A stretch of DNA of 64,000 nt, taken from assembly GCA_030407005.1 (NCBI GenBank), contig JAUDYN010000001.1, positions 434,001 through 498,000 of the forward strand, written 5' to 3'. Under the pieces are notes generated by a model. That model was not told the DNA's origin. It made no database searches and saw only the letters and a program-made list of their open reading frames with translations. The position numbers and the translations under genes are program-made. Shown here one piece after another: positions 1 through 64,000 of the stretch (positions are counted from its first letter, which is position 1; every line of letters starts with the position of its first letter). Origin of the DNA: Desarmillaria ectypa (taxonomy: Eukaryota; Basidiomycota; Agaricomycetes; Agaricales; Physalacriaceae).

Positions 1-1286
1 GCCTTACTTATCATCATCAACTAATTTTCCAAAAATATCATTCCTGTCCCCTGTCACAAAGAACTCTCTGCTGAAGGATAGGCCCATATACTCTGAAACC
101 ATGTTTATGCAAAATATGGCATGCCTCAAGTAATCATTTCCAACTGAGGACCCCAATTTGTATCAGCATTCATGAAGGAACTTTACAGAATGCTGAATAT
201 TACCCAGAACGTATCCACAGTCTATCACTCTTAGACTGATGGACAGACAGAATGGGTCAACCAAGAGATTGAAAAGTATCTATGGATTTTCATCAATCAT
301 AGACAAACCAATTGGGTAGAATGGTTACTGCTTGCAGAATTTGCTCACAACAATTGAATTCATTCAGCGACAGGAAAAAGTCCTTTTATGGCCTTGTACA
401 GAAGAAATCCCTGACTCCTTCCTGATTCCATGTGAAAAACTCAATTCACAAACCCCTCAGCTGTAGAATTCACAAAAACAATGGCCCAAGTTCACAAAGA
501 GATCCATAATGCTTTGGAAAAAGCAGTGGTACAAATGAAGGTGCAATATGACAAAACAAAACAACCACCATGACAGTATCAGGTTGGTGATCACATATGG
601 CTTGACATGACTAACCTCCACCTTCCATGACCCAAGAAAAAACTCAATGACAAATGAACAGGACTGTTCAAGATTCTTGAAAAGGCAGGAGTAGCAGTAT
701 ACAAGCTGAAACTACCACCTCACTGGAAGATACATCCCTGATTCAATGAAAAGCTGTTGACTCCATATGTCACACCATCATTTCCCAATCAACAACAACC
801 ACTGCCTCCTCCACCTGATCTTGTTGATAGATAGGAGGAGTATAAAATAGAAGAAGTATTAGACTCTCACACTCATCAAGTACAAGTGAAGAAAGGACAA
901 CCATCTAAGATAGTCACTGACTATTTGGTCAAATGGAAAGGATAGACTAAAGAACACAATTCCTGGGTCCAAGAAATAGAGATGACAAATGTGAAGGATG
1001 CGATTCTGGAGTATGAAGCCAATGTTAACCATGCTCTACACACTGCCAAAATTGTAACCAAGGATAAAATTGTAACTCATCTACTTGATCATGAATACTT
1101 GGACCATAGGGATGTTGCTTACTTAGCCCAACAAAGGGATGGATGACAAAAATGGATTGTCAACCTGGATAAAGATGTGTGGAAATGACTGATTGACCAA
1201 TACTGGGTCAATCAGGCAAAATCACAACTTGAAACCCCTAAAGAAGAACCTTAGCAGTTGGGATGACTGCTTTAACAAGAGAGTAA
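1..1286 (+). pseudogene. Ty3/gypsy pol remnant (element A): integrase and chromodomain
   Basis: Translation in one frame gives the integrase core (PQVISN-stop-GPQFVSAFMKELYRM near 125), the GPY/F-type C-terminal region (KKKLNDK-stop-TGLFKIL near 640) and a chromodomain (DYLVKWKG near 920). These normally act in cDNA integration and chromatin targeting. The frame is broken by TGA stops where paralogues in this window keep arginine, for example at 628-630 and 655-657, as expected from CGA to TGA change. CpG is almost absent. The 5' part lies left of the window, and the copy runs straight into its own 3' LTR. It is a non-autonomous relic. Confidence 0.9.
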
Positions 1287-1680
1287 TGTTACAATTTTTC
1301 CATTATCTTATCATGATTTACATTGCAGTCCTTATACAACACCATCATATCCAACAAAACACCATTGTTCAGTCCAACCAAGCCTCTTACATCTCATGGA
1401 TTCCCAATCTTCTCTATCCAGTTGGTCCATGGTCATCTGACTTCTACTGTTTCATGCATGGACATTTGTGTTTCACCCATTATTAGACCCCACACTTTCA
1501 TATATAAAGTAGCGAGACTTTGTACTTAGTCTCTATCTTCTGACTAAATTGAAATCATATACCATCTACTCCACTCTTCTAAAGACTAGCTGTCCTCTTA
1601 CTTACAGGTGATTGTCCAAACATGAGACAGCCCAAGAGTGATGCACATCCCAAGATCATGTGATAGATCAGGCTGTAACA
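1287..1680 (+). repeat. 3' LTR of element A
   Basis: The sequence starts TGTTACAATTTTTCC just after a purine-rich tract and ends CTGTAACA, giving the TG..CA ends of an LTR (394 bases). A TATA-like TATATAAAG lies near 1500. Start, TATA position and end match five other LTRs of the same family in the window (46349, 47144, 49095, 55703, 56649). Confidence 0.85.
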
Positions 1681-3329
1681 CTGAGGACAGATACAATCTA
1701 GTAACTCAACCCATTTCTGAATTGAAGACTACTTAATATAGTGACCCACATACAGAGGCACTAGACAAATTGATGATAGAAATCATCACCAAAAAGGTTT
1801 CATTTTCCACACCATATGAACAAGCATATAAGCTTTACATTCTGTTCACTGCAGTCCATCCTTTTGCCAAAGAGTGCAATTATATGCTCTCTAGCATCAT
1901 CTCACATTTTGAACAGCTTTTAAAACCTCCACATCAAGGTGTTAGACCATGGCCAAATGCTTCAATTCCTGTATCATAACCAAGATCAGACCAGAAACAC
2001 TGGGCTTTTCTGGTTAATTTCCTGGCAATGCTTGGTCTAGTATGTGCTGAGAATCCCAGGAATGCATGGGAAGACATGGTTAGGGGAGTTGTAGCAGTGG
2101 GATTCTTCACTTGGATTGTGAAGAACAGGCCTGATATACTGCCTTTACACCATCTCACATAGGTCTTTCACAGTGCAAAGACAGGTGTGCTATGTGAGGA
2201 CAGTAATGTTCAATGCCTGTGACACAAAAGGAATGTCTTCAGCATATATCTGTAATTATATAGCAAGGCTCTACATGTAAAAGTATGAAACTGGTAGATA
2301 GTTGACTGTGTAACATGAAAGGTAGTTTCTGACATGTATTGTGAAGTCATCAGTTACAGAGTGATTGGTGGCTCTTGACTTTTTATCAATTACAACATAC
2401 CTGATGTCAAGTTGCTATTATAAATGGCACCATCCTCACCTGACTTCAGGAATCATCACTTTGAGTTCATAGAGACTTCCTGCTGTTGGAATTCTTGCTA
2501 CTAAACAGGCAGCCAAAGTAGTGTTATGGAGTACCATGTACTCTGACAAACTAACCTTGACATTTTTTAACTTCTAGTTGTTCATCCAATATATAACCAC
2601 TGGTCAGCCTTTCTGAGTTTCTCTCATGATTCATATTCAAAGCCTACAGTCAGAAGGACAGTAACTCAATTGCATGTGTGACTGGTCTGAATATCCCTTT
2701 TGGCTTATGCTATGCAAACATGTGAGCTTGTACCACAATGGCAGCTAGACTCATAAACATCTCTCTCATCACCTGATGTTGCAAATGAGAAAATCACATT
2801 TTCCTGCTTGCAAGGACTGGAGTGATCAGACAGATGATAATTAATCTAGATGGCAATGGTAAGTGTTCGTATATCCCCAAGAACTTGCTGATAATGCTCA
2901 GAGCTCTGCTCATGCCACTCTGAAGTCAATGAATGCTTTAATATCCTCCTTTCCTAAAAATTCTGTTAAAGTTCAGCAGTATAGCTACTGATAGAGACTA
3001 ATGCATATGTACCACAGGTTTTATAGAAACTTACGGATGTACACCCAGGAATATTTGCTGTTTGCTTCATTCTTTGATGCTGATATACGATCGGGAATCA
3101 GCCTGCCAAGGTTGGCCACAGCGGCATCAAAGCCGCCATGAAGCCGTTGCGTGCCGTGGGATCGGCAACGGTGCGGCTGCCAGCCACGTATTTCCAGCTC
3201 AAATTATGGCTTCTACTCAGCTTGCTTCCCACTAATTATCCTTTAGGAAGTTTACATCGAAATATCTACGATGATTCTGTTTCTATAGACACACTGGTAG
3301 GCAAATGCACATATCTGGCTAGGATATCA
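1681..3329. other. No gene seen; old transposon-like DNA
   Basis: No convincing ORF. CpG dinucleotides are nearly absent to about 2860 and return after about 3030, so the first part looks like old, deaminated repeat DNA and the second like ordinary intergenic sequence. A short GC-rich stretch with GGC/GCC repeats lies at 3105-3185; I cannot assign it. Confidence 0.5.
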
Positions 3330-3520
3330 TGTTGGAATTTGTGAGTTGAGCCGAGATGATGGCAATCCGGCATCATGCCGAACTTGCTGATTAAGGGAGA
3401 AATATCAGGAAACTTGTAGAAGATTCTAGTAAATTAGCATTTAGTATATAAGTAGGTACAGTAGTGTACATCTGCATGCGTTTGCAGAGCTCAGCCAAGC
3501 GCAATCCTATTGGCCTGACA
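3330..3520 (+). repeat. Diverged relative of the 215-base solo LTRs (partial)
   Basis: It begins TGTTGGAATTTGTG and contains the GGCATCATGCC palindrome, a TAGAAGATTCTAG block and a TATATAAGTAG box in the same order as the solo LTRs at 28783 and 46688. No matching CCAACA end or target-site duplication is visible, so it is probably a truncated, older member. Confidence 0.35.
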
Positions 3521-5105
3521 CCGCGCATGTACTAACTGGGAACGAACTGCCTCATCCCCCGTTTTTCACGACATATCATAACATTTTAGTAACCTTGGCA
3601 CCAGTGAGCTTTTTTTTGCCGCATTTATCTGATTGTGCTAATGGTTGATTCTTTCTGTGTCATCGTCATCGCCCTTTGACTTAAATGCGTTGTCTAGGGC
3701 CCCCGTTCATCAGCTTGTGAACATCGCTTAGCTTTGTACCACGTAGTCTTGACTCGGGTAGTTTGGGTGCGTGTGTTTATCCTCTCGAGCCATTTATGAT
3801 TTGACACATTCATCGTTAGGGTACTTACTACTACCATAGTTAGTTTCCCCGGATGAGACGTAAATTCTTCCGGAGTACCAACAATAGAATACGGCTGTCC
3901 TGAACCTGTCGTTGTTCATCAAGGAGCACGTCTTTGGCATCTTCGTCCCTTGTTCCTAGACCCATTCATTACTGGTCAATAGTGCATCTGGCCTTTCTCT
4001 AGGCCTTTGGAAACGTACGCCTTTCGTGATGCTTTCCAACAGCCTACGCGCCAGCTAGGTATCACTCGGTCTATTTCCACCATTGGTTCACCGGTGGCTT
4101 GCTTACCATCGGTCTTGCATGTGGATCGCCGCGAGATGGCGCATCACGCTGACCTATAATATTTCGTACAACTTATTGCCAGTGAGTATGCCTTCGTATA
4201 GTTTATGCTGCAGCCTGGCTGGATTACTTTTCAGAGTAACCTGAACTCTGGCAGTAGTCAAAGAACACCTTGAAAATTGGCCGGGAAAGCAGACGGAACA
4301 TTGATGGACTCCCTCCTGGTGATCGGCACCTATCGCAACAGTTATCTGTATTCGCACACCAAGCATACCGTTCTCAGTACGAGAGCACCACTACACCGCA
4401 AAGAATCTATGTATCTGTCACGACAGCGCTACAACGATAGTATCGAGACAGCGTCACAGCAGAGGTCAGTACACTTTAGCTAGTAAAAAATGAAAACTCA
4501 AAAGCTTTCGTTTTAGCAAAGCCTTTCTCGGTACTGGAAAGGCCGTCAGCAAAACGTGATAAAAAAATTTCCCTTATGGAACAATAGAATTACCGTACCT
4601 TTTCGTTTCACGGCGCTTAAAAAAAGGGCATAAAAACTGAGGCTGAAAAGGAAACCTCTTAAGGTCTCATTTTGGGCTATCGAAAACGCACACCAGCCTC
4701 TGCAGTGCGTCGACCTTCCTGTCTTCAAACGAAAGACTTGTGGCTGTCCCTTGGAAACTTATTTCTGTTCGGAACCTGTCAAGGTTCAACATGGCATCAT
4801 TTTTACCTCATTTTACGCTCGCCGTGAACCATTCGTTACGTCCCTCTCCGCGATGTCTTTCGTGTTTGCATATAGAAATGTGAAGCTCCCGGATGACCAC
4901 ATTGGGCCCCGAAATGCTGCCATTTGTTGTTCGAATCCACAAGGGTCACCCATTTGTTCCCATATATGCCCCGAAGGCCTTATCATGCATGTTCCTCTTC
5001 TTATCTGTCCACATGCTAGCTATGTGATGCGTTCCTCCACTCATAAAAGCTTCGATTGTATCCCGGTGTCGGGTAAGATCCTTTGCCTGAGCCCAGTCTT
5101 TTTCA
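3521..5105. other. Intergenic and 5' region of the transporter gene; no gene seen
   Basis: Several short ORFs occur on both strands, but none has a domain, signal peptide or plausible splice structure. The last few hundred bases probably hold the promoter of the transporter gene starting at 5106. No TATA box stands out. Confidence 0.4.
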
Positions 5106-8100
5106 ATGGCTATAGTGCCGACCTTTCGCAAGGAGAAACAAGCCTCTTTGGACGAGAAGAAGTCAAACGATAGTGTCAAGGTTGTTTCGTCCGTCGACGA
5201 TGAGAGGGGACCTATTGGACCTCTCGACGAGAAGCAGCTATCGTCCCTAGATATCTCGGAAATTGGGGACGTCTACGCTGATGGTCCACGACTCATCGAT
5301 CTGGGCGCAGATGGCAAGGAAAGGCCTATCCGTATGTCTCTTTTCTTGTGTTGCGGACAATCCTTTCATTTACCACCACAGAAACTGACTCGGACTATGC
5401 CCTCCGTCTGCTCTCCCTAGAGGACGACCCAACGTTGCCGATCTTCACGTTCAGAATGTGGTTCCTTTCCCTTGGTCTGTCGTGTTTCGGTGCCGTCTTG
5501 GGACAAATCTTCGTGTGTTTCTAGTGCTTATCGACATACGAAACTTTGAGCTGATTATTGTTATTCCAGTACTTCCGTCCTCAAACCATAGCCGTGAGCT
5601 CGCTGTTTTTGCAAATCATCTCATATATTCTTGGCCGGGTTAGTCGCCCGTAACTTAGCTCCCACCGTTCTTTTAACTGATAGTCTACCTTTCCAGTTCA
5701 TGGAACAGATAATACCTGGGCCAGGAACTACTTTCTGGCGTTTTGGTACCCTTCCAAATAACTGGTTCTGGTGGTTCCTGAATCCTGGTAAATTTAGTGC
5801 GTCGTTCCTTCTTGGTGTCCTCCCATTCACTTTCTGATTTTACGATAAAACAGACATAAAAGAACATGTCGCGATTACCATAATGTCCTCGACAGCCTCC
5901 GATAGTGCTCTGGCCATCAGCATCTTTGCTGCGCAAGACCTGTACTACAACGTCCGGCCCAATGTCGCTGTGGGGATATTTACTCTAATCGGTTCGCAGC
6001 TCATCGGATACGGCATGGCGGGGATTATGCGCATATTTCTTGTGTATCCCACGTTTGCGATTTATCCCATGGTCATTCCGACTGCTCAGCTGTTTGATGT
6101 GCTTCATCGTGGGCAAGAGGCTGTGATGCAGAAGAAGAGACTGCGGTTCTTCTGGCTTTTATTCCTCGGGATCTTTGTATGGGAGTGGTTCCCTGAGTAT
6201 ATCGCTCCGTGGGTTTTTTCCCCTTTACGTTCTTCATCAGAGTTAATCATCGTTGCAGAACACTGACCGGAGTATCGATCTTCTGTCTCGCTATACAAGA
6301 TAGCGCATGGGTCACCCGTATATTCGGAGGCGCAGCAGGTAATGAGGGACTCGGGGCATTCTCGTTGTGCTTTGACTGGGTGTACGTTGGGTCAGGTGGA
6401 GGTGCCATCGGGTCGCTCTTCACGCCCTTGTCTACGCAGCTCTCACTGTATGCGGGGTGTGCTGTCTGTATGATCGCGTTCTGCGCCTGTTATGCTACCA
6501 ATACGTGGAACACGCAGAACTTCCCATTCTTAACGCAGTTACTCTTCTTCGAGAATGGTACGCTTCGTCTCATTCTCTACTACCGGTTTGCTATATATCT
6601 TATCTATCATTCAGGGACAGAATACGACCAGTTGTCTATTCTCAATGACGATTTTACACTCAATGAGGAGAAGCTCCAGGCTGTTGGACTTCCATGGTAT
6701 GCGGCGTCTCAGCTCTTGTACAAAGTTAGCCGGACGATGTATATCGGAGGTCAGTGCGAACGCTGTGTAGGCGTAGGTAAATTGTGCTAACAACCTCTGC
6801 AACCCAAATAGCTGCCATCACACATTTCTTCCTATGGCACTTTAAGACCCTCTACAAGATCATACAAGATTCTTCTGTCAGTTTTCTCTGTTTTGAAGCC
6901 ACTCCTTCTCGTGTTTATATAAAAGATAGACCAAAGAATGCAATGATCCGCACTATCGCAGGATGAAGATCTACAAAGAAATGTCGAACTGGTGGTATCT
7001 GGCGATCTTCGTCGCGTGTTTTGGCATGGCCATTGGCACGACTTATGGTGCTGATTCTGGTTTGCCGTGGTGGGGTACGATCGTGGCATTGATTTTTGGA
7101 TGGATCTTCGTGCCTATTATCGGGACAGTGAGCCACGGCCCCCCTTCTCTGCGTGTTTGAGTTAATGTTGTGTTCATAGTTGTACTGCACAGTTGGGTAT
7201 GCCCCTTCCATTGAGAACATGGTGCAGATGCTCGGGGGAGCTATTATTCCTGGAAAACCTGTGGCCAACATGTATTTCACTTTGTAAGTCCTTGACACTC
7301 CTTCTGAGTTCATCTCTCTGACTAAGCTTCTTTTCAGATACGGGTATAACTGTGTCACTCAGGCAAACCACCTGATGAGAGATTTGAAGCTGGTAGCACA
7401 TTGTTTCTTTCCAACTGCATCATAGAAGTTGATCTTTTTGCGCCAAGGGCCAATACACAAAACTCCCTCCCCGTGTTACGTTTGCGGTACAAACGATTGG
7501 CAGTGTTATCGGGGGCCTGCTCAACTTTGTCATCATGAGAACAGTGGTGTCGTCCCATAGGGAGATCTTGAGGGATGTCCAGGGCTCCAACGTCTGGTCG
7601 GGCCAACAGGTATTCTTAAGCTACATCGACACTTCCTTTACCGAACTAAAAGACTTGTGACAGGTTCAATCGTATAACAGTGCCGCCATTGCTTGGGGTG
7701 CCTTGGGTAAGCCTCTGTACGCGACAGGAACGAGATATGGGGTGAGTTCTTCATCCTACTAGACTAAATATCAATCACTGATATCATTTTCTAAAGTTCG
7801 TGCCGTATATGCTGTTGGCTGGTTTCGGATTTCCCATCCCATTCTGGCTGCTGCACAAGAAGTATCCCAAGTTCGGATTCGACAAAGTCTTCACACCTAT
7901 TCTTGTCGCCGAGCTGGGATACTTGAGTGTGGGCATTAACTCGAGTGTCTTTACCTCCTTTGTTCTCGCTGTGTTTTCTCAATATTATTTGAGGAAGTAC
8001 CATGCGACGTGGTTCAGGAAGTATAAGTGCGTGTTTTGACGTCGGGTTTGAGATACTACTGACGTGAACTTTGCGACAGCTTCCTGATGAGTGCTGCGCT

Positions 8101-8296
8101 AGACGGAGGAACAGCTATTATGATATTCGTATGGACGTTCGCTGTTGGTGGCGCAGGGGGAAAGACGGTAGCTTTCCCGACGTGGGCTTTGGTATGTTTT
8201 CTTTTTCTTGTTCCTTCAGGCATACCACTTGTTAACTGTCTGTAATTATAGAATCCTACTGGCAACCCAGATCACTGTAAACGTCTGACTAATTGA
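5106..8296 (+). CDS. Oligopeptide transporter, OPT family (PT clade)
   Basis: Splicing gives 16 exons and about 787 residues, the usual OPT length: 5106-5331, 5382-5512, 5570-5638, 5697-5796, 5854-6208, 6259-6557, 6615-6749, 6812-6876, 6930-7127, 7180-7283, 7338-7392, 7448-7609, 7664-7741, 7797-8026, 8080-8191, 8252-8296. All junctions are GT..AG and keep frame. The PT-clade motif NPGKFNIKEH spans the exon 4/5 junction (about residues 171-180), and KLPPR, the second PT motif, lies just after exon 12 begins. The first 75 residues are a charged cytoplasmic tail. The rest is strongly hydrophobic, and the C-terminus reads NPDHCKRLTN. It should import small peptides or glutathione-like molecules by proton symport at the plasma membrane. 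No disabling mutation seen. Substrate is not predictable. Confidence 0.93.
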
Positions 8297-8607
8297 AATG
8301 TTTTTTTTTTTCTTTCCTTGAATGATAATAACATTTCATGCTGTATACATATTTTCCATTTTTGATTTCCATGGAGACCAAACGAACCAAAATGCCACCA
8401 CCCAATTCGTATCTAGTGAGAGGTTTGATAATCCGCTTTCAATGCAATTGTAGGTTGACTATCTCGTAATAGTGGTTCGTTGAAAAGGTGTCCAAGAATG
8501 AAATAAGCCCGTCCGAATTCACAAGGATTCAAAATGTCAGCAAGTTTATCATCACAACGCCGACTTTGTCCCATTATAAATGAGCTCGTTGATTGCAAGA
8601 CTCATCG

Positions 8608-9137
8608 TCAGACCGAAATTGTTCTGCCGAAAGCTATGAGCGTCATGGTTCCATATTCAGGAACAGAACTCACCGATCCCGTAAGCCATTCTTCCAGGAC
8701 AAGCAAATACACCGTCGCGTTGGTAACATTTGCTCCTCCACCCCATCCGGCGCCGGGTCGCTGGGAAAAGTCCGGCATCGTTAAGTTAGCCGGGGCTGGA
8801 TGGGTCGAGTGCGGTACCGCTGCAATTCCATGAGACAAAATTATGATGGACACACGTCAAGCTTACCCGGATAATTAGGATAATCGAACCTTCCAAAGTA
8901 GTGCCCGCTCGACCACTCGGTGGTAGAGAACAGTGAGGAAGGGAGTTTTGTGAAGAGGAGAACTGTGTAGTTGTATGTGGATATGCTATAATCTGCCATT
9001 GCATCGTAGCTGAAGGAGAAGGATTCGCCGGGCATAATAATGGTTCCGCTGGCTGGTGCAGTGATTACGCCTCCGTTTGCCGAGACAAGGGCAGCAACTA
9101 AGGCAAAGAAGATGGCTCGGAGGGTGAACGGAAACAT
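8608..9137 (-). CDS. Small secreted protein, two exons, unknown function
   Basis: Two exons on the minus strand (9137-8867 and 8819-8608) join through a GTAAGC..GCAG intron to give 160 residues. The N-terminus (MFPFTLRAIFFALVAALVSA) is a typical signal peptide with cleavage after residue 20. The mature part contains SFSFSYDAMADYSI, SGHYFGRFDYPNYP, ANLTMPDFS and a threonine/tyrosine-rich end. It resembles small secreted proteins common in Agaricomycetes, though I cannot name a family. Three N-glycosylation sequons are visible. It is convergent with the transporter gene ending at 8296. It has no disabling change. Confidence 0.75.
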
Positions 9138-10385
9138 CGCTAATGTTCTTTACGCTGAAGGACGGGAAGGATATTTCGAGGGTGTGGTTATTATGAGGCT
9201 ATTCTTAGCCGGCTTGAGAAATCTAAGGAGATCCCCGTATGTTCTGACTGGCAGCTTGGATGGAAAGAAGGAGTATAAAGTATGCTGCCACGAGCCTGGT
9301 GTAGAACTATATTCTTATTGACACACATGAAACAGGAACAATGACCGTTCTTCCCCATGTCACCCCGCTCTTCCCCATGTCACTCGTCCCTTCACGTCAA
9401 TCTTTCGCATCAAGTATGGAGCGATCTGGCCATTTCTAAGTCTAGAGACCGAAGTAGCGTCGACATCCCACATCCTGGGTTAAAATTAAAGTTGCGGAAG
9501 AACTCCCGTTAGGAAGACGGTCGCCTGTAACCATGCGTAAGAAGTCCTGAGTTCATTCAGTGCTTGGAGCGTCATCGGATATCGAGACGTCTGAGAGCGA
9601 ATACGACAGGCTGAGGAGGATGGTGCGGCTTAACTGGCTCACATATAAAACCGCCAATGGGTACGTAGCTTTCCGAGTTTCCAGTACAAGTTCTGATCAC
9701 CCGTTGTGCAGTTAACGTGAACAGCTTAGTGCCACGCGTATATGACAGTGTGACTTATCGGAAGTAAGCAAGCAAGAATACTTAAGACAGTCTCTACCAT
9801 CTCAAGGCGTGTCCTGGTCCTTTGGTATTTGGTATTATGAGTGAATGTTGGGATTGCAACTTCAAGCATGTGCCAGAAGATTCCCGAACCTTCGGTACCA
9901 TCAATTTGGCACGATACTAGGATATAATTAGGTACTTTAGTAGAATATTCTAGATACATTCTGTAGTATTTAAGGAGCTCGTCTCGAGCTCTAGTAGCTA
10001 ACAATTTAGTATTCTCTACTCAGCAAGCCTCCCACTGCAATAGTTACAACAGTGAAGAGGCAGGCAGAGACCGGGAAGACCTATAATAAAGCACTCGGGC
10101 AAGGAAGAATCAACATGACGTTAGGGGCGCGTCCAGGCTCGCACACTACCAAGTTTCAAGTGGTTCTAAGATAGAATGATCCTTCTACACATACAAATAC
10201 TTCTGACCTCATTCAAGTGACCAGAAAGAATTCCCCGCCTAATCCCGCCTCAGGCTCGGGAGTGAAGACTCGAAAATTCTAAAAGAAGTAAGAGAAGTAT
10301 GGGCCATCCCGCTCTCTCGATGAATACCGCGGTCTTAACTTCGACAAACCGAAAGAACCGAAGAAAATCATTTTTTATTAGAGAA
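9138..10385. other. No assignable gene
   Basis: A short imperfect duplication of CTTCCCCATGTCAC occurs at 9350-9383. At about 9560-9660 an open stretch, rich in acidic and basic residues and followed by GTACGT, could be a lone exon, but no start or partner exon was found. Nothing else is supportable. Confidence 0.35.
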
Positions 10386-11360
10386 CTACAGTTCCTTTCG
10401 CATACGCTTCCGGCTCCGACTGGCACGCGACTCTGAAAGGTCAAACGCTACGCCAGACTCACTCAGGTAAGCACCCCGAATCATATCAAACTCTCCTATC
10501 TCGTTGAATAGAATATCCCGGTGCCCTCCAACGAATTTGCGCACCGCCCGATCATAAAAGTGATGTGCCCATGAAAAGACTTCTGCTAACACCAGAACGG
10601 TTCTTTAATATGCTGGTAATATGCCTGGAGCTCTGCCTCCCGTCTAGGAAATGCGAAAAGCACAGCAGCCTTGTACGTGTCAAAGGCCTGCATCAATTCT
10701 CTCGCGTCGCGCACCTGGCGCTCAAGGTCGAGGACGTACCCATAGATACGGTCGAAGTCGACACAAACGTCCCGGAGAACGTTCTTCGATTGATCATAGG
10801 GGAGTGTGGGAGCACCAAAGGAGAGACTGAGGCTGCGAAGCGCCTCGGCGAGGTCACTGGTGTAGATGTCGATGTAGTCGCGAACTTGGCGGTGGAGGGG
10901 CGTTACGGGTGCTTTCGTCGGAATTTTGGGCAAACGGAAAAGCAAGCTTGGCTCATTTCCTCTCCTTTCTTCATCTAGAGCAAGGATTCCTTCAATATAG
11001 GGTTCGATGAGTAACCCGCCCGGGTTTTCAACTCCTTGTTCTCGATAGGCGGCTGCAGAGATTCTCGCAATATTTGCGATAGTGGAAGCTTGGTCACGAT
11101 GCCGGTGTTTGTAGTCGCTTATGAGTCCTTGGGAGAGAGCAGCTGTGTTGGGATGAAGGCGAGGGAGGACCGTAGATCTTGAGGATGAGGCCGCACTGGA
11201 TAAACATATAAGCTGCTAGACATAGATGCAGAGAGAAGCTAACAACTCACCTGGAGATGGTTTGAGAGTGGTAGAGGTCCGTATGATACAATGAATAAGG
11301 GCGCCCTCTGAATTGCGGTTTCCAATTGTTGTCATGCCGATCATCCTTCCTCTTCCTTTC
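10386..11360 (-). CDS. Hypothetical protein gene, frameshifted near its 3' end
   Basis: On the minus strand an exon at 11360-11251 joins the main exon from 11195 downwards through a good GTGAGT..CCAG intron. The joined frame reads DLYHSQTISSAASSSRS, then a helical, charged protein (YREQGVENPGGLLIEPYIEG; DRIYGYVLDLERQVRDAREL). The frame ends in a TAG at 10586-10588 after KEPFWC. Immediately afterwards the +1 frame continues a plausible sequence (AEVFSWAHHFYDRAVRKFVG) down to a stop at 10386. A single-base indel near 10592 would explain this; an unusual real terminus is the alternative. The first exon is not resolved: a pyrimidine-rich acceptor precedes 11360, and no start was found. Family not recognised. 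Confidence 0.5.
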
Positions 11361-14035
11361 CTTAAACAAGCCAGCAAGGCGAAAAAATTAGAGTCCAAGT
11401 CTGCATCGGAGAAACCCGCACAGAGTACTGAATCCTCAACTAGCGCCAAAAACGCCTGGAATCAACCATCAATATGTCACGTCCTGTGCTGTTGGGGCTG
11501 ACACGGTTCTGGATGATAAAGTATCGGTCTCGTGGAAGGTAGCCTGCTGGAGTGGTGGCTAACTTTATAATGTTTAATGATTAAATCCCTGGCATGAACA
11601 AGGCAACATATATCAAGTTTCTCCAAAGCAAACAGGCTAAATAAACGCGTCTAGAGAAATGCCTTTGTCAGACAGGAGAAATAATTAATAAGGTTGACTT
11701 ACCCATTCAGCGGGTCCTCTTTACTGAAGGAAGAAGGCCATAGCTGGAGCTAGCTTCCAAATTCTGATTTGAGGTCGGTGGTTATTGAATATTCGAATGT
11801 TCACGTTTTCTGCTACTCAAGCCATGTAGCTGTGTCCACGGACGACCTTTCACGCTAAAGATATCCATAGCTCAGAATTATTCAAGTACATAGATAATGG
11901 TTTTCAGCAAGCACGATGGATGTGCCTGAGGAAATCGGTGATGGCAGTTCGGAAGAAAGGTCCATGTATGCGCGCCGCTTCGGAATTTGAATATTCCTTG
12001 TCTCTTACTCTCATGTTGATTTCGTGTCAAATTTTACGCGTACTATAGTCGATACAGAGGGCCGTATGAGCAGTGAGTACATGTTGCTCGTTCCTCAGGC
12101 GATATTCTGACCGTAAAATGCTCTTGTTTAGGAATGCTGCAATGCTTTTTAGGCCTTTTTCAATGAAAGACTATGATTTCTCCAACCTATCGGTGCTTTG
12201 AGAAACTTTGTCACCTCTGGGAAACTGTAGGCTATGCGGATGTGGCGTGCGCGCCGGCCTTGTGAGCAGTCAGTCAAAGCTTTGCCTGAAAATGAAGGAT
12301 CAGGTTTGTGTTACTAGTTACGAGTCATCTGCCCTAGACTTATTCAGGAATCTTGCATCTAGGCGATTGCTCTTATGGTCGACGCGTTTAACATCACTGT
12401 TCGTCGCCATTGTCTGCTGCAAAGTAGCTTTGGCTTGGCTGCTACCATCAAACAATATGCTTCGTTACATGGAGAATTTTGGTGAGGCACGCGATGTATT
12501 AGGCAAGGGCATGCCAAGAGAGTCTGATGCGTTACAGAACAATAGACCATCCTCTATTGGGGTTACAATTTATCGTCATGCCTATATACACTGGGGCATG
12601 TCGACCGCAGTATGGATAAAAATGAAGATTGAAGGAAGGATACACAACGAGATGAGATTCACCTCGGCAAGTAAATTGCCGCGTGACTGGCTCGCCGTTA
12701 TTGAATTACTGTAAGAACACAAAATCATGCTGCGCAACTCCCCAAAACGTTTTGACTAATTGTTCGTTCTAGTCAGCCAAGCGTTGGTCAAGTGCCAACT
12801 GCTTTGTCATTTAGGAGGATGCATCTCCACAAAATATCATATTTCGCGGCTGCATGAGTGAGACAGAAGTATGAGAAACCCGAATTTTCTCGCTGCCCGT
12901 CCCCTTCGGAACACCCCAATATCGCGATCTGCAGTGGTCGATGGAAAGGTCGTAGCCAGGACGACGGGCACGTACCTGGGATTGGCTAGGTCGTGTCACA
13001 TACTGCTGAAAAGGAAGGAGTTTTACTCTGGCGGCCGCTCTAGAATCTGGGGATGTAGTACAATGTTGAAGGTGTTCGAATGACTGGTCCGGTTTCCTCG
13101 AGGCGCGACAGAAGTGATAAACTCAATGGTATTCTGCTTTGCAAACTTGGTCTCCGTGATGATAATTCCACTTTTGAATTTAGACTCATCAGCGTGTATT
13201 TCGAACCCCAATCGTGATTACAAGGCACATCGGGGACGGAGTAATGTTAATCCTAAGCCCGAAAGTCTCACTCGACCCTTTCAGGCAGCACATAACCCAG
13301 AGTGATGAAATCGTTCCATATTGTTCTACAACAAACTAATTTGCCACAAGTACAGTGCCGGCGGAGGCAAAACCTGCGATGCCTCCGCCATATATTTCCG
13401 ACTCAGACGGAATGACAAATAGAACCAAATGATATTTATAATCATCATCATCATTACACGGCACGGATAATCAAGAGACCCATTAGGAGATCTTAGGAGG
13501 TACACTTTCCACTTGCTAACATCAAGTTCGAATGGGCTCTGAGGAAACGGTCACTGGATTGTTCTACCCAGATCTTGGGCTGAGTTTTATTGGACAAACG
13601 TAGGTTACATCCCGAAGGGTCGTGTTGATTTTTCTCATCTCTGGCATCTTACAAAGGTTGCGTCCCCGAACCCGACTCCGAGTCTGAACTGTCAGTGCCA
13701 GTACAACTCTCCACCATGCAACAGCGAAACGATGGTCGTGGTGACTTGTTCCAGACATTCGGCTTTGATGTCAACCTTCCAGCGCCTTGTTTCTCGGTAT
13801 TGAATGAAAGCAGAAGAGCAATATTGCCGAATCGGAGTGGCAGTGAGAGACCCTGAATCCTCAAAACAAATACTCCCACGTGCCGGCCACCCGCTCTCCC
13901 TCATAATGTCTTGGTCACTGGCGCGAGTTCCTCTTTCCTTGTCGTTCATGCTTGTTCACGCAGCAGTAGCGGGGTAGTCTGGTCGTAGGTGCTGTCGCTG
14001 AACCTTTGGCTTTCTCTTACTGAATCATCTAGGCA
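11361..14035. other. Long stretch without a supportable gene
   Basis: It holds ORFs of up to 168 codons (12208-12714, plus) with no recognisable domain, poor composition and no credible splice partners. The 5' end of the hypothetical gene to the left and the promoter of the F-box gene at 14036 probably lie here. No RNA gene seen. Confidence 0.4.
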
Positions 14036-15448
14036 ATGACCAGCAAGGTTGTAACACATAGCAAAGGCCAGCTCGAGCCGGCCTCATGCTCGCTGGCCCT
14101 AATTCCCACTGAACTCTTAGCAATCATCATCGGCTATTTTGGGAAAAAGGACGTGTTCTCTGTCGCTCTCGTCTGTCGAAGGCTCAATGACATAGCGACC
14201 ACTGTCTGGTTCGGGACTCCGAAGCAGTACCAAAAAGCATACGGCGCCTTCAGCGCCTCCCGCGCTGGTCATGCCCTCCCATACTCATCATTCAAAGACC
14301 TACGACTCTGCCTTGTCACGAAACCCACCATCCCCAACATAAAACTATCTTTAAGCAAAGACTTCGCTCCAGACTTCCGCGAATTCCTGCGCTATTTCGA
14401 CACTCTTCCTCGCGATAGAACACCTCCTGATGTCCAGATTGATCTACACCATACGGTGTGGGCGCGATCAAATGTCCGTGACGCCGACGAGTACGACGCA
14501 GCGAGGCTCAATGCCTTTTTCACTCGCATCGCCGAACTGAACTGCGTTACAGCCCTCCATACATGCACAGAGAGTGAACTATGGCTGGATGTCAGGGGAG
14601 AGGACGGCTTACCTATCTTCTGTCCCCCCACCCTCACCACCCTTACTGAGGAGTACCTCAAACCTCTTTCTGAATCCTACTCCGACTGGCTCATCCGCTC
14701 AGCCAACGCGTCGCCCGTTGACAAGCTCGTCATCGCATATCCAGACGGATCTATCCTCCTTCGATTACATCTTCCCAAACTCCGCGATGCCCTAATCAAT
14801 GGCGGAAAGATATCAACGTATCATTTGTCACTATTCTTAGACCAGGAGGCACATTCCCGTCTCGAGGAGCTGATCTTCGCTCCGAATACTGTCTTGTATC
14901 ATGGAATGCCGGATATGGGCCACCCAGAGTGCCATGCAGCCATGCAGCTTCGCCCTGTAGCGCTCCCTCGCCTCACGTCCGTCGCTGCAGACATCGATGT
15001 CCTAGCGCTCCTGCTGTCGGCCCCTCATGCGTTCACAGGCTTGCAGCGCGTGGATGTTCGGCTGCCGTATTATCGGGGCCCTAACGTCGGGCGGGATCTA
15101 CGTCGGATATTCTCTTGGGTATCAGAGATTCCTAGCGTGTTACGTATGACGCTGCCGTTGGAGGAACTAGCTTACAATGATTGGGAGTACCTGACATTGG
15201 GATCAGATGAGGACTTGGTTGTTTTGCCGCATGTGAGGAAGTTGGTATGTGGTGGGTATCCACGGTATGATTGGTCGATTCGTCTTGATCAGATCGTGGT
15301 GTTCTTCCCTGGGGTGGAGGAATTTGTTATGGATAGAGCTAGTTGGAAGGAGCCACGTCGGTTGGATTGTGTGGAGCAGATGAGAGAGCAGTGGCCCTCG
15401 CTGAAACGTGTGGTTATTGATGGCGTACGTTATACGAATGGGGAATAG
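14036..15448 (+). CDS. F-box protein
   Basis: A single exon encodes 470 residues. Residues about 21-57 form an F-box (LIPTELLAIIIGYFGKKDVF then VALVCRRLNDIATTVWF), the part that binds SKP1 in an SCF ubiquitin ligase. The remainder has leucine-rich, repeat-like segments (SRLEELIFAPN, LPRLTSVAADID, LQRVDVRLPYY), as in the large basidiomycete F-box families where this part selects substrates. Length is normal, codon use is uniform, and no stop or frameshift occurs. The nearest in-frame ATG after the F-box consensus begins is internal, so 14036 is preferred as start. The substrate is unknown. Confidence 0.85.
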   Translation: MTSKVVTHSKGQLEPASCSLALIPTELLAIIIGYFGKKDVFSVALVCRRLNDIATTVWFGTPKQYQKAYGAFSASRAGHALPYSSFKDLRLCLVTKPTIPNIKLSLSKDFAPDFREFLRYFDTLPRDRTPPDVQIDLHHTVWARSNVRDADEYDAARLNAFFTRIAELNCVTALHTCTESELWLDVRGEDGLPIFCPPTLTTLTEEYLKPLSESYSDWLIRSANASPVDKLVIAYPDGSILLRLHLPKLRDALINGGKISTYHLSLFLDQEAHSRLEELIFAPNTVLYHGMPDMGHPECHAAMQLRPVALPRLTSVAADIDVLALLLSAPHAFTGLQRVDVRLPYYRGPNVGRDLRRIFSWVSEIPSVLRMTLPLEELAYNDWEYLTLGSDEDLVVLPHVRKLVCGGYPRYDWSIRLDQIVVFFPGVEEFVMDRASWKEPRRLDCVEQMREQWPSLKRVVIDGVRYTNGE

Positions 15449-15695
15449 GGCTGAAATGTTGAACGGTTTTTGATGCGTGTATGCTATGCTTGCTTATATT
15501 GCCACTGATTTTGGTTCGGTCTTATAGCCGACGAAATGTACATTAGATATTTTAAATTAATCTTATCCCTGCTCTTCAGACTAAGACGATGCAGTCCTGT
15601 ATCAGATCTCAGACAGGCTGTCATTATTCCGCCAGCCGTTCACCGCTCAAAAGCCCGGCAACGATAATTTTTACAGGGATTCTTCTCATTCAAAC

Positions 15696-16331
15696 TTGCA
15701 TACTGAGCACCGGACCGGTCTTTTACTTGGTTCACCCGCGTGGAAGAAGTTCACGTTTTTGCCCCTTCACCAGCGCCTATCGATATCAGTCGTTGAACAT
15801 GCTTCGAGTCTTGTGATGAGAGAATCATGGTTCCACACAGTGTCCATCGATAATCTTCAACGATACTATCACACAATGTCCAGAGTTCACTTACAACTTC
15901 GTGATGCCATTCTCCAAGCTGCTCAGCGACGGTCTGAAGTGCGGAACCAAGTTTCCTCCCCTACTACCAGAGACGATCCAAGTTTCACTGACCTTGATAA
16001 GGGGTACAAGATGTGCACTGACCTCCGTCGGATGATAGACGTTGGGATCCTTGGGATGGTTAATGACCATGAGGCTTCGAAGGAAGGTGTCGCCAGTCTG
16101 AAGGTGATCACAATCGAGATATCTACAATTGGATATGCTGATAACTTTTCAAAGACTCTTCTTAAGCTGGCTAACAATATCATTGCCCATCCGGAGGAAG
16201 AGAAGTTTAGGAGATTCAGGATTAATAATCCTAGGATTAGGAAAGATATTGTGGAGCCAAAGGGTGTGCTTAAGTTCCCCATAAAGGTCTGTGTTTCATC
16301 TACTGCTGGTGAGCAGCCCGGCGTTAACTGA
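15696..16331 (+). CDS. Possible PUB-domain protein
   Basis: An open frame of 211 codons. Residues about 155-195 (TLLKLANNIIAHPEEEKFRR, FRINNPRIRKDIVEPKGVL) have the pattern of a PUB/PUG domain: a helix with L..L.NI, then P.EEK.R.I..NNP, then GVLKF. PUB domains bind p97/Cdc48 in peptide N-glycanase and UBX proteins. The preceding part (about residues 40-150) is helical, with SIDNLQRYYHTMSRVHLQLR. The true start is uncertain; introns upstream could add an N-terminus. It lies 250 bases after the F-box gene on the same strand, and no functional link is implied. Assignment is by pattern only. Confidence 0.45.
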   Translation: MHTEHRTGLLLGSPAWKKFTFLPLHQRLSISVVEHASSLVMRESWFHTVSIDNLQRYYHTMSRVHLQLRDAILQAAQRRSEVRNQVSSPTTRDDPSFTDLDKGYKMCTDLRRMIDVGILGMVNDHEASKEGVASLKVITIEISTIGYADNFSKTLLKLANNIIAHPEEEKFRRFRINNPRIRKDIVEPKGVLKFPIKVCVSSTAGEQPGVN

Positions 16332-17880
16332 TTTGTAGATGGGATTTCGCCAGGAGGTGCGCTTTGGCTGATGCGCGGCAATGTTCGAACGTCGCGTCAG
16401 CCGACTCAGGTAGCAACGATGATCAGGAGACAGTGCTGACCATTAGCAACTCGCCCATCGACGCCGTTGCATTAAGCGACAACCAAGATGGCCAGAAGGT
16501 CGGAGCACATACCGGTATGTGCCCGTCGCTAAGGGGGGAGAAGGTATGAACTACGGAAGCTCCTGATCATTCGAGATTGCTCCTGAGCAAGCCGTGTTTT
16601 GCTGAAGTGAGTGTTGCGCCCAGAGCTTAGATCCTGACACAGCGCGTGTCTATTTTGATCAACTATTGGTATATGTTCTTACATGTTTCACTGATGTCGA
16701 TGAGTGTTGAATATTGAATCTCTAGATTCCAGGACAAAATATATTACTAACTTTTCTGTCTTTTGTTTCAATCAAGTACAAGATGAGTAAGCGGCGGGAC
16801 CAAAGTTGCCGCTGGCAATGATCGCCCGTGCACCGAGTTGGAATTTTCACTTGATTTTCATCATCACCACTGAGCGCTGAGCAACGACAACCGACTTGGG
16901 GCTAGCTTACAATGGGAATGCACTGCACAAGAGGTAGGTGAGCACATTGCTGTCTGTGAAAATCAGTTTCAGCTCATGTCTACAGACAAAAATGCTTTTG
17001 CGACAGGAGTCAAAGATCGTCGCAATTCAGCCTACCTCGCGAGCTCTGAGTATATTCGGCAGCCCTGAACAGATGATCATCAAGTTCCTTCCTCTACGGA
17101 ATTCTGAGATTCAATCGTATAGACCCAAGATCAACGAAAGGCGATACAGAGACAGAACGGGAATGAGATGATGAGGTCGAACGTGCACCTCGTGCAGTTC
17201 CTGCAGCCTATACAAAAATATTTTGGCTTTAAAAGGAGATGTTACACGAAAAGTATGCACGTCCAGCAGATTTGCCATGACAAGCTTAGACAACAATCTC
17301 CAGGGAGTATTCCATCCGACTATGAGCAAAAGTACGGTGAAGAGACAGGATTCAATGCACAAGTTTGAGGACTTATCTGGATGAAAGTGTATATTCTATA
17401 TGAATATGGTGGAGCAATTGCGGGATAGTGTTGAAGTCTTACTTGTGTTCATTCAACGTTATCTTCTCGTACTAAACGCAACTGTAGGTGGGTCTCTTCT
17501 CTGCGGTGGTCACTTCTTGCATCGCCCAGACTTGCCAAAGTCTTCAGGTCGGCAACGTTCAAATGTCTGCATCCTTACTATCTACACTCGTTGTGATCCA
17601 GTGAGCGCCTGCCAAGGGTGTTATGGATATCGGGTCTTTGCCAGATTGTACATGAGTCAACACATGCCTGCTCTCAGTCTTCTTGGCTTTGACCTCAGGC
17701 TACTGGTATTTTCTCTTAATTTCTCTATTCTTCTCACTGCTACTAGAATACCACGGAACCTTGTAGGACAATAATGACTCAATATTGTATATAAACACTA
17801 TCCATACCATTGTATTAGGGAATCTTTAAGCTAATCAACTCGTCTTCAACTCAACTTCATTGTGTGAACTAAGCATCTGA
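16332..17880. other. No supportable gene
   Basis: Short ORFs only, the longest 124 codons at 17400-17774, with no domain I recognise. Composition is close to that of other intergenic stretches in the window. Confidence 0.4.
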
Positions 17881-17976
17881 TTAGTTATGCCTAGCACTTG
17901 TCAGAGACCTCGTCAGTTATACCTAGCGCTTACTGACACCCTCGTTAACTATGCCTAGCACTTGTTAGCACCCTTA
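17881..17976 (+). repeat. Three tandem 32-base units
   Basis: Units at 17881-17912, 17913-17944 and 17945-17976 share a TTATGCCTAGCACTTG-like core. They differ at several positions, many of them C/T or A/G changes. The array overlaps the start of the DUF6535 relic that follows. Confidence 0.75.
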
Positions 17977-19648
17977 CAGATTCCTCTTGGTGGTTGGAAC
18001 TCGGGTTTTACTTCGAGTACTCATTCAGCTCGTGTATTAGCCCAAATACCCATATTATTAACAGGTGGTTGCCCTGTCGAATCAACCCCACTCTCTTCAC
18101 TCAATCCAAATACCAATTTCACTCCTATGACTACAGGCGTCTGGATGAACGGTTTGTGGTCCACGAGCCTTGCACTCAGTCTAACAACGGCGTTGGCTCT
18201 CATGCTCGTGAAACAATGGCTTCACCATTATACAGCACTTCCTCCTGGAAACCCACGGGAGTGTAGCTATATTTGGTAATACCGATATGTGGCTTTCTAG
18301 AGGTGACGTGTTCCTATAATTGCTGGACTACTTCCAGTGCTCATGCACGCCTCCCTCACCTTATTTTTGATCGGGTTATCGGTTTTCCTTTATCCACTAA
18401 GTGTTTCCCCCTCTTGGAAAATCGGTGCTATCACTGTACTCAGTTACACCGTGTACCTCATCACCATCATTCTTCCGATCCTTTCCCTTCAATGTCCTTG
18501 CCATACACCGCTCTCTGACCACCTGTATTTTGCCCCAACTATTTCACCTATTACCTCATGGCTTGATTCTATCAATCCCTGCTTTGGTCCTTAGGCACTC
18601 CATGTGGGGTGTCACGGCCTCGGCCTTGCATGCCTCACCTGGGTTAATCTTCTCAGGAATGCAAACGAAGAAGGTTCTTTCAATCCCATTGACATACATT
18701 CGCGAGATCTATATCCCCTCGAGCTCTGCACTGCAGTGGCTCCGCTCTCGACTTCAGGATGGACTCCTCTTTTCCCTCTTCTTCCATTTTGTTCGAAAAT
18801 GCCGTCCGAAACTATCTTCCTTCAGAGATAATGGATAACATCCTCAAGATGTTCCATGTGTTTGATTACCATAGCGAAGACCTTCTCGACGCAGGACCGT
18901 GCTCTCGGCATTCGAGAGTCGTACTGGCCTTTGCTGCGTTCCTCATCCCCAGGCTCAGACATCCAGCCAGATCTGTCTGATTATGCAGAACACTCGCATA
19001 ATACAGAAATTTCTCGGACTCAAAATGCTCTCCGTTCCGCAGCGAAGAACATTTTCCGTATCCTTCTCATTCATACACATCCAACATCTCCAGGTCTCAC
19101 CTTTGGGGGGAGTAACCTCATTTTCAACGCCGTCAAGGCAACACTTTCTAAATGATGTCGTATTTGGGGAGAACTCTACTAAATATCCATCCTTGGATCC
19201 TTGTCGTCTCTTCGCCTTGGAAATATACTCAAGAATGATCAAGGTACCCCCCCTTCCGGAAGACTAACCGCCCGACTGGCATCGTATGCAGAAGCTGGTA
19301 GATTTCGTCATGTTCGACTACGACAAACCGAGTTCCCGTCCTTCCACAGTGACGCCTTTTGATTTGTCTGGCGATATACTGGCTCATACACTAACAAATA
19401 GTGTCTTTGCTGCGTTCAAAGCCTTCGTAGAAGGTAAATGTCTCGCGGCATTTGGGGCACATCCCTTCCGGCTGCGTTTGGTCAGAGTCATTAATGGATA
19501 CGTTGCTGGGATAGCCAGTGGTAAGGAGCGTATTGACTACTTTCGTGAGCCTAAGAACCTCTACGTCGCCTGTTCCATCTTAGCCTCGAATGACTGGGCC
19601 GGGGATGTCAATTCCGTGAGTAACGATATCCTCGCCCTTCGGAGGTGA
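17962..19648 (+). pseudogene. DUF6535-type membrane protein, decayed
   Basis: The conserved core of this basidiomycete family is readable only by changing frame: LWSTSLALSLTTALALMLVK then QWLHHYTALPPGNPRE near 18150-18265, then the next membrane helices (IIAGLLPVLMHASLTLFLIG; VLSYTVYLITIILPILSL) near 18320-18490. A later stretch (19286-19648) with a charged C-terminal region (LRLVRVINGYVAGIASGKER; YFREPKNLYVACSIL) is probably the 3' end of the same gene. Stops after PREC.YIW and several frame changes break the ORF. Function of the family is unknown. A second relic lies at 40420-41160. Confidence 0.65.
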
Positions 19649-20000
19649 TCCTGCGTGAGCGTCCTGTAGAGATCGACTGCGCAAGCTGGGAACCAATGCG
19701 GTCCAGAGGCCAAAGTGGGAGACGGGGTTGATGATGAAGGACGTTAATAGAAAAAAGGGAAATATTTCGGATGGGATAGGGGTTGGAGGGGGAGAGAAGG
19801 TGAGTCTGAGGTTTTTTTGTATCCTTGTGGTTTTTTTCTGATTATTGCGATTTAGAAACGACGTTATCCGCTGTATGGGTGCCTTACTGTGCCATCGTAA
19901 CCGTGGTTATGCATGCGAGGAGGTGAAAATCTGAACTGCGCCTTCTTGTGGTTTGAGGACTTGGCTCTTTCCCGACAGACTGGTTCCATTTTCGCGGGCT

Positions 20001-20050
20001 AGGTACGGCGCAACGGTTAACACCACGCGCTTTTGGGGTTCGGGTCCCAT
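20001..20050 (+). repeat. tRNA-like sequence with Pol III A- and B-box-like blocks
   Basis: GGCGCAACGGTTAACACC resembles a tRNA D-arm/A box, and GGTTCGGGTCCCA, 15-20 bases later, resembles a B box/T-arm. The spacing is too short for a working tRNA and no cloverleaf closes. A related sequence lies at 21086-21145. It may be a tRNA or SINE relic. Confidence 0.3.
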
Positions 20051-20494
20051 GTATTTATATCGAATCGATGCATTAGCTTTTTCTTGGCCTACCTCGCTGT
20101 CACTATTTCATGCAGGTACTGCTTTCTCATCCTTTTCGCGCTCAGTTACGGTGCAGCGGCCCCGATGGAATAATCGAGACCATCAGCCGTATCGATGCGG
20201 TGGCGTTAGCGGATGCAGATATCCTCGAGTAGACGCAGGCTTCGTCTGAGATGCTGTAGGTCCGAAATCTGCTTCTGCGACCAAAGATTTTGGAGCAGAT
20301 AAAAGAGACAAAGCGACATCAACCAGAAGCAATGGAACGGACTGTTAGAAGGCAAGTAACGTTATATCTGCGGGTGCTAAAGCCTTTCAAGAGTACCGCC
20401 TCGGTAGCGACACATCATATGGATGCAAGGGACGGTGGCTTGAGTTCCGCCTTCTTCCGGCACCCAAAGCGTGTAAGAATGACCCGGTTTCTAG

Positions 20495-20502
20495 TATAAA
20501 AG
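20495..20502 (+). promoter_or_regulatory. TATA box of the metallothionein gene
   Basis: TATAAAAG lies 65 bases before the ATG at 20567, a usual spacing for a strongly inducible fungal gene. I did not find a clear copper-response element upstream. Confidence 0.6.
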
Positions 20503-20566
20503 GGCGTCAGGATCTCTGTGAATGCTATCGAAAAGTCCAACTCGATACCACCCAAACTAAACCAAC

Positions 20567-20808
20567 ATGCAATTCGTATATACCTCTCTGTCTCCAATTG
20601 GTCTTTCCGTACTCACGAGTTTATTGTCATATAGACTGCTCAAACCCCCGTATCCCAGACTTGCGGTACCGCTACCTGCAGCTGCTCTTCGTGAGTCAAA
20701 ATCTCAGACTATGTTGGACGTCGACTGACATTTTTTTTCTTTTCTTTTCTCGTATGCAGGTGCTCTTGCCAGGGTGCCGAGTGCAAGTGCAACAGTTGCA
20801 AGCATTGA
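20567..20808 (+). CDS. Metallothionein, three exons
   Basis: Exons 20567-20575 (9 bases), 20635-20690 and 20760-20808 join through GTATAT..ATAG and GTGAGT..GCAG introns into a 37-residue protein with eight cysteines. They form two copies of C-x4-C-x-C-x2-C (TCGTATCSCSSC and SCQGAECKCNSC), with no aromatic residue after position 3. This is the hallmark of a small fungal copper/zinc-binding metallothionein, a cytosolic metal buffer. Each exon junction keeps the frame, the second intron has a long pyrimidine tract, and a TATA box sits at 20495. The exons are too short to appear as an ORF. The exact subfamily and metal preference are not determined. Confidence 0.85.
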
Positions 20809-21085
20809 AGGATATGAAGCTGAGGTTTTCAGTGTCGAGCTATTCGTTCTGTCAGTCAGTTCATACGTCTCTAAAGGCAAAGTTGTCGAAATTATTAGTC
20901 TTCTACTGAGTTAATTGTAAACCCGTGTGATGGTAAAGATGGTACGACAGCATACCAATATGAAATTCGAAATCTCCGTGGTTCATTCTTTTGTCTGAGA
21001 GCATGAGGATTGGTTTTTCTCTTTTGCTGCATATCTAGGCACACAGCCCTTTCCAGGTTTTCGATGCGACATCCTTACTCCATCG

Positions 21086-21145
21086 GATACGGTGCATGCG
21101 CAGCAGTTAATGTTGCTCCATGGCTTTAGGGTTCGATCCCATCCG
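21086..21145 (+). repeat. Second tRNA-like sequence (A/B-box-like)
   Basis: TGCGCAGCAGTTAATG resembles an A box, and GGGTTCGATCCCAT resembles a B box/T-arm. It aligns with the sequence at 20001-20050, including the final TCCCAT. It does not fold as an obvious tRNA. Confidence 0.3.
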
Positions 21146-22143
21146 CTAATTAAATAAACGCGTTCGCCCATTGCCTTCCTCCTTCTCGTCTCCACCCAGC
21201 AAGGAAGTTTTATAATAAGCTTCATATACTCAATCTGAAAGAATACTACTTAGTACCACCGGCTCGACGAATTCAAACATATGGAGCAATCAACAAAAAT
21301 AAATAACCTCCTCTTTCTTGATGGAGCAAGAATCAGTGCAGTACTGGTAGCAGAGAATAGACTCATAACCTTGTCAGCCGTTGCACCATATCTCAGCCTG
21401 GGTCTCAGTTTAGTTTTGGTTAACAAGGACTAAACATAATCAAGTTGCGGTACGTCAATCCTGATGTCTCCTTGATTAACGCATGCATGATACGTACCAA
21501 TCTACTGAATGAAACTTCTGCATCCGTACGTTCCTCGCCGTGAACAAGGATCTATCACAAAGGGAAGAATAGGGAACCCGGCAACTGCCGGCACATACCC
21601 GCTTTGGGTTCCCTCCGTATCACAATGACTTCATTTCTACCATGAAGACTCCACATTTTCAACATGCACCCCTTATCCTGATACCGGACGAACGCCATCT
21701 GTCCTGTTTGTTATATTTCCCTTCATAGTTGGTTCAATACGAGCTAAGAGCGCCAGTAGACTTTGCTTGTTGCGTACGGCGTACGTCTTTTCATTCTTTG
21801 ATTGACTTTCTGACACTGGGAGTATTTATATAGGTCCATTCCTCTCCACGGACTCAAGAGAACCCTGCAACGCTTCCATTCACGACTGTAGACGATAGAA
21901 ATTGAAGCTCGCCCGATTTGTTGCTCGCCCCCGCTCTGCGACCCACACGACCAAAACGAGCACTCCTGCGTGCGTGCTGCTACTACCACCGACATTTTAC
22001 GACTAGATTGAAGGGCACTTACTGGTGCGTGGCGTTTACATCTCTGTCGTTCTCTGGTGCTAATTATGGCGGCGGGCATCAGACTATTCCATCACCCAGC
22101 CCGCCATACAATCATCCCAACCTACTAGTATTCAAGTACCACG
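21146..22143. other. No supportable gene
   Basis: Only short ORFs without domains. The 3' half is probably the upstream region of the ORF starting at 22144. Confidence 0.4.
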
Positions 22144-22728
22144 ATGGTCTCCTCCCCAGCCTCTTCGACTACGCTCGCCAGCCTTGAGCCTCTTCACCAC
22201 AAGCTAGACATGCAACCAAAGGGCCACCTTGAACCCCATGTCAGCAATCTTCCACGACGAAGAGTAGTCAAGAGGAGGGTCGCAGAAAGCGAGAGTGAGG
22301 ATAGGGCAAGTGCCAAGACTGTGTCCTCTCATTCGCTCAAAGACACCGAAGCCGAAGAACCCCAGCATATGCGCATACAAGCATTGGGCAAGAATACAGA
22401 TGTGTGTGTCTCCATTGCAGAGGTGGAAGGATGGGACGGGGACGTCGTTCGTGTCGACGAGGAAGAAGAGAATGATTGCGGCGTGCCGACTTCGTCGCGG
22501 TCGGCGTTTCTTGAGTTGGTGTCGAAGGGCTCGGCGTTGCGGAAGGTGCTGGTTGTTGGGTCACGAGTGAACGTCTTTGCTGTTGCACTGGGGATACTCT
22601 GCCAGCGCAATGGGAAGGATATGATAGAGACGTATATGGAGCTGCATGATACAGGTGAGTTGGAGGATGCGTGGAGGGGTCTGTTGAGTCGTGATGGGAT
22701 CGAGTGGGTCGTGGGAGAGGACAACTAG
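22144..22728 (+). CDS. Hypothetical protein with a basic patch and acidic linker
   Basis: A single-exon ORF of 194 codons. Residues about 38-46 (PRRRVVKRRV) could be a nuclear localisation signal. A serine/glutamate-rich stretch follows, then an acidic block (VDEEEEND). The last 75 residues look like a compact fold (SAFLELVSKGSALRKVLVVG; VFAVALGILCQRNGKDMIET). I do not recognise the family. Composition is coding-like, with no competing long frame of better quality, but an antisense ORF of 131 codons exists, so it may be chance. Confidence 0.5.
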   Translation: MVSSPASSTTLASLEPLHHKLDMQPKGHLEPHVSNLPRRRVVKRRVAESESEDRASAKTVSSHSLKDTEAEEPQHMRIQALGKNTDVCVSIAEVEGWDGDVVRVDEEEENDCGVPTSSRSAFLELVSKGSALRKVLVVGSRVNVFAVALGILCQRNGKDMIETYMELHDTGELEDAWRGLLSRDGIEWVVGEDN

Positions 22729-23512
22729 ATATAATATATCGCTAGATAGATATTAGAAGACTCGGTGCTTATTGTATTCTTAGACAATTTGAGGTATATA
22801 TTGCTTGCTTAGGACCCGTACACATCCAGGCGCAAGGGGTTCTGGAGTAATGTTCAGTCAATAAAGCCGTTCGCTGGCGCTATAACACATTATAACCCAA
22901 AACTTTGTCTTTACCAGGCGCGTGGCGTCGCACAGTAAGGACTGGAGGAGGCTACAGTCTACAACACTTCTTTGGCAAGGATACAGTGGGCCTGAGGGGA
23001 ATGGCACAGCAGCGACTCTGATGAGAGATATCATTGAGGCGAGTCAATGTTAAGTTACAATACGACCGACAGGTCCAGCTTTGGGCAGGGTATTGACTGT
23101 ACTGGTCCGACCTGGAACTGGATTCAACATTCTTGCCATAATGCGATATAAGTTTCAGCAGCAGAAAAAGGCGAAAAGAGCAAGTAGGTAGGTGTTTGAA
23201 TTGCAAAATATACATCTAATATAGATCGATTCCGACACGTCTGCTTTCAAGTTGATGGAAAATGGCATCGGGGGAATGGAATGTCATGAGGAGAGGAGTG
23301 GGAATTTCCCGGATTATGTCGATATCGGGGAGGCGTAGTAGTTGACGAGCAAAACCCGGTCTCGCGGTGTAATTGTCTGAGTCTCATCCAAGACGACATG
23401 CCTTCATTTCCCACGGCAATGCCCTTGTTTCTGCCCTCGATCTCATTATTGTGTTGTCTGCGCTCGTTCCTTGTAATACCCAAGATCTCTAGGATGTCCT
23501 CTATAATCATTA
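22729..23512. other. No supportable gene
   Basis: Short ORFs only. The part before 23513 is presumably the promoter region of the kinase gene. Confidence 0.4.
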
Positions 23513-25056
23513 ATGTTCAAGCCCAATGAACATATCTCAGTTGGTCCCGACGGAAAAGTCTACGCTGACTTGACTTTCGTCGAAGAGCCACTTGCCCTAC
23601 CAGCTCAAGAAGGTTACGGCTGGCCTCAGCTCGAGTTTAATGAAGCCATCGGCCCAGAAAACCGTTATGTTATCTCCAGAAAGCTCGGCTGGGGCATGTC
23701 TTCGAGCACATGGCTCGCCCGCGATAAAGTGTATGTGCTACTTGTTTCTTTTTTATAAGACTAACATATCCTTAGGGATAGATCCTATGTTGCCATTAAG
23801 GTCCTTAGCGGCTATTATACAGACCTCGTCGAACGAGGTCGCGTTTGGGAGCTTGGAGCTCTCGAGAAGGTCTTATCGCCCCCATCGAGTCCATATTGCC
23901 TTCAGCTTATGTCTTACTTCATCTTTCCCTGAAAAGGCAGCGCAGGACAGCACCTCTGCCTAATCACCAAGGTTCTCGGTGGAGACGTAAAGTCTCTGTT
24001 CGCAAAACGCGGCATTTTTCCTTTTCCTCTCGCCAAACGCATCGTCCTACACCTGCTTCGTGGAATCGCCTATGCCCACAGTCGCGGTGTCTTGCACACC
24101 GATTTGAAGCACGACAATATTTTTTTCGACACTCCGATGTCCACCGACGACTTTGACGAGCTGCTCGTGTCCGATCCACCCCGTCGACATCCTTCTGAAC
24201 CCTCTCATGATGGGTTGGTAAAGGCTGCGGTCTTGCAGCCACTTCCGATCCCTACTCTGCAAGAGGCCATGCGGCTAACTTTTGTGGTGGCCGACTTTGG
24301 CAGCGGTAACTCTAAACATGTGGCATGTGATGCTTCATTGCTCACCCATTCTTACAGCGCAGCCCATCGACATCCACACTCAGGACGAAATTTCCCCTCT
24401 GCCGCTTCGTCCTCCTGAAATAATGATAGGAGGACCGTGGGACGACAAGGCGGACATATGGACGTTCGGATGCTTGGTGCATGTTCTCCTCTTCTATCCA
24501 CCGTCGCCCCTTGTCGACGAACACATATCCGGGATCTTTGAACTCATCACCGGCCGTGCTCTCTTCAAGTATGAGCCGTTCCCCAAACACAACCTAGATG
24601 AGCCAAACTATATCCTCTATCAGATTATATGTTACACAGGCGAAGCCTTTGGATCACAACAGCTCTCAGACAGCCCATTGGCTGGCAAATTCTTCGATTC
24701 AACCTGTATGTGTGCATTCCCAACGTCGTCCCTCATCTTCACTCAGTACACATGTCTCCCACGCAGGTAATCTCAGAGCTAACCCACCACTCATCGATTA
24801 CCTTTTCGAGATATCTATCAGGAGGCTCAAAGTTATAGAGGAGGCGGATGTTCTTTCCACGGCCGCTCTCATGCGTAGGTGTTTGCGTCTAGATCCTGCA
24901 CAACGGGCCAGCGCCGCCGAATTGCTTTCTGATCCATGGTTCAATGGGTTGAGTAGAGGAGAAGCTGCGCAAAGGATCGCGCGCTTCAACGTTGCTCCGA
25001 TTGCCGGATTGCCGTATGCGGCTGAGCGCGTCTTCAACATGAGCGAACGTGTCTGA
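23513..25056 (+). pseudogene. SRPK-like serine/threonine kinase with one in-frame stop
   Basis: Exons 23513-23730, 23776-24305, 24358-24705 and 24767-25056 join in frame. The kinase landmarks are in order: glycine loop LGWGMSSSTW, VAIK lysine, the SRPK-type linker KGSAGQHLCLITKVLGGDV, catalytic loop HTDLKHDN, DFG in VVADFGSA, LPLRPPEIMIGGPWDDKADI, and a C-terminal LRLDPAQRASAAELLSDPWF. SRPK-type kinases act on serine/arginine-rich proteins, and truncated forms are amplified in Agaricomycetes. A TGA at 23930-23932 replaces the glycine normally found before KGSAG, so the protein would end before the catalytic loop. At about 24477-24533 a 57-base stretch starting with GTGCAT interrupts GCL and IFEL, where related kinases have no insert. 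It looks like an intron whose AG acceptor was lost. Confidence 0.8.
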
Positions 25057-25099
25057 TGTATGAATGAAATGAAATGACATAGTAAGTGTCATTTGAAAG

Positions 25100-25340
25100 C
25101 GCCAACCCCTTCTCCCCGCCCAATACCCTCTCGCATGAGCAGGATTTGGTGTTGATGGAGCAAGCTGTGGAAGGTGCGCAGAGGTTCGTCTCTACGCCCG
25201 TGTGGGAGGAGGCTCGTTGCAAATATCGCGGATCTGGAAGGGGGCATTCGAAATAGGGCCATGCCGGGGAGCCATCCTGTGCGTACGGCGAGTATGTACC
25301 CGCACGGTGTACACTGGGGCGTCGTCGATCTAGTTTTGAT
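25100..25340 (+). pseudogene. Fragment of a GMC oxidoreductase C-terminus
   Basis: The frame reads EQDLVLMEQAVEGAQRFVST, then after a frame change NIADLEGGIRN and SHPVRTASM..GVHWGVVDL. This aligns with the end of the three GMC genes at 29688, 33225 and 41394, including the catalytic-histidine segment. No N-terminal part is present, so it is a leftover of another copy, directly after the kinase. Confidence 0.75.
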
Positions 25341-26023
25341 GGGTTTTTATTTATTTATTTTGTTTTTGTCTGTGGTGTTTCTCAACCTTTATTGCACATA
25401 GTATACAGAATCTCTTGTAGTTACAGTGCAAGCCAGTCTGCGGAGTTCTCTGGCGATGGCGCCCTGTATATTGCCAAGGTGCGCTCTGTATACTGCAAGA
25501 AAATCTCTCTGTATACTCAGAACTCCCCTCGAGGTCAATATCTGGCGGACAACAACACTTTACCAAGGCGACCTGCCTGAGATTGATGCTTTATGCTTCA
25601 TTTGTTAGCTGCGAAGATCTTTGGGATATATATTTTTTTTCGGGGGAAACAATGCATGAGTAAATACCTCGGCCCTTCAATACCGATATCGATCTCATTC
25701 AATGAACACTGCACCAGTGGCCGCGACAAAATGACTCGGATACGATGCTTACGCCTATTTGCCGGTTAGTAACTAATATTTTTGTCCTTATCGCACTCGG
25801 CGCGACATGTTCGTATGTCTGCGCCAAGTTAAATCATCGTTTCCTCACAGAAGCCGTAACCTATCGAACGGGAGGCAGAAACTCTTGGTATCCCCCAAAA
25901 CATTAGTACAGTGGGTACGAAAAGTGTCCTTCGCCGTGTACATCCAAGCGCTATAGCATTCAAATGACATTATACAAGTCTCACTACTTCGACATACAAG
26001 AGGCTAGCTACGTACGTTCACCT
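25341..26023. other. No supportable gene
   Basis: Nothing recognisable; intergenic between the GMC fragment and the 3' end of the P450 gene. Confidence 0.4.
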
Positions 26024-28129
26024 TCACACAGTCGCACGTTTCCTGAACAGCACCTTACTGTTTGTATTCGGGAATCTATCAGAGAGGAACCATCCGGCTT
26101 CGGGAACCTTGGCCATCTTCACGTCAAAGTTCAAAAGAACATGAGACATGAGGATCTTTATCTCGTTGACAGCGAAGAAGCGACCCGGGCTGTGAACAAG
26201 CTCAGCATCAGGCTTCAAGTATTGAGATATAGGCTCACCATGCCGGTCGTCCGTTCCCAAAAAGAACATAATCGAGGCTCAGACTGATCATCTGATGACG
26301 ATTACTCTCGCCCTCCTCTTGCCTCTTATCATAAAATCTCCACGGCTTGAATTCTAATGGATCTTCATACTTTCCCTGCAAAAGCCAAAAATGAGAAGGA
26401 TGGCGATGACAGCAAACCCGTACACCTACCTCGTCCATGTGCATGGAGTAAGCAGCGACAGCAATTTGATTGCCAGCAGGGACAACGGTACCATCCGAAA
26501 ACACAAAGTCTTTCTTCCTTACCGTGCGAAGCATGCTGACTATCCGATTGTTAGGATGCATTAAGGAAATTAGGAAGGGTAAGTACTCACAGACACTAAC
26601 GCCGCCATATCGTCTCTGAGCTTCCTTAATGAAACTGTCGAGCTTGTTCATCTTTCCCGTCGCAGCTTTAGTCCAGCCTTCTTCTGCGACGGCCGCTTCC
26701 ACCTCGTCTCGGAGAATTTCCACATATTCCGAATGTGCAGCTAATGCATACAGAGCAGTAGTAAATGTCTGGGAGCATATCGTTAACAGTCATCCAAGTC
26801 AGTGAACATATGCCATACAATGGACGTCGTATGAATAGCCGCAAAGTTCAAGCCAAGCAGGCGAAGTACCAAGTCCCGTACTGTGCGCCTCTCGCTGTAA
26901 CCATTTGTTGCGTCGATGAGCCACGAGAGGAAGTCATTCTGTCACTGTATAAGACAAATAGCTTTCAGCGAGAGTAGATTTGAATCTCACCGGCTTTCCC
27001 GGCCAATCCTTACCATGTTCATCATCTTGGCGCAATCGTTCCCTTATCGTTTCACCGAGGAGTTTTTCCATCTTGGCCGTAGCGTGTCTGCGAGGCGTGA
27101 AGATGGATCCCAAGATTCTAATCATGGATCAGCCTAGGAAATATCGAGTTGGAGAGACTGACGGCTTTAGGAATGAAGGGAAAAGGTTGATAACATGAGC
27201 GTAGGCGGTAACATTAACAGTGAAATTAATATTGAGGTCAATGTATTCTTGATTCCGGCCTTGAGGACGAATTCGAATGAATGACAAGTCTTTGAGACGG
27301 GGAAGCTACTTACAGATAGGAAGGCCAACGAACACTCTGTTAGTTGCCCTGCATATGATTTGCAGAGCTGTTTCGTATGCGGGGATCTCGATCCAGTCTG
27401 GAAGTATATCAAGACAGGAAGAACTGATGGAAGACTGTGTGATATTGTACCTTTATTCATTGGAATGTTATCTTCGAAAGCTGCTTTGATTTCGTCATGA
27501 ATATCGGCAAAGCATGCAACAATATTGCGCGTCAAGGGGCCTCGTATGACATCTATGTCGTAAGGGTCTGCAGAGAGCCCTTGGCCTACAGTGTGGTCCA
27601 TCTGAAAATTCTATAATCACTGTTATATGAGTCGCGTTGCAACTGAAATATAAAACACGAACATCCTCGACTGCATCTGAGAAAGACAGCTGCTCAATTG
27701 GAGCCTTCCGGATCTCATTCATCTTCTCGTTGCCAGTAACGACAACTACCCATTTGTCGGGGAAAGGTACTTTGAACACTCCTCCACAGTACTAGGCAAA
27801 AAATAAGCCGCTTCGCATATGAGCTACAGAAACCGATACACACCGTTCTGTAACCCTCTTCGATGATGTCCTTGACGTGAAAGACAGATTTGAAGGTATA
27901 TTTCCAAGACGTCAGAATTCCAGAAGACCCGACGGTAGGAATGGCTTTCAGCTGCGACGACATCAATATACCCCAGCGCAAGGTTGGTATAACGGCATAC
28001 CTTGGCTCTGGTAACCAAAGCCCCTCGAAGTTGTAAGACAAGCAGTAATGCAGTGGCTATACCTAAGCTGCGTAGCAGAAAGGTTTTGTCGACCTGTTGT
28101 GCGAGATCCATGTATTCTTCGAGGGCCAT
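26024..28129 (-). pseudogene. Cytochrome P450 with one in-frame stop
   Basis: Eleven exons on the minus strand join in frame into 526 codons: 28129-28001, 27951-27844, 27791-27663, 27601-27451, 27397-27314, 27259-26991, 26938-26819, 26768-26591, 26539-26430, 26375-26239, 26189-26024. Landmarks: an N-terminal hydrophobic anchor (LGIATALLLVLQL), I-helix NFAAIHTTS of the ent-kaurene-oxidase-like fungal P450s, ExxR as EAQR, and heme loop FGNGRPACPGRFFAV. The heme-ligand cysteine codon is split by the last intron. A TGA at 27129-27131, within YFLG-stop-SMIRIL, is expected to have been CGA. All splice sites and the rest of the frame are intact, so it is either a very recent pseudogene or a sequencing error. 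Substrate unknown; nearby GMC and terpene-synthase remnants suggest secondary metabolism. Confidence 0.85.
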
Positions 28130-28782
28130 ACTATGTTGTATGATCTACAGGGAGCCTGCCGCTTATGTAGAATACGGTCTGCACTCGGATTTGCAAAATT
28201 GGTACACCCCACGTCCGTGGGCCGCTAGGCCGCGGGTACTTACTCATCTTTGTTTGTAAGCAATCCGTGCTGAAAAGAGGCATCAATACGGCTCCGGGGT
28301 ATTCATCCGACGTACGGTCCTATCGATGAATGAATTTCAGATTTTGCAGAGAGCATTGTGATAAAACTGTACGATACCAGGTGACCAAAATAATTGTTAA
28401 TCATGTTCGTGAAAGACTGACGAGTTTGGTGTGAGTATCCATCATCACAATCAACGTCTGGATCGGCTCAGCCAAAATGGAGTAAGGATTCGCTACATTC
28501 CGAGGCTCTCTGGCAGGTGCGTTATGCTGACTATGAAATGGACCAACCTCGTGATCCTAATTTGCTGCAAGTGCAGGCGTTTGGGTGGTACACGGAAGTA
28601 ACGGGACAACACGTGCAGAAATCTTTATACTGGCTAAGATTTAGGGTGTCAGCTTTGTTCCCAAAATACCACGGGAAATCCCCTCTGTCTTTTGGAGAGG
28701 AATTCCCCTTCTGGATTTAGGACTCAAATCCCCAAAGCCATTTTTTAAATACGGGAGGCTAAATATCTGCAATAATGATATA
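28130..28782. other. No supportable gene
   Basis: Region upstream of the P450 gene, AT-rich at its right end. Only short ORFs. Confidence 0.4.
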
Positions 28783-28996
28783 TGTTGGGATTTTGCTGGA
28801 AAGTTTTAAAGGAGCAATCCGGCATCATGCCGAGAGTCGATGAGTAAGCACGAGTCCTAGAAAGTTGTAGTACATTCTAGATTCTAGTGCTAAGTAGTAT
28901 AAATATGAGCTCTGTAGGAGCCATAGAATAAGAGTTCCTTTACATCTGGCTTTATCAGCCTGGAGTCTACCCTGCGCAACACCCAGGATTCCAACA
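28783..28996 (+). repeat. Solo LTR, 214 bases, with 5-base target duplication ATATA
   Basis: It starts TGTTGGGATTTTGC and ends GGATTCCAACA, flanked by ATATA at 28778-28782 and 28997-29001. It contains the palindrome GGCATCATGCC and a TATAAATATGAG box. The TGTTGG..CCAACA ends suggest a Copia-type element. A second member lies at 46688-46904. Confidence 0.85.
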
Positions 28997-29240
28997 ATAT
29001 ATTTTTGTATAAATATTTCAAGGACAAATCTGAAGCTAAATCCGGCTCTAAATACATATAAAAAACCTTGCCGCACTGGATTTATGAGCCAAAACCGGAT
29101 GAAAATCCGTCAAAATATTTGACCCCCCCCCGAAATACCTATCCGTCACGGTAGTGATGCATTACAATCGCAGTCTCATATACGGCTATGCTCATATACG
29201 GCCTCGTCACTGGTCCTCCATTGCTTCATCTCATCGATGT

Positions 29241-29268
29241 GCTGCCCACACAAAATCCTGGGCTTGTC
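29241..29268 (+). promoter_or_regulatory. Conserved upstream block of the GMC genes (copy 1)
   Basis: CCCACACAAAATCC and flanking bases match blocks upstream of the two other GMC genes (33027-33054, and 43755-43782 on the minus strand). Here it lies 420 bases before the pseudogene start, so it was probably duplicated with the gene. Whether it binds a regulator is unknown. Confidence 0.4.
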
Positions 29269-29687
29269 TGCAGAACAGTGGCTTGGCGACAATGTACATC
29301 ACAGAGGCTCTGCCCATTCAGTATCTATTTTCTGTGTGCCAGCCTTACGACAACCTGTAAGGCAGAATTTCATCCCAAAGAAATCGCTTTTACAAGTAGC
29401 AGCTCCTAATACAAACTAGCGCTGCTTGAGTCCTACCTTCATCGCTCTGTTCGGTGATACACGAATCAATCCTTTTCTCCTTTGTACTGTGGACCAGTCC
29501 TGGTATGTGGATGCCATTGTGGCGGAAAATTCGCACTACATCCGCTGGGAACATTGCGTTATTAAGTATTCAGAAGTCTTCTCCATTCAGACAACTTCTC
29601 TTTTAGAGACGATCGTCTCCCCAAGGCAGGCTATTTATTGACTCTCGGAAACCTTAGTCATGCAGCTACTTCTCCATCCTCTTCGCC

Positions 29688-31912
29688 ATGATCTTACTTC
29701 TTCTGCGCCTGTTGCCTCTATGCTTAGCTGTAATATACGAAAGAGTCGCAGATCTTCCCACGGAGGACTTCGATTATATCATCGTAGGAGGTACATGTAT
29801 CCTCGACCTCCCCTCGCTATCTCCACTGACATCCTCTACAAGGTGGAACGGCAGGAAATGTTCTTGCCAATCGTTTGACTGAACAGCCCGATCTATCAAT
29901 CCTCGTTCCTGAAGTTGGAAGATCGTATGTTATTCGTTTCCCTTCAAGCTATCTCTTTCAACTGCAATCTAGGACTGTGGATGTCCTGACCTCGCGAATA
30001 CCTTTTTTCTGTACTTCACGGACACCTTTGGACTGGAATCTTACTACAACCCCGCAACCTGGCTTGAACGACCGGGTCTTCCCTACCTAAAGGGGTTCAG
30101 ATTGGGTGGATGCAGTGCTACTAGCGAGTCCTATTTTCTTGCTGGTATGTACTTATGGCCAATGTCTTTTTAATAGATATCATGACGTACGCGCGCGGAT
30201 CGTCGGAGGACTATGATCGCTATGCGAGACTCATCGGGGACGACGCATAGGGGTGGTATCAGATGCAGCCATATTTTCAAAGGGTTGAGTAGGAAACTGA
30301 ACGTTATACAGCTTAGTGTCTGACCCCCTATGTTTGTGTGTACAGAATGAGAGGTTTTTCGCCCCCGCTGACTATCGCAATACCACCGGCCAGTACGATC
30401 CTGCTGTGCACAGTTTCGAAGGAATCACCTCCGTGTCGATCACTGAGTACCCGAGAACCATCGACGGACGTGTCATTCAAGCAACCAAGGAGCTCTCCGA
30501 CGAGTTTCCGTTCAATCTGGATTACAATTCGGGGTATCATTTGGGTATTGGTGAGTGCTGAGTCTGAGGAGGTCATCCTGGACTGACTATAGTGGCTATT
30601 GGAAGGGTGGCATCAAAAGACTATCGGGAACGGGACGAGAAGTATCTCGGAAACCTCTTATCTTGGCCCTGAATACATTGGCCGGGCAAATTTATACGTC
30701 CTCGTACATTCGCATGTCACGCGTTATTCTGATAGCAAGCCAATCGACTGCGGACGATGACTCGGAGCCGTACTTTGATAGCATCGAGTTCACACAGGAT
30801 GCTGGAATTAGGCTTGTTCCGCTATTTTGGGCGCCAGTCTGTGCTGATAATAGGTCCAGAAACGATGCATACCCTTTCCGCCCACAAGGAAATCATTCCG
30901 TCTGCCGGAGTCGTATGGACTCACATCCTACTCAATTCTGGTGTTGACGATGCTGATGAGCTATTTGTGCTGGGCATCACACCGACGGCGCACCTTCCCG
31001 ATGTTGGGAAGAACCTAAGCGATCAAGTGAGTATGATGGCTTCGTGGACTGTGAACGATACGCAGATGGTAGAATATGTGTGTTGGAGGAACGAGACGTT
31101 CCTGGAGGAGGCATCAGCAGAGTGGCAGACGAATCGAACCGGGTTTCTAGCCAACCCTCCCTCCTGCCAATTTGGATTCTTCCGCCTAGGAGATAATCTA
31201 ATGGAAGAAGAACTATGCGCTGGCAATCGAACAGGTTATTATGAATTAATATTCAGCATAGGTTCAACTTAAGCGATTATAATTGTACTTGTTAACAGAT
31301 ATAATCAGGCTGGGATAGACACCGCACGCGTTCCAGCAACTGGGACCTATTTTACAGCAATAGTTAATATCCTGTGCCCACTCTTTCGTACACCACCAAA
31401 ACTTTCTCTTCTGACGTTTTGTTGATCTAGCTTAGGTGGGAACATCACCATCAACAGCACTAATCCTCTCTCTCCACCAGTCATTAATCCTAACGTTCTC
31501 ATGCATTAGCAGGATCTAGTTCAGATGAAGCATGCTATTGGAGGTGCGCAGAGATTCGCTGCTGCGCCGGTATGGGCAGACTATATCCTCGAGTTCTATA
31601 CAGATATCGATGATCTGGAAGGGAGCATTCGTGTTCAAGCAAGGCCTGCAGGATATATGGCCGATACCACGAGTATGTCCCCATCTAACGCACATTGGGG
31701 AGTCGTCAATCTGGATCTGAGGCTCAAGCAAGCCAAGGGGGTGAGGATTGTGGACGTGTCGGTTTTGGTGGGTTTTTCGTTTTATTTGTGGTGTTTCGGA
31801 ATTGATAATCTATGAATTCTAGCCCTATGTACCGGCAGGACATACACAAGTGCCAGTGTATGCTGTTGTGGAAAAGGCAGCGAATTTGATAAAAGGGGGA
31901 AAATTTGCTTAG
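29688..31912 (+). pseudogene. GMC oxidoreductase (aryl-alcohol-oxidase-like), decayed
   Basis: The gene follows its intact neighbour at 33225 exon by exon. Recognisable parts: signal peptide (LLLLRLLPLCLAVIYE), FAD-binding start DFDYIIVGG joined to GTAGNVLANRL, FNLDYNSGYHLGIG, LPDVGKNLSDQ, and C-terminal PYVPAGHTQ. Defects: a one-base deletion near 30077 shifts the frame at NDR/LPYLKGF, a TAG at about 30248 follows GDDA, and a further frame loss lies near 30740. The catalytic HPVGTASM segment has become YMADTTSM, so the active-site histidine is gone. The family oxidises alcohols with FAD and releases hydrogen peroxide. Confidence 0.85.
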
Positions 31913-33026
31913 ACGCATGCTGCTTAGTATGATCAAGCTCATGATGTAAGTCCATTTTCCGAGGCAATCAAAAGTGACTTAGCTTCCACTGCCCCTGGCG
32001 GTACATTAATCGTATGCCTTGGTTCATACCTCATACCGACAATACCGGTATCTATCATCCGATAGACCAGTATCGTCCTGATTGGGCGCGAGAGATCTGA
32101 TGCTCTAAGTCTTTGATACTTGACAGCCAGCTCGAATGTAACATCCTGAAGCTTCCTTTGTTTCTAGTGCGTTATGACGGCCGTGATGCGGTAATATTCA
32201 TTGAAAGATATCCATAGATAAATGCAAAAGAAGAGGCTTCATGTTCATCACCTTACTGCAAATGAGCGATAGGGGCAACTTATATGATAAATGTACGTTG
32301 TCCGAGCATAAGATCAAATTGAGAACTTACAATGGTGCATAGGTTGCAGCTAGGTAGGTAGCACTGGAGGCACTGTTCAATAGCCGGCGTTTTATGGGCG
32401 TTAGTGGGCGACAATTTCCAATCGCAAGCCACGTGCACCATCATTGTCGCGAATTTCCAATCTTGAGCTTGATCTTATCTCACTTAGCAGCAGGACTACG
32501 AGAGCAACCGATTCTACAAAGGCACTTCGGCAAGCCCCTTCCACGACCTCGCTACGGGATCTCACCATCACCCTCCAGAGCTCCATCTCTCGTTTCCGAC
32601 CGTAGATCTCCGAGGCGTGAACCGAGGAACGTGGTGCTTCGATATCGGACACAGTACGCTAAATGCTAGCACTTAGATGTATCAGAAATTATTGCTATGT
32701 CGAATCCTCTTAGCACTTAGCGAGGATGGGATTATGCATCCTTGAAACGTGTACATGCTTAAAGTCTTGGCCATGATGTTGTTGAACTTCTGATAGATCA
32801 ATGTTCGGTACATGACAGTGCCCGATCGCAGCGCGTTATACGGCACGAGGTACGATGGGAAAGAGCACCAATCCTACCCAAAGGATCAGAAAAAAACACC
32901 TTCAAATTCTCTTCACTCTCGCCGATGTTATCACCCCCCCCCCCCCCTCCCACACACACACACACGATCAGCTCTATGATCGTCCTAGGTCTTCTAGATT
33001 ACCATCTCCCGGCACCCTCCAATGAG
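31913..33026. other. Intergenic between two GMC copies; no gene seen
   Basis: Only short ORFs. It contains the simple repeat at 32934-32965, and its end is the upstream region of the next GMC gene. Confidence 0.4.
32934..32965 (+). repeat. Poly-C run followed by (CA)n
   Basis: Fourteen Cs (32934-32947), then TC and about eight CA units to 32965. Confidence 0.9.
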
Positions 33027-33054
33027 ATATCCACCCAATATCCAGGTTTCATCT
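33027..33054 (+). promoter_or_regulatory. Conserved upstream block of the GMC genes (copy 2)
   Basis: TATCCAGGTTTCATCT with its preceding CCACCCAA matches the blocks at 29241 and 43755-43782, and ends 171 bases before the ATG at 33225. The matching position in the GMC gene at 41394-43608 is 147 bases upstream. Confidence 0.45.
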
Positions 33055-33224
33055 ACTCCGGTATGGGATACCTGTCGCGACAAGGATCTTTATCCTTCAG
33101 TCTCTTCTCTCCTGGCATTTGACATCCTGATGTCCGTTCTTACCGCCGTTCTTAGTATCATGTTCCAGGCCAGCTGTTCATTCTTAAGCTACACATAGAC
33201 GTAGGTGCTTCCCCACTCAACATC

Positions 33225-35465
33225 ATGTTTTCACCCCTTCTTCTTCTCTTACCTACCGTATGCTCAGCTGCGATATACGAAAAAGTAGCAGACCTTACAA
33301 CTCTGGACTTTGACTATATCATCGTTGGAGGTACATGCGACCCCGCATTTTCTCTTCGTCATCACTAACGCCTCCCCTCGAGGCGGCACTGCAGGAAACG
33401 TCCTTGCCAATCGTCTGACCGAGCAGCCCGATATATCTGTGCTAGTCCTTGAAGCGGGGCAGCCGTACGCGTACCCATCGTTTCTTTGATTCAAGCTCAC
33501 AGCCAGCCCAGGACTGCGGATATCTTGGTTACGCAAGTACCATTCTTTTGCACGCTAGCCACGCCCAACACATCTTTGGACTGGAACTTTACCACAACGT
33601 CCCAGCCTGGCCTGAATGGACGGGCTCTTCCATTCCCAAGGGGGTTGGGCTTAGGCGGGACTAGTGCTATCAGTGAGTTCGACTGAGCCGCGTCTTAATA
33701 TCGTCATCAATTTCCAATGTTCAGATTTTATGGCATACACCTGCGGTTCGTCGGAAGACTATGATCGATATGCAAGCATCAGCGGGGATCCTGGGTGGGG
33801 ATGGGACGAGATGCGGCAGTATATTCGAAAGGTTCATTCATTATCATCGAAGTCCAGAAAGAAAATGACCTTGCTATGGCCTAGAGCGAACGTTTTATCG
33901 CGCCTGCAGACCATCACAACATCACTGGCGAATTCGATCCGAAAGTACACAGTTTCCATGGTGTAAACTCAGTCACACTCCCTGGATATCCCCGCGCTAT
34001 CGATGACCGAGTTATCCAGACCACCGAGGAACTGCCGGATGAGTTCCCATTTAATCTAGATTCTAATTCAGGGTATCATTTGGGTATCGGTGAGTGCGCC
34101 GTTGGAGTGATAGACCGGTTTAACTTATGAATGAAAGGATGGGAACAAACGACTGTGGGGAACGGAACGAGGAGTAGTTCCCAGACATCTTACCTTGGTC
34201 CTGGGTATATCGGGCGCGAGAATTTGCATGTGCTCGTGAATTCTTATGTCACACGGATTCTTCGGGAGAACGAGTCGGAATTGGACAATGAGCCGCTGTT
34301 TGATACCATCGAATTCACGCAGGATGCGGGAGGTAGGCGCCTAGTTTCATTGACTGTCCGCAGATAAACAACGTTACCATCCCAGAAACGATGCATACCC
34401 TTTCGCCCTCCAAGCTGAAAGAAATTATCCTTTCAGCTGGCACCATAGGAACTCCCCACATCCTACTCAATTCAGGCGTCGGGGATGCCGACGAGCTTAA
34501 TGTTCTGGGTGTTACCCCAACGGTCCATCTACCTGATGTTGGGAAAAATTTGACGGATCATCCGAGTTTGAGTCTTGTCTGGGCCGTCAATGACACTAAC
34601 ACAATAGAGAACGTGTATTGGAGGAACGAGACGTTCCAGGCGGAAACTCTAGCGGAGTGGCAAGCCAATCGGACCGGGTATATCTCAAACATCGCGTTAA
34701 ACCATCTTGGGTTCCTCCGTCTAGAGGAAGGTGTGTTAGAAACAGAGCCTTGCGCCGGTAGTCAGACAGGGCATTATGAATTGGTCTTTGCTGTAAGTCA
34801 AGGTCATCATTGGCGGATAAACAAGTAACTAAACGCGTACAAAATTTTGTCAGGGCGGGATTTTCGGACAAGCCGTCCCGGAAACTGGCAGCTATCTTAC
34901 CATAGCTGTTGTGATGTTGTGCCCGCTTTCTCGTACGTCCTCCTTTCCTTTTAACTATCCTTGTATTAACACTTGACGACAGGCGGGGACGTCACCATCA
35001 GCGGTACCAGTCCCTTCAATTCGCCGCTCATCAACCCGAACTATCTCTCGCACCCTCAGGATTTGGAGGCACTGCAACATGCTGTAGAGGGCGCACAGAG
35101 ATTTGTCGCAGCACCAGTATGGAAGGACTATATCATTGCGCTCACTACCAATATCACGGATTTGGAGGAGACCATCAGAGATACAGCCATACCGACTGAT
35201 CATCCCGTTGGTACGGCAAGTATGTCCCCAGTCGGCGCAGATTGGGGAGTTGTTGACCCAGATTTGAGACTCAAGCGAGCGGCAGGGGTGAGGATCGTGG
35301 ATGCGTCTGTCTTGGTAAGTCTTTGACTGAAGTCCTTGGTTTCGCTGACTATTTTGACTGATTTCTTTGATCATACAGCCTTTTATTCCTGCTGCACACA
35401 CTCAAGCAGCGGTCTATGCTTTTGCAGAGAGAGCAGCTGATTTAATCAAAATGGTTGGCCAATGA
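33225..35465 (+). CDS. Aryl-alcohol-oxidase-like GMC oxidoreductase
   Basis: Ten exons join in frame into 586 residues: 33225-33330, 33383-33464, 33512-33672, 33725-33831, 33885-34089, 34138-34332, 34386-34792, 34854-34932, 34983-35314, 35379-35465. A signal peptide (MFSPLLLLLPTVCSA) is followed by FAD-binding IIVGGGTAGNVLANRL. The middle has PRGLGLGGTSAINFMAYTCG and LPDVGKNLTDHP, and the end has the catalytic histidines in DHPVGTASM and PAAHTQAAVY. GMC enzymes of this type oxidise aromatic or aliphatic alcohols outside the cell and supply hydrogen peroxide to peroxidases; some act in secondary metabolism. Several N-glycosylation sequons are present. No stop or frameshift. It is the intact middle copy of the series. 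Confidence 0.93.
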
Positions 35466-35551
35466 AGGCGATAGGTAGGTAGCTGGCGAAGGAGAAGGAC
35501 TCGTACGCGAAGGTTTAAATTTATGAATCTAAAAAGCCCAAAATTAAATAT

Positions 35552-35937
35552 CTACCCTTGAAGAGGGAGAAGCTGCACAAAACGCGTCTTCTTGACCTCA
35601 GCTCCAGCGTTACTAGAATACCGCATCGTCATAAAGCTCCAGTGACCTGATCTGGATGAATGGCTCTGAGAACAATGCAGCAGACAATGCACAGAAATAC
35701 GTACCCCACAATCCAATCCTGAAGTCCTTGGATGTACTTTTGAACGATGACGTCAATTTCGGGACCCCAAGACGGTACATGCTTTGTGTCTTCAATGAAT
35801 GCGTCGATGGTCTCACGGCAGCGATCTCCGACGTAATCGACGGCTTGCTGGAGTGTCTTCCCATGATAAACCATCATAATGACCATCATATTATGAGTAT
35901 CTCCCCGGGATTGTTCAACGTTGTAGCAGAAAATGTC
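35552..35937 (-). pseudogene. Sesquiterpene synthase, last two exons only
   Basis: Minus-strand exons 35937-35705 and 35651-35552 join through GTACGT..CCAG. The first reads DIFCYNVEQSRGDTHNMMV, the second half of the NSE/DTE metal-binding motif region, then AVDYVGDRCRETIDAF, VPSWGPEIDV and GLQDWIVG. The second reads GHWSFMTMRYSSNAGAEVKK, TRFVQLLPLQ and stop. This is the C-terminus of Agaricomycete trichodiene- or protoilludene-type synthases, which cyclise farnesyl diphosphate using magnesium. The expected NSE serine is cysteine here. No aspartate-rich DDxxD exon is found upstream, so the gene is truncated at a former intron boundary. It lies 87 bases from the end of the GMC gene, tail to tail. 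Confidence 0.8.
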
Positions 35938-36289
35938 CTGGATATAAGAAACATGAGGCAAGGAAATTTAAAGGTAGAATCGTCGTTGAAGCCAAAGTTC
36001 CAAGTCGTGGATGTGTGTTGCCTCAAATTGAGTGACTCCAGATGGGATCTAAATTTGCGTTATCTAGGGTCTATGAGAGTGCATAAGACAGAGTCTATCG
36101 AGCAGATTAGCCAGGTGGCGCGGTTAGTCGTGGTTGGTTGTGGGTGGTTGTGGGAGACAAATTCGAAAGCCACGTGTCACTACCAATCTAGCAACCCACC
36201 GTCACCATCTGATCTTTTTCTTGCCACTACAGTTGACGACCCTACAAAATGTCGCCTTCCTAAGGAGATCTGGTTATTCCCCTTTATAC

Positions 36290-36640
36290 TGAGGCGGAAA
36301 TTGAGAACCTCAAATGCGAAAGGGACAAATCCAGGACCCGATATCTGGAGACTCGTGAAAATGCTGCGGAGAAAAGCCGACGTGGAGAGGGACGATGACA
36401 CCCTTCGTAAAGAGAACGAAAGACTGAGAAAAGATTTGAAGGATTCAAGAGCGAGAGCCTTGAAGGCAGATGAAGAGGCGACCGACCTATAGGGCCAGAA
36501 GGAAACTGTCGAATACGAGAACCGCAATTTGAAGAGAGTTGTCGCGAGGTTTCAGGAGAGGATAAATGACTTTACGGATGCAAATAATGGTAATCAAGTC
36601 AAGGTAGAAATACCGCATAAGGTTCTGGCGTCGGCGACGG
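36290..36640 (+). pseudogene. Coiled-coil protein relic
   Basis: Two frames together give a heptad-like, highly charged sequence: EIENLKCERDKSRTRYLETR, then after a frame change TLRKENERLRKDLKDSRARA, a TAG at 36490-36492, and NLKRVVARFQERINDF. No known domain. It may be the end of a gene destroyed by a frameshift and a stop. Low certainty. Confidence 0.35.
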
Positions 36641-37214
36641 TAAGCCTTGTCTCTCACCTCGGTGAATTTAACCCTTTTCAATTCTTTACAATGGCCCACA
36701 TCTTCCCCCTCTCTGAGATCTCAGTCGACGGGGAAGGCAGTACCAGATGTTATCAACCTAATAGATGATGATGATGATGACACAGTTAGCACATCCGTGT
36801 GTTTGTTTCGCCTTCCGCCGGCTCTAAGCTCATTCTGGTTAGAACGGGACGTTCTCAACACAAGCTGTTGTCAAAATGGAACCGTCAGAAGGAATGGTGG
36901 GCGCTCCTTTTTAGTTCGTGTCTGTTACTCCTGAACTTTCATAGGCAGGATGAGGTTAATTTGCGGATATCTCGTCGTAAAGATCCTTACACGTTCCATT
37001 AGGTACTATCAACACCTGTATCTGCCTCTGCCTGGTCCACCAAAAATACCAAGAAATGGCGAGCAGACATTGACACGTTGATGGCTAGCTGAGGATCAAG
37101 GCATGAATTGTCATAGTCTGGGCACATAACGAATGGCCAGTCAGGATCCTCGGATTCTCCGTTTTCCTCAATCCGCTAGTAACTTGGGCTCTAGAGATAG
37201 TTTTTGCACAAACT
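36641..37214. other. No supportable gene
   Basis: Short ORFs only; a GATGATGATGATGA simple stretch lies at 36765-36779. Confidence 0.4.
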
Positions 37215-37372
37215 CGCCATGTGCTATCAGCACGGAGAGAACCAACATGGAAGTCTGGTCCGAATAAGTGGCCACGAGATGGGATGAGTATACGTTCGCA
37301 ATACAAGGATAGCCAAAAGGTTGCGGCAGGTAGAAGGAAATGGACGAACCGGAAGATTGAACTCCCGAGCAC
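37215..37372 (-). pseudogene. Partial duplicate of the hypothetical gene to its right
   Basis: FLLPAATFWLSLYCE on the minus strand matches LLPAVTFWLSFYCE at about 38700-38740, and the following sequence aligns in another frame (LVLSVLIAHGEFVQKLSLEP against EVLSGLTSHRHFIEELSSDT). It is a tandem, frame-disrupted copy. Family unknown. Confidence 0.4.
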
Positions 37373-37777
37373 CGTAGCAAAACAGAGTTTCGGGCCGAAT
37401 CCATATGGACATCGAAATCGACTGAAGATTCATGAGGCTCTCCGTCTCGGCGACTCGTGTCGAGCTTCTTTCGAATCCTTGAAACGCTATTGACGCTTGG
37501 TTACCCTCAGGGAAGGAATTAAGTCTGAAGTCGTGTCCAGGGAGGTTGTAGACGAATGAATGGCTAAACTGAATCGTGATTATACAAAGCCTCTGATATT
37601 CAAACAGCTCCAGCTTTTCAAAGGTATAATGTCCATCATTTGGGAGACTCCAGTGGACCAAAGTACCTACTCCGGCATCCTTTCGTTGGACACTGGGGGT
37701 AGGTCGACTGTCAGTAGAAAGACGGCGCAGTCAGACTGCTTTTATGATCTACCTTTTTATTGCCACAGACGGTATAT

Positions 37778-39096
37778 TCATATTTCAAGAGCAGGTTGGT
37801 CCTGTGGACTGAAGCCCATCCAGGCTGTATGCAGACTTTCTTCTTCAACATCATCACAGGAATTCAAGTATTCAATCAATCTCATCCGTTCTGCATGGGA
37901 GATCGCTTTTCGACATCTCTTCAGGATAGACGCACAACCCAAGCGCGATGACATGATATGCAGAACATCCATAACGTATTTCTCTGTCTCACCAATTGCA
38001 TACCTGATGCGAGAATCAGATGATCCTCGGAAATGCTGGAGATGCTTGGTCGCTTTCAGCAATGATGGCATTAATTGATATCGAAGGAGGTCATAAATGT
38101 AAGAATGTCCACGTTGCATGACCTATGTGAAGTAGGAAGCTACGCTTATGAATCCCGTCATAGCAATTTCGAATTCGGCATCAGTGAATCGTCGGTGCTT
38201 GGTCAAAAACTGAAAGACTTGGCATACCAAGCGAAGATAATTTTTCTGAAGCAGTGCCATATGCGTGGAGGAGGATGCGGATGACATACTTTAGATCACC
38301 ATGGTGATATCCCAAAAGGTGTGATAATGGTATATGTGATTTTTCTTCTTGTGAAATCGGGCAAAAGTGCTAGCAGCCGCCTCAACACATAACCCTATGA
38401 GTTTTGAGCCATTTTCTTCGAGGGATACAAGCCCAGACTTCCATGCCAGTGGCTGAGTAGTCGGTCTTGAGTAGATACTGTGAATTGTGCATGTTCGTAA
38501 TGGGACTTGGATGTAAACCACTTTCCGGAGGGAGGGTTAAGCCAAAGAAATGGTGCATATTTTGTGAATAGGTTGGTATCCGAGGATAGTTCTTCGATAA
38601 AATGGCGGTGGCTTGTGAGCCCAGAGAGAACTTCCACTGAAATCCGGTGCAAGTCCTGCTTAAACTCGTGACTTCGGGACGCCATGATGCTGCACTCGCA
38701 ATAAAAAGATAGCCAAAAAGTCACGGCAGGCAGAAGAGACAAAGCTAGGTTGAAGATCGAGTTTGTATGAGTTCATTTCAGGCTTATGGAAAGTGCACGG
38801 AGCGCATTGTAGCTGAGGTTTAGTGGGTCTTTAGGGTCGGAAGAGGATAAAACAGGGAGCCGTTCTTGGTTCATGGCTTGTATGGATCTAAGCCTAAATC
38901 TGAGATTCGCCTCTAGAGCAATACCAAATCTTCGACAAGCAACTGGATTTGCGGCTGGTCTGGCCAGCGATTCCAAGGCTTCGAAGGATCCCTCTTTGGA
39001 AAGTTTCTGTAAGCAACGCTTCAGCCGTCCTGAGTGTGAGGGTCTGGAAGGGCTTCCAACATACTGTAAGATTCTCCGTCCTTGCGGGTTCTGCAC
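37778..39096 (-). CDS. Hypothetical multi-exon gene, unknown family
   Basis: Coding-looking segments follow each other on the minus strand. Around 39096-38773: LKRCLQKLSKEGSFEALESL and NLSYNALRALSISL. Around 38742-38550: TFWLSFYCECSIMASRSHEF and VLSGLTSHRHFIEELSSDTN. Around 38230-37778: KNYLRLVCQVFQFLTKHRRF, HSYIYDLLRYQLMPSLLKAT and YAIGETEKYVMDVLHIMSSR. Splice sites between them were not settled, and a stop separates the last two pieces unless an intron removes it. The helical, Leu-rich start followed by a long helical body recalls large Agaricomycete families of unknown role, but I see no diagnostic domain. It may be a pseudogene. Confidence 0.4.
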
Positions 39097-40419
39097 CAGT
39101 CAAATATTACCCCAGACTGTAGCTGTATTTCGTAAGATTTTTGTAAGTGAGCTTGGAGAGACCGTGCCAACTGGTAACGCACCTAAATGTGTGGTCGAAA
39201 CGATAGATGATGGATGAGAAATCAACAGATTCAAAGTTCTGACATTCAGGCATATTTTACGTACGTCTAGTCACGGGTAACATGCGGTGTTCGACTTCGA
39301 TGAGCTGAAAAGCCAAGTTGGAACTTTGAGTCGGCAAAGACGAGCAGCAGAGATGCAGCCGTCGGAAGGTTTGGGAAGGTTTGAAATATCCTGTCAATGC
39401 TGATATAATTATTATGAGCAATAAGCAAGGAAATTTCATGCGTCATGATTGGAGGAGTCCAATGGGAACACCTGGATTCGAGAGCAAGGGGTGCAATACG
39501 GCATTGAGAAACCGGCGAATGCCGAACTCTTCCTCACAAACCGATGTCCTTGGAAACCCTTGTACTAACTTGCAAAAGCAATAGACTCGTAAGTTCTCTT
39601 TCATCTAATTCTGATACTTCATTCTCAGCATCCTTCCAGAGCTACTCTCTGTATTGTGGCCAAGTCATTCTCTGTACGAACTTGAGGTGTTCAATACCAG
39701 CACTTCAAGTTGGGAACGACCAATTACAGTACTAGTACATAGTACCAACCGTTAAACGAATTTCTCGCCTTTTATACGCAATAAAGGTGTGAACACTGGC
39801 AATGATTTCCTTACTGGCTGAGGCAGATATGTGTTCGGACTACGCTTTTTGGCAGCTTGTTGTTTCTTGCGAAAGGCTGGGAACAAAGTTGTAAGTCTCA
39901 GTTCTTCAGTGGGCACAGCCTTGGTAGAGCTGATATCAATGTGTTCTCAGGGATAAAGCCACACAACAACCATGTACTGATGTAAAGACAGAAGAGTCGA
40001 TTTGGAGCCTCTAGGGGCCCGGTGAAAAAAGATCACAGTCTGTGCGTGTCGTTTCAAAGCCTGGTATGCCCTCAAGAGGAACATGCGAAACCTTGCTGCA
40101 AACCGCCTGTTATCTCGTTGCATTCGCACTCCTCGGTCGGTTTCGAAATTGAGTCTCTGTCCACACTTTGTACCAGACACTGTCAGTCTTTCACTTCTTT
40201 CCCTCTGCTATTATATAACTCAAGATCTTTAATGCTCAAGACGCGATGGATACTGGCTCAGTCGGTCTTGAAGAGGATGAGGGTGTCCACGCGAATTATT
40301 TGGATTCTGCTGCTCAAACCCAGAATAAGAACTTTGACTGATTTCCCAAGTATCGTTACAGAAGTGGAAAAGGTGTCTGCCTTTTCACCATGAGACGCGG
40401 ATTCGTGACTTATTATGAA
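39097..40419. other. No supportable gene
   Basis: Only short ORFs. Possible 5' exons of the hypothetical gene on the left cannot be recognised. Confidence 0.4.
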
Positions 40420-41160
40420 GTGATTTTTGTATAGGCAACGATTTGCTTGATTACGAGGAAAGACACCCAGAGGACGCAACATATGAAGAGACGGCACTGA
40501 ACGTGAGACTCTGGAAAGCCCATTCAGAAAGGCACAATCTTCGATGTCGATATGGTGGAGGAGTCCAGGGATAACATTGATGTCTTCCTCGTTTTCGTGA
40601 GTCAATTCTGAGATATTACCGATATGATTCACGGCTGATATGGCACATTCATGCGGGTCTCTTTCCAGCTGTTGTGACAACATTAGTCGTTCAGACCTCC
40701 CAAAGTCTATCTCCAGATTAAGTTCAGATTTCGGCCTCTCTTCTATACGAGCTAATGTCCAACCAATGAGCGCTCGGCAATGAATCTTTGATCGTCCCAC
40801 CCTCACAACCCTTCCGCCACTTTCATTCCTTCAACTGCGAGTATTCGGGTCAATGGACTTCGGTTCACGAACCTTGTATTGAGCTTCACCACTGCACTCG
40901 TGGCTATTTTTGTAAAACAGTGGCTTCACTACTATGTATCCCTCCCTTGAGTGGCCTTCCGGAACGCCACGCGAGAGAAGTCTCATCCGACACTTCCGGT
41001 ATGTGCCCGTCATCAATGGACTTTTCCCTCGCTTATGCCTCCTTCTTTTCCTTACTGGACTTGTAGTATTCCTCAAATTGCCGAGCAGCTCGATCCTATT
41101 TATGCGAGGAGGTTTCTTAAATCTGCAGTTTGATCCGACGACAGCTGGTGCAAGGTGAGA
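40420..41160 (+). pseudogene. Second DUF6535-type relic
   Basis: Family landmarks appear in changing frames: TALNVRLWKAHSER then IFDVDMVEESRDNIDVFLVF followed by GTGAGT; after an intron-like gap GLFPAVVTTLVVQTSQSLSP near 40670; then TNLVLSFTTALVAIFVKQWL and GTPRERSLIRHFRY near 40870-41000. At least one frameshift (after SERHN) and stops at about 40730 and 40950 disable it. The family is a basidiomycete multi-span membrane protein of unknown role. The 182-codon antisense ORF over the same DNA is a shadow. Confidence 0.65.
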
Positions 41161-41393
41161 TAATGGACGCGATATAAGTTCCAGAGCAATCACACCTGAA
41201 AGACAAGGACTCGTTCACGCATCGTGATAGAGGTATGCTGGTGCAGTTAGTTGCTGAACCAAGGATAAGTAGAAACATCGACATAAACACGAGTTCATTA
41301 ACGCGATCTCAAGCGAACTTCTATATGGTATAATCCGCCTCGGTGTGTATTAAAGTCCAAGCGAACAAAGCGATAAGCACGCGATACGGGCCC

Positions 41394-43608
41394 TCAACGT
41401 GACTTTTTAATTAAATCCGCTGCCCTCTCTGCAATGGCATACACCGCCGCCTGCGTATGCCCTGCTGGTACGTACGGCTACGTCATCAAATATATATCAG
41501 CGGAGGTCCCGTCGAACCAGCCTCGACTCACCAAAACAGATGCATCCACGACTCTCACCCCCACCGCCTTCTTGAGTTTCAAATCTGGGTCCACGACCCC
41601 CCAGTCCGCATCGCGCGCAGACATACTCGATGTACTAACAGAATGATGTGTCGTGCCCGCTCCATTCCGTATGCTCCCCTCCAGATCAGTAATATTGGTC
41701 GACATCCCGAGGACATAATCATTCCACACGGGTGCAGTGAGGAACCGCTGCGCACCCGCTACACCGCGCTGCATGACGGTCATGTCCTGTGGGTGTGATA
41801 AAAAGTTGGGGTTGATGAGGGGTGGAGAGAGGGGGTTGGTGCCGTTGATGGTAATATTCCCGCCTGGAAAGAAGTCGGGGGAGACAGGGAAGGAAGAAGG
41901 AAACGAACGTACGAGAGAGCGGACAGATCAGTATCACACCTATCGTGAGGTAGCTTCCCGTCGGTGGAACCGTGCCGGCGCCAATCCCGCCCTTTATGGT
42001 ATACAATCAACACATGAAACCCGATGGAAAGAACTTCGGACCCACCGAAAAAATCAACTCGTAATGTCCCGTATTCTCCCCCGCACATGGCTCTTCCTCC
42101 AGCACACCATCTTCTACCCTGAAGAAGCCCAAGTGACTAGCACTTGTGCTAGCGATGTACCCTGTCCTATTAGCCTGCCATTCCGCCAGCGCTTCGGCTT
42201 GAAATGTGGTGTTCCGCCAATAGACATTCTCGATCGTGTTTGTATCGTTTACAAACCATGCGACACCCCATCGAGGGTGGTCAGTGAGGTTCTTTCCAAC
42301 GTCGGGAAGGTGCACGGTAGAGGCAACGCCCACTGCGGCGAGTTCGTCGGCGTCTCCAATACCGGAGTTGAGAAGGATGTGGGGCGTCCCGACGGATCCA
42401 GCTGAGAGGATGATTTCCTTGAGAGGCGAAAGGGTCTGGATCGTGGCTGGGACTATTAGCTCACAGTGGTACTAGGGTAATTCCGGCTCTTACCTCCAGA
42501 ATCCTGTGTGAACTCTACAGTATTGAAATGCGGCTTGTGGCGCGGAGTCGTTTTATTGGCTGCCAGAATTCGCGTTACATACGTATGAATAAGAACGTGC
42601 AAATTCTCTCTGTCAATGTATCCAGGACCAAGGTATGACGTCTCCGAACTGCTCCTCGTGCCGTTTCCCACAGTTGTTTGCTCCCATCCTTACAATCACT
42701 CATCAGTCCAGATGACTGTCACCTAGAACATGGACTCACCAATACCCAAATGATACCCAGAATTATAATCCAAATTGAATGGAAACTCATCCGGCAGCTC
42801 TTGTGTGGCTTGAATAACGCGCCCATCGATCGCACGCGGGTATCCGGGAAGCGAGACAGAATTGACACCATCGAAACTATGTACCGCGGGGTCGAACTCG
42901 CCTGTTGTATTGTGATGGTCTGCGGGGGCAACGAATCGCTCGTTCTAAAACGGGACGCTCAGATATTTTTCAAAATTTGTATAAAAGCAGTACAAACCTT
43001 TCGGATGTAGGGCTGTAGCTCATTCCATCCCCACCCCTCATCCCCAGTTATGCGCGCATATCGATCGTAGTCCTCTGACGATCCATGGGTGTAGGCCATA
43101 TAGTCTTTATGATGACAATGAAAAATGCATAATTGTTTAATGAAACCGACTTACTAACGGCACTGCTCCCGCCCAGCCCAAAACCCCTCGGATACGGAAT
43201 GGCTCGGCCATTGAACCCCGGTTGAGGTGTCGTGGTGAAGTTCCAGTCGAGAAGCGTGTTGGGCGTCGCTTGTGGGCAGAAGAATGGGACTTGTGAAACT
43301 AGGACATCGGCGGTCCTATATATAATGACTTCAGAACCGTGTGCGGGAAGAGTGGAGAGTGACGCACGATTGACCTGCTTCGAGGACGAGCACAGATACA
43401 TCTTTCTGCTCAGTCAATCGGTTCGCGAGAACGTTCCCTGCTGTACCACCTTTCCATAAATTAGCATGTGCGCGACAGCATAGGCACTACACCTACCTCC
43501 TACGATAACATAGTCGAAGTCGAGCTTTGGGAGGTCCGCGACGTTCTCATATATTGCAGCCAAGCAAACTGCAGGAAGAAGTAGCCCCAAAACTCCGGGG
43601 GGAAACAT
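41394..43608 (-). CDS. Aryl-alcohol-oxidase-like GMC oxidoreductase
   Basis: Read on the minus strand, the gene has the same exon plan as the copy at 33225 and no disabling change that I can find. A signal peptide (MFPPGVLGLLLPAVCLAAIY) is followed by DFDYVIVGG joined over an intron to GTAGNVLANRL. Then come RGFGLGGSSAV joined to NYMAYTHGSSEDYDRYAR, FNLDYNSGYHLGIG, SAGSVGTPHILLNSGIGDAD, LPDVGKNLTDHP and the C-terminus PYVPAGHTQAAVYAIAERAA. The catalytic segment reads HHSVSTSSM instead of HPVGTASM: the histidine is kept but the usual PVGTA context has changed, which may alter activity. The stop is at 41394-41396. It should be a secreted FAD alcohol oxidase making hydrogen peroxide. Confidence 0.9.
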
Positions 43609-43754
43609 GGCGTGGGCGAAGAGCGAGCAGTTACACGTTGTTTATAAGTGCTTCAAGAATGTTATGCGCCGAAAAATGCCGTAATAAATAGGTACCAGAA
43701 GCCAGAGCCTTGTAGTTCTCTCTGATGTACGCCGTGATCGAGGCACGGATTTGA

Positions 43755-43782
43755 AGATGAAACCCGGATTTTGTGTGGGTAG
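43755..43782 (-). promoter_or_regulatory. Conserved upstream block of the GMC genes (copy 3)
   Basis: On the minus strand CACAAAATCCGGGTTTCATC matches the blocks at 29241 and 33027. It lies 147 bases upstream of the ATG at 43608. Conservation may reflect recent duplication rather than selection. Confidence 0.45.
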
Positions 43783-46348
43783 TTCGTCATGGTGGATCTG
43801 TGTTGGGTGACAAGACACGTAAGATAAAGTGCGAGTGTAGATGTCGAAAAGGAAGTACACAGACAAACATGCCAGACAGTTCAACGAGCTAACTAGGATG
43901 CTATAGTTCCCCAAGGAGAGTGACAGTAGTCCTTCGATGCGAAGAAAATATGCAAAGAGGAAGGAAAACAGACGCCATGGGCCCCATAGTTGTCCAGACT
44001 CATAATGCCTTGCTCAACTGTGTCCTAGTTGTAAATGTATACAGATCCACGTCCAATGGTTTGAACTTGAGTGGTTCTGATACGACTTTGCCGGATTTGT
44101 GGCGTCGAAACTTGGCGCTCTTTTTGTCCATTCTCGGGTGACGTGGCTGTCTTAATAATCATCGGAACAGACCACGAAGGTGTTCAATATATCCTTGCTG
44201 CCAGATGCCGATATAAGAAGAGGTTAAATGCCAATATGACATTCCCTCGTACTGTAATGATGGTCTTGACAAAGCGGTCATTACAAATCCATTCAGGGAG
44301 GTAGGCGCACCTATTACACACACGGGCCCCTCGGGTTCCCGAATTCATTATCCTGCGTCACTGATGGTATGGTCGGCAGCAATGCCACGGGAAATTGAGT
44401 GAACAATCGACGTACGTAGCGTAACGTAAGGGTATAGCTGTGTAAAGATCTTTCTATCTGCACATGACGATGAATACCGCATGGCAGAGCTAGTCTCAAT
44501 CTCGAACTTATGGTGAGAGGCATTGGAAATTCCTCGAAAACTTCGACACTTGCTACGTCAGCTGCATTGTAAGACTGAAAGAGCAAGAAGACGCACGTAG
44601 TGAAGACAACCAAACTTCAACGCTAGCACTCAAGCGCTCAACACAAGTTGAAATACAAATAAACAGCCACATTTATATAATCCATAGCTCTCCTTTGATG
44701 ATGCATAGGAGAGAAGACAGTTAACAAGACACATGGTATCCAAACAGTACTTTCAATCATCATATTGAGCTCATATAAATACCGGTTCTTCATCCTTCAA
44801 CTTCCTGGGGTAAAATAGTGGTCTTGGAGGCCATTATTGACTTCAAAATATCCAAGGGCATCTGAATACCAGCGAATACAGCTCGTCTTAAAGTAGGGAG
44901 GATTGAGAGACTGAAATAAGGTGTCATTGTCAAAGGAACATGTGGCTTCTGGGTAACTATTAGTACAAACACCTAACTGATATAGACAACTAAACTTCAT
45001 ATTTTTTCAGGTCCACCACTGGTAATGCATCTCTGTTGTGGTCTGTATATATTCATGGCATGGCTATCAATGATGAATAGATGGAACAATATTACTTTTA
45101 ATCAAGACATGCTACTCAAGGGAACAGGTGCTGACTACTAGCCTAAGTGTATCCTTGTATACAACAATAAACAGAAAATGATACTGAAATCAAATGAAAG
45201 CAGAGAAGAACCAATTCAACATAGAGGGCATGATTATTCAAAAATCAGCTCAAAATATAATCAGCACTGATATGCTTACCAGGCTCCACCCCTGTAAAAA
45301 GTGTATAAAATTCTGTTTTATTAATTTACAAACTCTGTGTGTGACTGTACCTGTAAGAAAAGCATGTAAAGATAAACTGGAAGTCAGAAAGCCCCACTAG
45401 AGCAGTAAGGATTAGTCATGATGGGTCTGAACTCTAGGCAACAGGACTAACACTTTAGTACTTGGCTTGGAAGAAAACCAAAAGTCCAGAAGTAGTAATA
45501 CATGTCTCTAGTTGGAACCAGCATCCCAGCAGTGATGGCTATTGGATGACATTAGTCCAGAAACTGGGACAAGTAGACTCAAGTATGATCAGGATTATCT
45601 GGTAGTAGGGATATGAGCTCATACCTGTCTGGTTTGCATCAGCAAGAGTAATAATGGTACCTGGAACTATTGGAAATGTAGAGAAAAGCAGAATAGTATA
45701 ACTACCAGCTTGTAGCAGCAGGACAGGAGATTGCTGGCCCTTCAGAATGCTACCAAGTGAATAGTACACATTTTATTAGCTAAGAGCTTCAAGTAATAGA
45801 CTCACCTGGAATAGAATTGAGTGATCTGGTCACTTTGTGTGTGCAAGAATAGTTGGTAAGCAATCAGTTTTGAAAGTTACAGACAGAATGCTGAGACACA
45901 GACCAGAATCCATGTAATACCAGTAAAAACTGCAACCAGGCAGTTAGTATGCATTCAGGAACTGCACCAAGCAGCATGTCAGTGACAGATTGTGTTCAGT
46001 AACACAAAAAGTAGCAACTTGTGTCATTTCAAGTATATTCAATAATACATGTATTTAATTGCTACCAAAAATCTAGTATCTCCAGTACAAACATTCAACC
46101 AGGTATAAATTACCCTCTTTGAACTGCAATGGTTGAATATGTTAGTGTGTGTAGTGTTATAGCACTTTGCACTTCTAGTACAGTGACCACCTTTCAGCAC
46201 AATTAGACATAATCAGCCCTTGAGCTCAGGACTGAAAGTCTCTTGTAGTCAAAGACCTTAGTCATCTGTAATTTGAAACATAGACCCATAATAATCAATC
46301 CTGATACCAGATATGTGTGTCTTTGTGATTTCAAACAGTGCATGATGA
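43783..46348. other. No gene; CpG-free repeat-like DNA from about 44,910
   Basis: To about 44.9 kb the sequence is ordinary intergenic DNA with CpGs. From there to the LTR at 46349 I find essentially no CG dinucleotide, and no pol, gag or other domain. It is probably an old, unrecognisable repeat or a deaminated former gene. Confidence 0.55.
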
Positions 46349-46983
46349 TGTTATGATTTCTCCTATTTTTCATGATTATCTTATCTCTTATCTAGATGCT
46401 AGCTTATCATATCTAATTTCAGTGCTTATCACAAACATGGACAGACTGTCTCATAATAACTCATGATAGTCATCCTGCTATACCATTGTTTCTATTATTT
46501 CACACATGGATACCACACCTATAGCTCTATTTATAGAACCCATACTTTAATATATAAGTAGCATAGCTCTTGCTGTATATTCTCCAGCTTTGAGCTAAGT
46601 TTAATCATACCAAACTTTTCTTGTTGACTTCTCTCCTCACCTAAAGCTAGCCTTTAGTCTTGACTCTTAGTCAATAATATTCATGGATGTTGGGATTTTG
46701 CTGGAAAGTTCTAGAAGGAGCAATCCAGCATCATGCCAAGAGTTGATGAGTAAGCATGAGAGTCATAGAAAGTTGTAGTACATTCTAGATTCTAGTGTGA
46801 AGTAGTATAAATATGAGCTCTGTAGGATCCATAGAATAACAATTTCTTTACATCTGGCTTTACCAGCCTGGAATCTACCCTGTGCAACACTCAGGATTCC
46901 AACAGTGGACTCATTGGGTGACTGTATAAAAGTGATACAGCCTAGTGTTTACCATTGTTATCCAATGGAGTTTGAGTCTAACA
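46349..46983 (+). repeat. 5' LTR of element F, split by a solo LTR
   Basis: It starts TGTTATGATTTCTCC and ends GAGTCTAACA. Without the inserted solo LTR and its duplicated target (46688-46909) it is 413 bases, the normal length for this family. Sequence on both sides of the insert (up to ATTCATGGA and from TCATTGGGTGACTG) aligns with the uninterrupted LTR at 49095-49517. TATA-like TTAATATATAAGTAG lies near 46550. CpG is almost absent. Confidence 0.8.
46688..46904 (+). repeat. Solo LTR, 217 bases, same family as 28783-28996
   Basis: It starts TGTTGGGATTTTGC and ends AGGATTCCAACA, and is nearly identical to the copy at 28783. Its flanks ATGGA (46683-46687) and GTGGA (46905-46909) are a target duplication with one A/G difference. 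It sits inside the Ty3 LTR of element F. Confidence 0.85.
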
Positions 46984-47044
46984 ATTAGCTTGAAGCTTTT
47001 CTTTTCTCTTTTCTCCAGTGACCATCAACACTATTGAAAACTAA

Positions 47045-47143
47045 ATGCAAATCACCAATGATATATTCACTCAAACCCTTCTCATCCTTGTAACAGCCAT
47101 CATAGCTGTAGCAGGGACTTTCACCCTTTTTCTCCTATTCATT
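47045..47143 (+). pseudogene. Truncated membrane-leader ORF of element F
   Basis: An ATG 62 bases after the LTR opens 33 codons dominated by a hydrophobic segment (LLILVTAIIAVAGTFTLFLL). The next base belongs to the LTR of element D, which was inserted here. The open frame runs on by chance to 47245. Position and character match the ORF at 49577-49717 in element E. It is non-functional in this copy. Confidence 0.5.
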
Positions 47144-47545
47144 TGTTACTATCATGAAATATTGCAGTGTATATCCTTGGCACAAATCAACAAAAATGGC
47201 AAGGGAAGAAAAGCTAAAACATATCTGCCCAGACCACCATTATAGACTCTATATTTAGGTTTTTGCACCAGGTGAGATAAACTTTATTTTGAAGCTAGAG
47301 ATTTATAGCAAGAACTAACTAGTTTATATATTAAAACTGGATAGCTAATAATAGGTAGGTCTATGAGTAGTCCATGTATAAAACAATAAGAAATATCTGT
47401 TGGACAAGCAACTGTTGCTAGCCATGAGCACAATAGCTGAAGTTGTGTTTTATAGACAAGGCAATGGTGATTGTCATGAGTGAAGATGGAGATCAAGATA
47501 ATAAGATAAAGTCAGAAGATAAGATAAGATAAGGAAAAAATTATA
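47144..47545 (-). repeat. 3' LTR of element D
   Basis: On the minus strand it starts TGTTATAATTTTTTCC and ends GATAGTAACA (402 bases). TATA-like TTTTAATATATAAAC sits at the same relative position as in the other LTRs. A purine tract (TGAGAGGGTAA, minus strand) precedes it. Confidence 0.8.
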
Positions 47546-49094
47546 ACATTACCCTCTCATTAAGACTGTTGTCCTGACTGTCAAGATTTCTCTTCTAGAG
47601 AGGCATATTAAGATTCTGCTTGGGAGATCCAATACTCATTTAGTAGGATCTTCTAACAGCTCACATCTGGGTTCTTGACTTATTTTTTGATTCCATCCTC
47701 TCATTGAGCAAGGTAAGTAATATCTCTGTTTTCTGAGTATTTGTGGTTGAGGATTGTGATGATGGCCTTCTCCTGGGTTACAATTTTGGCAGTGTCCACC
47801 CTCTATGTGTGCCATACTTTCTCTTCATACTCCTTGATTGCCTCTTGTGCATTTCCCATCTCTATCTCTCTGACCCAGGGATTGTGTTCCTGGGTCTATC
47901 TCTTCCATTTGACCAAGTAGTCAGTTACCATCTTGGAGCATTGTCCCTTTTTGGTGTGCACTCAGCAGGTTCATGAGTCCAATACCTCTTCAACTTTGTA
48001 TTCCTCCTGACCATTGATAAGATTGGGAGGTGGCAGTTGTGGTAGTTGTTGGTTGAAGAATATGGGTGCAATATATGGGATTAGCAGTTTTTTGTTGAAG
48101 CAGGGGTGGATCCTCCAATGCAGTGATAGCTTTAGCTTGTATGCTGCTGTACCTGTCTTTTTGAGTATTTTGAATAGGCCTGTTCTTTTATTGTTGAGCT
48201 TCTTCTTTGGCCTTGGGAGATGAAGATTGCTCATATCAAGCCAGATCTTATCCCCAATTTGATATTCCTGGGCTGGATGCCTTTTCTTGTCATATTGCTT
48301 CTTCATTTGTGTGGCAGCTTTATCTAGTGTATCATGTACTTCTTTATGAACCTGCACTATGGTTTCAGTGAATTCTATGGCAGTTGGGTTGTAAATAAGG
48401 TTTCTCTGATGGAGTCAGATATGAGCTGAGGATTCCTCCCATAGAGGACCATGAAGAGACTTTGGCTGGTGGCAGAGTGCACTCTGTTGTTGTGAGAAAA
48501 CTTAGCAAGGGGTAACCAGTTGCTCCAATTATTTTATTAATAGTTGATAAAGATTTAGAGGTATTTTTCAATTTCTTGATTGACTCTTTTGGTCTACCCA
48601 TCAGTTTGTGGATGATATATGGTGGATGCATTTAGAGTGATATTTAGCATCTAGTATAAATCCTTTATAAAATTTGAGATAAACTGGGGGTCTTGGTCAG
48701 AGATGACAACTTGAGGCATCTCATGTTTAGTATAAACATGATCTTGGAGGATTCAAACCCATTCTTCTGCAGAAAGTTCTTCATGGCAGGCAATGGGGAG
48801 GATTGTCTTGGAGAACCTATCAATGATTACCAATAGGACATCATATCCATTGGATTCAGAGAGTCTAGTGACCATATTGATAGAAATGTGTGTCCAGGGT
48901 TTAATGAGTATAGCATTCAGGTGTAAGGGTGTGGCCCTTGCCTGAGTACTACTCTTGGTATGTTGGCATGTTTTGCATCCCTTGACATACTTTTCTATAT
49001 CCTGCTTCAATTTTAGCCACCAATATTCCTGAAGGACAAGCTTTGTGATTTTGGTGATGCTAGAATGGCCAGTGAGAATATGGTTGTGGTTTTT
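47546..49094 (-). pseudogene. Ty3/gypsy pol remnant (element D): integrase and chromodomain
   Basis: On the minus strand, from 49094 down: the integrase HHCC zinc region (HNHILTGHSSITKITK..YVKGCKTCQ), the catalytic core (ISINMVTRLSESNGYDVLLV; PQVVISDQDPQF), the GPY/F-like part (KKKLNNKRTGLFKILKKTGT) and a chromodomain near 47880. Several frames and stops break it. It ends abruptly in the HHCC domain, where the LTR of element E begins. The reverse transcriptase part is missing from the window. CpG-poor. Confidence 0.85.
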
Positions 49095-49517
49095 TGTTAT
49101 GATTTTTCCGTTATCTTATCTTATCCAAGTCATATCCATGACTCATCCATCTAATCTAGTCCAGAAACCAACTTGTATCCAGCTATTCGCCGGCTACAAC
49201 CCTCATTCTCACCGTCTGTCACCCCAGACGCTTTCTATTGGTCCTATGATCCTCCCAGATCGTCCTCTTTCAACACCGTTTGTGCATGGACTGTAGCGTT
49301 TCATCTAAATATAACGCCATAGAAATACTATATAAACAGAGTAAACTAGACAGTTGTACTCTATCTCTTGTTTTAATTAACATCATATACTTCTTGCTCG
49401 CATAACACCCAAGACTCTCAGCTTCTATATCTCATATTGGGTGATCGTTCGAATGCGTAACAGCCCAGAGGTGTCAGCTGACTGTCCGAAGTCATGTGCT
49501 CAAGTCGGTGCCTAACA
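49095..49517 (+). repeat. 5' LTR of element E (young copy)
   Basis: It starts TGTTATGATTTTTCCG and ends GTGCCTAACA (423 bases). Unlike the other LTRs it keeps many CpGs (TTCGCCGG, CCAGACGC). It is inserted in the integrase of element D. The left flank is TTTTT and the base run after 49517 is TAAAA, so it is not a solo LTR with its own duplication; the internal region of E follows. Confidence 0.85.
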
Positions 49518-49576
49518 TAAAACAAGAGATTTATCCTCCCACTTCTATTACACTAGCTGTATAGAAGATCCCCTTC

Positions 49577-49717
49577 ATGTCTGGAGAAGACAGAAACTCT
49601 CAAGAACCCCGAACCGTGTCTCTCGGCGTCGCCATTCTACTATCATTTTTTATGGTCCTCACCGTATTAATATACGAGGAAGAAATCTGGGCTCTGCTCA
49701 GAAGGCAGCCCCGATGA
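49577..49717 (+). CDS. Small membrane-leader ORF of element E
   Basis: 46 codons starting 60 bases after the LTR. A polar N-terminus (MSGEDRNSQEPRT) leads into a hydrophobic segment of about 20 residues (VSLGVAILLSFFMVLTVLIY), then EEEIWALLRRQPR: one predicted membrane span with a positive end. The stop TGA (49715-49717) coincides with the first bases of the inserted 1360-base LTR. After removing that LTR and its CCGA duplication the frame still meets TGA, then stays open into ORF-a (51082 onward). It may therefore be the N-terminus of a longer protein cut by a CGA to TGA change, or a separate leader whose stop overlaps the next ATG as ATGA. Not known to me from other Ty3 elements. Confidence 0.55.
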   Translation: MSGEDRNSQEPRTVSLGVAILLSFFMVLTVLIYEEEIWALLRRQPR

Positions 49718-51074
49718 TATGCCGTCTACGCATTCACACCTAGATTTTGCGATTTTGTAACAATACTATTGCACATCTATCCTATACTAGTGATACATAG
49801 AGGACTATAGCTGAGGCTTCAAGCTGATAGTTAAAAGCAGTAAGCAACTGGTAGAGCCAGGACTTAGATGCAACACCATTAGTGGGTTAAATCTACCAGC
49901 CGGCCAGACTAGTAACTCGAATGCTAGCAGGACTAAGTGAAATACAGCCACTAGCAAACGAAGGATGGTACTAGCACACCAAAACTAGAAGCAGAGTACA
50001 CAGATCTCGTGAAGTTCTGTCACTAGCAGCCCAGACTGGGCATAAACGCCTAAGTCAGGATAACTAGTCACATGGCAATCTTGAAACAGGACTTGGAAAT
50101 AAATTAGGAATGGATTAACCTTGAGCCCAGATCCGACTATTTTGATATAGATCTCTTATGATCGATGCTAGTGGAGCCGGACTGCACCCTTGATCATGAT
50201 TGGATAGCTGTTACAGGTACCAATATCCGGATATTCATATAACCGCATTACTAGGGCATGTAGTTGTGCCAAGGGCGCAGAAAGACCAACTGTGGAGTCT
50301 CTAGACCGAATATTTGAAAAGAAAACAGACTAGACTGACTATTGTGTGATTATTCACCATTATTCGTGACTAGCCAAGAAATTCTTACCAATATACCCTA
50401 TACCCAGATGATATTTATAGTTTTGCCTCAGTAGTATATAAGTAGTGGGATGGGTGCTCATGCAAAGCAGGCAAGCCATCCCCGCAGTTGAGCCCTCACT
50501 GGTAGTAACTGGTGTCCCCAATCAAAGGCTTTTGTGCTTAACCTCGACGAAGTGATTAATAGTCGCTAAGTCACCCATAGAATTGCATTGAATTGAAGTC
50601 CATTAGAGTCACTGTTGTGTCCTGCAAAGGTCCAGAGTGTTTTGAAGTTAGTTCAAGCAAAGTTCTCGGAGTTATAGTTTATTCTTAGGCCAAGAGTGCC
50701 ACTAGTTAGCCAAGAGTGCGGCTAGTCAAGTGTTTATCACTTGTAGGAAGCAGTATAGGGCCAAGAGCGCCACCAGTCTGAAGCAGTTTCAGTCAGAACG
50801 AGCGCAGTAGCTCAAACCAAGTCACTCTTATCCAATTGTGTCTTACCCACCCCACTAGTATGAGTAGTACTTTGTATAAACTCACTAGTAATGAATAAAA
50901 TGTCTTTAAGACAATTGTACTTGATTATTGAAGTCTGCAGAGTGCTTCCATTGTACTCAAAACCACCCAAATTCAATATTGGTGATTAAGTGTAGAGTAG
51001 TAAGAGGTTTAATGTGATTGGTGTTCATTGCCATTCCCTAATTCTTTTGTCACTCGCCGTTACCAAGCACATCA
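49715..51074 (+). repeat. 1360-base LTR, left copy (plus orientation)
   Basis: It starts TGATATGCCG and ends AAGCACATCA. CCGA occurs directly before (49711-49714) and after (51075-51078), a likely 4-base target duplication. TATATAAG at 50435-50442 and AATAAA at 50894-50899 fit a promoter and poly(A) signal in this orientation. It is nearly identical to the inverted copy at 52781-54140, has the same length, and codes for nothing obvious. The parent element type is not visible. Confidence 0.8.
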
Positions 51075-51078
51075 CCGA

Positions 51079-52131
51079 TGACTCGACCCAGAACCCCGCC
51101 CCGCTCCACCCATCACCAATGACCTTCCCAGGGGGATACCCCCCACAAGACTGGGAGGACGAGAGGAAGTTCCACTCGTTTGCCCCCGGGCCTGCTTCAT
51201 CGTTGGCCCTTCCTCCTCCTCCAAGGAGAGCAGCAATTCATGGCCCCCATCTCTGGGGATCGCAGAACTTCAGGCCCAGATTGCCCAATCCACTCATGCC
51301 TACAACATGAGAGCAGTCCTCCTCCGTTACTGGATGGAACGACCTACCGTCACAATGGAGCAACCAACAGTCGGCCTTACGTAGGCCAAAGAATACACGA
51401 GGGACGTTCGGGCTGCGAATGATGAACCCCCGCCCCCATACCCTGGCCCCCCCCCTCGTCCTCAAACCCCCACCCTCCACGTATCACAGCAGAGGTCAGA
51501 TTCCCCGTCGCCTGACAGTGACAACAGTAGCCGGTCCGGCCACTCCAGACCACAACACCCCGACGATCCCAACATGGATCGGAACCACCCCTACGGCCCC
51601 TGGAGCCATGAGCAGTGGCCAGACGAGGGAGAAGAAATCTCTCTCTCCTCCCTCCCTGTCATTGAAATCTCCAATGATGAGTCCGATGATGACATCGTCG
51701 GAGACAACGCCCCGATCCTGGCTGCTCCCCATGCCACCGACGATCCCTTCAATGCAGACAGGGATGATTTTATCTGGCCCAACCTCTCCGAGGTCGACCA
51801 GAGACTATTCGGTCCATTCCGGACTGCAGCATGGGAGGTTCGATGAAGGGATGTCAAATCTCGAGACCTCTGGGAAGAACCCAGAGTTGAAATAGATGAG
51901 TGGCTTGCCCTTAACAGGGGTGACCCCATCCGAATCCCATTCGGTGGGCCCAGCAATTACTGGGCTAACATCGTCAATCACCAGATCCGTGCAAATTGGG
52001 ACCGGTCAATTTTCTGCCCCTCCACAGGGGATCGCTTTCCAGGGTTACTACCCCAGACCCCTCAGGAGCAGCGAGAACTGGAGAGGACCCTCCAGCACTT
52101 ATGGAGGCTGGAGGTGGCAAGAGAGGAGTGA
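51079..52131 (+). pseudogene. ORF-a of element E: conserved acidic frame upstream of and overlapping gag
   Basis: The frame is open apart from TGA 51079, TAG 51382 and TGA 51844, and ends at TGA 52129-52131. It reads GIAELQAQIAQSTHAYNMRA, a proline-rich part with PPPPYPGPPP at 51427-51456, an acidic part (VIEISNDESDDDIVGDNAPI), then FIWPNLSEVDQRLFGPFRTA and RELERTLQHLWRLEVAREE. The minus-strand element C has the same protein sequence (63196 to beyond 63960) with conservative changes, and stops at the same codon. It is in frame with the membrane-leader ORF upstream of the inserted LTR and overlaps gag by about 235 bases in another frame. Role unknown: a gag-like matrix part or an accessory protein. 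Confidence 0.6.
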
Positions 52132-52780
52132 GGAGGGGCAAGAGCCCCAATACAATACGTTTACCTACGATACAGGTTATTATGGAGGGATGGAATATCA
52201 CCATCCCCAATATGAAATCTATCCGGATCACCCACCAGATACCCCGGTCATAAGCCCACGACCACTTCCTGACTCGCCCCCTCATCACAGGGCGCATCAC
52301 CAAGGATACCACCCCTATCAGGGTGGTAGTCTTCTCTTTGCAGGGGCAGGAGAAGAAATGGAAGCAGAAGGAGCCCCTGCAGGAAATGCCACTGCAGGGG
52401 TGTCAAGAACCCCTGCCATGGCAGAAGAAACCCAGCAGCAGATGCGAGAAGAGCTGCTGGAGAAAGAGCAGTGCATAGCAGAGATGCACAGTGAGCTTGA
52501 CAAGGAAGATTCCATCCGCAAGACATTGGCGGACTACCTCCGAGTCCAAGAGCAAGAGAAGGAGCCGGAGAGGGGGAGACTGCCAGGGCCACCAAGAGCC
52601 TACCCGGGGTACAGGCCAGATTGATTTTCGATCCCAAGACCGCCCCCTGGTCAGGGACCACCTGACCCAATCCTGAACCCGGTCGGGAATGCCACCACCA
52701 ATGCCCTGTATTTGGGCATCAAACCGACCCTCGTCAAGGTCCCTGCCCCGTTCAAAGGGGATCATGATGATATTGAACGC
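51896..52780 (+). pseudogene. gag of element E, truncated by an LTR
   Basis: The frame reads YNTFTYDTGYYGGMEYHHPQ, a coiled coil (QQQMREELLEKEQCIAEMHS), a TGA at 52622-52624 where CGA is likely, and KVPAPFKGDHDDIER, the start of the capsid-like region typical of Ty3 gag. It ends at 52780, where the right 1360-base LTR begins. The start at 51896 (ATG in ATAGATGAG) is tentative because the same frame is open further upstream within ORF-a. CpG-rich and clearly younger than the pol sequence at 54141. Confidence 0.7.
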
Positions 52781-54140
52781 TGATGTGCTTGGTAACGGCG
52801 AGTGACAAAAGAATTAGGGAATGGCAATGAACACCAATCACATTAAACCTTTTACTACTCTACACTTAATCACCAATATTGAATTTGGGTGGTTTTGAGT
52901 ACAATGGAAGCACTCTGCAGACTTCAATAATCAAGTACAATTGTCTTAAAGACATTTTATTCATTACTAGTGAGTTTATACAAAGTACTACTCATACTAG
53001 TGGGGTGGGTAAGACACAATTGGATAAGAGTGACTTGGTTTGAGCTACTGCGCTCGTTCTGACTGAAACTGCTTCAGACTGGTGGCGCTCTTGGCCCTAT
53101 ACTGCTTCCTACAAGTGATAAACACTTGACTAGCCGCACTCTTGGCTAACTAGTGGCACTCTTGGCCTAAGAATAAACTATAACTCCGAGAACTTTGCTT
53201 GAACTAACTTCAAAACACTCTGGACCTTTGCAGGACACAACAGTGACTCTAATGGACTTCAATTCAATGCAATTCTATGGGTGACTTAGCGACTATTAAT
53301 CACTTCGTCGAGGTTAAGCACAAAAGCCTTTGATTGGGGACACCAGTTACTACCAGTGAGGGCTCAACTGCGGGGATGGCTTGCCTGCTTTGCATGAGCA
53401 CCCATCCCACTACTTATATACTACTGAGGCAAAACTATAAATATCATCTGGGTATAGGGTATATTGGTAAGAATTTCTTGGCTAGTCACGAATAATGGTG
53501 AATAATCACACAATAGTCAGTCTAGTCTGTTTTCTTTTCAAATATTCGGTCTAGAGACTCCACAGTTGGTCTTTCTGCGCCCTTGGCACAACTACATGCC
53601 CTAGTAATGCGGTTATATGAATATCCGGATATTGGTACCTGTAACAGCTATCCAATCATGATCAAGGGTGCAGTCCGGCTCCACTAGCATCGATCATAAG
53701 AGATCTATATCAAAATAGTCGGATCTGGGCTCAAGGTTAATCCATTCCTAATTTATTTCCAAGTCCTGTTTCAAGATTGCCATGTGACTAGTTATCCTGA
53801 CTTAGGCGTTTATGCCCAGTCTGGGCTGCTAGTGACAGAACTTCACGAGATCTGTGTACTCTGCTTCTAGTTTTGGTGTGCTAGTACCATCCTTCGTTTG
53901 CTAGTGGCTGTATTTCACTTAGTCCTGCTAGCATTCGAGTTACTAGTCTGGCCGGCTGGTAGATTTAACCCACTAATGGTGTTGCATCTAAGTCCTGGCT
54001 CTACCAGTTGCTTACTGCTTTTAACTATCAGCTTGAAGCCTCAGCTATAGTCCTCTATGTATCACTAGTATAGGATAGATGTGCAATAGTATTGTTACAA
54101 AATCGCAAAATCTAGGTGTGAATGCATAGACAGCATATCA
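52781..54140 (-). repeat. 1360-base LTR, right copy (minus orientation)
   Basis: Reverse complement of the copy at 49715-51074, same length, with very few differences. Its flanks do not match: AACGC on the gag side and CCAGC on the pol side. Its outer 15 bases show two CpG to CpA changes (GCATAGACAG against GCGTAGACGG), while the rest keeps its CpGs. Confidence 0.8.
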
Positions 54141-56648
54141 CCAGCAATCTTCCAATGCATGATGAATAATATCTTTAAAGATCTCATTGCTAGCAGAAAG
54201 GTCACCATTTATCTAGATGATATCCTCATCTTTATGAAAACTTTAGAGGAATATCAACAAATTATTCAACAAGTACTCCAATGATTATGTGAAAACAAAC
54301 TGTTTCTCAAAGCAGAGAAATGTGAATTTGAAGTATTGGAAATTAAATACTTAGGTGTCATCATCAGTAAAGATGCTATATGCATGGATCCTGTTAAAGT
54401 TTCAGGAATAGTCAAGTGGCCAATTCTGACAAAGAAGAAGGAATTACAATCCTTTTTAGGATTCATGAATTTCTATCAGAAGTTCATACAAGATTATTCC
54501 AAAATTGTATGGCCCTTGACTCAATTGACTGGGAACACTGAGTGAAAGTGGGGGAAGAAATATGATCAAGCATTCCAACAACTCAAACTCCAAATAATGA
54601 CCAATGTAATTCTAACAATTCTATCAGATGATGGAAAGTTTAGAATTGAGGCTGATGCAAGTGACAGAGCAATAGACATAGTACTCAGCTAAAACCAAAA
54701 TGGCAAATGGAGGCCCATTGCCTTCATGTTTAAAGCCCTAATGGTTACAGAACATAAGTATAAAATATATGACAAAGAGTTATTAGCAATCATGCTCACA
54801 CTGGAAGAGTGATGGTACTATCTGATGGGTGCCAAAGAGGAAATAGAGATTTGGACAGACCACCAAAATCTCCAATGCTTCCAAAAGCCACAGAAGCTGA
54901 ATTGATGACAGGCTCAGTGGATAACTGAGCCTGCTGAGTACTATTTTGTTCTACAGCACAAAGCTGAAACAGCTAACAGGAAGGCTGACTTACTTGGTCA
55001 ATAAGATGACCATGATTAAGAAAAGGAGGATAACCATGATATGGTAGTCCTCCTTCCCAAACATTTCTGCATGCTGATTCTACCCACTGCAGCTGAAGAA
55101 CAGGAGAAAATCTGAGACACTACCCAGCAGAAGGAGCATTGGGATCATGGGATTGCCAACTCCCTTGATCATAATTGAGGAATCACCCAGCATCAAGGGA
55201 TCCTGTATTATGATGGATGCATTTACATTCCCCAAGATGAAGAATTGTGAGGTGAGATCATCACCTGTCATCATGACCACATCATGGCCAGATATCCTAG
55301 CATCACAAAAACTGCAGAACTCATGCTTCATGATTTTTGGTGGCCAAAACTGAAAGAAGACATTGAATAATATATTAAAGGATGTGAAGTATGCCAGTGC
55401 ACCAAAAGCAGCACACAAACCAAGATAGCACCATTACACCCAAATGTCAGTCCTAATACTCCTTGGGCCCATATTTTTGTTGACATGGTTATGGGATTAC
55501 CAGAATCTAATAGATACATGGCACTATTGATAATAGTAGACTGATTCTCCAAGATCATCATACTGGTTGCCTGTCATAAAGAACTTTCAGCAGAAGGATG
55601 GGCATAAATCTTGCATGACCATGTTTACATAAAATATGGCATGCCCCAGGTGATCATCTCTGATAGAGGGCCCCAATTTGTATCGCTCTTCATGAAAGAT
55701 CTTGTTAGGTACCGCCTTGGGCATGTGACTTGGGAACATCAGCTGATCTCTCTGGGCTGTTATGCATTTGAACAGTTACCCAAGTTGAGAGATAGAAGCT
55801 TTAGTTCTTTGGTGTAGTGTGAGTAAGGAGTATATGATTGAATTTAGTCAAGAGATAGAGTACAACTATGTAGTTTACTCTGTTTATATAGTATTTCTAC
55901 AGCATTATATATAGATGAAATGCTAGAGTCCATGCACAAATGGTGGTGAAGTATGGTGGTCTGGAAGGATCATACAACCAATAGAAAGTGTCTGGGGTGA
56001 CAGATGGTGAGAATGAGGGTAGTAGCCAGCAAGTAGCTCGATACGAGTTGGAATCGATGCTAGATTAGATGGATGAGTCATAGATATGACTCGGATAAGA
56101 TAAGATAATGGAAAAATCATAACAGATCTTTATTATATGCTAAACATTTTGCTGAATGTCTCAACCACCTATCATCCACAAATAGACAGGCAAACAGAAT
56201 GAGTCAACCAGGAGATCAAGAAATATCTCTGCATATTCATCAATCATTGACAGGATGACTGGACAGAGTGGCTACCCCTTGCTAAATTCATGCATAACAA
56301 TTGAATACACTCAGCCATAAGCAAAAGTCCATTTGTAACCCTCTATGGCAGGAGTCCTCAGCTTATGCTCAATTCTATATGGGAAACCCCTTTTGCCAAT
56401 CCTACCATCACAAAATTCACAGAAGCCATGGTACAAGTTCATAAAGAAGTACATGATGCATTGGAAAAGATGGTGACTCAGATGGAGGTGCAGTATAACA
56501 AGGGAAAATGAGCAGCACAGGAGTATCAAATTGGCAACAAAGTCTGGTTAGACACCAGTAACCTCCACCTTTCATGACCAAAGAAAAAGCTCAATGACAA
56601 GAGAACCAGACTCTTCAAAATCCTCAAAAAGACCAGATTATTGGCCTA
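54141..56648 (+). pseudogene. Ty3/gypsy pol remnant (element B): RT, RNase H, integrase
   Basis: It begins inside reverse transcriptase (SPAIFQCMMNNIFKDL; active-site IYLDDILIF), continues through the RT thumb (FLGFMNFYQKFIQDYSK), RNase H (RIEADASD; HLMGAKEEIEIWTDH-like) and the integrase HHCC region (YIKGCEVCQCTKSS). The core ends ISDRGPQFVSLFMKDL at 55702, resumes after the inserted solo LTR as YYMLNI at 56125, and reaches KKKLNDKRTRLFKILKK before element C cuts it at 56649. Many TGA stops replace arginine codons, and CpG is scarce. Upstream RT, protease and gag are missing. Confidence 0.88.
55703..56124 (-). repeat. Solo Ty3 LTR with perfect duplication GATCT
   Basis: On the plus strand it starts TGTTAGGTACCGCC and ends TCATAACA, 422 bases. 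GATCT lies at 55698-55702 and again at 56125-56129. The integrase frame of element B continues exactly if the LTR and one GATCT are removed. Same family as the LTRs of elements C and E. Confidence 0.93.
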
Positions 56649-57074
56649 TGTTAGGTACCGCCCTGGGCACATGACTTGGGACCATCAGCTGATCTCTCTG
56701 GGCCATTATGTGTTCGAATGATCACCCAATGTGAGAGATAAAAGCTTTAGGGTCTTCTGTGTTATGCAGACAAGGAGTATATGATTGTAATTTAAACAAG
56801 AGATAGAGTACAACTGTGTAGTTTACTCTACTTATATAGTATTTCTACAGTGTTTATATATAGATGAAATGCTAGAGTCCATGCACAAATGGTGTCAAAG
56901 TAGGATGATCCAGGAGGATCATAGAACCAATAGAGAATGTCTGGGGTGACAGATGGTGAGAATGAGGGTTGTAGCCGGTGAATAGCTGGATACGAGTTGG
57001 ATTCTTGAATAGATTAGATGGCTGAGTCATGGTTATGACTCGGATAAGATGAGATAAATGGAAAAATCATAACA
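56649..57074 (-). repeat. 3' LTR of element C
   Basis: 426 bases, minus strand, starting TGTTATGATTTTTCC and ending GCGGTACCTAACA. Directly inside lies the polypurine tract (AACAAGGGGGTAA, minus strand, 57075-57087). The outer flank GCCTA (56644-56648) should be the target duplication; its partner lies beyond the right window end. Confidence 0.9.
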
Positions 57075-57106
57075 TTACCCCCTTGTTAAAGCAGTCATCC
57101 CAACTG

Positions 57107-60100
57107 CTAAGGTTCTTCCACAGTGGTGTTGTACTGTGTTGCAATTTGACTGATCCAGTACTGATCAATCAGTTTCTTCCATACGTTCTCATCTGGATTA
57201 ATGATCCATTTTATATATCCATCTTTTCTTTTGGCAAGGTAGGCTATGTTGCCATGTTCCAAATATTCATGGTCCAGTATCTTGACCACTATCTTGTTCT
57301 TGGTTGCGATTTTTGGAGTGTATATGGCGCAGTTCATGCTGGCCTGATACTCTTGGATCGCTTCCAAGACATTCGTCATCTCATTTTCTCAAACCCATGA
57401 ATTGTGTTCACAGGTCCATCCTTTCCACTTGACTAGGTAGTCCGTGACTTCCCTAGATGGTTGTCCTCTCTTGGATTGTACCTTTCTGGTGCACAAGTCC
57501 AAGACTTCTTTGACTTCATATTCTTCTTGACCATTGACGAGATCTGGAGGAGGAGGCGGTGGTTGTTCTTGGTTCGGAAATGAAGGTGAGATGTAGGGAG
57601 TCAACAGTTTTTCATTGAACCGGGGATGGATCTTCCAGTGGGGTGGCAGTTTTAACTTGTAAGCGGCTGCTCCCATCTTCTTGACAATCTTGAATGGTCC
57701 TGTTCACTTGTCGTCGAGCTTTTTCTTTGGTCTGGGAAGATGAAGGTTGGCAGTGTCCAGCCATACCTTGTCCCTGATCCTATACTCCCAGGGAGCCTGT
57801 TTCCTCTTGTCATACTGCGCCTTCATTTGCGCCACTGCCTTTTCCAATGCATCGTGGACCTCTTTATGGACTTTGGCCATGGTCTCTGTAAAATCAACAG
57901 CTGCGGGATTCATGAAACTGGTTTTCTGGATCGATTCAGGAATGAGTCGAGGATTACATCTGTAAAGGACCATGAAAAGACTTTTGCCCATGGCTGAATG
58001 GACTCGGTTGTTGTGGGCAAACTCTGCTAGAGGTAGCCATGCTACCCAGTCTGTCTGTCAGTGATTGACAAAGATGCGAAGATATTTTTCAACCTCCTGG
58101 TTGACTCTCTCTGTCTGTCCATTGGTCTGAGGATAGTATGCCATCGAGGCATTCTGCATGATATCGAGCATTCGATAGAGTTCCTTCATGAATGCTGAGA
58201 CGAACTGGGGTCATTGGTCAGAGATGACCACCTGAGGCATTCCATGCTTTGCATATACATGGTTGCGAAGCATTAATGCCCATCCTTCTGCTGACAACTC
58301 CTCATTGCATGGTATAAGGAGAATGTTCTTGGAAAAATGGTCTACAATGACCAGTAGAGCATCAAATCCTTCTGACTCTGGGAGTCTGGTAATCATGTCG
58401 ACTGAGATGTGAGTCCATGGTGCATCTGGTATTGCATTTGGATGAAGAGGCACAGCTTTGGCCTGCATATTGCTCTTTGTTCATTGACAAGTCTCACATC
58501 CTTTGATATAGGATTCGATGTCTTTCTTCATCTTCGGCCACCAATACTTGCAAAGCATGAGTTCCTTGGTCTTGGTGACTCCTGGATGTCCAGCGGTGAT
58601 ATGATCTCACTGTGTAGAATAGAGTCATTGGGGATATAGATTCGCCCATCATACCACAGGAGTTCATTCTCCTGAGTAATTCCTTGTTCATGATTGAGGG
58701 ATTTCTCGATCCCTCGATCCCACTGATCCTTCTGTCTTGTTGCATCTCTTATATGCATGATTCATTCTTTGGTTGTTGGTAATACCAATGCTCAGAAATG
58801 TTCTGGAGATAGAACAACAACGTCTTGATTGTCTTCTTTTCCCTGATTATGATTGTCTCATCGGCTGAGAAGATCAGCCCTCTGGTTTGCAGTTCCAGCT
58901 TTGTGTTGGAGAATAAAGTGGTACTCCGCTAGTTTGGTGACCCACTGAGCTTGTCGGCAGTTCAACTTCTGGGGTTTCTGGAAGTACTGGAGATTCTGGT
59001 GATCCGTTCAGATCTCAATGGTCTCTTTAGCGCCCATAAGGTAATGGCACCATTCTTCGAGAGCTAGCATGATTGCTAGGAGTTCCTTATCATAGATTTC
59101 ATAATTGTGCTCAGTGACAGTGAGTGCTTTTGACATGAAAGCGATGGGCCTCCATTTGCCATCCTTTTCTTGACTTAGGACAGCTTCTATAGCACCGTCA
59201 CTAGCATCTGCTTCTACTTGGAACTTTCCATTGTCCGAGGGAATCGTAAGAACTACATTTGTCATCATCAACTTCTTGAGTTGTCTAAATGCTTGTTCTT
59301 GTTCTAATCCCCATGTTCAGTCTACCTTTCTGGTTAGCTGGGTAAGGGGGCATACAATCTTGGAGTAGTCCCGAATGAACTTTTGGTAAAAGTTTGTGAA
59401 TCCTAAGAAGGACTGTAGTTCCTTCTTCTTCATCGGGGTAGGCCATTCTGCTATGCCTGCAATCTTGACTGGGTCCATGCGAATGGCATCTTCGCTGATG
59501 ATTACTCCAAGGTATTCGGTTTCCAATACCTCAAACTCGCACTTCTTGGCTTTGAGGAACAGCTTGTTCTCTCTGAGATGTTGGAGTACTTGTCGCACTA
59601 TGTCTCAATGTTCAGACAAGGATTTTGTGAATATTAGAATGTCGTTGAGGTAAATTGTGACTTTTCCTCCAGCGATTAAATCCTTGAATATATCATTCAT
59701 CATTCACTGAAATGTGGCAGGTGAATTCATGAGTCCGAAGAACATGACTGTAGGTTCAAAGAGACCTTGGTTAGTTCTGAAAGCAGCCTTTTCTTCATCT
59801 CCATCTCAGATCTGGACATTGTTGTATCCCCATTGAATGTCCAACTTGGAGAAATATTTGGCTCCACATAGTTTATCGATGAGTTTGGAGATCAGAGGAA
59901 GGGGATAACAATTCTTGATTGTCATTTCATTCAGTTTTTGGTAATCCTGAACCGGTCATAATGAGCCATCCTTTTTCTTGACAAAGAAGAAGGGAGAGGT
60001 GAAAGGGGATTTCGAGGGACGAATATGTCCTGAGTCTAAGTTCTCATCGAGAAACTTGTCCAGTTATTCTTGTTCATTTCGGTTGAGCGGGTAGACTTTA

Positions 60101-61032
60101 CAGTCTAGGGTCAATTTTGCGTTGGGGATTAGCTCAATGGTGTGGTCCCAGGGTCTTCTTTCTGATAATTCGTCAAAGCTTTCTTTTGAGAATAGATCTC
60201 TAAAGCTTTGATACTGAGGAGGCACAAGCTTCTCGAACGTCTGTTTTGGTTTTTCTGTGTTGGTGGCTGCGGCCAACTCATTCGCATGATGAACAGCATG
60301 AAGGATGATTTCTTCTTGCATGTTGACCACAAGAATACTTTCCCCTTCCTCGAGCTCTTTGTCCCATCCATCTTCTTCATCTGCATCCAGTAGAGTGAAG
60401 TGGTCCTGGATACAATGACATTGTCTGAATATCAAGGTTCCTGCCTTTCAGTTGATGAAAGGATTGTGGCATTTAAGCCAGTCATGGCCCAGATACACTG
60501 TCTTGGAGCCCAAGTCAGTGACTGCAAGGTCAATTCGTTCACTATGGTCTCTGATGGTCATTCAGAGTTCCACAAACTCGGTTACATCCCCTGCCTTATT
60601 GTGCATTCCATCAGCATTATAGACCAGTATAGGGGCTGTGGCCTTCCTGGTATCTAACTGATGTTGTTGGACATAGGTTCGATTGATAGAGCTGCCTGTA
60701 CAGCCACTATCCAACAATGCTCAGGTTGTCAACATCTGTTTCCCAGTACATGGGGAAAGCTGAATATCCACCAGGAAATCCTGACTGGAACTCTTGGTAC
60801 CACGGATATAGCAGATCGGTTCATGTAGTTCATAGAGCTGTTCTCGGGCTATACTCCCTCCCGTCTTTAAGCTTTGGATAAGCTCATCATCAATTTCTCC
60901 AAGTTGTTTGGGATGTACCCAAATGGAGAGAACCACTCTGGCGACTACCAGGTTCTTGGAGCTACGAACTGCGTGCAACGTCCAATCAATCCTGAATGGT
61001 TTGAGCCATTGGTGATCATCCTGCTTCCCCAT
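57107..61032 (-). pseudogene. pol of element C: protease, RT, RNase H, integrase, chromodomain
   Basis: Minus strand, from 61032 down. The aspartic protease has LLDSGCTGSS (60693-60716). RT follows ([24 protein letters not shown]-stop-MMNDIFKDLI). The YxDD box reads YLND (asparagine codon at 59644-59646), so a catalytic aspartate is lost. RNase H (VEADASD; HYLMGAKETIEI) is followed by the integrase HHCC and core (YIKGCETCQ-stop-TKSNMQ; SVDMITRLPESEGFDALLVI), the GPY/F region, and the chromodomain (DYLVKWKGWTCEHNSWV) near 57430. Stops occur mainly as TGA where paralogues have arginine, for example DDK-stop-TGPF near 57697 and SEH-stop-DIVRQ near 59610. Confidence 0.9.
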
Positions 61033-62105
61033 ATGTTTGGAAGACTTGTCTTGTTCCTCAATGCCTTGGGGAACTTCCAGTGTTCTGTGCTTCCCTGTAT
61101 GTTTAGAAGCATTTGATACCCCCTTGTTAAGATGGGTGTCAGGTTCAACACTTCCCCATGCATTCGGAAGGTTGATGGTCTGTTTTTCCAGTGTTCTGGA
61201 TATCGGGGTACTGGCTTTGGATTGGCTGATTTGCCAAATCCTAAAGGCAGTGTCATCTTCTTCATCGGGTACTTCGACGATGGTGGTCCTGCTGAAATGC
61301 CCCCTTTTTACTACCTGGGCACTAGCAGGTTCCTGTCCCTGTCAGGGTACAGCCACTGATGGGAATTTGTCAGCCAGCTTGCCTTCATATCCCTGGTCAG
61401 TACCCCTGTGTTCTTCGGCTGGCACCACTTTCGACAGAGTTTGAATTTCCTTGGTCATTGACTCCCAGTTGGTGCTACCATCATGCCCATTGTTTGGGTA
61501 CCTCTGCCCCCTTTCTATCGCCTGGGTGCTAGCAACTTCCTTCCTATTGGCTTTGATCCTGTGACTCTCCGGCCCAGTGGGATACTCAGCCTCGTCAGGT
61601 TTTCTTCTGCCTGGACCAGTTCATCCAGGGCTTTGTTGCTGACCTTGGTTAGAGGTGTCGTTCTGTTCCTCTGCCAACCCTGGTGGTACTGGTGAGCTTG
61701 CCCCTCTACTCAAGGAGGGTACTGGGATGGTCAGACTTCTGGGAGGCCCGAGGGAGTCCCACCTACTGGTCCCTACCTGTTGCTGATTGCTCAGCAGCGT
61801 ATCTGGTGAGCTCAGCTTGTTGGACTTCATCGCAGCACCAGCACCATCTGGCAAGTCCCACTCCAGTCCGTCAGATGTTCGGGATTTGTCACTATAGATA
61901 CTTGTGTCAGTGTCTTCTAGAAGGATGACATACCTGTTTTTGTTTGTTGATTCTTGTTTGGTCTTCAGCTTCAGTTTCTGTGAAGTCATAGATATATTGT
62001 TTTTCATATGTAATAGTCTGTTTTCATAGTAATCAGTCTGACCTGCAGAAACCAAGGACACACCTTGAGACTTGGGCAAGCAAGGGGAATCGAACCCTTG
62101 ACACC
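61033..62105 (-). pseudogene. Linker between gag and protease of element C
   Basis: Open minus-strand stretches without domains, rich in Ser, Pro and Gln, one with KNRYVILLEDTDTS, as in Ty3 gag-pol linkers. Several frame changes. A T-arm-like GGTTCGATTCC near 62095 lies inside coding-like sequence and is probably chance. Confidence 0.55.
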
Positions 62106-63990
62106 CTACTCTTTTACCTCCTCAACTTTGGAGGTGCTCGGCACCACTGTGTCAGTGGGCCCCACATATTGCACCACATTCTTCTCTTTTATAGGGCAGT
62201 TTCTGCTCAGGTGTCTCTTCTCATTGCACCTGAAGCAGCGCCCCTTGGCTTGTTGCCAGTCTACGTCCATGGACTTCCCTGCCCCTCCATATGTTGTCCA
62301 CTTACCAGTTCCAGCATCACAACTGGTTCCTCCACTCCCAGCAGTTGGCTTTGGGGCTGAGAAACTTGTTGCCCCAGCGATGTTCTTGCTGCTGGGCTGC
62401 TGTTGTTGGGGATGCGGGCCCTGCTTCTGGCCATCCTGAGGCATACTAGTGGTCTGGTCAAAGGCCCACTTCCACTGTCTCTCTTCATACATCCAGAGGA
62501 TGTGTTCCTTCCACTCTGGATATGAGCACAGGATATTGATGCTCATGTTTGAGATGAAGGTCATGTAGGAGAATGGTACTTCTAGACGAACAGCCTTCAC
62601 CATGGCACTGTGCTCAGCTTCATCGGTCCTTCAGCCCACTAGCTTGGCTTCCTCTTCAAGCTTCTGGAAATAATGAGAGGCAGGCTGAGCTCCCATGCGC
62701 AAGTCGAACATGCACTTTTCATGGATCTCCTTGATGGCGGGATCCCAAAATTGTTGTGTGACTAGGTCAACAAAGTCAGCCCAGTCGGGGTATCTGAAGT
62801 GGGTCTTGCAGGCAGATTCCTCCCTGTCGAGTTCTTCGCACATTTCTGCAATGCGCCACTCTTTTTCCATCAGCGCAGTTTTCATCTGCTGACGGATTTC
62901 CTCTGTCATAGCAGGGGTTCTTGATGCCCCTGCAGTGGCATTTCCTGCAGGGGCTCCTTTGGCTTCCATATCTTCTCCTGCCCCTGCGAAGAGAAGACTA
63001 CCACCCTGATAAGGGTGGTATCCTTGGTGACATGCCCAATGATGCAGGAGCGAGTTGGGAAGTGGTCATGGGTTTGCGACCAGTGTATCCAGGGGGTGAT
63101 CTGGATATATTTCATATTGGGGCTGGTGATAGTCCAGCCTGCCATAATAACCTGTACCATAGGTTAAAGTATTGTATGGGGCCCTTTGCCCCCAATCACT
63201 CCTCTCTTGCCACCTCCAACCTCCATAAGTGCTGGAGGGTTCTCTCCAGTTCCCGCTGCTCTGCTGGATCTCAGGGCCAAAGCCCTGGAAATAGATCCCC
63301 TGCAGAGGGGTGGAATATACTCTGGTCGCAGTTGGCACGAATCCGGGCGGCAACAATATCGGCCCTACTGGGGCCATTGATTGGGACTCGAATGGGGTCC
63401 TCTCTGTTGAGGGCCAGCTACTCATCCATCTCAATTCTAGGCTCATCCCAGAGATCATGGGCTTTGACATCTTAGTGTCGAACTTCCCAGGCAGCAGTCC
63501 GGAAGGGACCAAAGAGTCTTCTATCGACCTTGGAGAGGTTGGGCCAGATGAAATCCCCCCCATTTGGGTTGAAGGGGTCATCGGGGGTGTGGGGAGGGGC
63601 TGGGATTGGGGCGTTGTCTCCGACAATGTCATCATCGGACTCATCATTGGAGATTTTGATGATGGGGAGAGAGGAGAGAGAGATTGACTCTCCTTCCTCA
63701 GGCCATGCTTCACAGCCCCAGGGGCCATAAGGGTGGTTTCAATCCATGGCAGGATCATCTGGATTTCGGGGTCTGTGGTAGGACCCATCGCTGTCCAGGG
63801 AGGGAGAGCAAGATCGTACATGCCAGTGTTGCTGGTGGAGGGCAGGGGTTGGGGGACGAGGGGGAGGGCCGGGGTAAGTGGGCGGGGGGTCATTGAGTGC
63901 AAGCCGAACATCCCATGCATATTCTTGGGCCACTGTGATGGCAGTGGTGGGTCGTTCCATCTGGTACTGGAGTAGAACTGCTTGCGCATT
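62106..63990 (-). pseudogene. gag and ORF-a region of element C
   Basis: Minus strand, from the right. ORF-a has PPPTYPGPPP near 63870, SNDESDDDIVGDNAPIPAPP, FIWPNLSKVDRRLFGPFRTA, and ends LEVAREE at 63196-63198 with stops in between. The overlapping gag frame (YNTLTYGTGYYGRLDYHQPQ) follows. Then comes the coiled coil (RQQMKTALMEKEWRIAEMCE) joined directly to FRYPDWADFVDLVTQQFWDP: compared with element E, the stretch that should hold the PFKGDHDDIER segment is deleted. The zinc knuckle CFRCNEKRHLSRNC is at 62196-62237. It packages RNA in functional elements; here it is broken by a stop before RTDEAEHSAM and by the deletion. Confidence 0.75.
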
Positions 63991-64000
63991 ATGTGTGTGG

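What the first reader, a model, noticed from the sequence alone, without database searches (positions are those of the whole stretch)
49095..52780. Ty3 family with a membrane-leader ORF and an extra frame (ORF-a) overlapping gag
Seen: in element E an ORF with one hydrophobic span starts 60 bases after the 5' LTR; in element F an ORF of the same character starts 62 bases after its LTR. In E this frame, after removing the inserted 1360-base LTR, stays in frame with ORF-a, a conserved acidic, proline-rich frame that ends at the same codon (LEVAREE stop) in elements E and C and overlaps gag in another frame. Known: standard Ty3/gypsy elements have gag-pol directly after the leader. Inference: this family may encode an N-terminally anchored accessory or matrix protein, possibly from one long ORF of about 400 codons.
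Basis: partly seen in the sequence, partly recalled or inferred. Interest (0 to 1): 0.75.

Follow-up and report, generated by a model that had tools for sequence, protein, structure and literature searches.

The report
Membrane-protein gene overlapping retrotransposon gag
A high-copy Ty3-type jumping element, probably of a fungus, carries an extra gene for a roughly 400-residue protein with a membrane anchor, and most of that gene's DNA is read a second time, in another frame, to make the start of the element's Gag protein, an unusually long case of one stretch of DNA under selection for two proteins.

Summary
In element E an ORF with one hydrophobic span starts 60 bases after the 5' LTR; E is broken by an inserted LTR and later stops. 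Other native copies lack the insert: 15 of 107 protein matches in the genome are full length without a stop, and 16 open copies give one ORF of 394-403 codons. Gag lies in the +1 frame and starts inside this ORF, at an ATG kept in 54 of 54 copies, so about 336 codons are read in both frames. Shared variants among 54 copies show protein-level constraint on ORF-a along its length (p=4e-26 in the overlap) and, separately, on Gag (p=2e-7 overall, carried by its first ~100 codons; its middle shows only stop avoidance). A mock third frame and Gag's frame before its ATG look non-coding. The element is a self-primed chromodomain Ty3 element. ORF-a has a hydrophobic span in 54 of 54 copies, a PPxY and a SUMO-interaction-like motif, and no relative was found. 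I read it as a membrane-anchored adaptor made upstream of Gag by leaky scanning. The gene is well supported; its function is inferred.

The parts
49095..49517 (+). 5' LTR of element E (423 bp, TGTTA...TAACA)
   Evidence: 92-95% matches at the 39 other scored places of 699 candidates (query 49095-49378); in-window relatives 83-85%; ends read
49363..49375 (+). LTR stretch complementary to the primer site (presumed 5' end of the RNA, Tf1-type self-priming)
   Evidence: 13-nt exact reverse complement of 49518-49530
49518..49530 (+). primer-binding site for self-priming
   Evidence: 13-14 nt match to the LTR in 16 of the 16 leader loci (E included) where the script located the LTR end; the other 14 of 30 were not scored; two loci carry a changed base that is matched in their LTR
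49577..49714 (+). N-terminal part of ORF-a in E: leader ORF with one membrane span
   Evidence: over 54 copies the frame is constrained here, nonsynonymous rate about 0.05 of synonymous, p=1e-8
49715..51074 (+). inserted LTR of another family, splitting ORF-a of E (flanking repeat CCGA)
   Evidence: inverted near-copy at 52778-54140, 4 mismatches in 1363
51075..52131 (+). rest of ORF-a in E, ending LEVAREE stop; contains 2 TGA and 1 TAG
51119..52624 (+). N-terminal part of the gag frame (+1 relative to ORF-a), from the conserved ATG; interrupted in E
   Evidence: frame identified as Gag by a weak Retrotrans_gag match (below its cut-off) in L053; ATG kept in 54 of 54 copies
63199..64000 (-). 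ORF-a (degenerate) of element C, 61% identical protein, 7 TGA 1 TAG 2 TAA; continues outside the window
62934..63989 (-). gag-frame N-terminal region of element C overlapping its ORF-a
57389..59598 (-). pol pieces taken to belong to element C: RT end (weak), RNase H, integrase core (below cut-off), Tf2-1-type SH3 (below cut-off), chromodomain
   Evidence: 59.6-62.9 kb was not examined
56649..57074 (-). 3' LTR of element C, 95.6% identical to its 5' LTR outside the window; 5-base repeat GCCTA on both sides (here 56644-56648)

Best explanation
The family is a self-primed, chromodomain-bearing Ty3/gypsy element (Tf1-like priming) with an extra gene before gag. The extra gene, ORF-a, starts at the first ATG after the primer site and encodes about 400 residues: a short N-terminus, one membrane span, a basic stretch, then about 350 mostly polar residues with a PPxY motif, a SUMO-interaction-like motif and a conserved C-terminal part. 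Gag starts about 190 bases further on, in the +1 frame, at its own conserved ATG, so the last ~336 codons of ORF-a double as Gag's N-terminal extension. SHOWN: both frames open in native copies beyond chance; both under purifying selection that the other does not explain; Gag's constraint beginning at its ATG. INFERRED: one RNA makes both, ORF-a from the first of the two AUGs (poor context), Gag by leaky scanning. INFERRED, weaker: the protein sits in an internal membrane with its long tail in the cytosol and recruits a Nedd4/Rsp5-type ubiquitin ligase through PPxY, acting as membrane adaptor or matrix substitute for Gag particles. The confidence below is for the gene, its overlap with gag and their separate translation; I put leaky scanning at about 0.6 and the adaptor role at about 0.35.
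For: Full-length stop-free ORF in 15 of 107 protein matches (104 of 920 candidates scored); 394-403 codons in 16 open copies. Shared-variant regression on 54 copies, L044 as reference, allele in >=2 copies: leader ORF-a 0.05 (p=1e-8); overlap ORF-a 0.28 (p=4e-26), Gag 0.52 (p=2e-7); at 190-490 Gag 0.30 (p=2e-9); at 700-1021 ORF-a 0.25 (p=1e-13); past ORF-a's stop Gag 0.10 (p=1e-8) and ORF-a's frame 0.58 (p=0.43). Gag-stop-creating alleles in the overlap: 6 seen of 115 possible, 19.4 expected. Controls: mock third frame 1.15 (p=0.25); Gag frame before its ATG 0.75 (p=0.53), first 20 codons after it 0.13 (p=3e-6). Stop cells over 54 copies in the overlap: Gag frame 17, third frame 803; ORF-a's frame past its own end 122. 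Codon permutation in 6 copies: Gag frame stop-free p 0.0005-0.0045, ORF-a frame p<=0.0005. Gag ATG in 54 of 54, no ATG between the two starts in 32 of 54; ORF-a ATG has a pyrimidine at -3 in 54 of 54. Span mean at least 2.36 in 54 of 54. PPPPY 43 hits and PPPLY 1 over 54 copies, PPPTY in element C. Chromodomain, SH3_Tf2-1, integrase and RNase H matches; self-priming match.
Against: With L039 as reference the results weaken: overlap Gag p=0.004 (0.024 with the allele in >=3 copies); 190-490 Gag p=0.026 (0.056), ORF-a p=0.049 (0.092). In the leader, where Gag is not coded, the same test gives Gag p=0.015-0.09, so Gag's p=0.009 (L044), 0.008 (L050) and 0.037 (L039) at 1021-1197 count for little. 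Gag shows no amino-acid constraint at 490-1021 over the 54 copies, only fewer stop alleles than expected (3 seen, 7.5 expected, L044). The simple pair test gives a spurious Gag ratio of 0.42-0.58 in the leader and cannot be used for Gag. Gag's ATG has C at -3 in each of the 8 contexts listed (40 of 54 copies), so context does not favour it. 22 of 54 copies have an ATG between the starts, and 30 of 54 have at least one ATG in the 95 bases before ORF-a. No relative outside this genome was found; there are no transcript or protein data and no fold (the C-terminal piece models at pLDDT 47.6). The PPxY stretch is also conserved in Gag's frame (0.91), so it may not be kept for PPxY itself; 7 of 54 copies lack any PPxY there.
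Confidence: 0.8

Rival explanations
1. ORF-a is not a separate protein but the N-terminal half of Gag: ribosomes start at ORF-a and shift +1 into the gag frame near its end, as Ty3 does between GAG3 and POL3 (recalled).
For: Gag is in the +1 frame relative to ORF-a; ORF-a precedes gag and has the first ATG after the primer site in E.
Against: Gag's frame is already under amino-acid constraint from its own ATG (first 20 codons 0.13, p=3e-6), not before it (0.75, p=0.53), and at 190-490; a shift near ORF-a's end would leave that stretch untranslated in the gag frame.
Confidence: 0.1
2. Only ORF-a is translated in the overlap; real Gag starts further down and the open gag frame upstream is a by-product of ORF-a's composition.
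For: No Gag amino-acid constraint at 490-1021; the gag frame there is a P/S/T-rich low-complexity stretch.
Against: Permuting synonymous ORF-a codons gives about 4 gag-frame stops, observed 0 (p 0.0005-0.0045 per copy, copies not independent); stop alleles 6 against 19.4 expected; constraint starting at a fixed ATG in 54 of 54.
Confidence: 0.08
3. Only Gag is translated; ORF-a is an accidental open frame.
For: 36 of 54 copies are not counted as open to codon 380 (one of them, L062, is open throughout but passes into the gag frame); no known relative.
Against: ORF-a is the more strongly constrained frame in most of the overlap (p=4e-26) and is constrained in the leader, before Gag starts (p=1e-8); its stops are 109 TGA of 116, 70 of the 116 at CGA codons of the reference copy, the pattern of CpG decay in dead copies.
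Confidence: 0.02
4. The product is real but works otherwise: an envelope-like or pore-forming membrane protein, or a host-interaction factor acting through the SUMO-interaction-like motif. (A rival for the function only, not for the gene.)
For: One strong hydrophobic span in 54 of 54 copies; SSLP[VI]I[EK][IVL]-type motif in 52 hits over 54 copies, an island of conservation at 0.94.
Against: No long part before the span (it lies at about residues 15-37), so if the tail is cytosolic almost nothing would lie outside (inference); no Pfam family above cut-off.
Confidence: 0.35

Closest known systems
Tf1-type self-primed chromodomain Ty3 elements (chromoviruses of fungi)
   Same: Self-priming match just after the LTR, chromodomain and Tf2-1-type SH3 near the end of pol; clades and structures of fungal chromoviruses surveyed in PMC2864245 (section 5 read)
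   Different: That survey says most full-length elements have one fused gag-pol ORF or two ORFs; here an overlapping extra ORF precedes gag
Fungal gypsy elements with an 'add. ORF' of unknown function (PMC2864245, figure 3 legend)
   Same: An extra ORF besides gag and pol in a gypsy element; the figure covers fungal elements and one of a spikemoss
   Different: Only the legend was seen: host, position, overlap and sequence of that ORF are not known to me
Extra ORFs of plant and bdelloid LTR elements (PMC5408684, passages)
   Same: Lineage-specific accessory ORFs, some with membrane spans
   Different: Those described in the passages seen are mostly called ORF3; the word overlap does not occur in that paper's main text
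Glycosylated Gag of murine leukaemia virus (recalled, no call)
   Same: A membrane-anchored protein begun upstream of Gag's AUG on the same RNA
   Different: glycoGag is in Gag's frame and shares its sequence; ORF-a is in another frame
Single-span PPxY adaptors of Rsp5 such as yeast Rcr1/Ssh4 (recalled, no call)
   Same: One span near the N-terminus and a PPxY in the tail
   Different: No sequence comparison with them was made; Pfam and PDB searches of ORF-a found no family above cut-off; binding not tested

Membership tests
Ty3/gypsy chromovirus (Metaviridae) | Integrase followed by a chromodomain | tested here: met
   PF00385 above its cut-off (28 against 25.1 bits); rve 26 bits, below its cut-off of 32.6; in pieces of element C
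Ty3/gypsy chromovirus (Metaviridae) | Gag, then RT-RH-IN order | tested here: met
   On the minus strand: gag frame 63.99-62.93 kb, RT end 59.6-59.3 (E=0.007, below cut-off), RNase H 59.3-59.0 (strong), integrase 58.5-58.2, chromodomain 57.7-57.4 kb; protease and 59.6-62.9 kb not looked at
Ty3/gypsy chromovirus (Metaviridae) | Recognisable Gag domain | tested here: inconclusive
   PF03732 E=5.8e-4, 20.5 bits against cut-off 24.1 in L053
Tf1-type self-primed elements | Primer site just after the LTR complementary to the LTR's own presumed RNA 5' end | tested here: met
   13-14 nt match in 16 of 16 leader loci where the LTR end was located; 14 of 30 not scored by the script
Envelope-bearing (errantivirus-like) elements | env-like ORF downstream of pol with a C-terminal anchor | tested here: not met
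   ORF-a lies before gag and its span is N-terminal; the stretch after pol was not searched for a further ORF
Overlapping (dual-coding) gene pair | Independent constraint in both frames with a non-coding frame as control | tested here: met
   weaker with L039 as reference, and Gag only by stop avoidance at 490-1021
PPxY adaptors of Nedd4/Rsp5 ligases | Binding to WW domains through PPxY | not testable with these tools
   Motif present: 43 PPPPY and 1 PPPLY hits over 54 copies

The most novel reading that the evidence does not exclude
An intracellular Ty3 element has evolved a membrane-anchored, PPxY-bearing partner for Gag by overprinting the two genes, so its particles are assembled on or moved through host membranes by the ubiquitin/ESCRT route, a working parallel to glycoGag and late domains of retroviruses that arose without an envelope gene; family F's leader ORF with one span would be a second, independent or very divergent instance.
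Probability: 0.15. Interest if true: 0.85.

Novelty: new variant of a known kind. Interest (0 to 1): 0.64.

Why it matters
Extra ORFs in LTR elements are easy to list and hard to prove. Here many native copies allow a clean test, and it shows about a kilobase coding for two proteins at once in a retrotransposon. It offers a replicated system for studying how overlapping genes arise and share constraint, and it raises the question of why an element with no known envelope gene keeps a protein with a membrane anchor.

Tried and rejected
Protein look-ups of ORF-a and of the gag-frame protein in the large protein collection: 7,993 and 7,992 candidates scored, none at E<=0.001. PDB by sequence and by a 6-row profile: nothing. 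Pfam on ORF-a: only Mito_fiss_reg, in 4 of 6 members at E<=0.1, best E 9.6e-4; the one score shown (15.7 bits, L050) is far below the cut-off of 26.3; there it covers residues 112-193, which include the proline-rich stretch, and I reject it as compositional. IMG/VR scan with the gag-frame protein: no match. Fold of E's 94-residue C-terminal piece: mean pLDDT 47.6, not used. The simple pair-based dN/dS was rejected for Gag because it gives 0.42-0.58 where Gag is not coded; it was replaced by the regression with the controls. The first motif counts for PPxY and SIM failed on alignment edges (15 apparent frameshifts; the SIM query was absent from the reference) and were replaced. Of the fetched loci, only the 54 copies whose match ran from the ORF-a ATG to at least query base 1280 were used; E itself and partial copies were left out; 16 of the 18 open copies entered (L083 and L097 dropped). 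The set was chosen by similarity to E and to one young copy, so open copies may be over-represented. TGA recoding was considered for the many TGA stops and set aside: 70 of the 116 stop cells lie at CGA codons of the reference, as CpG decay predicts.

Papers: PMC2864245 passages and section 5; PMC5408684 passages; PMC3248453 passages; all others search listing only. Searches behind 'not found in print'; most papers of subscription journals are not held.
Full report
WHAT WAS CHECKED. The window is bases 434001-498000 of contig C1 of an unnamed 40.6-Mb assembly in 32 contigs; I take it for a fungus from its element types, which was not tested. Element E has a 423-base LTR (49095-49517), a primer site, and an ATG at 49577, 60 bases on. 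The ORF runs 46 codons and its stop is formed by the first bases of an LTR of another family inserted at 49715-51074 with a 4-base repeat CCGA on both sides. Element C (minus strand) ends its ORF-a at the same codons. F's leader ORF is at 47045-47242.

IS IT ONE ORF? I did not remove E's insert. Instead I read other native copies. The leader has 337 first-look candidates in the genome, of which 40 were scored; the ORF-a stretch has 238, 40 scored. From the fetched loci 54 distinct copies span the region. From the leader ATG the frame is open for at least 380 codons in 18 of 54; 16 of these run 394-403 codons, 14 of the 16 ending in LEMARED, LEVARED or LEVAREE and two a few codons earlier. A protein search of the genome gives 107 matches (104 of 920 candidates scored), 15 of them covering residues 1-399 with no stop (two of the 15 have identical scores and may be one copy assembled twice). 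The leader and ORF-a are one gene of about 400 codons.

GAG IN THE OTHER FRAME. The +1 frame opens just after the membrane span and runs on through the gag domain: L053 is open for 821 codons with a Retrotrans_gag match that is weak and below cut-off (E=5.8e-4, 20.5 against 24.1 bits). Its ATG about 190 bases after the ORF-a ATG is Met in 54 of 54 copies. From there to the ORF-a stop about 336 codons are read in both frames. In E this is 51119-52131.

CHANCE. Shuffling synonymous ORF-a codons in six open copies (351-354 codons each, from the last gag-frame stop to ORF-a's end) gives on average 3.6-4.5 stops in the gag frame where none is seen (p 0.0005-0.0045 per copy); shuffling gag-frame codons gives 7.1-8.5 stops in ORF-a's frame where none is seen (p<=0.0005). 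The copies are related, so these are not independent. Over 54 copies the overlap holds 17 stop cells in the gag frame (14 copies) and 803 in the third frame (54 copies); over its whole length the ORF-a frame holds 116 (39 copies), 109 of them TGA. In the 200 bases after ORF-a's end its frame has 122 stop cells in 49 copies, the gag frame 1.

CONSTRAINT. I scored, for every possible single change from a native reference copy, whether it occurs in at least two (or three) of the other copies, and fitted mutation type, CpG context and the amino-acid effect in each frame together. With L044 as reference and at least two carriers: leader (ORF-a only) relative nonsynonymous rate 0.05, p=1e-8; whole overlap ORF-a 0.28, p=4e-26, and gag 0.52, p=2e-7; overlap 190-490 ORF-a 0.44, p=1e-3, gag 0.30, p=2e-9; 490-700 ORF-a 0.40, p=9e-4, gag 0.96, p=0.21; 700-1021 ORF-a 0.25, p=1e-13, gag 0.77, p=0.33; 1021-1197 ORF-a 0.10, p=2e-11, gag 0.41, p=0.009; after ORF-a's stop ORF-a's frame 0.58, p=0.43, gag 0.10, p=1e-8. 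Alleles that would stop the gag frame in the overlap: 6 seen, 19.4 expected if the gag frame did not matter (L050: 7 and 18.1; L039: 8 and 20.1). L050 as reference agrees (gag 190-490 p=8e-10). L039 as reference is weaker (overlap gag p=0.004, or 0.024 with at least three carriers; 190-490 gag p=0.026 or 0.056, ORF-a p=0.049 or 0.092). The young subfamily alone (23 copies, L044) gives ORF-a p=4e-12 and gag p=1e-3 in the overlap, gag p=0.015 at 190-490, and at 700-1021 a gag term with p=0.005 but a mean rate of 0.98, which I cannot read as constraint. In the leader the gag frame, which is not coded there, gives p=0.015-0.09, so gag p-values of that size, including those at 1021-1197, carry little weight; those at 190-490 and over the whole overlap do with L044 and L050.

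CONTROLS. The third frame put in gag's place shows no constraint in the overlap (1.15, 1.18, 1.26; p=0.25, 0.41, 0.23 with L044, L050, L039); at 190-490 it goes the wrong way (1.73, p=0.01; 1.47, p=0.045; 1.23, p=0.38). The gag frame before its ATG is free or undecided (0.75, 0.80, 0.37; p=0.53, 0.45, 0.12) and its first 20 codons are held (0.13, 0.13, 0.19; p=3e-6, 3e-6, 1e-3). So Gag most likely starts at that ATG, inside ORF-a. A simple pair test with 8 disjoint pairs of 16 open copies agrees for ORF-a (0.40-0.41) but misleads for gag and was not used for it.

WHAT THE ELEMENT IS. Element C, partly outside the window, has both LTRs (95.6% alike), 5-base repeats GCCTA, and in order gag frame, RT end (weak), RNase H, integrase, Tf2-1-type SH3 and a chromodomain. 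The bases right after the LTR are the reverse complement of an LTR stretch that starts about 155 bases before the LTR end, 13-14 nt, in 16 of the 16 leader loci where the script found the LTR end (14 of 30 were not scored); two loci carry a changed base matched in their own LTR. That is Tf1-type self-priming (the mechanism is recalled; PMC2864245 mentions self-priming in a passage I read).

WHAT ORF-a LOOKS LIKE. The membrane span is hydrophobic in 54 of 54 copies (minimum 2.36). The leader's first 45 residues (0.91-0.92) and the last 100 (0.79-0.93) are the best kept. Islands stand out in the weakly kept middle: the 15-codon window with EPPPPYP (0.87, neighbours 0.59 and 0.75) and SSLPVIEISDDESDD (0.94, neighbours 0.75 and 0.59). 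PPPPY is found 43 times and PPPLY once over 54 copies, and C has PPPTY, varying at the free position of PPxY; 7 of 54 copies have no PPxY there. That PPxY binds Nedd4/Rsp5 ligases and that V/I-rich stretches before acidic serines bind SUMO is recalled knowledge. The basic run after the span suggests a cytosolic tail (inference).

HOW IT MAY WORK. ORF-a's ATG has C or T at -3 in 54 of 54 copies, and 32 of 54 copies have no ATG between it and Gag's, so a scanning ribosome could miss the first and take the second; Gag's ATG context is itself not strong, and many copies have ATGs further upstream. I hold the gene and its overlap with gag to be real at about 0.95, leaky scanning at about 0.6, a membrane location at about 0.8, and a PPxY adaptor or matrix-like role at about 0.35; the field confidence of 0.8 is for gene, overlap and separate translation together. 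A +1 shift from ORF-a into gag near ORF-a's end would not explain constraint at Gag's first codons.

NOVELTY. Extra ORFs of LTR elements are known, including an unexplained one drawn in PMC2864245 (figure legend seen only). I found no description of a membrane-anchored protein overlapping gag in another frame in the searches listed (listings, and passages of three papers). I rate it a new variant of a known kind.

Noticed in passing
window 49715-51074 and 52778-54140: Two LTRs of another family in opposite orientation, 4 mismatches in 1363, sit 1.7 kb apart in E; the first has a 4-base repeat, the second has unlike flanks and gag is followed directly by RT-like sequence, so a stretch of E was probably lost there.
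   Followed up: partly
window 47045-47242 and the 28 places: Another family also has a short ORF with one membrane span right after its presumed LTR; besides itself 27 protein matches at 36-86% identity, 9 of the 27 without a stop: leader membrane ORFs may be common in this genome's elements.
   Followed up: partly
54 copies of the ORF-a region; table: Stops in ORF-a are nearly all TGA (109 of 116 cells), 70 of the 116 at CGA codons of the reference, a mark of CpG decay of silenced copies.
   Followed up: partly
window 56644-64000 and L099: Element C is an insertion of the same family on the minus strand, degenerate, with both LTRs (95.6% identity) and 5-base repeats GCCTA.
   Followed up: yes
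window 55703-56124: A further LTR of the family (83% to E), minus strand, about 950 bases from C's 3' LTR, with an integrase-end fragment in the opposite direction between them.
   Followed up: no
window 49440-49577: Two short upstream ATGs lie between the presumed RNA start and the ORF-a ATG in E (read); 30 of 54 copies have at least one ATG in the 95 bases upstream.
   Followed up: partly
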